Shown in pieces: positions 1 to 38,086 of a DNA stretch of 38,086 nt. The notes beneath the pieces are model-generated. The model worked only from the letters and a program-made list of their open reading frames with translations. It made no database searches and was not told where the DNA came from. Location: positions 1-38,086 of the forward strand of contig JAQVDB010000015.1 in assembly GCA_028698525.1 (NCBI GenBank), in the 5' to 3' direction. The stretch comes from Clostridia bacterium. Its GTDB lineage: Bacteria > Bacillota > Clostridia > JAQVDB01. Position 1 is the first letter of the stretch, and each line of letters starts with the position of its first letter. The position numbers and the translations under genes are program-made.

Positions 1-264
1 AAAGATAATTAGTATGCGTCGGGTGTTAGCTGTCAACATAACATGTTCCTTTCTAAATGATTACATATTATAGTTTAACATGAAAAAAATAATAACACAA
101 TCTGATAAACTCAAAGATTATTCGTGTTGAAAGCAGATAATTTATGTGTTAATATACAATAAGTATTGGGTGATATTGAGTAAAGATTGTTTAATTATAA
201 AAATTAAAGGAATATATTAATTATAGGCTATTATATGCACATGTTAGCTATTTAAAAAATACTG
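1..264. other. AT-rich intergenic region upstream of tig
   Basis: This is the 5' flank of the trigger factor gene. I see no open frame with a convincing ribosome binding site, no tRNA-like cloverleaf and no strong terminator hairpin in it. An 8-base word, TGTTAGCT, occurs at about 25-32 and again at 243-250, which may be chance in such AT-rich DNA. The gene that would lie upstream is outside the window. Confidence 0.4.
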
Positions 265-273
265 TGATATAAT
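265..273 (+). promoter_or_regulatory. Extended -10 promoter for tig
   Basis: TGaTATAAT is a perfect extended -10 element, about 60 bases before the tig start codon. The -35 region (about 244-249) is a poor match to TTGACA, which fits an extended -10 promoter. It would drive tig-clpP-clpX as one unit, since the next clear terminator follows clpX. Confidence 0.55.
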
Positions 274-332
274 ATAGTAATTAAGTGTGTAAAGTTTACA
301 AACAAGATGAACGTAAGGAGGAGCAATAAAAG

Positions 333-1661
333 ATGAGCTCACAGTTGCAAAAATTGGAAAATAATACTGCAAAATTAGAAATAACCGTTAGTCATAAGGA
401 CTTTGCAAAAGGATTGCAAAAAGCATATTTAAAGAATAAAAAGAAATACAGTGTGCCTGGTTTTAGGAAAGGCAAAGTACCTTATAAAGTTTTAGAAAAT
501 TATTATGGGGAAGCTATTTTCTATGAAGATGCGATTAATATGGTTTGCCCAGATGCTTATCAAAAAGCTATAGAAGAACATAATATCGAGCCTGTAGATT
601 CACCGGAAATTGATATAGAACATATAGGTGCGGGCGATGATTTTGTATTTACGGCTCAAGTCACTGTTAAACCGGATGTTGAGTTAGGAGAATATAAGGG
701 AATAGAAGTCGAAAAAGTTGAGTATAATGTTAAGGAAGAAGATGTTGATAAGCAGCTTGAACAGATGCAAGAAAGCAATGCTAGACTGATTGCAATTGAG
801 GATAGAGCTGTACAGGATGGAGATATTGTCACTATAGACTTTAAAGGGTCTATTGATGGAGAAGAATTTGAAGGAGGAAAGGCTGAAAATCAGCCTATAG
901 AAATTGGAAAAGGGAATTTTATTCCAGGATTCGAAGAACAGATAGTAGGTATGGAACATGGTGAAGAAGGTACTATAAAAGTCAAGTTTCCTGAAGATTA
1001 CCATGCGAAAGAGTTTGCAGGAAAAGAAGCTGAGTTTGAGATAAAAGTTAAAGAAATAAAGGAGAAGGAGCTTCCAGAACTTGATGATGAATTTGCTAAA
1101 GATGTAAGTGAATTTGATACGTTGGATGAATTAAAGAAAGATGCAAAAGAAAAATTAGAGGAAGCTGCTAAAAATAGATCCAAACAGCAAATGGAAAATG
1201 CATTGATAGAAAAAGTAGCTGCAAATGCAAATGTAGATATCCCTGAAGCGATGGTAAATAATAAGGTAGATGATATGGTAAGGGAGTTCGAGCTAACCTT
1301 GATGTATCAAGGAATGCGACTTGATGACTATCTATCGATGGTGCAGATGACTATGGAAGATTTCAAGGAAAAGTTTAGAGATGATGCTTACAATATTGTT
1401 AAAAATATGCTGGTACTTGAAAAGATAGGAAAAGCAGAAGAAATCAAAGTAAGTGATGAGGATATTGAAGAAGAATACAAAAAGTTAGCAGAACAATATA
1501 AACAGGATGTAGATAAGGTGAAACAGAGTCTATCTCCTGCCCAAAAAGAAAGTATTGAATCTTCTTTACAGGTCAGAAATATTATAGATTTTCTTTTTGA
1601 TAATTGTAAGATTGTTGAGAAGAAAAAAGTAAATGAAGATGATGTTAAACAGGAGGTGTAA
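333..1661 (+). CDS. tig: Trigger factor, ribosome-associated chaperone and prolyl isomerase
   Basis: This ATP-independent chaperone binds the ribosome near the exit tunnel and shields nascent chains; it also catalyses prolyl cis/trans isomerisation. The 442-residue length is normal. The N-terminal ribosome-binding domain carries the signature GFRKGKVP at residues 43-50. An FKBP-type domain follows at roughly 160-245 (GDIVTIDFKGSIDGEEFEGG), then the helical SurA-like C-terminal domain. AAGGAGG at 315-321 lies 11 bases before the ATG. The gene sits 3 bases upstream of clpP, whose Shine-Dalgarno overlaps the tig stop codon, so the two are probably co-transcribed. The tig-clpP-clpX order is classic for Firmicutes and many other bacteria. 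Identification is secure. Confidence 0.98.
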   Translation: MSSQLQKLENNTAKLEITVSHKDFAKGLQKAYLKNKKKYSVPGFRKGKVPYKVLENYYGEAIFYEDAINMVCPDAYQKAIEEHNIEPVDSPEIDIEHIGAGDDFVFTAQVTVKPDVELGEYKGIEVEKVEYNVKEEDVDKQLEQMQESNARLIAIEDRAVQDGDIVTIDFKGSIDGEEFEGGKAENQPIEIGKGNFIPGFEEQIVGMEHGEEGTIKVKFPEDYHAKEFAGKEAEFEIKVKEIKEKELPELDDEFAKDVSEFDTLDELKKDAKEKLEEAAKNRSKQQMENALIEKVAANANVDIPEAMVNNKVDDMVREFELTLMYQGMRLDDYLSMVQMTMEDFKEKFRDDAYNIVKNMLVLEKIGKAEEIKVSDEDIEEEYKKLAEQYKQDVDKVKQSLSPAQKESIESSLQVRNIIDFLFDNCKIVEKKKVNEDDVKQEV

Positions 1662-1664
1662 TAA

Positions 1665-2249
1665 ATGAATCTTGTTCCTATTGTTGTCGAGCAGACTAAT
1701 CGCGGGGAGCGCTCCTATGATATTTATTCTAGGCTATTGAAAGAGAGAATAATTTTTCTAGGTAGCGCAATAGACGATAATACAGCGAGTTTGATCGTTG
1801 CTCAACTGCTATATCTTGAAGCAGAGGATCCTGATAAAGATATTCAATTATATGTAAATAGCCCAGGCGGTTCTGTTACCGCAGGAATGGCTATATATGA
1901 TACAATGCAGTATATAAAGCCTGATGTTAGCACTCTTTGTATTGGTATGGCTGCATCTATGGGTGCTTTTCTCCTTGCATCCGGGGCAAAAGGCAAAAGA
2001 TATGCTTTGCCTAATTCGGAGATAATGATTCATCAGCCTATGGGTGGTGCAAGAGGGCAAGCTTCGGATATTGTTATACATGCCGAACAAATTATGAAGA
2101 TTAAGAAGAGGATAAATCAAATATTGAGCGAGAGAACAGGTCAGCCGCTTGAAAGAGTTGAACGTGACACTGACAGAGATTTTTTTATGTCAGCTGATTA
2201 TGCTAAAGACTATGGCATAATTGATGAGGTTATACAAAACAGGAAATAA
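1665..2249 (+). CDS. clpP: ATP-dependent Clp protease proteolytic subunit
   Basis: ClpP is the cytoplasmic serine peptidase that forms a double heptameric barrel and degrades substrates fed by ClpX or ClpC. The length of 194 residues is standard. The catalytic triad is intact: Ser98 in GMAASMGAF, His123 in MIHQPMGG and Asp172 in DRDFF. AGGAGGTG at 1651-1658 precedes the ATG at 1665. A short N-terminal propeptide may be removed by self-processing, as in relatives. Its partner clpX lies immediately downstream. Identification is secure. Confidence 0.98.
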
Positions 2250-2272
2250 TACTCTGAATAAGAGGTGGAATG

Positions 2273-3544
2273 ATGTCTAGATACGATGATAAAAAACAGC
2301 TGAAATGTTCTTTTTGTGGCAAAACACAGGATCAGGTAAAAAGATTAGTTGCAGGTCCTGGTGTTTATATATGTGATGAATGTATTGAGCTTTGCCAGGA
2401 AATAATAGATGAGGAATTTGAGGATACTTCAGAGTTAGATCTAGAGGATATACCCAAACCTGCTGAAATCAATAAAATATTGGGTCAATATGTAATAGGT
2501 CAGGAGTCTGCCAAAAAGTCCCTTTCTGTAGCAGTGTATAACCACTACAAAAGGGTAAATTCTGATGTTAAAACAGATGATGTGGAGCTCCAGAAGAGCA
2601 ACATAATTATGCTCGGGCCTACCGGCTCAGGGAAGACGTTATTAGCTCAAACCCTTGCAAAGATATTGAATGTACCTTTTGCTATTGCGGATGCTACATC
2701 TTTAACCGAGGCTGGATATGTTGGGGAGGATGTAGAAAACATATTATTAAAACTGATCCAAGCAGCAGATTATGATGTGGAAAAGGCCGAAAAAGGTATT
2801 ATTTATATAGATGAGATAGACAAAATTGCAAGAAAATCTGAAAATCCTTCTATTACTAGAGATGTATCAGGGGAGGGTGTTCAGCAGGCCCTTCTCAAGA
2901 TTTTAGAGGGTACTGTAGCAAGTGTACCGCCTCAAGGCGGAAGAAAACATCCCCATCAGGAGTTTATACAAATCGATACAACAAATATATTATTCATGTG
3001 TGGCGGAGCTTTTGATGGTGTCGAAGATATAATACAATCTAGGATAGGCAAGAAGTCCATGGGTTTCGGCGCCGATATACGTAAGGCTGACAAGAGGAAC
3101 ATAGGAGAGTTATTGAGAAAAATACTACCAGAGGATTTGCTCAAGTTTGGCTTAATACCAGAGTTTGTGGGAAGAGTCCCTGTTATAGTTACTCTGGAAG
3201 CATTAGACGAAAATGCTTTAGTGAAAATACTAAAAGAGCCGAAGAATGCTTTGGTAAAGCAATATGAGAAATTAATGAAAATGGATGGAGTGGATTTAGA
3301 GTTTGAAGATGAGGCCCTTGATTTAATAGCTAAAAAGGCTATTGAGAGAAAAACAGGAGCTAGAGGGCTTAGAGCGATATTAGAAGAGATCATGCTCAAT
3401 GTGATGTATGATGTTCCATCCAGGGATGATGTGGAAAAATGCATTATCACAAAGGATACAATACTGAACAAGAGTGAGCCGATTTTGATATTGTGTGATG
3501 GTAAAAAAACTAGCAAAAAAAAGAATAAACATGAATCTGCATAA
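2273..3544 (+). CDS. clpX: ATP-dependent Clp protease ATP-binding subunit ClpX
   Basis: ClpX is the hexameric AAA+ unfoldase that recognises tagged proteins and threads them into ClpP. The N-terminal zinc-binding domain has four cysteines in CxxC...CxxC arrangement (about residues 12, 15, 34 and 37). Walker A is GPTGSGKT at about 115-122, Walker B is IIYIDEID, the pore loop is GYVGED, and the ClpP-docking loop reads MGFG where IGFG is usual. Two ATGs overlap at 2270 and 2273. The second is chosen because AGAGGTGG at 2261-2268 leaves only 1 base before the first. The gene ends at a strong terminator. Identification is secure; the start is uncertain by one codon. Confidence 0.97.
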
Positions 3545-3567
3545 AACAGCGGTTTAACCGCTGTTTT
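3543..3567 (+). terminator. Intrinsic terminator after clpX
   Basis: The inverted repeat AAAACAGCGGTT / AACCGCTGTTTT forms a stem of at least 10 bp with a 5-base loop and ends in TTTT. It overlaps the last bases of the clpX stop codon and would close the tig-clpP-clpX unit. Confidence 0.85.
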
Positions 3568-3668
3568 ATTATATGTATTTAATGCGATAAATAAAAATAC
3601 AAAGGATAAAAAAATATAGGTTACAGATAATAATAATAGCTGAATATGAAAGGAGGATGCATAGTTTA

Positions 3669-5345
3669 ATGTCCAATGCTTTGATGATGATCCAATTGTT
3701 CTTCGCTATTGTAATTGGATTATATTTTTTGAATTTGCTTAAAAGTCAACAAACTAACAAAGTTGCTGTGGACAAGGAGTCAAAAAAAGAGATGGAAAAG
3801 TTGAGAAGGATGCGAGAAATCTCTCTGTCTGAACCTTTGTCAGAAAAGACAAGACCTAGAGAGTTTAATGATATAATCGGTCAACAAGAAGGTATAAAGG
3901 CGTTAAAGGCAGCATTGTGCGGACCCAATCCTCAGCATGTTATAATCTATGGGCCACCCGGGGTAGGGAAGACAGCGGCAGCAAGGCTAGTTTTAGAGGA
4001 GGCCCAAAAATCATATGGCACACCTTTCAAAAAGAATGCTAAATTTATAGAGATGGATGCTACTTCTATTAGATTTGATGAAAGGAGTATAGCTGACCCG
4101 CTCATTGGGTCAGTCCACGATCCTATATATCAAGGAGCTGGTCCTCTGGGTGTAGCAGGGATACCGCAGCCTAAACCCGGAGCTGTGAGCAAAGCCCATG
4201 GAGGAGTGTTGTTTTTAGACGAGATAGGTGAACTGCATCCCATTCAGATGAATAAATTACTTAAGGTTCTTGAGGACAGAAAGGTGTTTTTGGAAAGCGC
4301 ATATTATAACTCTGAAGATAGCAATATACCTAGGCATATCCATGATATATTTAACAACGGTTTGCCTGCAGATTTCAGGTTGATAGGTGCGACTACAAGA
4401 AATAGTGAAGATATTCCACCTGCTATTCGGTCAAGATGCCTTGAAATATATTTTAGAGCGTTGAGACCTGATGAGATAATAAGAATAGCGGCAAATGCAG
4501 TTAAAAAGGCGGGATTTTGTATAGAAGAATCTGCATTAAATAAGATCAGCAAGTATGCCACTAATGGCAGAGAAGCAGTAAATATAATTCAACTTGCAGG
4601 TGGTGTTGTTATAACTGAAGGGAGAGATTTTATAAGTGTTGAAGACATCGAATGGGTATTGGCCAGTGGCCAATATAGTCCAAGGCCTGATAAAAATATT
4701 AAGGATACACCTCAGGTGGGGTATGTAAATGGTCTAGCAGTATATGGGCCTAGCCTAGGGACTTTGATTGAAATAGAAGCATCTGCTATTCCGTCTATAA
4801 ATGATAAAGGATGTTTGACAGTTACAGGTGTTATAGATGAGGAGGAGACAAATTCTAGAAATAAAAGCTTTAAGATGAAGAGCACTGCCAAAAGTTCTAT
4901 AGACAATGTAGTGACGGTGCTGAGAAAAGTGTTTAATATTAATGCCAGAAAGTACGATATTCATCTTAATTTTCCTGGAGGAATACCTATTGATGGTCCA
5001 TCGGCAGGCATTGCAATAACAGTAGCTATTTATTCGGCTATTAAAAACCTGCCAGTAGATAACACAGTGGCAATGACTGGCGAAGTATCGATAAGGGGAT
5101 ATGTAAAACCGATAGGGGGTATAACAGCCAAGATAGATGCAGCTATACAGGCAGGAGTAAAAAAAGCAATTATTCCAGCAGAAAATTGGCAGAATACTTT
5201 CAAGGCTCATCCTATTGAAGTTATACCTGTTGAAAGGATAGAAGATGTGATAAAACATTCTATAAAACCTGATGAAAAAGAGGAGAATATAGATAAGCCC
5301 TTGCCCAAGGCTGAGTTAATATCTGCTTCTCCAATAAAGCTATAA
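3669..5345 (+). CDS. lonB: Sporulation-type Lon-like protease LonB
   Basis: LonB is a membrane-anchored AAA+ serine protease; in Bacillus subtilis it acts in the forespore. An N-terminal hydrophobic segment (about residues 5-22, IQLFFAIVIGLYFLNLL) is followed by an AAA+ domain with Walker A GPPGVGKT at 95-102 and Walker B LFLDEIGE near 184. The C-terminal Lon protease domain has the Ser-Lys dyad Ser445 (DGPSAG) and Lys488 (KPIGGITAK). The ATG at 3657 directly abuts AGGAGG (3651-3656), so the in-frame ATG at 3669 is preferred; it also matches the usual start of the family (MSxxxxxIQLFF). It lies just upstream of lon, as in B. subtilis. It supports a spore-forming host. Symbol and family are confident; the forespore role is inferred. 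Confidence 0.95.
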   Translation: MSNALMMIQLFFAIVIGLYFLNLLKSQQTNKVAVDKESKKEMEKLRRMREISLSEPLSEKTRPREFNDIIGQQEGIKALKAALCGPNPQHVIIYGPPGVGKTAAARLVLEEAQKSYGTPFKKNAKFIEMDATSIRFDERSIADPLIGSVHDPIYQGAGPLGVAGIPQPKPGAVSKAHGGVLFLDEIGELHPIQMNKLLKVLEDRKVFLESAYYNSEDSNIPRHIHDIFNNGLPADFRLIGATTRNSEDIPPAIRSRCLEIYFRALRPDEIIRIAANAVKKAGFCIEESALNKISKYATNGREAVNIIQLAGGVVITEGRDFISVEDIEWVLASGQYSPRPDKNIKDTPQVGYVNGLAVYGPSLGTLIEIEASAIPSINDKGCLTVTGVIDEEETNSRNKSFKMKSTAKSSIDNVVTVLRKVFNINARKYDIHLNFPGGIPIDGPSAGIAITVAIYSAIKNLPVDNTVAMTGEVSIRGYVKPIGGITAKIDAAIQAGVKKAIIPAENWQNTFKAHPIEVIPVERIEDVIKHSIKPDEKEENIDKPLPKAELISASPIKL

Positions 5346-5397
5346 TTCAATATATAAGGGACAGATAGGCCTATCTGTCCCTTATATATTGAATTAT
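5342..5397. repeat. Perfect 56-bp palindrome between lonB and lon
   Basis: The two 28-base arms are exact reverse complements with no spacer, centred between 5369 and 5370 on GG/CC. The left arm begins inside the lonB stop region; the right arm ends in ATTGAATTAT. As RNA it would form a very long hairpin that could terminate lonB, though no run of T follows it. The right arm contains the apparent -35 box of the lon promoter (TTGAAT, 5389-5394). It could also be an operator-like site in DNA. Confidence 0.9.
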
Positions 5398-5417
5398 GCA
5401 TTGGTTAAATGTATAAT
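5389..5417 (+). promoter_or_regulatory. Sigma-A-like promoter for lon
   Basis: TTGAAT at 5389-5394 is spaced 17 bases from TATAAT at 5412-5417. Transcription would start near 5424, about 40 bases before the lon ATG. The -35 hexamer is embedded in the end of the perfect palindrome. I looked for CtsR or CIRCE heat-shock operators nearby and saw none. Confidence 0.65.
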
Positions 5418-5462
5418 ATATAGCGATGTCTGGGAAGAGCGGTTTTTAAAGGAGTGAAATTT

Positions 5463-7817
5463 ATGGGACAATATGATCATGATGGAAAAAGAAAGGTATT
5501 ACCTCTTTTGCCGTTAAGGGGCATAACTGTATTCCCTTATATGGTAGTGCATTTTGATGTTGGAAGAGAAAAATCCATTGCAGCTCTTGAAAAGGCAATG
5601 GTAGAGGACCAATATATTTTTTTAGTTACTCAAAAAGACGAAAAAGTAGATATGCCACACCAAGAGGACATATATAATGTAGGAACTATATCCAAGATCA
5701 AGCAACTGTTGAAATTGCCGGGAGATACGATAAGAGTTTTGGTAGAGGGAATAAGCCGAGCCGAAATAAAAAGCATAACAAAAGATGAACCGTATTTTGA
5801 AGCAGATTTAGCTGAACGAGAAGGTGTTGTAGATATAGAACAAGACCAACAGACTCTATTAGAGAAGGAAGCTCTCATGAGGAGTGTAATGGATATTTTC
5901 GAAGAATATGTGAAGCTGAACAACAGGATTTCATCGGATATAATAACATCGATAATCTCTATAGATGACCCGGGACAGCTTGCTGATATTATTGTAGCTA
6001 GTATGTTTATAAAAAACCAACATAAACAGCAAATACTTGAAGCTTTTGATCCTATGAAAAGATTGGAGATATTGTATGAGATCCTTCAGAGGGAGATAGA
6101 GATATTAAAGATAGAGGATAAAATAAATGCTAGAGTAAGAAGTCAAATAGATAAAGTGCAAAAAGAATATTATTTAAAAGAACAGCTCAAGGCTATTAGA
6201 GAAGAACTAGGGGATAAAGATGGCATAATTGAGGAAGCCGAAGAATATAAAAATAACATAAGTAAGGCTGGCTTGCCAAAAGAAGTAAAGGAAAAGGCGT
6301 TGAAAGAAACGGAAAGGCTTATTAAAATGCCTGATGGATCATCGGAGGCATCAGTTATAAGGACATATCTAGATTGGATATTAGCATTGCCTTGGAACCA
6401 AGAGACAGAAGACAATCTTGATCTTAAGAATGTGGAAAAAACATTGAATCAAGATCACTATGGGTTGCATAAAGTAAAAGAGCGGATAATTGAATATCTT
6501 GCTGTAAGGCAGCTTACAAATACAATGAAAGGCCCTATTCTATGTTTGGTAGGTCCTCCTGGGGTTGGAAAGACTTCAATAGCACGCTCTATAGCAAGAT
6601 CATTGAATAGAAAGTTTGTACATATGTCTTTAGGCGGTGTAAAGGATGAAGCAGAGATAAGAGGACATAGGAGGACATATATAGGAGCTATGCCAGGCAG
6701 AATTATTCATTCTATGAGACAGGCTCATGCTAAAAATCCGGTGTTTTTATTTGATGAGATAGATAAAATGACATATGATTTCAGAGGAGATCCTGCTTCG
6801 GCTATGCTGGAAGTACTGGATCCGGAGCAAAACAATTCATTCAGGGATCATTATCTGGACCTTCCTTTTGATCTTTCAAAGGTCTTGTTTTTAACTACTG
6901 CAAATAATGTAGATACTATTCCTGCTCCGCTTCGGGATAGGATGGAAGTGATATATATAAATGGTTATACAGATGAAGAAAAGGTGCAGATTGCAAAAAG
7001 ATATTTGATACCTAAACAGATAAAAGAGCATGGACTGAAAACAAAGTCCATTGCTATGTCAGATAATACAGTTAAGGACATCATCAATCTTTATACAAGA
7101 GAAGCAGGTGTCAGGAATTTGGAGAGAGAAATTGCAAAAATATGCAGAAAATCAGCTAGAAGGATAGTGGATGAAAAAGTCCAAAGCATAAGGGTCAATT
7201 CACGAAATCTTGAAAAGTATCTCGGAATCCCAAGGTATAGATATGGAAAAGTTGAAGAGAAAGATGAGATAGGTGTGGTGACAGGGCTTGCATGGACTCC
7301 GGTAGGCGGAGATACCCTTTCTATAGAGGTAAATGTCATGAAGGGTAGCGGTAAACTTGAACTTACAGGACAGCTAGGCGATGTTATGAAAGAGTCTGCA
7401 AAGGCTGCTCTTACTTATATAAGGTCTAAATCTGAGGATTTGAATATTAAAGATGATTTTTATAAAGAGCGGGATATACATATACACGTACCTGAAGGTG
7501 CAATACCCAAGGATGGACCTTCAGCCGGGATTACCATGGCTACTGCCATTGTATCAGCATTAACTGACATACCTGTAAAAAAAGATGTTGCCATGACAGG
7601 GGAGATAACTTTAAGGGGGAGAATACTGCCTATAGGTGGACTAAAAGAAAAAGTTCTTGCAGCCTACAGAGCAGGAATCAAAGTGATTATAATCCCTGAA
7701 CAAAATAAAAGGCATCTTAAAGATATAGATCAAAATGTAAAAAGAAACGTTAATTTTATAACTGCAAGTTCCATGGATGAAGTTTTAGAGCATGCACTTA
7801 ACAGAGGTGTTAAATAA
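5463..7817 (+). CDS. lon: ATP-dependent protease La (Lon)
   Basis: Lon is a hexameric cytoplasmic protease that degrades damaged and regulatory proteins. The N-terminal substrate-binding domain (about 1-205, [18 protein letters not shown]) and coiled helical region lead to an AAA+ domain with Walker A GPPGVGKT at 364-371 and Walker [10 protein letters not shown]. The protease domain has Ser687 (KDGPSAG) and Lys730 (GGLKEK), 43 residues apart as in E. coli Lon. The length of 784 residues is typical. A GTG at 5454 overlaps the Shine-Dalgarno AAAGGAG (5448-5454), so ATG 5463 is the start. The stop overlaps the engB start by one base (TAATG), showing translational coupling. Identification is secure. 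Confidence 0.98.
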
Positions 7818-8392
7818 TGACGATAGATCAAATAGAGCTTGCCTGTGTAACAGTAGACAGAGAGGGATATCCTAAGGATAATTTGCCGGAAATAGCCCTT
7901 GTGGGCAGGTCTAATGTTGGAAAATCCTCATTTATAAATTGTATCGCTGACAAGAAAAATTATGCTAGAACCAGTTCTCAACCGGGCAAAACAAGGACGA
8001 TAAATTTTTATAGATGCAACAATAGATTTTATATTGTAGACCTTCCAGGGTATGGATTTGCGAAAGCACCTAAAAGTATAAAGGACAAATGGGCAACAAT
8101 GATAGAGGAGTATTTAAACACAAGAAAACAATTAATACATATAATTCAATTGCTTGATATAAGGCATACGCCTACCACTGAAGATGTGATGATGAGCGAA
8201 TGGCTAGAACACTATAACTTTTCTAAAACAGTAGTTGTAACAAAGGCAGACAAGATTTCAAAAGGCAGGAGAAAGGGCAATGTCGATAAGATAAAAGACA
8301 GACTTTCGATAACAAACCGAAATTTAATTATTTTTTCTGCAAAGGATGGTACTGGTAAAAATGATATATTGAAGTTGTTGAATAGTATATAA
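7817..8392 (+). CDS. engB: Ribosome biogenesis GTPase EngB (YsxC/YihA)
   Basis: EngB is an essential small GTPase required for assembly of the 50S ribosomal subunit. At 191 residues it is normal in length. G1 is GRSNVGKS at 30-37, the G2 region includes the conserved threonine of SSQPGKTRT, G3 is DLPGYG at 75-80, G4 is the family-typical TKAD at 142-145, and G5 is SAKDG. The ATG overlaps the last base of the lon stop codon, and AGAGGTG at about 7803-7809 lies within lon. The lon-engB pairing is conserved in many Firmicutes. The stop codon lies in the stem of the downstream terminator. Confidence 0.97.
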   Translation: MTIDQIELACVTVDREGYPKDNLPEIALVGRSNVGKSSFINCIADKKNYARTSSQPGKTRTINFYRCNNRFYIVDLPGYGFAKAPKSIKDKWATMIEEYLNTRKQLIHIIQLLDIRHTPTTEDVMMSEWLEHYNFSKTVVVTKADKISKGRRKGNVDKIKDRLSITNRNLIIFSAKDGTGKNDILKLLNSI

Positions 8393-8434
8393 TCAAGAGG
8401 GATGACTAGAGGGGTCATCCCTCTTGATTATATA
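8386..8434. terminator. Bidirectional terminator between engB and the EamA gene
   Basis: A perfect 21-bp stem (8386-8406 with 8414-8434) encloses a 7-base loop. The stem is GC-rich near the loop and AT-rich at its base, giving T-rich tails in both directions. The engB stop codon (8390-8392) and the reverse-strand stop of the EamA gene (8393-8395) are adjacent and both lie in the left arm, so one hairpin ends two convergent genes. Confidence 0.9.
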
Positions 8435-9301
8435 TCTCATATTGTTGATGTGTTTAAAATCAACTTCTGAAATAATCATTCCAATCAAAATGAGAATACA
8501 TCCAATCAGAGTTTTAAGAGTAAATGTTTCATCGGCAATAAGATATGCGAAAACAGCTCCGAATACAGGTTCCAGGGAGAATATAAGCGCTGTATGGGTA
8601 GGAGTTGTATATCTTTGCATCATATTCTGTATTACCAGCGCATAGGCAGTTGCGAATATCCCGGTAATAACCAATGCTGTGATTGTATTGATGGTAAACT
8701 TAATATTTACATCTTCAAAGACAAACGCGAATATGGTGCTCAAGGTGGCTATAACACCTATCTGCATTATAGCTAGACTTATAGAGTCTACCGATACTGT
8801 ATATTTATCTATTAATAATATAGATGCCGCAAAACAAAAGGCACAAATAAGGGTATACATATCACCTTTATTAATGCTGTATTCTGCATTTAATGTTATT
8901 AACATCAAGCCAGAGAGGGCAAACAAAACGCCTAATATAGAATTAAATTTTGGTTTTTCCTTGACTAAAACGGAAGACATGATAGGCACTAAAACCACTG
9001 TAAGGCCTGTTATAAAACCTGCTTTAGAGGCAGTTGTGTATTTTAGACCTAAAGTCTGAAAAACATAACCTAAAAATGTAACCATGCCGACTATTGCGCT
9101 ATATAAAAAGGTTCGTATGTTTATTTTTAATAATCTTTTAAAAAAAATCAGACTCAACACTAAAAATGCTAAAATAAATCTAGAAGCAAGAAAAGTATAA
9201 ACAGGTATTTCGGAAATAGCCTGCTGAACTAGTATAAATGTTGAACCCCAAAAAAAAGCTACTGTAACGAGCAGTAAGTCCGCCTTCAGCTGTCTATTCA
9301 A
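8393..9301 (-). CDS. EamA/DMT-family membrane transporter
   Basis: This is a member of the drug/metabolite transporter superfamily, which includes exporters of amino acids and other metabolites. The substrate cannot be told from sequence. The 302 residues carry about ten hydrophobic segments in two EamA repeats; the first opens with a typical helix containing VAFFWGSTFILVQQA. The start is a TTG at 9299-9301, supported by AGAAGGTG seven bases upstream on the minus strand. It is the first of only two minus-strand genes in the window and is convergent with engB. A metabolite efflux role is family-level inference. Confidence 0.88.
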   Translation of the reverse strand: MNRQLKADLLLVTVAFFWGSTFILVQQAISEIPVYTFLASRFILAFLVLSLIFFKRLLKINIRTFLYSAIVGMVTFLGYVFQTLGLKYTTASKAGFITGLTVVLVPIMSSVLVKEKPKFNSILGVLFALSGLMLITLNAEYSINKGDMYTLICAFCFAASILLIDKYTVSVDSISLAIMQIGVIATLSTIFAFVFEDVNIKFTINTITALVITGIFATAYALVIQNMMQRYTTPTHTALIFSLEPVFGAVFAYLIADETFTLKTLIGCILILIGMIISEVDFKHINNMRYIIKRDDPSSHPS

Positions 9302-9338
9302 TAAAAAACACCTTCTTTTGACAAAATTTTATATATCT

Positions 9339-9366
9339 ATGATATACGAAACAAGTCAAAAGTCAA
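9339..9366 (-). promoter_or_regulatory. Possible promoter for the EamA gene
   Basis: On the minus strand, TTGACT (9361-9366) is spaced 16 bases from TATCAT (9339-9344). A second overlapping TTGACT lies just downstream because AGTCAA is repeated at this site. The assignment is plausible but not unique. Confidence 0.4.
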
Positions 9367-9480
9367 TATTACGATCATATATTTATGAGCAGTTCATTCA
9401 CCTTCTATATGCAAGTTCCCGTTTGGTGATAAATAGCATGACATTAAGTAACATTAAACTCACATCCTTATGTCTATATA

Positions 9481-9489
9481 TGGTATAAT
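9481..9489 (+). promoter_or_regulatory. Extended -10 promoter for the phosphatase-to-PHP operon
   Basis: TGgTATAAT is a perfect extended -10, about 38 bases before the ATG at 9527. The -35 region is weak. The eight genes from 9527 to 14933 are separated by at most 22 bases or overlap, and no terminator appears among them, so this promoter may drive all of them. The remainder of 9302-9480 shows only the divergent promoters. Confidence 0.55.
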
Positions 9490-9526
9490 AAATAAATAAT
9501 TATCATAATAATCTAGGAGGGCGAGC

Positions 9527-10153
9527 ATGGCAAAAGTTTATCTAGTAAGGCATGGTGAGACCCGCTGGAATACCGGGTTTAAAGTACAAGGGCATACAGA
9601 TGTTGAACTTACAGATAGGGGAAGGGTACAGAGCATGCTGCTTGCTGAAAGATTATTATATGAAGGAATACAACACATATATTCTAGTGATCTATCAAGG
9701 GCGTATCAAACTGCTGAATATGTGGCAGAAAAGCTGGGTAAAAAAACAAATAAATTAAAAGGGCTGAGAGAAGTTGATTTTGGCATATGGGAAGGATTAA
9801 GTCTTGAACACATAAAAGAGAAATACCCCAAGGAGTACAATGAATGGAAGGAACATCCCGATAAGGCAGTGATACCAGGAGAAAGAAACTTATATAATGT
9901 CCAGAAACGTATCATGGGTTGTATAGTATCACTGGTAGAAAGACATGAGGATGAGAATATATTGATTGTTTCTCATGGTACTGTTTTAAAAACGGCAATA
10001 TTAGGATTTATGAATATTGACATGAGTTTATTTAATAGGATGTGGCTAGGGAATGCTTCTATAAGTATTCTTGATTTTAAAAAGGATAAAGTTGTACTGA
10101 GTCTTCTCAATGACGGATGTCATTTGAGGGAAAGAAAGGGTTATAAGATATGA
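9527..10153 (+). CDS. Histidine phosphatase family protein (phosphoglycerate mutase-like)
   Basis: This belongs to the RHG superfamily, which includes phosphoglycerate mutases, CobC-type alpha-ribazole phosphatases and broad phosphatases. The N-terminal LVRHGETxWN motif gives the phospho-accepting His9, with Arg8 and Glu11; the second catalytic His is His150 in VSHGTVLK. The 208-residue length fits small CobC/GpmB-like phosphatases rather than the 230-250 residue glycolytic dPGM. AGGAGG at 9515-9520 precedes the ATG by six bases. It overlaps the mgtC-like gene by four bases (ATGA). No cobalamin genes are nearby, so its substrate is unknown. Confidence 0.9.
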   Translation: MAKVYLVRHGETRWNTGFKVQGHTDVELTDRGRVQSMLLAERLLYEGIQHIYSSDLSRAYQTAEYVAEKLGKKTNKLKGLREVDFGIWEGLSLEHIKEKYPKEYNEWKEHPDKAVIPGERNLYNVQKRIMGCIVSLVERHEDENILIVSHGTVLKTAILGFMNIDMSLFNRMWLGNASISILDFKKDKVVLSLLNDGCHLRERKGYKI

Positions 10154-10818
10154 ATTATATGGAATATTTACAGCCTATTTTAAGATTATTGTTAGCATGT
10201 ATTCTAGGTGGATTGATAGGCATTGAACGAGAAAGCGCTAATAGACCGGCAGGTTTTAGAACACATATTTTAGTATGTGTAGGTTCTGCTTTGGTTATGA
10301 TAACTTCCGAATATTTGTTTTTTGAATATAAAAATTTGACTAATATAGATCCTGCAAGGCTTGGAGCCCAGGTAATAAGCGGGATAGGTTTTTTAGGTGC
10401 AGGTACCATAATACGAGAGGGAGACACAGTGCGTGGACTTACGACAGCAGCAAGTTTATGGGCTGTTGCCTGTATAGGGCTTGCGGTAGGTACCGGTTTT
10501 TATTTAGGAGGAATTGGTGCAGCGATTATTGTGTATTTGGTTTTAGTATTGTTAAAAAAATTAGAAAGTGCTGTCCTGTTGAGTTCTGCTTATTATAATT
10601 TAGTATTACAAATAGAAGATAGACCGGGACAAATAGGTAAGATAGGTGAGGTTATGGGAAGCCTTGAAGTAGGAATAGAGGATATAAAACTTATAAAGGC
10701 GGAAGAGAACATGATAAGGGTAGGTTTTTTAATCAAGCTTCCATCAGGTTGCAGCAAATTGGAACTGATGGACGAGCTCATGAAGATTGATGGGGTGAAC
10801 TCTGTAGATACTGAATAA
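10150..10818 (+). CDS. MgtC/SapB family membrane protein with C-terminal ACT-like domain
   Basis: MgtC-family proteins are inner-membrane proteins linked to magnesium limitation and, in pathogens, intracellular survival; the family also has members with no tie to magnesium. The N-terminal half has about four to five membrane segments with conserved family motifs (GGLIGIERE, RTHILVCVGSAL, SGIGFLGAGTI, GLTTAASLW). Residues about 145-222 look like an ACT-type regulatory domain (VLQIEDRPGQIGKIGEV). The start ATG overlaps the preceding stop by ATGA; an in-frame ATG at 10159 is an alternative. Magnesium-related function is inferred from family only. Confidence 0.88.
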   Translation: MNYMEYLQPILRLLLACILGGLIGIERESANRPAGFRTHILVCVGSALVMITSEYLFFEYKNLTNIDPARLGAQVISGIGFLGAGTIIREGDTVRGLTTAASLWAVACIGLAVGTGFYLGGIGAAIIVYLVLVLLKKLESAVLLSSAYYNLVLQIEDRPGQIGKIGEVMGSLEVGIEDIKLIKAEENMIRVGFLIKLPSGCSKLELMDELMKIDGVNSVDTE

Positions 10819-10840
10819 CTGGTTCAGGGGGATAAAGATT

Positions 10841-11713
10841 GTGAGAGTAACAAGAATGAAAATTAAGATGAGGAGAGGAAGGAAAGAGCGTAGTATCTTG
10901 TTTTTTATAATATTGTTTTTTTTAGCTACAGCTGCTCTAGGAGTAGCAATTGGGAAGTGGATAATTATTCCGTATATATTTGGTGTTTCTGATGATGTGC
11001 TGGAAACAGAAAAAACTCCTAGAAAAGGAGAGATGCAAGATAGCGCCAATAATCCATCTAAAAAGTTAGATAAGAAGGACTTTGTTGTTCCCAGCATAAC
11101 TTTTTACAAAATTCAGATAGGGGCGTTTAAGGAATTTAAGAATGCCCAGGAGATGGCTTTGCAAATGCAGAGTTTAGGATATATATCCAAAATAATTGAA
11201 GAAGATTATTATAGGGTTATATCATCTGCATATACCGATAACAAAAAAGCTGATGCTGAAAGAGAAATATTGAAAAAAAACGGGTTGGATTGCAACATTA
11301 AGCGATGGGATTCTCCCGATATAGAAATAACATATACAGAAAATTTTCATGATTATATAATTTCACTAGATAAATGTATCAACTTATTTATTCAATGTAT
11401 CCAAGAAGAAAGCGATATATTATATAAAATGAAACATTCTGGGGTTAGCACTTTAGAATTAAATAAAGAAATCGATAACATAGGGAAAAAATTAAATCAA
11501 TTGAATAATATTCTTGAGAACAAGGAGTATCCTGCAAAGCTTGAGCAGGTTTTCGGTGGAATAGAGAGTATAAAAAACGAATATATCGATCATCTAACTG
11601 AGTGCAAAAAACACCTAAACAGTGATAAGATCGATAGTGTATTAAATGATGGTTATATGGATATTGTTGCTTGTACTGAAGAGTTTTATTATAAAATAAG
11701 CAATTTAAAATAA
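10841..11713 (+). CDS. SPOR-domain membrane protein
   Basis: This is a bitopic membrane protein. A basic N-terminus (MRVTRMKIKMRRGRKER) precedes one transmembrane helix at about 18-48. A low-complexity charged linker leads to a SPOR-like domain at about 87-156 (FYKIQIGAFKEFKNAQEM...), and residues 165-290 form a mostly helical domain I do not recognise. SPOR domains bind denuded peptidoglycan glycan strands, often at division septa. The start is GTG at 10841 with AGGGGGA about eight bases upstream. Its place between an MgtC-like gene and a DRTGG/HydS set is unexpected; a link to envelope sensing is only a guess. Confidence 0.8.
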   Translation: MRVTRMKIKMRRGRKERSILFFIILFFLATAALGVAIGKWIIIPYIFGVSDDVLETEKTPRKGEMQDSANNPSKKLDKKDFVVPSITFYKIQIGAFKEFKNAQEMALQMQSLGYISKIIEEDYYRVISSAYTDNKKADAEREILKKNGLDCNIKRWDSPDIEITYTENFHDYIISLDKCINLFIQCIQEESDILYKMKHSGVSTLELNKEIDNIGKKLNQLNNILENKEYPAKLEQVFGGIESIKNEYIDHLTECKKHLNSDKIDSVLNDGYMDIVACTEEFYYKISNLK

Positions 11714-11726
11714 TGGGGGTTCTGGA

Positions 11727-12068
11727 GTGAAGATAAGTGAAATAAAAGAGATTCTTGATGCACAAGTGATATTTGGCGAACATCTATTGGATAATTCAGT
11801 AAACTGTGCTTGTGGTGCAGATTTGATGAGTGATGTTCTTGCGTTTGTCAAAGACAAGCTGGTTCTTTTGACAGGCCTTACAAATCCTCAAGTAATACGA
11901 ACCGCCGAAATGGTAGATGTTTGTGTGATAGCATTTGTCAGAGGTAAGATGCCTGATAAAGAAACTATTAAGTTAGCAGCAGAAAATAATATATGTCTCC
12001 TTAAAACTGATTTAACGCTATTTGAAGCCTGTGGAAAACTTTATAAAAAGGGATTAAAAGGGAAATAA
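11727..12068 (+). CDS. DRTGG-domain protein, first copy
   Basis: This 113-residue protein resembles the DRTGG domain found in HPr kinase N-termini, CBS-DRTGG proteins and phosphotransacetylase relatives, whose biochemical role is poorly known. Recognisable family features are the segment ADLMSDVLAFVKDKLVLLTGLTNPQVIRTAE and the C-terminal CLLKTDLTLFEACGKLY. It aligns by eye over its length with the second copy at 13859-14200, so the two are probable paralogues flanking the ATPase and HydS genes. The literal DRTGG string is not present. A CxC pair (NCACG) sits where the family usually has glycines. GTG start at 11727, 13 bases after the SPOR gene. Confidence 0.78.
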   Translation: MKISEIKEILDAQVIFGEHLLDNSVNCACGADLMSDVLAFVKDKLVLLTGLTNPQVIRTAEMVDVCVIAFVRGKMPDKETIKLAAENNICLLKTDLTLFEACGKLYKKGLKGK

Positions 12069-12085
12069 ATTAGAGGTGTTTAGAT

Positions 12086-12526
12086 ATGAATGAGAATATC
12101 TTTAAATTAGGTTTTGATATAAAAGGAGGAGACTTTTCAGCTGCTGGAGAGGCATCTAGCAAGACTAAAAAGACGTTAAAGCAACTGGGAATTGATTCTC
12201 ATATAATAAGAAGGGTAGCTATTGCAACATATGAGACCGAAATGAATATAGTGATTCATGCGGATGAAGGACGAATGGAGATAGATGTTACACCGGAAAG
12301 GATAATCATCTATGCAAATGATAGAGGTCCTGGAATAGAAAGTATTGAACTCGCAATGAAGGAAGGTTATTCTACAGCTCCGGATAATATAAGAGAGTTG
12401 GGCTTTGGCGCAGGTATGGGGCTTCCCAACATGAAAAAATGTTCTGATAGTTTTGACATAAAAACAAAAGTAGGAGAGGGTACTAAAATAAAGATGGTTA
12501 TAAATTTAAATAGGGGAGATAATTGA
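12086..12526 (+). CDS. RsbW/SpoIIAB-like ATP-binding protein (anti-sigma-type kinase fold)
   Basis: The 146 residues form a stand-alone GHKL (HATPase) domain like that of anti-sigma factor serine kinases. The N box is ETEMNIVIHA (Glu50, Asn54), the G1 box is DRGPGI at 79-84, and the G2 box is GFGAGMGL at 107-113. There is no dimerisation domain of a histidine kinase and no sigma factor or anti-anti-sigma partner in the window. In HydS-type gene clusters such ATPases are suspected signalling partners. AGAGGTG precedes the ATG by about eight bases, and the stop overlaps the HydS start by one base (TGATG). Kinase or binding activity is inferred from the fold. Confidence 0.85.
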   Translation: MNENIFKLGFDIKGGDFSAAGEASSKTKKTLKQLGIDSHIIRRVAIATYETEMNIVIHADEGRMEIDVTPERIIIYANDRGPGIESIELAMKEGYSTAPDNIRELGFGAGMGLPNMKKCSDSFDIKTKVGEGTKIKMVINLNRGDN

Positions 12527-13851
12527 TGGGGGAATATTTTCACTCAGTAACTTTAAATAAGGATAAATGCAAAGGTTGCACTAATTGCATAAAAAGATGC
12601 CCTACTGAAGCAATCAGAGTGAGAGACGGAAAAGCTAGGATTATAAATGAAAGGTGTATTGACTGTGGGGAGTGTATTAGGATATGTCCTTACCATGCAA
12701 AGCAGGCGATAACAGATCCGTTGAATATAATAGAAAAGTACAAATACAGCATAGCTCTTCCTGCACCTACTTTATATGGTCAATTTAAAAATTTTTATGA
12801 TGTACAGGCTATCCTAAATGGACTTCTTCAACTAGGCTTTAACGAGGTATATGAAGTAGCCAGGGGAGCAGATATTATAAGTTCGTATATAAATAGAAAG
12901 ATAAAACAGAAAAAATATAAAAAACCCATAATATCATCAGCTTGTCCGGCTATTTTGAGGCTTATCCAGGTACGATTTCCTGAACTTATCCAAAATGTGA
13001 TAGATGTTGATTCTCCAATGGAAACAGCGGCTAAAATGGCTAAAAAAGAGGCTATAAAAAAATTTGCATTATCAGAAAATGATATTGGAGCTTTTTTTAT
13101 AACACCCTGTGCTGCTAAAATGACCAGCATAAAAAATCCTATAGGCAATAAAAAGTCATATGTAGATGGAGCTATTTCTATACAGGATATATATGGGCCT
13201 TTGAACAATGTAATTAGCAACTATAAATCAACAGGGCACAACAAATCGGACAGAGGGATACAAAAGGCTTCAGGGTATGGGGTAGGATGGGCAATATCTG
13301 GCGGAGAGGGACACGCTGTTGAAACAGAAAATTTTTTATCAGTAGACGGGATACAAAACGTAATAAAAGTTCTAGAGGAAATAGAGAACAACAAGCTCAA
13401 TGACCTTGATTTTTTTGAAGGGTTAGCTTGTCCTGGCGGATGTGTAGGAGGTCCATTGACTGTTGAGAATGGGTTTGTTGCAAAGAACAGAGTGAGAAGG
13501 CTGGCGGAAAAGGTTCCTAAAGAGTTGCTGGAAGACAGAGAGCTAGATCGGATATTGAAAACCATCAACGTAGATTTAAAAGAACCTATAACGGCTAAAT
13601 CCGTTATGAAATTGGATGAGGATATTGTTGAGGCCATAAAGAAGATGGAGAGGTTAGAGCAGATATGCGATAGTTTACCTGGATTAGACTGTGGTTCTTG
13701 CGGTGCGCCGAGCTGCAGAACTCTTGCAGAGGATATTGTAAGAGGAAATGCATCGGAATTTGATTGTATTTTTAAGCTTCGTGAAAAGGTAAAAGAATTG
13801 GCTACACAGATGGTTGATATTTCAGACAAATTTCCACCTAGAAAGGGGTGA
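12526..13851 (+). CDS. HydS-like putative sensory [FeFe]-hydrogenase homologue without PAS domain
   Basis: Domains in order: two [4Fe-4S] ferredoxin motifs (Cys15/18/21/25 and Cys44/47/50/54), an [FeFe]-hydrogenase large-subunit domain, and a C-terminal CX2CX4CX16C cluster (Cys389, 392, 397, 414). The H-cluster loops are divergent. L1 reads SSACPAI (137-143), L2 TPCAAK (193-198) and L3 GLACPGGCVGG (299-309). All four presumed H-cluster cysteines remain (140, 195, 302, 306). The proton-transfer Cys before Cys140 is Ala139, as I recall for the sensory Thermotoga HydS. Sensory hydrogenases usually end in a PAS domain; here the protein stops after the Fe-S motif at 441 residues. ATG 12526 is preferred over TTG 12523 because AGGGGAG lies seven bases upstream. 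Slow or sensory H2 chemistry is inferred. Confidence 0.88.
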   Translation: MGEYFHSVTLNKDKCKGCTNCIKRCPTEAIRVRDGKARIINERCIDCGECIRICPYHAKQAITDPLNIIEKYKYSIALPAPTLYGQFKNFYDVQAILNGLLQLGFNEVYEVARGADIISSYINRKIKQKKYKKPIISSACPAILRLIQVRFPELIQNVIDVDSPMETAAKMAKKEAIKKFALSENDIGAFFITPCAAKMTSIKNPIGNKKSYVDGAISIQDIYGPLNNVISNYKSTGHNKSDRGIQKASGYGVGWAISGGEGHAVETENFLSVDGIQNVIKVLEEIENNKLNDLDFFEGLACPGGCVGGPLTVENGFVAKNRVRRLAEKVPKELLEDRELDRILKTINVDLKEPITAKSVMKLDEDIVEAIKKMERLEQICDSLPGLDCGSCGAPSCRTLAEDIVRGNASEFDCIFKLREKVKELATQMVDISDKFPPRKG

Positions 13852-13858
13852 AAAGTTT

Positions 13859-14200
13859 ATGAAGGTATGCGATATGATAGAAAAATTAAAATTAAATGTC
13901 GTAGCAGGTAACAAATATCTCGATAAGGAGATAACGGGCGGCTATTGTTGTGATTTATTGAGTTGGGTTATGTCTCATGCTAAACAAGGGTTTGTATGGA
14001 TAACTGTGCAGGTGCATCCCAATATAATTGCAGTTGCTACTCTCTTAAATATCAGCTGTATTATAGTTCCTGAGGGGATAAAGATTGAGAATGAAACTAT
14101 AGAAAAAGCTGAACAAGAGGAAATTCCGTTATTGTCCTCTAGCTTATCTGGATATGAGATAGCTGGGAAATTGTATGGTTTTGGGATAAAAGAGGGCTAG
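13859..14200 (+). CDS. DRTGG-domain protein, second copy
   Basis: This 113-residue DRTGG-family protein has the closer family match: KEITGGYCCDLLSWVM near residues 23-38. A hydrophobic alternating core (FVWITVQVHPNIIAVATLLN) and a C-terminal SGYEIAGKLYGFGI follow. It appears paralogous to the protein at 11727-12068, with identical length. The open frame extends upstream, but ATG 13859 is chosen because AAAGGGGTG (13842-13850) is eight bases before it and the upstream stretch overlaps the HydS gene. Adjacent cysteines (CC) occupy the usual glycine-rich motif. Function unknown; ligand binding or redox signalling is possible. Confidence 0.82.
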   Translation: MKVCDMIEKLKLNVVAGNKYLDKEITGGYCCDLLSWVMSHAKQGFVWITVQVHPNIIAVATLLNISCIIVPEGIKIENETIEKAEQEEIPLLSSSLSGYEIAGKLYGFGIKEG

Positions 14201-14204
14201 GGCT

Positions 14205-14933
14205 ATGAAGATTGCCGTTGATTTGCATATTCACTCTGCATTGTCTCCATGTGGAGACGATGATATGACTCCCAACAACATTGTAAATATGTGTAAGCTA
14301 AAGAAACTAGACGCAATTGCATTGACTGATCATAATTCGTCATTAAACGTAGAAGCAGTTAAACGCTTGGGAGATAAAAATGATTTATGTGTAATACCGG
14401 GAATGGAAGTGCAGACAAAGGAAGAGGTACATTTGATATGTCTTTTCCCGGATATGCAATCTATAAATGAGTTTCAAGTGATAATTGATCGGAATCTGCC
14501 TGATATTGAAAACAAGGAGAATATATTTGGGAGGCAGCTTTTGTTCGATGAGCAAGATAACATTATAGCAAGCTATAAAAAGCTCCTTTTAACGTCCACT
14601 GTTCTTACAATTGGGGAGGTATATGAATATGTCTATAGATTAGGCGGGGTTACCATTCCAGCACATATAGATAGATATGGATTTAGTTTGTTGACTAATC
14701 TTGGGTTTATCCCTGAAAGTCCTGAATTTACTACTCTAGAGTTGTCCAAGAATGTTGATTTTTTAACATTTAAAAAACAAAATCCTTTTATTAAAAAATA
14801 TAGGACAATAATATCTTCTGATGCCCATTATTTATGGGATATATTGGAACGTCAAACGATTATTGATGTTTATAAAAATAAGCCGGTTGATATAATAAAT
14901 TTGTTAAAAAGCAACAAAAACCTAAACATATAG
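14205..14933 (+). CDS. PHP-domain phosphoesterase
   Basis: The polymerase-and-histidinol-phosphatase (PHP) fold binds two or three metal ions and hydrolyses phosphate esters or nucleotides. Metal-ligand motifs are visible: DLHIHS (His8, His10), LTDHN (Asp42, His43), GMEVQT (Glu68) with His76, HIDRYGF and SSDAHY near the C-terminus. The 242 residues fit single-domain PHP proteins. It follows the second DRTGG gene by four bases and is the last gene of the operon. PHP proteins occur beside DRTGG/HydS genes in other clostridia as far as I recall; a nucleotide-signal hydrolase is one idea, not shown. Confidence 0.88.
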   Translation: MKIAVDLHIHSALSPCGDDDMTPNNIVNMCKLKKLDAIALTDHNSSLNVEAVKRLGDKNDLCVIPGMEVQTKEEVHLICLFPDMQSINEFQVIIDRNLPDIENKENIFGRQLLFDEQDNIIASYKKLLLTSTVLTIGEVYEYVYRLGGVTIPAHIDRYGFSLLTNLGFIPESPEFTTLELSKNVDFLTFKKQNPFIKKYRTIISSDAHYLWDILERQTIIDVYKNKPVDIINLLKSNKNLNI

Positions 14934-14988
14934 AAGAGTTTTTTATGATTGTTTAAAAATTGATTATACACAGGTTTGGAGGGCCCTA

Positions 14989-15022
14989 ACTAAATTATAA
15001 TAAATTTAGTGAATTTTTTTTT
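14989..15022 (+). terminator. AT-rich intrinsic terminator after the PHP gene
   Basis: ACTAAATT (14989-14996) pairs with AATTTAGT (15003-15010) over a 6-base loop, followed by GAA and nine T residues. The stem is AT-only apart from one C-G pair, so termination may be partial. It separates the HydS operon from the hydC operon. Confidence 0.5.
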
Positions 15023-15028
15023 GTTTTA

Positions 15029-15037
15029 TGGTAGAAT
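15029..15037 (+). promoter_or_regulatory. Extended -10 promoter for the hydCBA operon
   Basis: TGgTAGAAT fits an extended -10 with a weak -35 region. It lies about 86 bases before the TTG start of hydC, so the transcript would carry a leader of roughly 80 bases. I do not recognise a Rex or other known redox-repressor operator in it. Confidence 0.4.
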
Positions 15038-15122
15038 GATATTTGGGCAAATCATTGATAAAAAATTATCAATCAAGAAATCTATTAAAATTTTTAATTA
15101 TTATTTGTGGGAGGGGATTATT

Positions 15123-15605
15123 TTGGCTCAGTGTATCAACGAGGAGAACCAGGATAAGTTTAAAAAGTTAAAAAAAGTAATTGATCAGCATAAAGGAAAA
15201 AATGGAGATTTGATGCCTATTATGCACGAAGCACAGCACATCTTTGGTTATCTTCCCTTTGAAGTTCAAAACTATATTGCAGAGGAATTGAATATTCCGT
15301 TAACTGACGTATACGGTGTAGCAACTTTTTATGCCCAATTTACTCTTCAGCCTAAAGGCAAATACCAGATTGGAATTTGTCTTGGTACCGCTTGCTATGT
15401 AAGAGGTGCGCAGAAGGTCGTGGAGAGAGTTGAAAGCGAATTAGGTATTAAAGTTGGACAAACGACAGAGGATGGCAAATTTACCCTTGATGCTACAAGG
15501 TGTTTGGGAGCTTGCGGACTCGCCCCTGTTATGATGATAAATGATGACGTACACGGCAGATTGGTACCAGACGATATTCCTAAAATTTTAAAGCAATATC
15601 AATAA
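15123..15605 (+). CDS. hydC: HydC: NuoE-like [2Fe-2S] subunit of bifurcating [FeFe]-hydrogenase
   Basis: HydC is the NuoE-like electron-transfer subunit of the HydABC complex. The thioredoxin-like fold binds one [2Fe-2S] cluster through CLGTAC and CLGACG (CX4C...CX3C). The family hallmarks LMPIMHEAQHIFGYLP and DVYGVATFYAQF are present. The open frame runs further upstream to 15009, but the 38 extra residues do not look like the family. TTG at 15123 has GGGAGGGG (15109-15116) six bases before it and gives a normal 160-residue protein. First gene of the operon that ends with hydA at 20135. Confidence 0.93.
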   Translation: MAQCINEENQDKFKKLKKVIDQHKGKNGDLMPIMHEAQHIFGYLPFEVQNYIAEELNIPLTDVYGVATFYAQFTLQPKGKYQIGICLGTACYVRGAQKVVERVESELGIKVGQTTEDGKFTLDATRCLGACGLAPVMMINDDVHGRLVPDDIPKILKQYQ

Positions 15606-15613
15606 AGATTCTT

Positions 15614-16168
15614 ATGAGAGAAATATCTTTACACATATTGGACATAGTACAAAATTCAATAAAGGCCGGAGCAGACCTTATAAAAATATCTATCCGTGAG
15701 GATATCAAGGATAATATTATGGTGATTGATGTAGTAGATAATGGTAAAGGAATTCCCGAGGAAATGTTGGGTAGGGTGACCGATCCCTTTGTTACCATGC
15801 GGAGTACCAGAAAAGTAGGGATGGGTTTACCTTTGTTAAAAGCTGCTGCGGAAAGATGTGACGGAAGTCTTGAAGTGAAAAGCGAGTTGGATAAGGGTAC
15901 AGCTGTGAGGGCTGTATTTGTCCATGACCATATAGATAGGGCGCCTTTAGGCGATGTCACAGGCACCATTGTTTCGCTCATAATGACTAACCCCGATATT
16001 GATTTCGAATATATTCATTATTACAATCAAGAACAGTTTCAATTCGATACCAGAAGTGTAAGAGAAGTATTGGGGGATGATGTGCCTATATCGGATATTG
16101 AAGTCATACAGTGGATAAAAGGTTATATAGATGAAGGAATATCTAAAATGTATGGAGGTGTAATTTAA
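15614..16168 (+). CDS. Kinase-type ATP-binding (HATPase) protein within the hyd operon
   Basis: A GHKL ATPase domain occupies about residues 1-105: N box HILDIVQNSIKAGA (Asn14), G1 box DNGKGI at 42-47 and G2 box KVGMGLPLL around 67-74. There is no phospho-accepting histidine helix and no sensor domain. Residues 110-184 form a segment I do not recognise. The protein differs from the RsbW-like ATPase at 12086; its boxes resemble those of histidine kinase catalytic domains. Genes of this type commonly sit between hydC and hydB in clostridia. It is eight bases from hydC and overlaps the next gene by one base. It could be a regulator of the operon or of the complex; this is not shown. Confidence 0.85.
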   Translation: MREISLHILDIVQNSIKAGADLIKISIREDIKDNIMVIDVVDNGKGIPEEMLGRVTDPFVTMRSTRKVGMGLPLLKAAAERCDGSLEVKSELDKGTAVRAVFVHDHIDRAPLGDVTGTIVSLIMTNPDIDFEYIHYYNQEQFQFDTRSVREVLGDDVPISDIEVIQWIKGYIDEGISKMYGGVI

Positions 16169-16536
16169 TGAAATCGATAAAAGAATTGGAAGAGATAAGA
16201 AATAGAACTCTTGAAAAGGTTAATTTGAGAAAAGATAGACAAACTGGCATTAGGGTTGTTGTAGGGATGGCTACTTGTGGAATAGCAGCAGGTGCAAGAC
16301 CTGTATTACACGCATTCATGGAAGAGATAAGCAAAAGAAAGCTTCAGGATGTTATAGTAACCCAGACAGGATGTATAGGCGTGTGCAGGTTGGAGCCTAT
16401 TGTAGAGGTGTTTGTTCCGGGAGAAGAAAAGGTGACATATGTGGAGATGACACCTGAAAAAGTTGCAAGGGTGGTAGCAGAGCATATCGTTAATGGAAGA
16501 GTTGTGAAGGAATTTACCATAGGAAGTTATGAATAA
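16168..16536 (+). CDS. Small thioredoxin-like [2Fe-2S] ferredoxin-domain protein with three cysteines
   Basis: This 122-residue protein resembles the N-terminal [2Fe-2S] domain of HydB/NuoF-like subunits. In HydB the ligands are CX4C and CX3C. Here the second motif is intact (Cys69 and Cys73 in TGCIGVC), but the first reads CGIAAG, keeping Cys37 and having Gly42 in place of the second Cys. Cluster binding would need another ligand or be lost. The ATG overlaps the upstream stop by one base, with GGAGGTG seven bases before it. It may be an accessory electron carrier or assembly partner of HydABC. Cysteine count is directly seen; the role is inferred. Confidence 0.85.
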   Translation: MKSIKELEEIRNRTLEKVNLRKDRQTGIRVVVGMATCGIAAGARPVLHAFMEEISKRKLQDVIVTQTGCIGVCRLEPIVEVFVPGEEKVTYVEMTPEKVARVVAEHIVNGRVVKEFTIGSYE

Positions 16537-16565
16537 AGAAAAATGTCAGTAGAGGAGGTAATACA

Positions 16566-18359
16566 ATGGAGTTGTATCGATCACATGTATTGATTTGTGG
16601 CGGAACCGGATGTACTTCTTCAGGTTCTGATAAGGTCGCTGATAAATTTGATAGTGAACTAAAAAAACATGATTTGGATAAAGAAGTGAAAGTTGTAAGG
16701 ACAGGGTGCTTTGGATTATGTGAAGTGGGTCCTATTGTAGTTGTTTATCCGGAAGGGGCCTTTTATAGTAGAATCACTGAAGAAGATGTAAAATTAATAG
16801 TAGAAGAGCACCTAATGAAAGGCAGAATAGTTAAAGATTTATTGTATGATGACAGTGTGAAAGACGATATAATAAAATCACTTTCAGAAGTAGAGTTTTA
16901 TAAAAAACAGATGAGGGTTGCTCTTAAAGGGTGCGGGTTAATAGATCCTGAAGATATCGATGAATATATAGCGATTGACGGATATAGAGCGCTTGCCAAG
17001 GCAGTGACCGAGATGACACCTGAACAAGTTATAGATACTTTAAAAGAATCCGGATTGAGAGGTCGTGGTGGTGCCGGGTTCCCTACAGGGCTTAAGTGGT
17101 CATTTGCAGCAAAAGCTGAAGGTGATGAAAAATATGTAATATGTAATGCCGACGAAGGTGACCCAGGTGCTTTTATGGACAGAAGTATATTAGAGGGAGA
17201 TCCTCATGCTATTATAGAAGCGATGACTATTGCCGGATATTGTATAGATGCAAGCCAAGGTTTTATTTATGTAAGGGCTGAGTATCCGATTGCAGTTAAA
17301 AGGTTGAACATTGCAATAAATCAGGCAAAGGAATATGGTCTACTTGGCAAGAATATATTTGATTCAGGTTTTGATTTTGATTTGGAAGTTAGATTGGGTG
17401 CCGGTGCATTTGTTTGCGGAGAAGAGACGGCATTGATATCATCTATAGAAGGTAAGAGGGGAGAACCAACGCCTAAACCTCCTTTCCCAGCCAATGAAGG
17501 TGTGTTTGGTAAGCCTACATTGATTAACAATGTTGAAACATTTGCAAATATACCTCAAATATTGCTTAACGGACCTGAATGGTTTACCAAGATAGGTACT
17601 GAAAAGAGCAAGGGAACTAAGGTATTTGCTCTTGGGGGAAAGATAAACAACACAGGATTGGTAGAAGTACCTATGGGAACTACTTTAAGAGAAATCGTGT
17701 ATGAAGTAGGTGGAGGGATACCTAACGGTAAGAAGTTTAAGGCGGCACAGACCGGCGGACCATCAGGAGGATGTATACCGGCTTCTAATCTGGATGTTCC
17801 TATCGATTATGAATCTCTAGCTCAAGTTGGTTCCATGATGGGTTCAGGTGGACTTATCATAATGGATGAAGATAACTGTATGGTTGACATAGCAAAGTTC
17901 TTTTTGCAATTTACCGTTGATGAATCCTGTGGGAAATGCCCTCCCTGCAGAATAGGTACAAAGAGGATGCTAGAAATATTGGAAAAGATTACTAGTGGCA
18001 ATGGGACTATGGAAGATATAGATAATTTGGAAATATTGGCTAATAATATTAAGCAATCAGCACTATGCGGTTTAGGTCAGACGGCACCGAACCCTGTATT
18101 GAGCACATTGACATATTTTAGAGATGAATATATTGCTCATGTAAAGGATAAGAAATGTCCTGCAGGCGTTTGCACAAATCTGCTAAGCTATGAAATAATC
18201 GAAGATAAGTGTAGAGGGTGTGGCCTATGCGCAAGGAGCTGTCCTGTAACAGCTATTTCGGGTGAAAAGAAAAAGCCATATAAGATCGATCAAGACAAAT
18301 GTATCAAATGTGGGGCATGTATGGAGAAATGTCCTTTTGGTGCAATAATTAGAAAGTAA
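16566..18359 (+). CDS. hydB: HydB: NuoF-like NADH- and flavin-binding subunit of bifurcating hydrogenase
   Basis: HydB binds FMN and NAD(H) and, in HydABC complexes, is the proposed site of flavin-based electron bifurcation or confurcation. Domains in order: N-terminal thioredoxin-like [2Fe-2S] (Cys11, 16, 48, 52); NuoF core with the FMN/NADH glycine motif GRGGAGFPTGLKW at 166-178 and CNADEGDPGAF; SLBB region; [4Fe-4S] motif CGKCPPC at 455-461 with Cys501; and two C-terminal [4Fe-4S] ferredoxin motifs (CRGCGLCARSCP, CIKCGACMEKCP). All expected cysteines are present and 597 residues is typical. AGAGGAGGT precedes the ATG. The bifurcating mechanism follows from family and operon context. Confidence 0.96.
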   Translation: MELYRSHVLICGGTGCTSSGSDKVADKFDSELKKHDLDKEVKVVRTGCFGLCEVGPIVVVYPEGAFYSRITEEDVKLIVEEHLMKGRIVKDLLYDDSVKDDIIKSLSEVEFYKKQMRVALKGCGLIDPEDIDEYIAIDGYRALAKAVTEMTPEQVIDTLKESGLRGRGGAGFPTGLKWSFAAKAEGDEKYVICNADEGDPGAFMDRSILEGDPHAIIEAMTIAGYCIDASQGFIYVRAEYPIAVKRLNIAINQAKEYGLLGKNIFDSGFDFDLEVRLGAGAFVCGEETALISSIEGKRGEPTPKPPFPANEGVFGKPTLINNVETFANIPQILLNGPEWFTKIGTEKSKGTKVFALGGKINNTGLVEVPMGTTLREIVYEVGGGIPNGKKFKAAQTGGPSGGCIPASNLDVPIDYESLAQVGSMMGSGGLIIMDEDNCMVDIAKFFLQFTVDESCGKCPPCRIGTKRMLEILEKITSGNGTMEDIDNLEILANNIKQSALCGLGQTAPNPVLSTLTYFRDEYIAHVKDKKCPAGVCTNLLSYEIIEDKCRGCGLCARSCPVTAISGEKKKPYKIDQDKCIKCGACMEKCPFGAIIRK

Positions 18360-18389
18360 GTTGTTCAAAAAGAGTAAGGAGTGTGAAAG

Positions 18390-20135
18390 ATGGAAAAAGT
18401 AACCTTGACTATAGATGGGCAAAAAGTTGAAGTCCCAAAGGGTTCCACTGTGTTGGAAGCGGCAAAGAGTATCGGTATTGATATCCCGACATTGTGTTAT
18501 TTAAAGGGTGTAAACGAGATAGGCGCATGTAGAATGTGTGTTGTTGAAGTGAAAGGTGCTAGAACATTACAGACATCTTGTGTATTAAAAGCTACTGATG
18601 GAATGGAAGTACAGACCAATTCTCCAAAGGTGAGAGAATCAAGAAAAGTCACATTGGAATTGATACTTTCAAATCACGACAGAAGTTGTTTGAGTTGTGA
18701 CAGAAATTTAAACTGTGAACTTCAAAAGTTATCAGATGAGTTGAACGTTAAAGAAATAAGATTCCAAGGTGAATCTATGAATAGACCTATAGATGAATTT
18801 TCACCGTCTATAGTGAGAGATCCTAATAAATGTATATTGTGTAGGAGATGTATAAGTACTTGCAGGGATGTTCAAGGTATTGGTGTAATAGGTGCTACAG
18901 AAAGAGGTTTCAATACTATTGTAGAGCCTGTATTTAAAAAGAGTATCGGTGATGTACCATGTATTAATTGTGGTCAGTGCATAGAGGCGTGTCCTGTAGG
19001 TGCTTTGAGAGAAAAAGACGATACTGACCTAGTTTGGGATGCATTGGCTGATGAAAACAAGCATGTTGTGGTTCAGACAGCTCCTGCCGTACGAGTTGCT
19101 TTAGGGGAAGAGTTTGGCATGCCCATAGGTACAAATGTAAAAGGGAAGATGGTGTCTGCTTTGAGGAGGCTAGGTTTTGACCGAGTTGTAGATACCAACT
19201 TTGCAGCTGACCTGACTATTTTAGAAGAAGGTACAGAGCTGATCAATAGGATTAAAAGTGGTGGGAAGTTGCCTATGATCACATCGTGTAGCCCTGGATG
19301 GATAAAGTATTGTGAGCATTATTTTGCGGATTTTCTGGATAACTTATCATCCTGTAAATCTCCACATGAGATGATGGGAGCTGTATTGAAATCTTATTAT
19401 GCGGAAAAACAAGGAATAGATCCTGAAAATATTTTTGTCGTTTCTATAATGCCTTGCACCGCTAAAAAGTTTGAGGCTAAAAGACCAGAGTTGAGTGGAA
19501 CAGGTTATCCGGATGTGGATGTTGTTCTTACTACAAGAGAGTTGGCTAAGATGATAAAAGAAGCAAGGATGGATTTTGGTAAATTGCCTGATGAAGATTT
19601 TGATCATCCATTAGGAGCCTCAACTGGAGCAGCTGTTATCTTCGGTGCTACAGGTGGTGTTATGGAGGCGGCATTGAGAACGGTGTGTGAAGTATTGACA
19701 GGTGAAGAGCTCAAGGATATTGCTTTTGAAGATGTTAGGGGTTTAAAAGGGGTTAAGGAAGCAACTGTTAAAATTGGAGATTTAGATGTAAATGTAGCTG
19801 TTGCTCATGGAACTAAAAATGCTAAAGAATTACTGGAGAAAGTAAGATCCGGAGAAAAAGATTATCATTTCATAGAAGTCATGGGATGTCCTGGCGGATG
19901 CGTAAATGGTGGAGGGCAGCCTATAGTAAATGCTAAGATAAAGATGGATATTGATCCTGCTAAGGTTAGGGCAAAGGCTATATATGAAGAAGATGAAAAT
20001 CTTCCTATCAGAAAATCCCATGAAAATCCAGAAATTAAAAAGATATATGATGAGTACTTTGGTGAGCCTAACAGCCATAAAGCTCATGAATTACTTCATA
20101 CTAAATACCAAAAGAGGGAAAAATATATCATATAG
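18390..20135 (+). CDS. hydA: HydA: catalytic [FeFe]-hydrogenase subunit (HndD-like)
   Basis: HydA produces or oxidises H2 in the soluble HydABC complex. Domains in order: plant-type [2Fe-2S] (Cys36, 47, 50, 64); His-Cys3 [4Fe-4S] (His96, Cys100, 103, 109); two [4Fe-4S] ferredoxin motifs; then the H-cluster domain and small-subunit tail. L1 is TSCSPGW at 298-304, L2 MPCTAKKFE at 354-362 and L3 EVMGCPGGCVNGGGQP at 496-511 with Cys500 and Cys504. L1 has Cys-Ser where the textbook motif is Cys-Cys; I recall this variant in NAD(P)-linked multimeric hydrogenases. Length 581 matches HndD-type subunits. AAGGAGTG precedes the ATG. Hydrogenase maturases HydE, HydF and HydG are not in the window. Confidence 0.96.
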   Translation: MEKVTLTIDGQKVEVPKGSTVLEAAKSIGIDIPTLCYLKGVNEIGACRMCVVEVKGARTLQTSCVLKATDGMEVQTNSPKVRESRKVTLELILSNHDRSCLSCDRNLNCELQKLSDELNVKEIRFQGESMNRPIDEFSPSIVRDPNKCILCRRCISTCRDVQGIGVIGATERGFNTIVEPVFKKSIGDVPCINCGQCIEACPVGALREKDDTDLVWDALADENKHVVVQTAPAVRVALGEEFGMPIGTNVKGKMVSALRRLGFDRVVDTNFAADLTILEEGTELINRIKSGGKLPMITSCSPGWIKYCEHYFADFLDNLSSCKSPHEMMGAVLKSYYAEKQGIDPENIFVVSIMPCTAKKFEAKRPELSGTGYPDVDVVLTTRELAKMIKEARMDFGKLPDEDFDHPLGASTGAAVIFGATGGVMEAALRTVCEVLTGEELKDIAFEDVRGLKGVKEATVKIGDLDVNVAVAHGTKNAKELLEKVRSGEKDYHFIEVMGCPGGCVNGGGQPIVNAKIKMDIDPAKVRAKAIYEEDENLPIRKSHENPEIKKIYDEYFGEPNSHKAHELLHTKYQKREKYII

Positions 20136-20137
20136 CA

Positions 20138-20168
20138 AATAAAGAGGTGTCTCTGGCACCTCTTTATT
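20138..20168 (+). terminator. Intrinsic terminator after hydA
   Basis: A 12-bp stem (20138-20149 with 20157-20168), AATAAAGAGGTG pairing with CACCTCTTTATT, encloses a 7-base loop. The 3' arm is T-rich. It starts two bases after the hydA stop and closes the hydC-hydA operon. Confidence 0.85.
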
Positions 20169-20246
20169 ATGTATAATCTTTATATCATGACAAACAATAT
20201 ATTTGTTACTGATTAAATAAATTACTTACGAATATAAAGGAGCTAT

Positions 20247-20609
20247 ATGAAAACGAGAGCGTATTATATAAAGATTATACTTATAGGGTTCATATCAGGG
20301 ATATGCAATGGGGTTTTTGGCGCGGGAGGAGGCATGATATTAGTGCCTGGAATGACTTCTATGCTGAAAATAGAGGATCACAATGCACATGCAACAGCTG
20401 TGTCGGTGATATTACCCCTAGCCTGTGCCAGTTCTTATATATATTTGAGCAACGGAATAGTTGATTATAAATTATTGACATATATCGTATCCGGAGGTAT
20501 GCTGGGGAGTTTTTTAGGAGCTAGGTTGATGAATAAATTGCCTGCTAAATATTTAAGAAAAATTTTTTCTGTTTTTATGTTTATAGCGGCCATAAGGATG
20601 ATATTCTAA
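20247..20609 (+). CDS. Half-size TauE/SafE family permease, first half
   Basis: TauE/SafE family proteins move sulfonates, sulfite or other anions across the membrane and normally have about 250 residues with two homologous halves. This 120-residue protein has about four membrane helices and the family glycine motif GVFGAGGGMILVPG near residues 22-35. AAGGAG precedes the ATG. It overlaps the second half gene by one base (TAATG), suggesting a heterodimer made with coupled translation. Substrate unknown. Each half starts with its own conserved motif and ribosome binding site, so a recent frameshift of one gene is less likely. Confidence 0.85.
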   Translation: MKTRAYYIKIILIGFISGICNGVFGAGGGMILVPGMTSMLKIEDHNAHATAVSVILPLACASSYIYLSNGIVDYKLLTYIVSGGMLGSFLGARLMNKLPAKYLRKIFSVFMFIAAIRMIF

Positions 20610-20962
20610 TGGCTTTATTTATAATAGGTCTTGTTAGTGGTATAATTGCCGCTATGGGTATAGGGGGCGGGACAATATTAATACCTGCCCTTATATTTAT
20701 TGTTGGTGTTGAACAGCATACTGCACAGGGGATTAATCTTATTTCGTTTATACCGGTTGCCATTATTGCTGTATTGATTCATATAAAAAATGGTAATGTT
20801 TTGATTAAATTATCTTTTTTTTTGATGATATTTGGTATATTAGGGGCCTTGATTGGTTCAAAGATAGCTATTCACTTAAGTTCTAATGTTCTTAGGAAAA
20901 TATTCGGCATTTTTTTACTTGTAATTAGTATTTATGAGTTCAAATACCATAAAAATACATAA
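20609..20962 (+). CDS. Half-size TauE/SafE family permease, second half
   Basis: This 117-residue protein has about four membrane helices and the glycine motif AAMGIGGGTILIPAL near residues 11-25. It is homologous in layout to the preceding gene and corresponds to the second half of a full TauE/SafE permease. Its ATG shares a base with the upstream stop codon; AAGGATG at about 20595-20601 can serve as ribosome binding site. The two proteins are expected to pair in the membrane. Substrate cannot be deduced; the neighbouring hyd and rnf operons give no sulfur-metabolism hint. Confidence 0.85.
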   Translation: MALFIIGLVSGIIAAMGIGGGTILIPALIFIVGVEQHTAQGINLISFIPVAIIAVLIHIKNGNVLIKLSFFLMIFGILGALIGSKIAIHLSSNVLRKIFGIFLLVISIYEFKYHKNT

Positions 20963-21269
20963 AATAATCATAAAAAAACATGTTATAATATCTTATTAGG
21001 GGTAATTTTAAAGCTGTATAGATAATGTGTTGTTAAGCAAAGGTTGAGTTGAAACATGGACAGGAATTTATACGGGATGCCCATGAATATTCAGCTAAAA
21101 CACTTGACGAATGGAATGTAGGAAATGCCAGTTTGGTTTTCCCCGAAGTTCATCTATACATGATTTAATTTTGCATAATCAATATGATAAATTATGTGCA
21201 TATTCAATGTTGTTTTATTTTTAGCATCAAATATATTTAGGGTTTCAATAAAAGGTGAGGTGAAATATA
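20963..21269 (+). promoter_or_regulatory. Intergenic region before rnfC with two candidate promoters
   Basis: This 307-base gap holds an extended -10, TGtTATAAT, at 20981-20989. A second, better placed promoter has TTGTTT (21210-21215) and TATATT (21232-21237) 16 bases apart, about 26 bases upstream of the rnfC start. Between them is a 40-codon open frame (see the next entry) and an imperfect TGCATAAT...ATTATGTGCA inverted repeat (about 21172-21200). I recognise no known riboswitch. A transcript from the first promoter would have a leader of nearly 280 bases. Confidence 0.4.
21049..21168 (+). CDS. Possible 39-residue small protein or gene remnant upstream of rnfC
   Basis: A TTG at 21049, weakly preceded by AAAGG (21039-21043), opens 39 codons ending at TAA 21166-21168. 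The predicted peptide is polar with a hydrophobic end (...NASLVFPEVHLYMI) and has ordinary amino acid composition, not the Lys/Asn/Ile-rich look of random AT-rich DNA. I recognise no family. It could be a short leader protein, a decayed gene fragment or chance. Confidence 0.2.
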   Translation: MKHGQEFIRDAHEYSAKTLDEWNVGNASLVFPEVHLYMI

Positions 21270-22598
21270 TTGAATGGTGTATTAACTTTTCGTGGTGGTA
21301 TCCATCCACCTCATAGAAAATCTAGAACTAGCAGTTTAGAGATAAAAAAAGCAGAGACACCTTCCATTCTTGTAATTCCTATGCAGCAGCATATTGGAGC
21401 ACCTTGTATTCCTATCGTGGAAAAGGGACAATATGTTAAAGTTGGTCAAAAGTTAGGAGAAGCAAAGGGATTTGTGAGTGCTCCTGTGCATTCCAGTGTA
21501 TCAGGGATTGTTAAGGAAATAAAAAAGTGGGAATATCCTCTAGGACAAGAGGTAGATTCTATAGTTATTGAATCTGATGGCAATGAAACTATAGATGAAT
21601 CAGTTCGTCCTGTCAGCTCATTAGAAGATTTGTCTCCTGACGAGATAAGACAAATTATAAGAGAGGCAGGTATCGTGGGGATGGGGGGAGCTACATTTCC
21701 TACTCAGGTAAAACTATCTCCACCTCCTGAAAAGAAAATTGATACTGTTATTATAAATGGTGCAGAATGCGAACCGTATTTAACTGCCGATCACAGAGTT
21801 ATGCTTGAAAAGCCTGATGATGTTATATTCGGGCTTAAAGCGATAATGAAAACTGTAAGGGTTGATCATGGTTATATAGCTATAGAAGACAATAAAAAAG
21901 ATGCAATTAAATTACTGACAAAAAAATGTGCTGATCGATCCGACATTTCAGTTGTGACTTTAAAGACAAAATATCCTCAGGGTGCTGAAAAACAATTGAT
22001 TAAGGCTATAACTGGAAAAGAAGTACCTTCAGGTGGGTTGCCTATGGATGTTGGTGTAATAGTATCCAACGTTGGTACTGCATGTGCAATAGCAAATGCA
22101 GTAAATGTAGGTATGCCTCTGGTAGAACGGGTTGTTACTGTTACAGGTAACGGTGTAAAAAACCCGCAGAATATGTTGGTTAAAATAGGAGTTACCTTTA
22201 GGGAAGTGATAGAGCAATGTGGTGGTTTTAATGGAACACCTGCAAAAGTTATCATGGGAGGGCCTATGATGGGGTTAGCCCAATATTCAATCGATGTTCC
22301 GGTGATCAAAGGTACGTCCGGTATATTGGTATTGACTGAAGATGAAGCAAAGCAGCATCAAGTCAAACAATGCATCAGATGTGCCAGGTGTGTTGATGCT
22401 TGTCCTGTAGGATTGATGCCTATAAATATTTCTAACTATATATCTATCGGTAATCTTGATGAAGCAGAAAAATTAAATGTGCTTGACTGCATAGAGTGCG
22501 GCAGTTGTTCTTTTACTTGTCCTGCAAGAAGGCCACTGCTTCCCAATATCAGGATGGCAAAACAAAAGATTATAGCGCAAAAGCGAAACAAAAAATAA
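21270..22598 (+). CDS. rnfC: Rnf complex subunit RnfC
   Basis: RnfC is the peripheral NADH-dehydrogenase-like subunit of the Rnf complex, which couples ferredoxin:NAD+ electron transfer to sodium or proton pumping. The family start (TFRGGIHPPHRK), a GVVGMGGATFP-like glycine motif (GIVGMGGATFPTQVKL), and the INGAECEPYLTADHR motif are present. Two [4Fe-4S] motifs lie at Cys368/371/374/378 and Cys407/410/413/417. Translation starts at TTG 21270 with AGGTGAGGTG just upstream; no in-frame ATG gives the family N-terminus. First gene of rnfCDGEAB, the usual clostridial order. Confidence 0.97.
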   Translation: MNGVLTFRGGIHPPHRKSRTSSLEIKKAETPSILVIPMQQHIGAPCIPIVEKGQYVKVGQKLGEAKGFVSAPVHSSVSGIVKEIKKWEYPLGQEVDSIVIESDGNETIDESVRPVSSLEDLSPDEIRQIIREAGIVGMGGATFPTQVKLSPPPEKKIDTVIINGAECEPYLTADHRVMLEKPDDVIFGLKAIMKTVRVDHGYIAIEDNKKDAIKLLTKKCADRSDISVVTLKTKYPQGAEKQLIKAITGKEVPSGGLPMDVGVIVSNVGTACAIANAVNVGMPLVERVVTVTGNGVKNPQNMLVKIGVTFREVIEQCGGFNGTPAKVIMGGPMMGLAQYSIDVPVIKGTSGILVLTEDEAKQHQVKQCIRCARCVDACPVGLMPINISNYISIGNLDEAEKLNVLDCIECGSCSFTCPARRPLLPNIRMAKQKIIAQKRNKK

Positions 22599-22620
22599 AT
22601 GCTTGGAGGGATAGAGAAAA

Positions 22621-23541
22621 ATGGAAGATCAGAAATTTATTGTGTCATCTTCTCCTCACATAGCTACAGATGTTACAGTTAACAAAATAATGTATAGTGT
22701 GATCGCTGCACTGATTCCTACTGTAATATCTGGCATATATTATTTTGGTATTTATTCTGTGTGGATGATACTGGCAAGTATATTGGCTTGTGTATTGACT
22801 GAGTTTGTCTTTCAAAAATTGAGAAACAAACCTCTGACTATAGATGATGGAAGTGCTGTAGTTACCGGCCTTCTCTTGGCTTTGACTTTACCACCCCGAT
22901 TACCGTTGTGGATGGTTATTCTAGGGGCGGTAGTAGCAATCGGACTGGGAAAGCAGGTTTTTGGGGGAGTGGGATGTAACCCTTTTAACCCGGCCCTAGT
23001 GGGGAGAGCATTTTTGATAATAAGTTTTCCCGTCCATATGACTACATGGATTAATCCTGTAGATGGTGTTACATCTGCGACACCGTTGAATTTACTAAAG
23101 ATGGAAGGAGCTACTACAAGTTATATTGATTTATTTACCGGTAATATAGGTGGGTCTATCGGTGAGACCTCTGTAATAGCCATTATTTTAGGGGGAATTT
23201 ATCTTATTTATAAAGGTTATGCTGACTGGAGGATACCTGTAGGTTATTTAGCAAGTGTTGCTATACTGTCCCTTATAATTGGACAGGACCCAATCTTTCA
23301 CCTGTTAGCCGGAGGATTGTTATTTGGGGCATTTTTTATGGCAACTGATATGGTAACAACGCCTGTGACCAAAATAGGAAGGTTTGTCTTTGGTATAGGT
23401 GCAGGAGTTTTAGTAGTTATAATAAGGGTATATGGAGGTTATCCTGAAGGCGTGATGTTTTCAATACTTTTAATGAATGGTTTGACACCCATAATTGACA
23501 GATATACCCGCTCCAGAATATATGGGGAGGTGCGCCAATGA
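22621..23541 (+). CDS. rnfD: Rnf complex membrane subunit RnfD
   Basis: RnfD is an integral membrane subunit homologous to NqrB and carries a covalently bound FMN. The 306 residues have about nine hydrophobic segments. The flavinylation motif is DGVTSAT at 148-154, with Thr154 the likely FMN attachment site. Conserved DDGSAVVTGLLLALTLPP and VFGGVGCNPFNPALVGR stretches match the family. It overlaps rnfG by four bases (ATGA). An FMN transferase (ApbE) is required for this modification and is not in the window. Confidence 0.96.
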   Translation: MEDQKFIVSSSPHIATDVTVNKIMYSVIAALIPTVISGIYYFGIYSVWMILASILACVLTEFVFQKLRNKPLTIDDGSAVVTGLLLALTLPPRLPLWMVILGAVVAIGLGKQVFGGVGCNPFNPALVGRAFLIISFPVHMTTWINPVDGVTSATPLNLLKMEGATTSYIDLFTGNIGGSIGETSVIAIILGGIYLIYKGYADWRIPVGYLASVAILSLIIGQDPIFHLLAGGLLFGAFFMATDMVTTPVTKIGRFVFGIGAGVLVVIIRVYGGYPEGVMFSILLMNGLTPIIDRYTRSRIYGEVRQ

Positions 23542-24083
23542 AAGGAATATTGAGGTTAGTAGTTGTACTTGGTATTATTTCCATTTTATCAGGGTTTATT
23601 TTAGCAGAAACATCTATCCTTACACAGCCTAAAATAGAAGAAGTAGCTCAAGCCAGACTGGAGGAGGCAATTTTTGAAGTATTGCCCGATGCCAAGGAGT
23701 ATCAGGAGGTTGATGGAGCCTCTATTGAAATGTATCAAGGTTATGATGATTCGGGTGATACTGTTGGTATAGCCTTTATTGCTCAGGAAGCGGGATTTCA
23801 AGGTGATATAAGTATAATGGTAGGTATGAATGTTGACGATGAGATCCTTACCGGAGTATCGATATTGAGTCATGCAGAGACACCAGGATTAGGTGCGAAA
23901 ATAACGGAAGGCTTTTTTACTGATCAATTTAAAAATAAACCGGTGTCTGATGAATACCAGGTTAAGGAAGATGTGGATGCTATAACAGGTGCTACTGTTT
24001 CTTCTAAAGCTGTAGCTAAAGCATTAAAAGATAATATAGAAATTGCACTTGAAGAATATAAAAAGGGCGGTGGCAATCAATGA
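23538..24083 (+). CDS. rnfG: Rnf complex flavoprotein subunit RnfG
   Basis: RnfG is anchored by one N-terminal helix (about residues 5-25) and holds a covalent FMN in a domain outside the cytoplasm. The attachment motif is DAITGAT at 147-153, with Thr153 the expected ligand. A GATxxSKAV context and the ETPGLGAKI segment match the FMN-binding domain of the family. The length of 181 residues is normal. It overlaps its neighbours on both sides by four bases, showing tight translational coupling. Confidence 0.96.
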   Translation: MKGILRLVVVLGIISILSGFILAETSILTQPKIEEVAQARLEEAIFEVLPDAKEYQEVDGASIEMYQGYDDSGDTVGIAFIAQEAGFQGDISIMVGMNVDDEILTGVSILSHAETPGLGAKITEGFFTDQFKNKPVSDEYQVKEDVDAITGATVSSKAVAKALKDNIEIALEEYKKGGGNQ

Positions 24084-24694
24084 GGATGTGGAAAGAATTC
24101 ACAAAAGGCTTATGGAAAGAAAATCCCACTTTCAGGCTGGTGCTGGGTATGTGTCCTACACTTGCTGTTACAAATGCAGCTATGAACGGTTTGGCAATGG
24201 GCCTTGCGACTACCTTCGTCCTGTTGTTTTCAGAAATAATAATTGCTGCCATAAAGGACTTGATACCCGACGAAGTTAGGATACCATCTTATATCATAAT
24301 AGTTGCAACATTCGTGACTGTTATTGACTTGGTATTGGCTGCTTATTTTCCGGATATGCATAAGGTATTGGGTTTATTTATACCATTAATTGTTGTTAAC
24401 TGTATTATACTGGGAAGGGCAGAAGCATTTGCATCAAAGAACACTGTGATGCTTTCCATAGCAGATGCACTAGGTATGGGTTTGGGTTTTACCGCATCTT
24501 TGACTGTGCTAGGAATAATAAGAGAAATACTGGGAATGGGAAGCGTATTTGGTATAAATATAATGGGAGAAGCATATACCCCAATAATAATATTTGTTTT
24601 AGCGCCTGGGGCGTTTATCACTTTAGGTATACTGATGGGAATAATGAATCATGTTTCTAATAAAAACAATTCGGGAAAAGATGAGTGCAGATAA
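24080..24694 (+). CDS. rnfE: Rnf complex membrane subunit RnfE
   Basis: RnfE is an integral membrane subunit homologous to NqrD and to RnfA; the two have inverted topology and together may bind an Fe-S centre in the membrane. The 204 residues have about six helices. Family features include the N-terminal FTKGLWKENPTFRLVLGMCPTLAV and the central FIPLIVVNCIILGRAEAFAS, each holding a conserved cysteine. ATG overlaps the rnfG stop. Role assigned from family. Confidence 0.96.
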   Translation: MRMWKEFTKGLWKENPTFRLVLGMCPTLAVTNAAMNGLAMGLATTFVLLFSEIIIAAIKDLIPDEVRIPSYIIIVATFVTVIDLVLAAYFPDMHKVLGLFIPLIVVNCIILGRAEAFASKNTVMLSIADALGMGLGFTASLTVLGIIREILGMGSVFGINIMGEAYTPIIIFVLAPGAFITLGILMGIMNHVSNKNNSGKDECR

Positions 24695-24715
24695 TGGGTG
24701 AAAGGGGGTTGCAAT

Positions 24716-25300
24716 GTGAAAGAACTGATATTGATATTCGTAGGTTCTATATTGGTAAACAATTTCGTGCTGGCAAGGTTTTTGGGAACATGTCCTTTCT
24801 TAGGAGTATCTAAAAAGATCGATGTTGCTTTTAGTATGGGAATAGCAACGACTTTTGTAATGACTTTGTCTGCACCAGTAACTTGGATTGTACAAAAATA
24901 TATACTTGAAAAGTTCGGTATGGAAAAATTTTTACAGTATGTTGCATTTATATTGATTATTGCTTCGCTGGTTCAATTGGTGGAGATGGTGATAAAAAAG
25001 AGCAGTCCGTCCTTATATCAAGCACTGGGGATATTTTTACCTTTGATAACTACAAATTGTGCAATTTTAGGACTTGCATTGATTTCTGCTACCAAGGGTT
25101 ATACTCTCATTGAAAGCACTGTGTTTGGATTTGGAGGGGGTATTGGATTTACATTGGCTATTACAATGATGGCAGGCATTCGAGAACAATTAGAGTTTGC
25201 CGATGTACCGGAATGTTTAAAGGGAGTGGGAATTACGTTATTGATTGCAGGTATATTAGCCATGGCTTTTATGGGTTTTTCCGGATTGATAGCAATGTAA
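24716..25300 (+). CDS. rnfA: Rnf complex membrane subunit RnfA
   Basis: RnfA is homologous to NqrE and pairs with RnfE in the membrane. It has about six helices, the N-terminal LILIFVGSILVNNFVLARF, the Cys-bearing FLGTCPFLGVS and the central LPLITTNCAILGLAL. The open frame reaches 24698, but GTG 24716 is preferred: AAAGGGGGTT (24701-24710) is well placed before it, and the family protein begins MKEL at this point. That gives 194 residues, the usual size. Confidence 0.96.
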   Translation: MKELILIFVGSILVNNFVLARFLGTCPFLGVSKKIDVAFSMGIATTFVMTLSAPVTWIVQKYILEKFGMEKFLQYVAFILIIASLVQLVEMVIKKSSPSLYQALGIFLPLITTNCAILGLALISATKGYTLIESTVFGFGGGIGFTLAITMMAGIREQLEFADVPECLKGVGITLLIAGILAMAFMGFSGLIAM

Positions 25301-25331
25301 TAGATATGCGAGGATAGTTGGAGGTGGAAAG

Positions 25332-26315
25332 ATGAATAATAATATACTATTAATTGCAGTAGTGAGTATGGGTGGACTAGGTGTATTTTTCGGAGTAGTA
25401 TTGGCACTTGCATCCAAAAAATTTGCAGTTCAAGTAGATGAGAGAATAGCCAAAACAAGAGAAATATTGCCCGGAGCTAATTGTGGAGCATGTGGTTTTG
25501 CCGGTTGTGATGCTTTTGCAGAAGCAGTGGTGAACAGAGAAGCACCTTTGACCGGGTGTACAGCCGGAGGACCGGATGTTTCTAATAAGATTGCCCAAGT
25601 ATTGGGAATAGATTGTGATACAGAACAAGTAAGGAAATACGCTAAAGTCTTATGCAGTGGGGATTGCCAAAAGAGCAAAGATAAATATATATATATCGGA
25701 TTACAGGATTGCAATGCTGCAGTACAATTAGCCGGAGGTAGCAAATCCTGTCAATATGGATGTTTAGGATTAGGATCATGTGTTAAAGCATGTAATTTTA
25801 ATGCAATAAGCATAGTGAATGGGATTGCAGTAGTGGATCAAAATAAGTGTATCGGTTGTGGCAAATGCATTGATGAATGCCCGAAGGGATTGATTGAACT
25901 GGTTCCTGAAACAAGCCGAGTGCAGGTTTATTGCAAATCTGAAGATAGAGGAAAGACAGTAAAACAAAATTGTCAGGTAGGCTGTATCGGTTGTAGGATA
26001 TGTGTAAGGGAATGCAAGTTTGATGCAATAAGTTTTGATGACAATCTTGCTCATATAGATTATGAAAAATGTACTAACTGTATGGTATGTGCAGAGAAAT
26101 GTCCTACAGGTGCAATCCATGCAGAGTTTGCAAAAAGAAGAGTGGCTAATATAGATGAAGATAAATGTATAGGCTGTACTTTATGCAAAAAAGAGTGTAA
26201 ATTTGATGCTATTGAAGGCGAAAAAAAGCAGCCTCATAAGGTGTTGGAAGATAAATGCGTTGGTTGTGGACAGTGTGAAGTAAGATGTCCTAAAGATGCC
26301 ATAAGTATGAAATAA
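25332..26315 (+). CDS. rnfB: Rnf complex multi-cluster ferredoxin subunit RnfB
   Basis: RnfB is the likely entry point for electrons from reduced ferredoxin. An N-terminal membrane helix (about 5-27) is followed by a CX2CX4CX16C [4Fe-4S] motif (Cys51, 54, 59, 76). Six further cysteine motifs follow between about residues 130 and 325, arranged as three two-cluster ferredoxin units, giving up to seven [4Fe-4S] clusters. This clostridial-type extension is longer than proteobacterial RnfB. The 327 residues end at an intrinsic terminator that closes the operon. Cluster number is counted from motifs only. Confidence 0.96.
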   Translation: MNNNILLIAVVSMGGLGVFFGVVLALASKKFAVQVDERIAKTREILPGANCGACGFAGCDAFAEAVVNREAPLTGCTAGGPDVSNKIAQVLGIDCDTEQVRKYAKVLCSGDCQKSKDKYIYIGLQDCNAAVQLAGGSKSCQYGCLGLGSCVKACNFNAISIVNGIAVVDQNKCIGCGKCIDECPKGLIELVPETSRVQVYCKSEDRGKTVKQNCQVGCIGCRICVRECKFDAISFDDNLAHIDYEKCTNCMVCAEKCPTGAIHAEFAKRRVANIDEDKCIGCTLCKKECKFDAIEGEKKQPHKVLEDKCVGCGQCEVRCPKDAISMK

Positions 26316-26347
26316 AAAGGATACTAATAAGCAGTATCCTTTTTATT
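26311..26347 (+). terminator. Intrinsic terminator after rnfB
   Basis: AAAAAGGATACT (26314-26325) pairs with AGTATCCTTTTT (26333-26344) over a 7-base loop, and pairing extends a few AT bases outward. The stem overlaps the rnfB stop codon and ends in a T run. Confidence 0.9.
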
Positions 26348-26391
26348 AAATAAATGATAAATCTTTGTTATAAATTATTGAAAAAATTCTA

Positions 26392-26419
26392 TTGTTTTTA
26401 CTGCTAGAAATGCTATACT
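26392..26419 (+). promoter_or_regulatory. Promoter upstream of the DUF4321-maf-radC-mreBCD unit
   Basis: TTGTTT (26392-26397) and TATACT (26414-26419) are 16 bases apart, and TGc precedes the -10, making it an extended -10. Transcription would start near 26426, leaving a leader of about 175 bases before the DUF4321 ATG. That leader begins almost exactly at a base-paired element. Confidence 0.5.
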
Positions 26420-26426
26420 TAAATAT

Positions 26427-26557
26427 GTGAGGCTTGTACTAACCAGTTTATAAGGGGTTTATTTAGTCACTTAAAGTTTCACTGCTCTGGATGTATGTTC
26501 TTGAAAGATTATGGTAAAAATAAAATACAAATACTGGTCAGCCTCTATTTTTGTATT
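26427..26557 (+). ncRNA. Candidate structured leader RNA or small RNA before the DUF4321 gene
   Basis: GAGGCT (26429-26434) pairs with AGCCTC (26540-26545), and ACCAGT (26442-26447) pairs with ACTGGT (26533-26538), separated by a 7-by-1 internal loop. Together they close a domain of about 115 bases. The U-rich stretch TATTTTTGTATTT follows at 26546-26558, as in an intrinsic terminator. The predicted transcript start falls two or three bases before the first helix. I recognise no known riboswitch, 6S or SRP RNA signature. Pairings are seen; transcription is inferred. Confidence 0.35.
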
Positions 26558-26602
26558 TAAATTGAAATAATAAATATGGTAATATAAGAGGAGGCAGCAT
26601 TT

Positions 26603-26857
26603 ATGAGAAGTAGAGCGAGTAGAAATCCATGGGTTTTGTTTATATTAATATTATCAGGCATAATAATAGGGGGAGTAATAGGAGATATTTTGGGAAATTA
26701 TTTTGATTTATTTAATTTCAACTATCCTATAGGCATGAAGAGCCCATTGGTAATTGACTTGAAGGTGCTAGAGTTTACCTTTGGTATTTTATTCAATGTG
26801 AATTTTGGAAGCATTATAGGCATGCTTTTTGCCATCATCAGTTATTTAAGGTCATAG
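26603..26857 (+). CDS. DUF4321 small membrane protein
   Basis: This 84-residue protein has two strongly hydrophobic segments (about 11-29 and 57-80) around a conserved loop with GGVIGDILGNYFDLFNF and KVLEFTFGILFNVNFGSIIG. This layout matches the DUF4321 family, found in clostridia upstream of maf, radC and mreB. AGAGGAGG precedes the ATG. Function is unknown; position suggests a part in envelope growth. It is four bases from maf. Confidence 0.8.
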   Translation: MRSRASRNPWVLFILILSGIIIGGVIGDILGNYFDLFNFNYPIGMKSPLVIDLKVLEFTFGILFNVNFGSIIGMLFAIISYLRS

Positions 26858-26861
26858 AAAT

Positions 26862-27443
26862 ATGCATCAGATAATACTTGCGTCAAAATCGCCAAGGAGA
26901 GTAGAAATACTTAAAGAGCTAGGGATGGATGTTATTGTGGTGCCCAGTGATATTGATGAAACTTTAAATTGCATAGATTCGCCTGAACAAATTGTTATGG
27001 ATCTAGCCTTAAGGAAGGCGAAGAGAGTTATTGATACAGGCGATATGCCAGGGATTGTCATTGGAGCAGATACAATTGTTGTAGCAGATGGCAAAATTTT
27101 AGGTAAACCTGATAGTATAGAGGATGCCTATAATATGATAAAAATGTTACAAGGAAGATATCATAATGTAATCACAGGCGTTGCCTTGATAGATAGTGAT
27201 ACAGGTCGAACAATAGTTGATTACCAGAAAACAAAAGTAAAGATAAAGACATTATCTGATTCACAGATAATAAAATATCTAAACAAAGAAAAGGTATTTG
27301 ATAAAGCTGGTTCATATGCAATACAAGGTTATGGTTCTGTCATTGTCGAAAAAATAGATGGCTGTTACTTTAATGTAGTTGGTCTACCTGTATCAAAACT
27401 ATATGATATGTTGAAGAAATTTGGCATTGATATGCTGTCATAA
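26862..27443 (+). CDS. maf: Maf-like nucleoside triphosphate pyrophosphatase
   Basis: Maf proteins hydrolyse nucleoside triphosphates such as dTTP, UTP or modified nucleotides to the monophosphate, and overexpression can block septum formation. The N-terminal ILASKSPRRVEIL, the IGADTIV motif with the catalytic Asp, and LQGRYHNVITGVAL match the family. The length of 193 residues is normal. It lies within the DUF4321-maf-radC-mreBCD set, an order seen widely in Firmicutes. Substrate preference is not resolved here. Confidence 0.94.
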   Translation: MHQIILASKSPRRVEILKELGMDVIVVPSDIDETLNCIDSPEQIVMDLALRKAKRVIDTGDMPGIVIGADTIVVADGKILGKPDSIEDAYNMIKMLQGRYHNVITGVALIDSDTGRTIVDYQKTKVKIKTLSDSQIIKYLNKEKVFDKAGSYAIQGYGSVIVEKIDGCYFNVVGLPVSKLYDMLKKFGIDMLS

Positions 27444-27468
27444 CTACTCATGAAATAGGTGATATTAT

Positions 27469-28164
27469 ATGGGCAGTAAACAGTATAATCTTACAATAAG
27501 AGAAATGCCTAAAGGCGAAAGACCTAGAGAAAGACTTCTTAAATATGGTGTTAAGGCTTTATCTGATGGAGAATTGTTGGCTATACTTTTAAGGACAGGG
27601 ACAAAAAATCAATCCGCTATTACACTGGCTCATAAATTGCTTGCCAAGGAAGGCGGTTTGAGATACCTTATCGATGCTACGGTAGAAGAACTCAGTACAA
27701 ATCCAGGTATTGGCTTGGCAAAAGCATCACAGATTAAAGCCTCAATAGAGTTAGGGAGAAGAATATCTTCTATGGGCACTGAAGAAAGATACAGCATCAC
27801 CACCCCTAGAGATGCAGCTAACTTGCTGATGGGTGAAATGCGCCACCTTAAAAAGGAGCATTTTAAAGTAATTGAGTTAAACATCAAAAATCAGGTAATG
27901 GGTATAGAGAGCGTTTCAATTGGCAACATAAATACTTCTATAGCACATCCTAGAGAAGTGTTTAGCAATCCTATAAAAGTTGGATGTGCGTCTATAATAT
28001 TAGCTCATAATCATCCTAGCGGTGATCCTAAGCCAAGTTCAGCAGATATCAAGGTAACCAAGAGGATTGTTGAAGCAGGTAAAATTTTAGGGATAGAGGT
28101 ATTAGACCATATAATAATTGGAGATGGAATATTTATAAGTTTAAAACAAAAAGAGTTAATGTAA
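27469..28164 (+). CDS. radC: RadC family JAB-domain protein
   Basis: RadC/YeeS-family proteins combine an N-terminal UPF0758 helix-hairpin-helix region (LIDATVEELSTNPGIGLAKASQIKA) with a C-terminal JAB1/MPN domain. The metal-binding JAMM motif is intact: His180, His182 and Asp193 in HNHPSGDPKPSSAD, with an upstream Glu. The old DNA-repair annotation is not well supported experimentally. The gene is 231 residues long and lies just before mreB, as in B. subtilis. AGGTGA precedes the ATG. Confidence 0.93.
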   Translation: MGSKQYNLTIREMPKGERPRERLLKYGVKALSDGELLAILLRTGTKNQSAITLAHKLLAKEGGLRYLIDATVEELSTNPGIGLAKASQIKASIELGRRISSMGTEERYSITTPRDAANLLMGEMRHLKKEHFKVIELNIKNQVMGIESVSIGNINTSIAHPREVFSNPIKVGCASIILAHNHPSGDPKPSSADIKVTKRIVEAGKILGIEVLDHIIIGDGIFISLKQKELM

Positions 28165-28198
28165 AAAACGTATTAATATTGGAAGGAGCAAATAAAGT

Positions 28199-29233
28199 AT
28201 GGGTCTGTTAAACGTGTTTTCTAGAGATCTAGGGATAGATCTCGGTACAGCTAATACCCTGGTGCATGTCAGAGGGAAAGGTATAGCAGTAAGGGAGCCT
28301 TCTGTTGTAGCTATAAGAAATGATAATACCAGGGAAGTTCTTGCAGTAGGGCAAGAGGCCAAAAAGATGATAGGTAGAACGCCGGGGAATATAATTGCAA
28401 TAAGACCTATGAAAGATGGTGTTATTGCTGATTTTGATATAACACAGGAGATGCTAAAATATTTTATAAGAAAGGCTAGTCCGAGGAAGTTTCCTATCCC
28501 TCCACGAGTAGTAGTATGTGTGCCTTCTGGAGTCACTGAAGTGGAAAAAAGGGCAGTAGAAGAAGCAACCAGGCAGGCCGGTGCAAGAGATGCCTTTTTA
28601 ATAGAAGAACCGATGGCTGCAGCTATTGGTGCAGAACTTCCTGTACATGAGCCAACAGGGAGTATGGTAGTTGATATAGGAGGAGGTACAAGCGAGGTAG
28701 CCATTATTTCGCTGGGAGGGATTGTCACTAGCATGTCCTTGAGAGTTGGGGGAGACGATATGGATGAAGCTATCGTTTACTATATTAAAAAGAATTATAA
28801 CTTGATGATAGGAGAGAGAACCTCCGAGGAAATAAAGATGAAAATAGGTTCAGCCTATCAGATAGAACAACAGGTATCGTTGGATATAAGAGGAAGAGAC
28901 TTGGTTACTGGACTTCCTAAAACGTTGACTATAACATCAGAAGAAGTTATGGCTGCATTAAACGAGCCGGTGACTAGGATAGTGGATGCAATAAAGTTAA
29001 CTCTTGAAAAAACTCCTCCCGAACTTGCAGCGGATATTATGGATAGAGGAATAATGCTCACAGGGGGAGGGGCTCTTTTAAACGGATTTGATGCTTTAGT
29101 AAAAAGCGAAACTGGAATGCCGGTCAACATATCAGAATATCCTCTAGACTGTGTAGCTCTGGGTACTGGAAAAGTATTGGAAGAATTGGATACGTTAAAA
29201 AGAGTTTTAATCACTGGTAGAAACATTGGTTAG
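28199..29233 (+). CDS. mreB: Rod shape-determining protein MreB
   Basis: MreB is the bacterial actin that forms membrane-bound filaments and guides lateral wall synthesis. The N-terminal phosphate-binding loop ([14 protein letters not shown]), the second phosphate loop ([15 protein letters not shown]) and the adenosine motif ([15 protein letters not shown]) are intact. The 344-residue length is standard. GGAAGGAG lies eight to nine bases before the ATG. mreC follows within eight bases. Identification is secure. Confidence 0.98.
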
Positions 29234-29241
29234 GAGGGGTG

Positions 29242-30102
29242 ATGAATTTGCCCCAATTCTTTAAGAATAAGCAACTTATTTCTATAATTCTTATTACAAT
29301 CTTTCTTCTTTTTTTAATAGGCTATAGTTCAACTCAAACGGGGACCACTAGTATGTTTGAGGATTGGATAGGGAAAGTGCTTACTCCTGTGCAGGGTGTT
29401 ATGTACCAGGTAAGTGGTAGCATATATGATTTTTTTACTAGCTTTCATACGAAAAAAGAATTGGCGGAAGAGAATAGGATACTTAAGGAAAAAGTAGAAG
29501 AGTTGGAAAGTATAGACAGAGAAGCTGGCAATTTAGAACAGGAGAATAAAAGGCTGAGAGAGTTGTTGGAATTTAAAGATGATAATAAATCTCATCCTGT
29601 TGCTGCTGCAAGAGTGGTGGGGAAAAACCCAGGTAATTGGTTCAACGTGTTTGTAATCAATAAAGGTACCAATGACGGTATAGATGTGGATATGGCAGTT
29701 GTAAATAAGGATGGATTGGTAGGAAGAGTGGTCGAAGCAGGCAATGATTTTTCTAAGGTTCTTACTATAATAGATGCTAGGAGTTCAGTATCCGGAGTGA
29801 TAGAGAGAACTAGAGATAATGGTGTGGTAAGAGGGAACAATTTTTTGGATGCTGGAGATGGATTGTGCAAGATGGTGTATCTTCCGATAGAATCGGATAT
29901 AGTTGTGGGGGATAAGGTTATTACATCTGGAATAGGCGGGATAATACCTAAAGGGATAGTTATTGGAGAAATACAGGAGATTGTAAAAGAACAAGATGAA
30001 TTATTAAAGTATGCAATATTAAAGCCAGAGGTTGATTTTTTAAGAATAGAAGAAGTACTAGTGGTAAAAAGCGAAATACCTAAAATTGATGCAATAGAGT
30101 AA
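29242..30102 (+). CDS. mreC: Rod shape-determining protein MreC
   Basis: MreC is a bitopic membrane protein that links MreB filaments to extracytoplasmic wall enzymes. A hydrophobic segment at about 12-28 (LISIILITIFLLFLIGY) is followed by a coiled-coil at about 68-110 and a beta-barrel C-terminal domain (ARVVGKNPGNWFNVFVINKG..., VVGDKVITSGIGGIIPKGIVIG). ATG 29242 is chosen; an upstream GTG at 29239 overlaps the Shine-Dalgarno AGGAGGGG, and TTG 29248 is a well spaced alternative. About 286 residues. Confidence 0.95.
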   Translation: MNLPQFFKNKQLISIILITIFLLFLIGYSSTQTGTTSMFEDWIGKVLTPVQGVMYQVSGSIYDFFTSFHTKKELAEENRILKEKVEELESIDREAGNLEQENKRLRELLEFKDDNKSHPVAAARVVGKNPGNWFNVFVINKGTNDGIDVDMAVVNKDGLVGRVVEAGNDFSKVLTIIDARSSVSGVIERTRDNGVVRGNNFLDAGDGLCKMVYLPIESDIVVGDKVITSGIGGIIPKGIVIGEIQEIVKEQDELLKYAILKPEVDFLRIEEVLVVKSEIPKIDAIE

Positions 30103-30116
30103 AAAGGGGAAAAAAT

Positions 30117-30629
30117 ATGAGGTTTATAGTTACTGGTTTGATAATGATAGCGGATTTTATTCTTCAAACCACTGTGTTTGACTATATCGAAATAGGGGGA
30201 GTAAAGCCAAATACTTTTATTATAATGCTTGTTTCATTCGCAATTTTGGATGGAAGTTTAACAGGGGCAATCATGGGATTAATCGGAGGGTTTGCACATG
30301 ATATATTTTTTTCAGATATAATAGGAGTAAATGCATTGATTTATATGCTTTTAGGTTATTCAATTGGTTTTGCTCATGAAAAGGTATATAGGGATTCTTT
30401 GATTGTACCTGTTATAATAACCTTTATTTCTACTATAGCTTTAGGAATATTAACTTTTATCTATACCTTTTTTGCTAGGTTTCAAATTGAGTTTAATGTG
30501 ATATTTATCAACAAGTTATTTCCTGAAGCTGTGTACAATAGTATCCTTTCTATTTTTATATATTATTGGATTTTAAAATTGCACAAGTTAAAATTTATGG
30601 GTAAGAAATGGTATTATAGAAAATCTTAG
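30117..30629 (+). CDS. mreD: Rod shape-determining protein MreD
   Basis: MreD is a small polytopic membrane protein of the elongasome. Its 170 residues carry about five hydrophobic segments, with the conserved VKPNTFIIMLVSFAILDG and GLIGGFAHDIFFSDIIGVNAL stretches. AAAGGGG precedes the ATG. It is the last gene before a strong terminator, and so ends the DUF4321-to-mreD unit. Confidence 0.93.
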   Translation: MRFIVTGLIMIADFILQTTVFDYIEIGGVKPNTFIIMLVSFAILDGSLTGAIMGLIGGFAHDIFFSDIIGVNALIYMLLGYSIGFAHEKVYRDSLIVPVIITFISTIALGILTFIYTFFARFQIEFNVIFINKLFPEAVYNSILSIFIYYWILKLHKLKFMGKKWYYRKS

Positions 30630-30638
30630 CTTTCAGAG

Positions 30639-30665
30639 AAGTCAGGGATTTGCCCCTGACTTTTT
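30639..30665 (+). terminator. Intrinsic terminator after mreD
   Basis: AAGTCAGGG (30639-30647) pairs with CCCTGACTT (30654-30662) around a 6-base loop, followed by more T residues. This is a compact GC-rich terminator. It lies just 34 bases before the mrdA start, so mrdA either depends on read-through or on a promoter I cannot place in this short gap. Confidence 0.88.
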
Positions 30666-30698
30666 AAGAAGGACAATCTGCTATTTAAGGTGGTTACA

Positions 30699-33005
30699 TT
30701 GAAGATAAAAAAGTTTTTTAATAAACATAATATATTGATTATAGTTGTAATAATTCTATTTCTTCAATTAGTATTTCAGCTGGCTGATATGCAGATAACC
30801 AAGGGGGAGTACTATAAAAAGTTATCAGAAAATGAGAAGATGAGAGTGGTAGAGCAGCCGGCACCGAGGGGGAAAATATTGGATGCAAATGGGATAGTCC
30901 TAGCAGACAATCGCCCTAGTTTTACTGTACAGATGATCAGGAACAAAAAAACTGACGATAATATAAATGAAATTGTTTTAAAGGTTGCAAGTATATTGGA
31001 ATATAATGGGGATGAATATATTGATGATTTCCCTTTAGAGATAAAAGATAAAGATGGTCAAGTATTTTTTGAATTTCGGTCTAGGGATGAAGAACAGAGC
31101 GAAGAAGAGGAAATGCGATGGAAGAAACAGAATGGGATTAGATCGGATTATACTGCAAAGCAGGTATTGGACAAATATAGAAAGAAATATAATATAGATA
31201 ATAAATTGAACGATAGGGATGCTCTTAAGATTATAGAGATAAGAAGCTTAATTGATAGCCATGGATATTATAGGAGCTATATTCCGGTGGAAATTGCACT
31301 AGATATAAGTCAGGAGTCTGTAGCTATGCTTGAAACCAAGGCCTTGGAGCTTCCTGGGATTAATGTTGTATATAAACCCATAAGGTATTACCCATATAAT
31401 ACACTAGCCTGTCATATATTAGGGTATATAGGCAAAATACCGGCTAATCAATCAGATGAATATCAGGAAAAAGGATATAATGTTTCCAGCGATATGATTG
31501 GAATAACAGGATTAGAGGGGGTTTTAGAAGACGAATTAGCAGGAACTAAAGGTAAAAAATGGGTGTATGTGAATAATATCGGCAGGATTCATAAAGAGCT
31601 GGATAAAGAACCTCCTATTGCAGGCAAAGATGTAGTTCTTACTATTGATAAAAAATTGCAGGAAGTTGCAGAAAAGACTTTAAAGATGAGAATAGATCAG
31701 ATGAAAAATGGGGAGCTGCCTTTTAAGCCAGGAGTAAAGTTTCCTGTAGATATAGGGTCGGTTGTTGCAATAGATGTAAATACCGGAGGAGTACTTGCAA
31801 TGGCAAGTTACCCGAATTATGATCCTAATTTATTTGCAACAGGCATAAGCACAGAAGATTGGAAGGCATTAAATCCGGAATATGATAGAATAGACCCGAC
31901 ATTGCCTAGGCCAATGGTAAATAATGCAATATCAGGAGCTTTTCCACCTGGTTCTACGTTTAAAATGGTAACTGCAACTGCTGCACTTCAGGAAGGTGCT
32001 ATAGGTGTAAATGATAAGATTCTTACCAAAGGGTCGTATACGAAATATTCTAGAACCCATGCTCCTGGATGCTGGTTATGGAACTCATACAGGAGAACAC
32101 ACGGGTATGAAAATGTAAAGGATGCAATTCGTGATTCATGCAACTATTATTTTTACGAGATAGGTGATAGAGTAGGCATAGAAAAGATTGCGGAATACGC
32201 TAAAAAGTATGGACTAGGGCAAAACACCGGAATAGAGCTATCAGGGGAGGTATCGGGTAACGTTGATGGGCCCCAGCACAGAACTCCATATGCAAAATCT
32301 GTGATCAATAATGCTTTAAAGAAATATATTGATGTTGATAAAGAGGGAAACCAACAAATCATAGATGATATGATTAAGACCCCTCATTGGGGGCATGTAA
32401 GAGCTAAACTTAAGGAACTCGGCTTAACTGATAGTCAGCTTGATGATGTTTTCAATATAGTATTCAGGTGGGCTAATTGGTCATATTGGCCTCCCACTAA
32501 TACTTTGAGTGCTTCTATTGGTCAAGGGGATCATAATTTTACGCCTGTTCAGCTAGCTAACTATGTTGCAACTATTGTTAATGGTGGAAAGAGATACAAG
32601 GTACATCTTGTAAAAGAAATAGTTGATAAAAATGGCCAGAGGAAAATGGTCCAACCTGAAGTGACTGAGGAACTAAATGTAGATGATAAATATCTTGAAG
32701 CAATAAAGGAAGGAATGTGGATGGTTACTCAGCCGGGAGGTACTGCATCTACTTACTTTAAAGATTTGCCCTTTAATGTGGGAGCAAAGACAGGAACAGC
32801 TCAATATATTAAAGGAAAAGAAAATCACTCTGTTTTTGTTGCATTTGCACCTTATGAGGACCCACAGATAGCAGTTGCTATTATTATTCCAGGAGGCGAT
32901 ACAGGAGGGTACTCTGCTGACATAGCAGTAGAAATATTTAAAGAATATTTGAAGATAGATGATAATGAGACGAATGAGTTAATTTATAATGGCCTAAACA
33001 GATAA
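30699..33005 (+). CDS. mrdA: Penicillin-binding protein 2 (class B transpeptidase)
   Basis: PBP2 cross-links peptidoglycan during elongation together with RodA and MreCD. One N-terminal helix (about 11-30) anchors it outside the cell. The catalytic motifs are Ser419-Thr-Phe-Lys422, Ser480-Cys-Asn482 and Lys697-Thr-Gly699. The SCN-to-KTG spacing of about 215 residues is long and includes a charged insertion near 525-590, and another charged insertion lies near 125-175. An upstream GTG (30690) overlaps AAGGTGG, so TTG 30699 is preferred, giving 768 residues. rodA itself is not in the window. Confidence 0.94.
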   Translation: MKIKKFFNKHNILIIVVIILFLQLVFQLADMQITKGEYYKKLSENEKMRVVEQPAPRGKILDANGIVLADNRPSFTVQMIRNKKTDDNINEIVLKVASILEYNGDEYIDDFPLEIKDKDGQVFFEFRSRDEEQSEEEEMRWKKQNGIRSDYTAKQVLDKYRKKYNIDNKLNDRDALKIIEIRSLIDSHGYYRSYIPVEIALDISQESVAMLETKALELPGINVVYKPIRYYPYNTLACHILGYIGKIPANQSDEYQEKGYNVSSDMIGITGLEGVLEDELAGTKGKKWVYVNNIGRIHKELDKEPPIAGKDVVLTIDKKLQEVAEKTLKMRIDQMKNGELPFKPGVKFPVDIGSVVAIDVNTGGVLAMASYPNYDPNLFATGISTEDWKALNPEYDRIDPTLPRPMVNNAISGAFPPGSTFKMVTATAALQEGAIGVNDKILTKGSYTKYSRTHAPGCWLWNSYRRTHGYENVKDAIRDSCNYYFYEIGDRVGIEKIAEYAKKYGLGQNTGIELSGEVSGNVDGPQHRTPYAKSVINNALKKYIDVDKEGNQQIIDDMIKTPHWGHVRAKLKELGLTDSQLDDVFNIVFRWANWSYWPPTNTLSASIGQGDHNFTPVQLANYVATIVNGGKRYKVHLVKEIVDKNGQRKMVQPEVTEELNVDDKYLEAIKEGMWMVTQPGGTASTYFKDLPFNVGAKTGTAQYIKGKENHSVFVAFAPYEDPQIAVAIIIPGGDTGGYSADIAVEIFKEYLKIDDNETNELIYNGLNR

Positions 33006-33040
33006 TCATAAATTTTTCAAAAAATGAAGGATTTAGCTAT

Positions 33041-33069
33041 TTGTTAGAGAATATAGTAATTTATATAGT
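33041..33069 (+). promoter_or_regulatory. Candidate promoter for minCDE
   Basis: TTGTTA (33041-33046) and TATAGT (33064-33069) are 17 bases apart, and transcription would start about 20 bases before the minC ATG. The 91-base gap between mrdA and minC shows no terminator, so minCDE may also be read from upstream. Confidence 0.45.
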
Positions 33070-33096
33070 TAAAATTATGGGGGTTTATAGCTGATT

Positions 33097-33795
33097 ATGT
33101 CAAAAGACGCTGTCATTTTTAAAGGAACTAAACATGGCATTTTAGTTAAGATGAGCAAAATGTATACATTTGATGTGATAAAATATGAATTAACAGAAAA
33201 ATTAAGAGCATCAGGGGATTTTTTTGATGGTGCCAATGTTGTTCTAGGCCTAGATGGAAGAGATTTAAATGATAATGAGATTAAAGAGGTTGAAGATATA
33301 ATAAATAAAAATACCGGCGTTGCAAATTTAAAGATATTAAAACAGCATGATATCGAAAGGATGGGGGATCAGGAGGGAGAAAACTCCATTGCACCAGTCA
33401 GGGACAGGAAAGACGTTTTTGAAGAAGGAAAAGTGAAGATAATTAGAGGAACTATAAGAAACGGACAGAGAATAAGTTTTGATGGTAATATTGTAGTAAT
33501 AGGCGATGTAAATCCTGGAGGCGAAATAATTGCTAGTGGCAATATAATGATAATGGGCCTCTTTAGGGGAATTGCCCATGCAGGGGTTGATGGGAATAGG
33601 GATTGTTTTGTTGCTGCATATTATTTACAGCCTACTCAGCTCAGGATTTCAAATGTGATAGCTCGATGTCCGGATAATAGTAATTTATCTGTAAAACCTG
33701 ATTGTCCTGAAATTGCATATATCAATGAAGATGGTGCACTAGTAATTGAATCATATCAAAGCTGGAAAATTTGTACACATCCGAGCAAAGCATAG
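33097..33795 (+). CDS. minC: Septum site-determining protein MinC
   Basis: MinC inhibits FtsZ ring assembly away from midcell. The N-terminal domain (about 1-100) is divergent, as usual. The C-terminal beta-helix domain is clear, with repeated strand motifs RNGQRISFDGNIVVIGDVNPGGEIIASGNI and the RGIAHAG segment that binds MinD. The 232 residues are typical. GGGGGT lies about eleven bases upstream of the ATG. It leads minD by 12 bases. Confidence 0.95.
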   Translation: MSKDAVIFKGTKHGILVKMSKMYTFDVIKYELTEKLRASGDFFDGANVVLGLDGRDLNDNEIKEVEDIINKNTGVANLKILKQHDIERMGDQEGENSIAPVRDRKDVFEEGKVKIIRGTIRNGQRISFDGNIVVIGDVNPGGEIIASGNIMIMGLFRGIAHAGVDGNRDCFVAAYYLQPTQLRISNVIARCPDNSNLSVKPDCPEIAYINEDGALVIESYQSWKICTHPSKA

Positions 33796-33807
33796 GAGGA
33801 ATAGTAT

Positions 33808-34605
33808 ATGGGTGAGGTAATTGTGATAACTTCCGGAAAAGGTGGAGTAGGTAAGACTACAACAACTGCTAATATTGGCGCAGGATTAGCGCTTTTAGGT
33901 AAAAGTGTTGTGCTGGTAGATGCGGATATTGGGCTTAGAAATCTAGATGTAGTGATGGGACTTGAGAACAGGATAGTTTATGATCTTGTAGATGTAGTAG
34001 AGGGTGTTTGTAGGCTAAAACAAGCGTTGATAAAAGACAAAAGATTCGAAAGTCTTTTTCTGCTAGCTGCAGCACAGACTAGGGATAAAACAGCTATTAG
34101 CCCTGAACAGATGAAAAAACTATGTGACGAATTAAAGGAGAGGTTTGACTATATTATTGTTGATTGTCCTGCAGGCATAGAACAAGGGTTTAAAAATGCC
34201 ATAGCTGGGGCAGATAATGCTGTAGTTGTAACGGTTCCAGAGGTATCTTCTGTGAGGGATGCAGACAGGATAATAGGATTATTGTCTGCAAATGAGATAT
34301 TTAACCCTAAATTGATAATAAACAGATTAAAAGTCGATATGGTAAAACGAGGAGACATGATGAATATAGATGATACTATTGATATTTTAGGTATTGATCT
34401 TTTGGGCGTTATTCCTGATGATGAAAAGATTGTTATTTCCACAAACCGGGGAGAACCAGTGATTATTGATGATAAATCGATGGCATCAGAGGCTTATAGG
34501 AATATTTCTAAAAGAATAGTGGGAGAAGAAGTTCCTATAATGAATATGGAAGTAGAAGAAGGATTTTTATCAAAATTGAAAAAGATTTTCGGCATTAGGG
34601 CATAA
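33808..34605 (+). CDS. minD: Septum site-determining ATPase MinD
   Basis: MinD is the membrane-associated ATPase that recruits MinC and, when stimulated by MinE, oscillates or is cleared from midcell. The deviant Walker A motif is KGGVGKTT at about 11-18, followed by VDADIGLRNLD and VDCPAGIEQG. The C-terminus ends in an amphipathic membrane-targeting helix (FLSKLKKIFGIRA). The length of 265 residues is normal. AGGAGGAA precedes the ATG. Confidence 0.98.
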   Translation: MGEVIVITSGKGGVGKTTTTANIGAGLALLGKSVVLVDADIGLRNLDVVMGLENRIVYDLVDVVEGVCRLKQALIKDKRFESLFLLAAAQTRDKTAISPEQMKKLCDELKERFDYIIVDCPAGIEQGFKNAIAGADNAVVVTVPEVSSVRDADRIIGLLSANEIFNPKLIINRLKVDMVKRGDMMNIDDTIDILGIDLLGVIPDDEKIVISTNRGEPVIIDDKSMASEAYRNISKRIVGEEVPIMNMEVEEGFLSKLKKIFGIRA

Positions 34606-34639
34606 GCAGTACTTTACTAATATTAAGGGGGAAAATGGT

Positions 34640-34930
34640 TTGCTGGACTTATTTAAATTCTTTTCGAAAGAACAGTCAACTAGTAAGGATATAGCAAAAG
34701 AAAGATTAAAAATGGTACTGGTGAATGACAGATCTAACGTTTCTCCGAAATTTCTCGAAATGCTTAAAGGGGATATTGTAGATGTGATATCTAACTATAT
34801 GGAAGTAGAGGAGAAAGACATGAATGTTAAGTTCACAAGGACAATAAGGGAAGATGATACACCAGTACAGACATTGGTAGCTAATATTCCCATAAAAAAA
34901 GTAAAAAATATAGGCAAGAATACATATTGA
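34640..34930 (+). CDS. minE: Cell division topological specificity factor MinE
   Basis: MinE stimulates MinD ATPase and restricts MinCD to the cell poles. The 96 residues begin with the membrane-binding LDLFKFFSK, then the MinD-contact region AKERLKMVLVNDRSNVSP and a dimerisation domain ending VANIPIKK. The start is TTG 34640 with AAGGGGGA eight bases upstream; the overlapping ATG at 34635 is in another frame. With MinE present and no DivIVA seen, the organism would use E. coli-style Min dynamics, which is common in clostridia. Confidence 0.93.
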   Translation: MLDLFKFFSKEQSTSKDIAKERLKMVLVNDRSNVSPKFLEMLKGDIVDVISNYMEVEEKDMNVKFTRTIREDDTPVQTLVANIPIKKVKNIGKNTY

Positions 34931-34997
34931 AAAATTCGTACATTTTCTTCAATATAATCAGTATTTTAGCTAAACAAAGCCATGAGGAGGGATATCA

Positions 34998-35399
34998 TTG
35001 GTTAAGGTTTTTTTAGGGAAAAAAGGTATAGGCAAAACCAAAAAACTTATAGAGATGGCCAATACATCTGTTGATAAGTGTGATGGAGGTATTATTTACT
35101 TAGATGATGATAGTCGTCATATTTATGACTTGAATTATAATGTAAGGTTTATTAATACCAAAGAGTTTGACATTAATGATTCTAAAGAGTTTTATGGTTT
35201 TATTTGTGGTATAATATCTGCTAATTATGACGTAAGAAAGATATTCATAGATGGGCTAATAAATATCGTAAGCGAAGACTTAAAGGATTTAAAAGGATTT
35301 TTTGATGGTTTGAAAAAGCTATCAAAAAAATTCACAGTGGACTTCATAATCGTAATAAATGCTGATCCGGAAGAAGTGCCGGATTTTTTAAATGTTTAA
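34998..35399 (+). CDS. Uncharacterised small P-loop protein downstream of minE
   Basis: This 133-residue protein starts with a Walker A motif GKKGIGKT at residues 7-14. A hydrophobic strand ending in Asp (KIFIDG, near 88) could act as Walker B, and FIIVINAD near the end is a further strand. It has no membrane helix and no recognisable second domain. It is short for a complete P-loop NTPase. The start is TTG 34998 with AGGAGG seven bases upstream. It is 67 bases after minE on the same strand and before a terminator, suggesting co-expression with minCDE. I do not recognise a characterised family; an ATPase linked to division is a guess. Confidence 0.75.
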   Translation: MVKVFLGKKGIGKTKKLIEMANTSVDKCDGGIIYLDDDSRHIYDLNYNVRFINTKEFDINDSKEFYGFICGIISANYDVRKIFIDGLINIVSEDLKDLKGFFDGLKKLSKKFTVDFIIVINADPEEVPDFLNV

Positions 35400-35410
35400 A
35401 GGCTAAATAA

Positions 35411-35468
35411 AAAAACTGGTATGAAAAGGAGGTCTATGGGAATTCACTTACCTTTTATACCAGTTTTT
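35411..35468 (+). terminator. Long imperfect hairpin terminator after the P-loop gene
   Basis: The arms 35411-35429 and 35451-35468 pair along 18 bp with a single bulged G, around a 21-base loop, and the 3' arm ends in TTTTT. The 5' arm and loop contain a strong Shine-Dalgarno-like AAAAGGAGG followed by ATG, opening a 15-codon frame that runs through the 3' arm. The likely role is termination; the embedded start site is discussed as a finding. Confidence 0.75.
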
Positions 35469-35564
35469 ATTCCATGTCTATAGAATATAATTTAATAAAT
35501 GCACATATGGGCAAAAATCCTGTGGAAATCACAATAAAAATTTAGTCGATAAGAAGGATTAAGT

Positions 35565-36518
35565 ATGCAAGATAGATATAATATTTATTCAAAGTATCTT
35601 AAAAAAAGGTACGGAGAAAAAGTTTATAAAATACCGATAAATATTCCCGTTTCATGTCCTAATAGAGATGGATGCATAGGGTATGGAGGGTGTATTTTTT
35701 GTGGCGACCAAGGAGCGGGTTTTGAAAGCTTATCAAACAGTATTCCTGTCAGCCAACAATTAATGACCAATATAGAATATATTGGAAGAAGATATAGTGC
35801 TAACAAGTTCATAGCATATTTTCAGAATTATACAAATACATATATGGAGCCCCAGAGGTTTGCCTCCTATATTGAAGAGGTCTGTATAAGCGATGTGGTA
35901 GCTATCTATATTTCAACAAGACCAGATAGTATAAATGAACAATATTTTAATATGTTTAAAGATATAAATAAGAAATATAATAAGGATATAGTTTTGGAGT
36001 TAGGACTGCAGACAGCTAATTATCATACACTAAGAAAGGTAAATAGAGGGCATACACTTGCAGAATTTATTGATACAGTCATAAATGCTAAAAAATATGG
36101 TGTCCAAGTATGTGCCCATCTTATTCTGAATTTACCCTGGGATGATATGGATGATGTTATTGAGAGTGCAAAGCTGGTTTCTGCAATGAGGGTTGACCAA
36201 GTAAAACTTCATTCTTTATATATTTTAAAAAACACCGTTATAGGGAACATGTATTTGAACGGTGATATAAATATAAGCAGTATGGATGATTATATAAACA
36301 GGGTTGTAACTTTTCTGGAATATTTGGCCCCTGATATAGTAGTTCAAAGGCTTATAGGAAGAGCCCCCGAACAAGAAACTTTGTTTGCAAACTGGAATAC
36401 AAGTTGGTGGAAAATCAAAGATTTGATAATTGAAAAGATGTTACAAAAAGATACTTATCAAGGCAAAAAATTCAATTATCTAGGAGGAAAAGTTTTAGAT
36501 TTGAAACTTAAAAAATAG
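35565..36518 (+). CDS. YhcC-type (TIGR01212) radical SAM protein
   Basis: This is a radical S-adenosylmethionine enzyme of the YhcC/YtqA type. Its cluster cysteines are Cys31, Cys43 and Cys46 in CPNRDGCIGYGGCIFC (CX11CX2C), with an extra Cys37. Family stretches AYFQNYTNTY, ISTRPDSI, LELGLQTA, HLILNLPWD and KLHSLYILKNT are present. The reaction of the family is not settled. AGAAGGA precedes the ATG. A TATAAT at 35486-35491 in the 96-base gap upstream may be its -10 but has no clear -35. 317 residues. Confidence 0.9.
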   Translation: MQDRYNIYSKYLKKRYGEKVYKIPINIPVSCPNRDGCIGYGGCIFCGDQGAGFESLSNSIPVSQQLMTNIEYIGRRYSANKFIAYFQNYTNTYMEPQRFASYIEEVCISDVVAIYISTRPDSINEQYFNMFKDINKKYNKDIVLELGLQTANYHTLRKVNRGHTLAEFIDTVINAKKYGVQVCAHLILNLPWDDMDDVIESAKLVSAMRVDQVKLHSLYILKNTVIGNMYLNGDINISSMDDYINRVVTFLEYLAPDIVVQRLIGRAPEQETLFANWNTSWWKIKDLIIEKMLQKDTYQGKKFNYLGGKVLDLKLKK

Positions 36519-36624
36519 GATTATAGGTATGGGATGTTAAAATATACTGGTATGGTGGAAATGTAAGGTTATTATGTCAAAATAATTACAACATATATTT
36601 AATGTATAGGTACAAAATAATAAT

Positions 36625-37029
36625 ATGCTGTGGAAATTTTTTTTATACGGAATATTAGGATGGTTGGTGGAGATTGTATGGACTGGTATGGGTTCATTAT
36701 TAAGAGGAAATTGGACACTTGCAAGCCATACATATTTATGGATGCTACCGGTGTATGGGAGTGCAGTTTTTTTAGAACCTATACATAACAGGATACGAAG
36801 ACACCCGTGGATAAGCAGAGGAATTTTATGGATGGGAGTGATTTTAGTTATCGAATATGTATCAGGTTGGCTTATACAGCAGGTCATAGGGGTTTGTCCA
36901 TGGGATTATTCAAACAATACCAACTTTTCTGTTAATGGATTTATTAGGCTAGATTATGCTCCAGCTTGGTTTATTGCAGGTCTATTATTTGAACATGTAC
37001 ACGATTATATATCAAAGATTAAGTTATAA
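36625..37029 (+). CDS. PF06541-type membrane protein (putative ABC transporter permease family)
   Basis: The 134 residues hold about three to four hydrophobic segments. The N-terminal FFLYGILGWLVEIVWTGMGSL, HTYLWMLPVYGSAVFLEPIH, WMGVILVIEYVSGWLIQ and PWDYS motifs match the family named putative ABC-transporter type IV (CmpB). Despite the name no ATPase or transport partner is nearby, and the function is unknown. The ATG has only a weak AGGT upstream, so the start is less certain. The 106-base gap before it shows no other feature. Confidence 0.75.
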   Translation: MLWKFFLYGILGWLVEIVWTGMGSLLRGNWTLASHTYLWMLPVYGSAVFLEPIHNRIRRHPWISRGILWMGVILVIEYVSGWLIQQVIGVCPWDYSNNTNFSVNGFIRLDYAPAWFIAGLLFEHVHDYISKIKL

Positions 37030-37072
37030 AAATATTTATATTTTTTAATTGCTATAGGATTTATATAAAAAT

Positions 37073-37100
37073 TTGACACACTATGTTTATATTGTATTAT
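37073..37100 (+). promoter_or_regulatory. Promoter for the nitroreductase gene
   Basis: A perfect TTGACA (37073-37078) is spaced 16 bases from TATTAT (37095-37100), about 47 bases before the ATG at 37147. Confidence 0.6.
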
Positions 37101-37146
37101 TTGGGTAATATATATTAGTGCTAGGATTTATTAGGGAGGTTAGAGA

Positions 37147-37641
37147 ATGAAGGCGATTACTGCAATAAAAGAGAGAAGAAGCATAAGAAAATATCAAAAA
37201 AAAGATATTCCAAAGGATGTTATTGAAGATATAGTAGATTGCGCTAGATTTGCTGCAAGTGCCAGAAACGAACAGCCTTGGGAATTCATAGCAATTAAAG
37301 AAAAACGCAAATTAAAAGATATAGCTAATTCGACTGAAAATGGGAAATTCATTGAAGGTGCTAATGCATGTATAGCAGTTTTTTGTAAGAATACTGCTAA
37401 ATATAAGGTTGAAGACGGCTGTGCTGCGACACAGAATATGTTGGTAGCAGCAAAAGCCCATGGTATATCGTCTTGTTGGGTAGCAGGCTATCAGAAGCCA
37501 TACAGTGATCGGATTTCAGATATTTTAAATGTACCTGAAGAATATACTTTAATTTCTCTTGTGTCTTTAGGATATTCTAATGAGCAGAAGACTGTCAATA
37601 AAAGGAGTCTTCAAGAAGTGTTACATTGGGAATCTTTTTAA
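37147..37641 (+). CDS. Small nitroreductase family flavoprotein
   Basis: Nitroreductase-family proteins bind FMN as dimers and reduce nitro compounds, quinones or other substrates with NAD(P)H. The N-terminal AIKERRSIRKYQKKDIP (FMN phosphate-binding RRSxRxY), ARFAASARNEQPWEFI and the later GISSCWVAGYQ match the short group of about 165 residues. AGGGAGG (about 37132-37138) precedes the ATG. It appears monocistronic with its own promoter and terminator. Natural substrate unknown. Confidence 0.9.
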   Translation: MKAITAIKERRSIRKYQKKDIPKDVIEDIVDCARFAASARNEQPWEFIAIKEKRKLKDIANSTENGKFIEGANACIAVFCKNTAKYKVEDGCAATQNMLVAAKAHGISSCWVAGYQKPYSDRISDILNVPEEYTLISLVSLGYSNEQKTVNKRSLQEVLHWESF

Positions 37642-37668
37642 AAGGCGGATTTAATATCCGCCTTTTTT
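37640..37668 (+). terminator. Intrinsic terminator after the nitroreductase gene
   Basis: AAAGGCGGAT (37641-37650) pairs with ATCCGCCTTT (37656-37665) over a 5-base loop, followed by more T residues. The adenines on the left allow weaker activity in the reverse direction for the convergent gene ending at 37706. Confidence 0.88.
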
Positions 37669-37705
37669 AATTTCATTAATCATATTCTCATTTTACAGAT
37701 GGTGA

Positions 37706-37942
37706 TTAATGTACTGCATTGGATATTGTAACTACCATATTTACTTCTCCGCCCCTTTGGGCTTCATCAAATAGCGCTTTTAATCCTTTCCATACTTCAT
37801 CTTCATCTCCGTGAATATGTGTACTGATAGAACCTACATTATATTCTATATTACTTTGCTTTAATGTCATAATAGAATTATCTATTATCGAAGTTGCGTC
37901 GTTTGTCTTTAATGGATATAGAGATGTTTCTGCACAAATCAT
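37706..37942 (-). CDS. YkoF/MTH1187-like thiamine-binding protein
   Basis: This 78-residue protein matches the single-domain thiamine-binding family (PF01910-like): an N-terminal ICAETSLYPLK strand, the central NVGSISTHIHGDEDEVW segment and a C-terminal GGEVNMVVTI strand. Family members bind thiamine or its pyrimidine moiety and may deliver it to a transporter. AAGGAGG lies eight bases before the ATG on the minus strand. I see no TPP riboswitch elements in the roughly 140 bases upstream that are in the window, and no thiamine transport genes, so ligand and partner are inferred. Confidence 0.78.
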   Translation of the reverse strand: MICAETSLYPLKTNDATSIIDNSIMTLKQSNIEYNVGSISTHIHGDEDEVWKGLKALFDEAQRGGEVNMVVTISNAVH

Positions 37943-38086
37943 GTGGTTGTCCTCCTTAAATTATCATCTATATTTAGTTTAATTAATACTGAAAGATTTA
38001 TTCTAAACAAAATATGGTTGTTATGTGAATTTATGGTGTTGGTTAAAGTGATTAAAAATAATATAAATGAGTATGATAATAGAGAA

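Follow-up and report, generated by a model that had tools for sequence, protein, structure and literature searches.

[FeFe]-hydrogenases of group C (M2f), among them TmHydS, R. albus HydS and HfsB, have an H-domain and a C-terminal [4Fe-4S] domain that leads into a signalling domain and, like the locus described here, are linked to phospho-signalling genes; deletion of hfsB gives regulatory phenotypes (PMC5707799, PMC11837493). TamHydS of Thermoanaerobacter mathranii shares still other features with our locus, as the reports on it (PMC8163306, PMC13104023) describe two N-terminal [4Fe-4S] clusters, an H-domain without C299, a C-terminal Cx2Cx4Cx16C cluster, no PAS domain, an adjoining HK-like ATPase and a bifurcating hydrogenase encoded downstream. 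HydS, the ATPase beside it and its location ahead of hyd have thus been described before, and signalling by group D hydrogenases without a PAS domain is called an open question by those who purified TamHydS (PMC8163306). Two other described systems resemble the remaining genes: SpoIIAA/SpoIIAB/SpoIIE and RsbV/RsbW/RsbX partner switching, in which a SpoIIAB-type GHKL kinase is opposed by a phosphatase, and the CBS-DRTGG regulatory region of family II pyrophosphatase (3l2b, 3l31), which has the DRTGG fold.

In the window, by which we mean the whole 38,086-nucleotide stretch analysed, the five contiguous genes that the initial annotation had grouped (11727-14933) are all open reading frames adjoining one another on the same strand and, as it had also proposed, a complete catalytic HydABC operon follows the module in the order HydC-ATPase-[2Fe-2S]-HydB-HydA (Table 1). 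The longest frame of DRT2 opens at TTG 13814, and the ATG at 13859 was chosen in agreement with relatives. Across loci, the median gaps inside the module are -4, 16, 8 and 0 bp and the median gap from module to hyd is 157 bp; module and hyd each form a compact block of genes, set apart by this gap.

Table 1. Genes and sites of the module and of the operons downstream of it (positions in the window).
Feature	Position	Strand	Size, basis or remark
DRT1, stand-alone DRTGG protein, paralogue 1	11727..12068	+	113 aa; Pfam DRTGG, AF2 fold
ATP1, SpoIIAB-type GHKL ATPase / presumed Ser kinase	12086..12526	+	146 aa; HATPase_c_2, PDB 1til
HydS, group D (M2e) [FeFe]-hydrogenase	12523..13851	+	442 aa; Pfam, motif table, conservation
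DRT2, DRTGG/HPrK-N-like protein, paralogue 2	13859..14200	+	113 aa; Pfam Hpr_kinase_N
PHP-family phosphoesterase	14205..14933	+	242 aa; Pfam PHP, AF2 fold
Downstream operon, HydC/NuoE-like to HydA	15009..20135	+	ORFs, domain matches
Rex-like palindrome TTGATAAAAAATTATCAA	15055..15072	+	2 mismatches; by itself not significant in the window
Second GHKL ATPase	15614-16168	+	downstream operon
[2Fe-2S] protein	16168-16536	+	downstream operon
HydB	16566-18359	+	downstream operon
HydA, group A6	18390-20135	+	closest solved structure A. woodii HydA1 7q4v, E 6e-245
RnfCDGEAB operon, downstream of HydABC	21270..26315	+	ORFs by inspection

The divergent [FeFe]-hydrogenase homologue proved to be a HydS of group D by Pfam and motif table, with matches to Fe_hyd_lg_C (134), two ferredoxin-type clusters and PF04060. 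It retains all Fe-S ligands, including the H-cluster cysteines (141, 196, 303 and 307), two N-terminal [4Fe-4S] motifs and a C-terminal Cx2Cx4Cx16C cluster (Cys 390, 393, 398 and 415). Motif alignment (SSACP, ITPC and EGLAC, with Ala140, Thr194 and Leu301) revealed that Ala140 replaces C299 of CpI, leaving no proton-transfer cysteine, and that the two framing methionines are replaced as well; for TamHydS, Ser and Leu are reported (PMC8163306). A Pfam scan found no PAS domain, the hallmark of group C, in HydS. The initial annotation had taken the sensory role of PAS-type HydS proteins as established, whereas reviews call this role putative.

The ATPase had been described as RsbW-like, a resemblance that survives in weakened form: the closest match is SpoIIAB (PDB 1til, E 2e-11), and RsbW is matched weakly (6m36, 6e-4). 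Pfam assigns ATP1 to HATPase_c_2 (33.0 bits) and alignment with 1til identifies the GHKL N, G1 and G2 boxes, with the catalytic Glu and Mg-binding Asn of SpoIIAB, E50, N54, D79xGxGI and GFGAGMG being invariant. Against TIGR01925 it scores 49 bits and does not reach the curated cut-off of 135, and from its sequence ATP1 is presumed to be a serine kinase. The fifth gene does encode a PHP phosphoesterase (Pfam PHP 36.1 bits), with intact metal ligands in invariant columns (D6, H8, H10, D42, H43, E68, H76, H154, D206 and H208) and an AF2 model (pLDDT 96.2) whose best folds are EndoQ (5zb8) and RNase AM (7ug9); it reached no NCBIfam cut-off, the best partial match being the PHP domain of TrlF.

As for the two paralogous DRTGG proteins of the initial annotation, DRT1 is one by both Pfam (DRTGG 25.9 bits, cut-off 25.2) and fold (AlphaFold model pLDDT 93.8, best PDB fold 2ioj, a DRTGG protein), while DRT2, a clade apart from DRT1, falls below the DRTGG threshold (23.2 bits) and above that of the related fold Hpr_kinase_N (29.7 bits). 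DRT1 carries the motifs G-x-D32-L-M-S35-D36, LLTGL, FVRGKxP and CGxLYxxGL, with D32, S35 and D36 invariant (47/47), and DRT2 carries Y-x-C-D32-L-L-S35-W, with D32 and S35 in 46/46. The CBS-DRTGG regulator that this genome also encodes lacks S35, which is present in 93/93 DRT1 and DRT2 sequences, and lacks the D-x-x-S motif; the module DRTGG proteins also differ from 3l2b/3l31 in that they are stand-alone and paired. We predict that the phospho-acceptor is the D-x-x-S35 of both proteins, lying where the first helix after the second strand begins, although S35 could be a structural residue instead. The DRT proteins resemble SpoIIAA, a small alpha/beta partner with an invariant serine at a helix start. 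Unlike the SpoIIA and Rsb systems, however, the module encodes neither a STAS protein nor a sigma factor nor a PP2C phosphatase, and it uses the DRTGG fold in place of STAS and PHP in place of PP2C.

A survey of gene neighbourhoods, which the initial annotation had suggested, found the neighbours kept well beyond close relatives. All five genes are present in 108 of the 116 HydS loci whose flanks were long enough (drawn from about 40 families and named genomes), the ATPase in 116, DRT1 in 115, DRT2 in 111 and PHP in 109, and since the identical gene order recurs in about 40 families, the arrangement is not due to chance. HydS and DRT1 occur together in 181/183 genomes (391 surveyed), with both misses at contig ends, and the module is also found in other classes of the phylum. 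It is genuine and near-obligate, and the multi-family survey and the co-occurrence rule out conservation limited to close relatives. One genome retains DRT1-ATPase-DRT2-PHP along with HydS although the two lie ~1 Mb apart. PHP is dispensable in some genomes, because five rumen genomes retain DRT1-ATPase-HydS only and two genomes are without PHP.

Natural fusions suggest which parts of the module touch. In these other classes of the phylum, by module profiles and Pfam, DRT1 is fused to the ATPase in five loci, L252-L256 (the DRTGG part in L256 was detected with the module profile only), and DRT2 is fused to the C-terminus of HydS in L271, the single locus that forms the fusion basis for HydS-DRT2 docking. 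DRT2 there holds the position at which group C carries its PAS domain, and the PHP protein stands at that of the group C PP2C/SpoIIE-type phosphatase; the module has neither PAS nor PP2C. These fusions, together with CBS-ATPase fusions in L260 and L266, are the only loci with both domains in a single frame, and they show that HydS, the ATPase and the DRTGG proteins belong to one system. Long ATPase ORFs (L040, L116, L119 and L150) and a long PHP ORF (L149) owe their N-termini to read-through of a neighbour gene in another frame and were not counted, and 280-aa DRT1 frames in two genomes (G219 and G345) turned out to be separate genes.

We put at roughly one in two the probability that the module is a HydS-headed H2/ferredoxin-redox switch in which a SpoIIAB-type kinase works with two DRTGG partners and a PHP phosphatase; in this reading we infer what is sensed, that ATP1 is an active kinase and on which substrate, what PHP does and where the output lies. 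The five genes would form one signalling device on the enzymes that interconvert H2, ferredoxin and NADH, with HydS as the input whose H-cluster and Fe-S chain would track H2 or the ferredoxin redox state. DRT2 would dock on the C-terminal [4Fe-4S] domain of HydS, standing in for the PAS domain found in group C sensory hydrogenases, ATP1 would act as a SpoIIAB-type serine kinase with DRT1 as its partner, modification would fall on the invariant S35 of DRT1/DRT2, and the PHP protein would undo it. Since no transcription factor is linked and hyd is apparently under Rex (see below), the module probably acts on how active HydABC is or what it binds, or does the same to Rnf in loci where it adjoins Rnf. 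We offer more tentatively, as possible but doubtful, the general proposal of a previously undescribed architecture in which a [FeFe]-hydrogenase input is combined with DRTGG serine phospho-switches that a SpoIIAB-type kinase sets and a PHP phosphatase resets, as a STAS- and PP2C-free partner switching that, in one bacterial phylum, sets H2/ferredoxin/NADH flow through HydABC and Rnf.

The CBS-ATPase fusions, a counterpoint to the redox-switch reading, point to adenylate sensing and recall 3l2b/3l31, in that CBS domains are joined to the module ATPase in two lineages. A regulator responding to adenylates or energy charge, whose DRTGG proteins and ATPase would bind ligands of the AMP/ATP type and adjust the ferredoxin-NADH enzymes HydABC or Rnf, with HydS as an optional accessory adding redox information, would accommodate these fusions, the fact that DRTGG is best known next to CBS domains (3l2b), the location of modules before Rnf as well as HydABC, and the modules without HydS (L177 and L260), which imply that HydS may not be the sole input. 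We nevertheless consider such a regulator unlikely, as HydS is in nearly every module and can be fused to DRT2, whereas CBS fusions occur in just 2/20 loci fetched from other classes of the phylum and the ligand is putative.

The module lies constantly next to HydABC or Rnf (in some loci Rnf takes the place of HydABC, and RnfC homologues follow the module in other genomes) and HydS has the full set of Fe-S ligands, which would also suit a set of accessory proteins that assemble, repair or feed electrons to HydABC/Rnf, with HydS as a slow hydrogenase or electron shuttle. This is quite improbable: a pseudogenised module adjoins an intact HydABC in L270, so that the module is no structural need of HydABC, HydA6 occurs in 155 genomes without HydS, and a GHKL kinase with paired DRTGG proteins and a phosphoesterase corresponds to no known assembly set. 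Nor is HydS tied only to HydA, as the association with HydA6 is modest (170/183 HydS genomes versus 155/208 without HydS), with a HydA6 match absent in 13 HydS genomes. HydE, HydF and HydG were undetectable in more than 30 HydS-bearing genomes, a complication for the redox-switch reading too; decay of HydS or HydA in these genomes was rejected, and because the motifs of both are intact, we do not read the absence of HydEFG as loss of the H-cluster.

The palindrome in Table 1 lies ~50 bp upstream of the likely start of HydC (TTG 15123), and Rex-like operators are enriched class-wide in the module-hyd gap (25/82 loci versus 0.6 expected), hyd transcription thus appearing to be under Rex; a shared terminator between module and hyd is not conserved (12/82 loci only). 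Besides the five genes, the hyd genes and an upstream SPOR gene, the module loci have no recurrent close neighbours, and among these there is no linked transcription factor, sigma factor or STAS anti-anti-sigma partner. The stricter model of the initial annotation, an H2 sensor controlling transcription of the adjoining hyd operon, draws on the placement of HydS in the putative sensory group D, on the adjoining hyd genes in most loci, and on earlier genome studies that called group D sensory on the same grounds (PMC3561251, PMC8163306). Yet the module has no DNA-binding protein, hyd is preceded by a gap of its own in which Rex-like sites lie, some modules adjoin Rnf or are without HydS, and both the HydEFG-less genomes and the 13 HydS genomes without a HydA6 match speak against this model, as do Cthe_0335 and Cthe_0340-2 of C. 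thermocellum, which are reported to respond differently (PMC3478167); we regard it as very unlikely.

In the open-licence literature we found neither the DRTGG nor the PHP parts of the HydS module mentioned, and nothing related that links DRTGG with a hydrogenase or DRTGG with PHP and an ATPase; the DRTGG-PHP module is likewise unmentioned in the accessible parts of the TamHydS papers (PMC8163306, PMC13104023). Likely partners, and S35 as a candidate residue, can be named from the conservation of the module and from the HydS-DRT2 and DRT1-ATPase fusions. C. thermocellum, for which genetics are at hand, appears to have the module (with Cthe_0335 as HydS). If the redox-switch reading is true, H2 and ferredoxin sensing would be tied to the enzymes on which H2 and ethanol yields depend, across a very large group of anaerobes that includes gut and rumen bacteria. 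The other neighbour of TamHydS is reported as an 'AraC family regulator' in PMC8163306, whereas the Thermoanaerobacter genomes examined here have in its place a DRTGG protein of 111-114 aa followed by PHP.

Five contiguous genes followed by a complete HydABC operon had initially been read from the sequence alone, and this layout is now confirmed by ORFs and Pfam matches, which place it on firmer ground. The genes of this module lie on one strand with gaps of no more than 18 bases and encode the paralogous stand-alone DRTGG-type proteins DRT1 and DRT2, the SpoIIAB-type GHKL ATPase ATP1, the divergent [FeFe]-hydrogenase HydS and a PHP protein. The HydA of the window scored above the NCBIfam cut-off as a group A6 protein (HydA6). 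A SPOR-domain gene directly upstream of the module recurs in only some relatives, and a second GHKL ATPase, encoded between HydC and the [2Fe-2S] protein, is conserved together with the hyd operon.

Positions of the module, the neighbouring operons and a Rex-like site
Feature	Position	Strand	Source
DRT1, DRTGG protein	11727-12068	+	Pfam
ATP1, GHKL ATPase	12086-12526	+	Pfam
HydS, divergent [FeFe]-hydrogenase	12523-13851	+	Pfam
DRT2, second DRTGG/HPrK-N-like protein	13859-14200	+	Pfam
PHP protein	14205-14933	+	Pfam
hyd operon (HydC, second GHKL ATPase, [2Fe-2S] protein, HydB, HydA)	15009-20135	+	Pfam, NCBIfam
Second GHKL ATPase	15614-16168		
Rex-like palindrome	15055-15072	+	
RnfCDGEAB	21270-26315	+	ORF inspection

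We searched 391 genomes of the class for HydS and retrieved 60 gene neighbourhoods spanning about 40 families, to which 65 named records were added. Conservation of the neighbours beyond close relatives, on which the initial annotation had made its model depend, was borne out across these families, as 108 of the 116 loci with sufficient flank carried all five genes in the window's order (ATP1 in 116, DRT1 in 115, DRT2 in 111 and PHP in 109). HydS (E < 1e-90) was found in 183 of the 391 genomes, DRT1 in 186 and both in 181, tallies that include partly incomplete genomes; contig ends explain both HydS-only genomes (G048, G083) and three of the five DRT1-only genomes. The link to HydA6, present in 170/183 HydS genomes versus 155/208 others, is much looser than that between HydS and DRT1. 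When the search was widened to 279 genomes across the phylum, 115 had DRT1, of which 112 lie outside the class, and HydS was intact in 17 of 20 loci read from outside the class. Some modules (L177, L260) are without HydS, and five rumen genomes are without DRT2 and PHP.

HydS carries two N-terminal [4Fe-4S] motifs (Pfam, motif table), all four H-cluster cysteines (C141, C196, C303, C307), Ala140 at the position of CpI C299 and a C-terminal Cx2Cx4Cx16C motif (C390, C393, C398, C415), while a Pfam scan found no PAS domain. These features match the hallmarks of group D / M2e (PMC8163306), and by sequence HydS is assigned to this group. Earlier papers already place group D enzymes upstream of bifurcating hydrogenases, with a histidine-kinase-like protein nearby (PMC3561251, PMC3608648, PMC8163306). 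Their sensory role is a proposal rather than a demonstration, PAS-bearing relatives included (PMC8924675), and the earlier statement that it was established for the latter was too strong. HydS and its ATPase are known, whereas the searchable literature seems to hold no description of the complete module or its fusions, and there we found no discussion of DRTGG or PHP components in connection with hydrogenases.

Fusions suggest HydS-DRT2 and ATP1-DRT1 as likely partner pairs, although they do not prove contact. DRT1 and ATP1 form a single protein of 269-271 aa at five loci from three families outside the class (L252-L256), and in the one HydS-DRT2 case seen (L271, 563 aa) DRT2 immediately follows the C-terminal Fe-S domain. 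The PAS domain of group C sensory hydrogenases sits at this same place (PMC8163306), making DRT2 its positional counterpart. CBS domains lie in frame N-terminal to ATP1 at L260 and L266, which suggests that some lineages may sense adenylates.

The GHKL boxes of ATP1 are invariant across 40 diverse members. Among the residues kept are E50 and N54, which correspond in the alignment to the N-box Glu and Asn of the anti-sigma kinase SpoIIAB, the best solved relative of ATP1. Yet ATP1 scores far under the SpoIIAB equivalog cut-off and neither a sigma factor nor a STAS gene is among its recurrent neighbours, so that it probably works like an anti-sigma kinase but is not filed as one. The DRT1 and DRT2 sequences form two reciprocally monophyletic groups; all 93 contain D32 and S35, which a CBS-DRTGG regulator encoded in the same genome lacks. 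In the DRT1 model S35 lies at the N-terminal end of the helix that comes first after the second strand, a setting that resembles that of the SpoIIAA phospho-Ser, and S35 may be phosphorylated. The PHP protein retains all metal ligands (model pLDDT 96; nearest folds EndoQ and RNase AM).

Module copies also lie directly before Rnf (L090, L091, L248) or before NuoEF and then Rnf (L177, L192), indicating that what the loci share is ferredoxin/NADH chemistry and not just HydA. A pseudogenised module (L270, G426; ATPase, HydS and PHP truncated) adjoins an apparently intact HydABC, which speaks against the module being a structural requirement of HydABC. At L248 (G062), L090, L091 and L211 the module and a second GHKL ATPase directly precede an RnfC homologue that takes the place of HydABC, and the order downstream at L248 resembles a full rnf operon.

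When all candidates were scored, HydF was still not detected in 43/183 HydS genomes, of which four had HydG and four had HydE above cut-off, while relatives from the same genera or families did give matches; a HydF match was likewise absent in 94/325 HydA6 genomes. All three maturases (HydEFG) were undetected in at least 30 HydS-bearing genomes, most near-complete and two single contigs, for example G062 (L248), G318 (L217, L247), G251 (L050) and G133 (L081). The H-cluster motifs of HydS and HydA6 in HydEFG-less genomes were all intact where read, and the absence may reflect either missed maturases, another maturation route or proteins working without the [2Fe] site.

Signalling, proposed in the initial annotation as H2 or redox sensing by HydS relayed through the ATPase or DRTGG proteins with PHP removing a phosphorylated signal, is the best available interpretation of this conserved five-gene unit, albeit unproven, and control of hyd transcription is its weakest part. 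Median gaps within the module are -4, 16, 8 and 0 bp, and 157 bp separate it from the hyd operon. The Rex-type palindrome TTGTTAANNNNTTAACAA (at most two mismatches) occurs in 25/82 PHP-NuoE gaps upstream of hyd versus 0.6 expected, and a Rex-like palindrome is also present in the window. Since no transcription factor is a module member among the recurrent neighbours, hyd has its own gap with Rex-type sites and Cthe_0335 and Cthe_0340-2 of C. thermocellum reportedly differ in expression (PMC3478167), the signal more probably acts on something other than the hyd promoter. An 'AraC regulator' is reported beside TamHydS (PMC8163306); its place is held by a DRTGG protein of 111-114 aa in other Thermoanaerobacter genomes (T. 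mathranii not among them), and we therefore suspect a mislabel.

Orphan DRT2-type proteins that keep the D-L-L-S-W motif occur in genomes without group D HydS (L178, L179 and L182 in G200, G241 and G135), which may point to a separate function of DRT2. In other classes, HydS is frameshifted at L265, although that genome is a single contig, and at L265, L267 and L269 HydA is apparently split into a 352-aa piece followed by an ORF of 413-537 aa.
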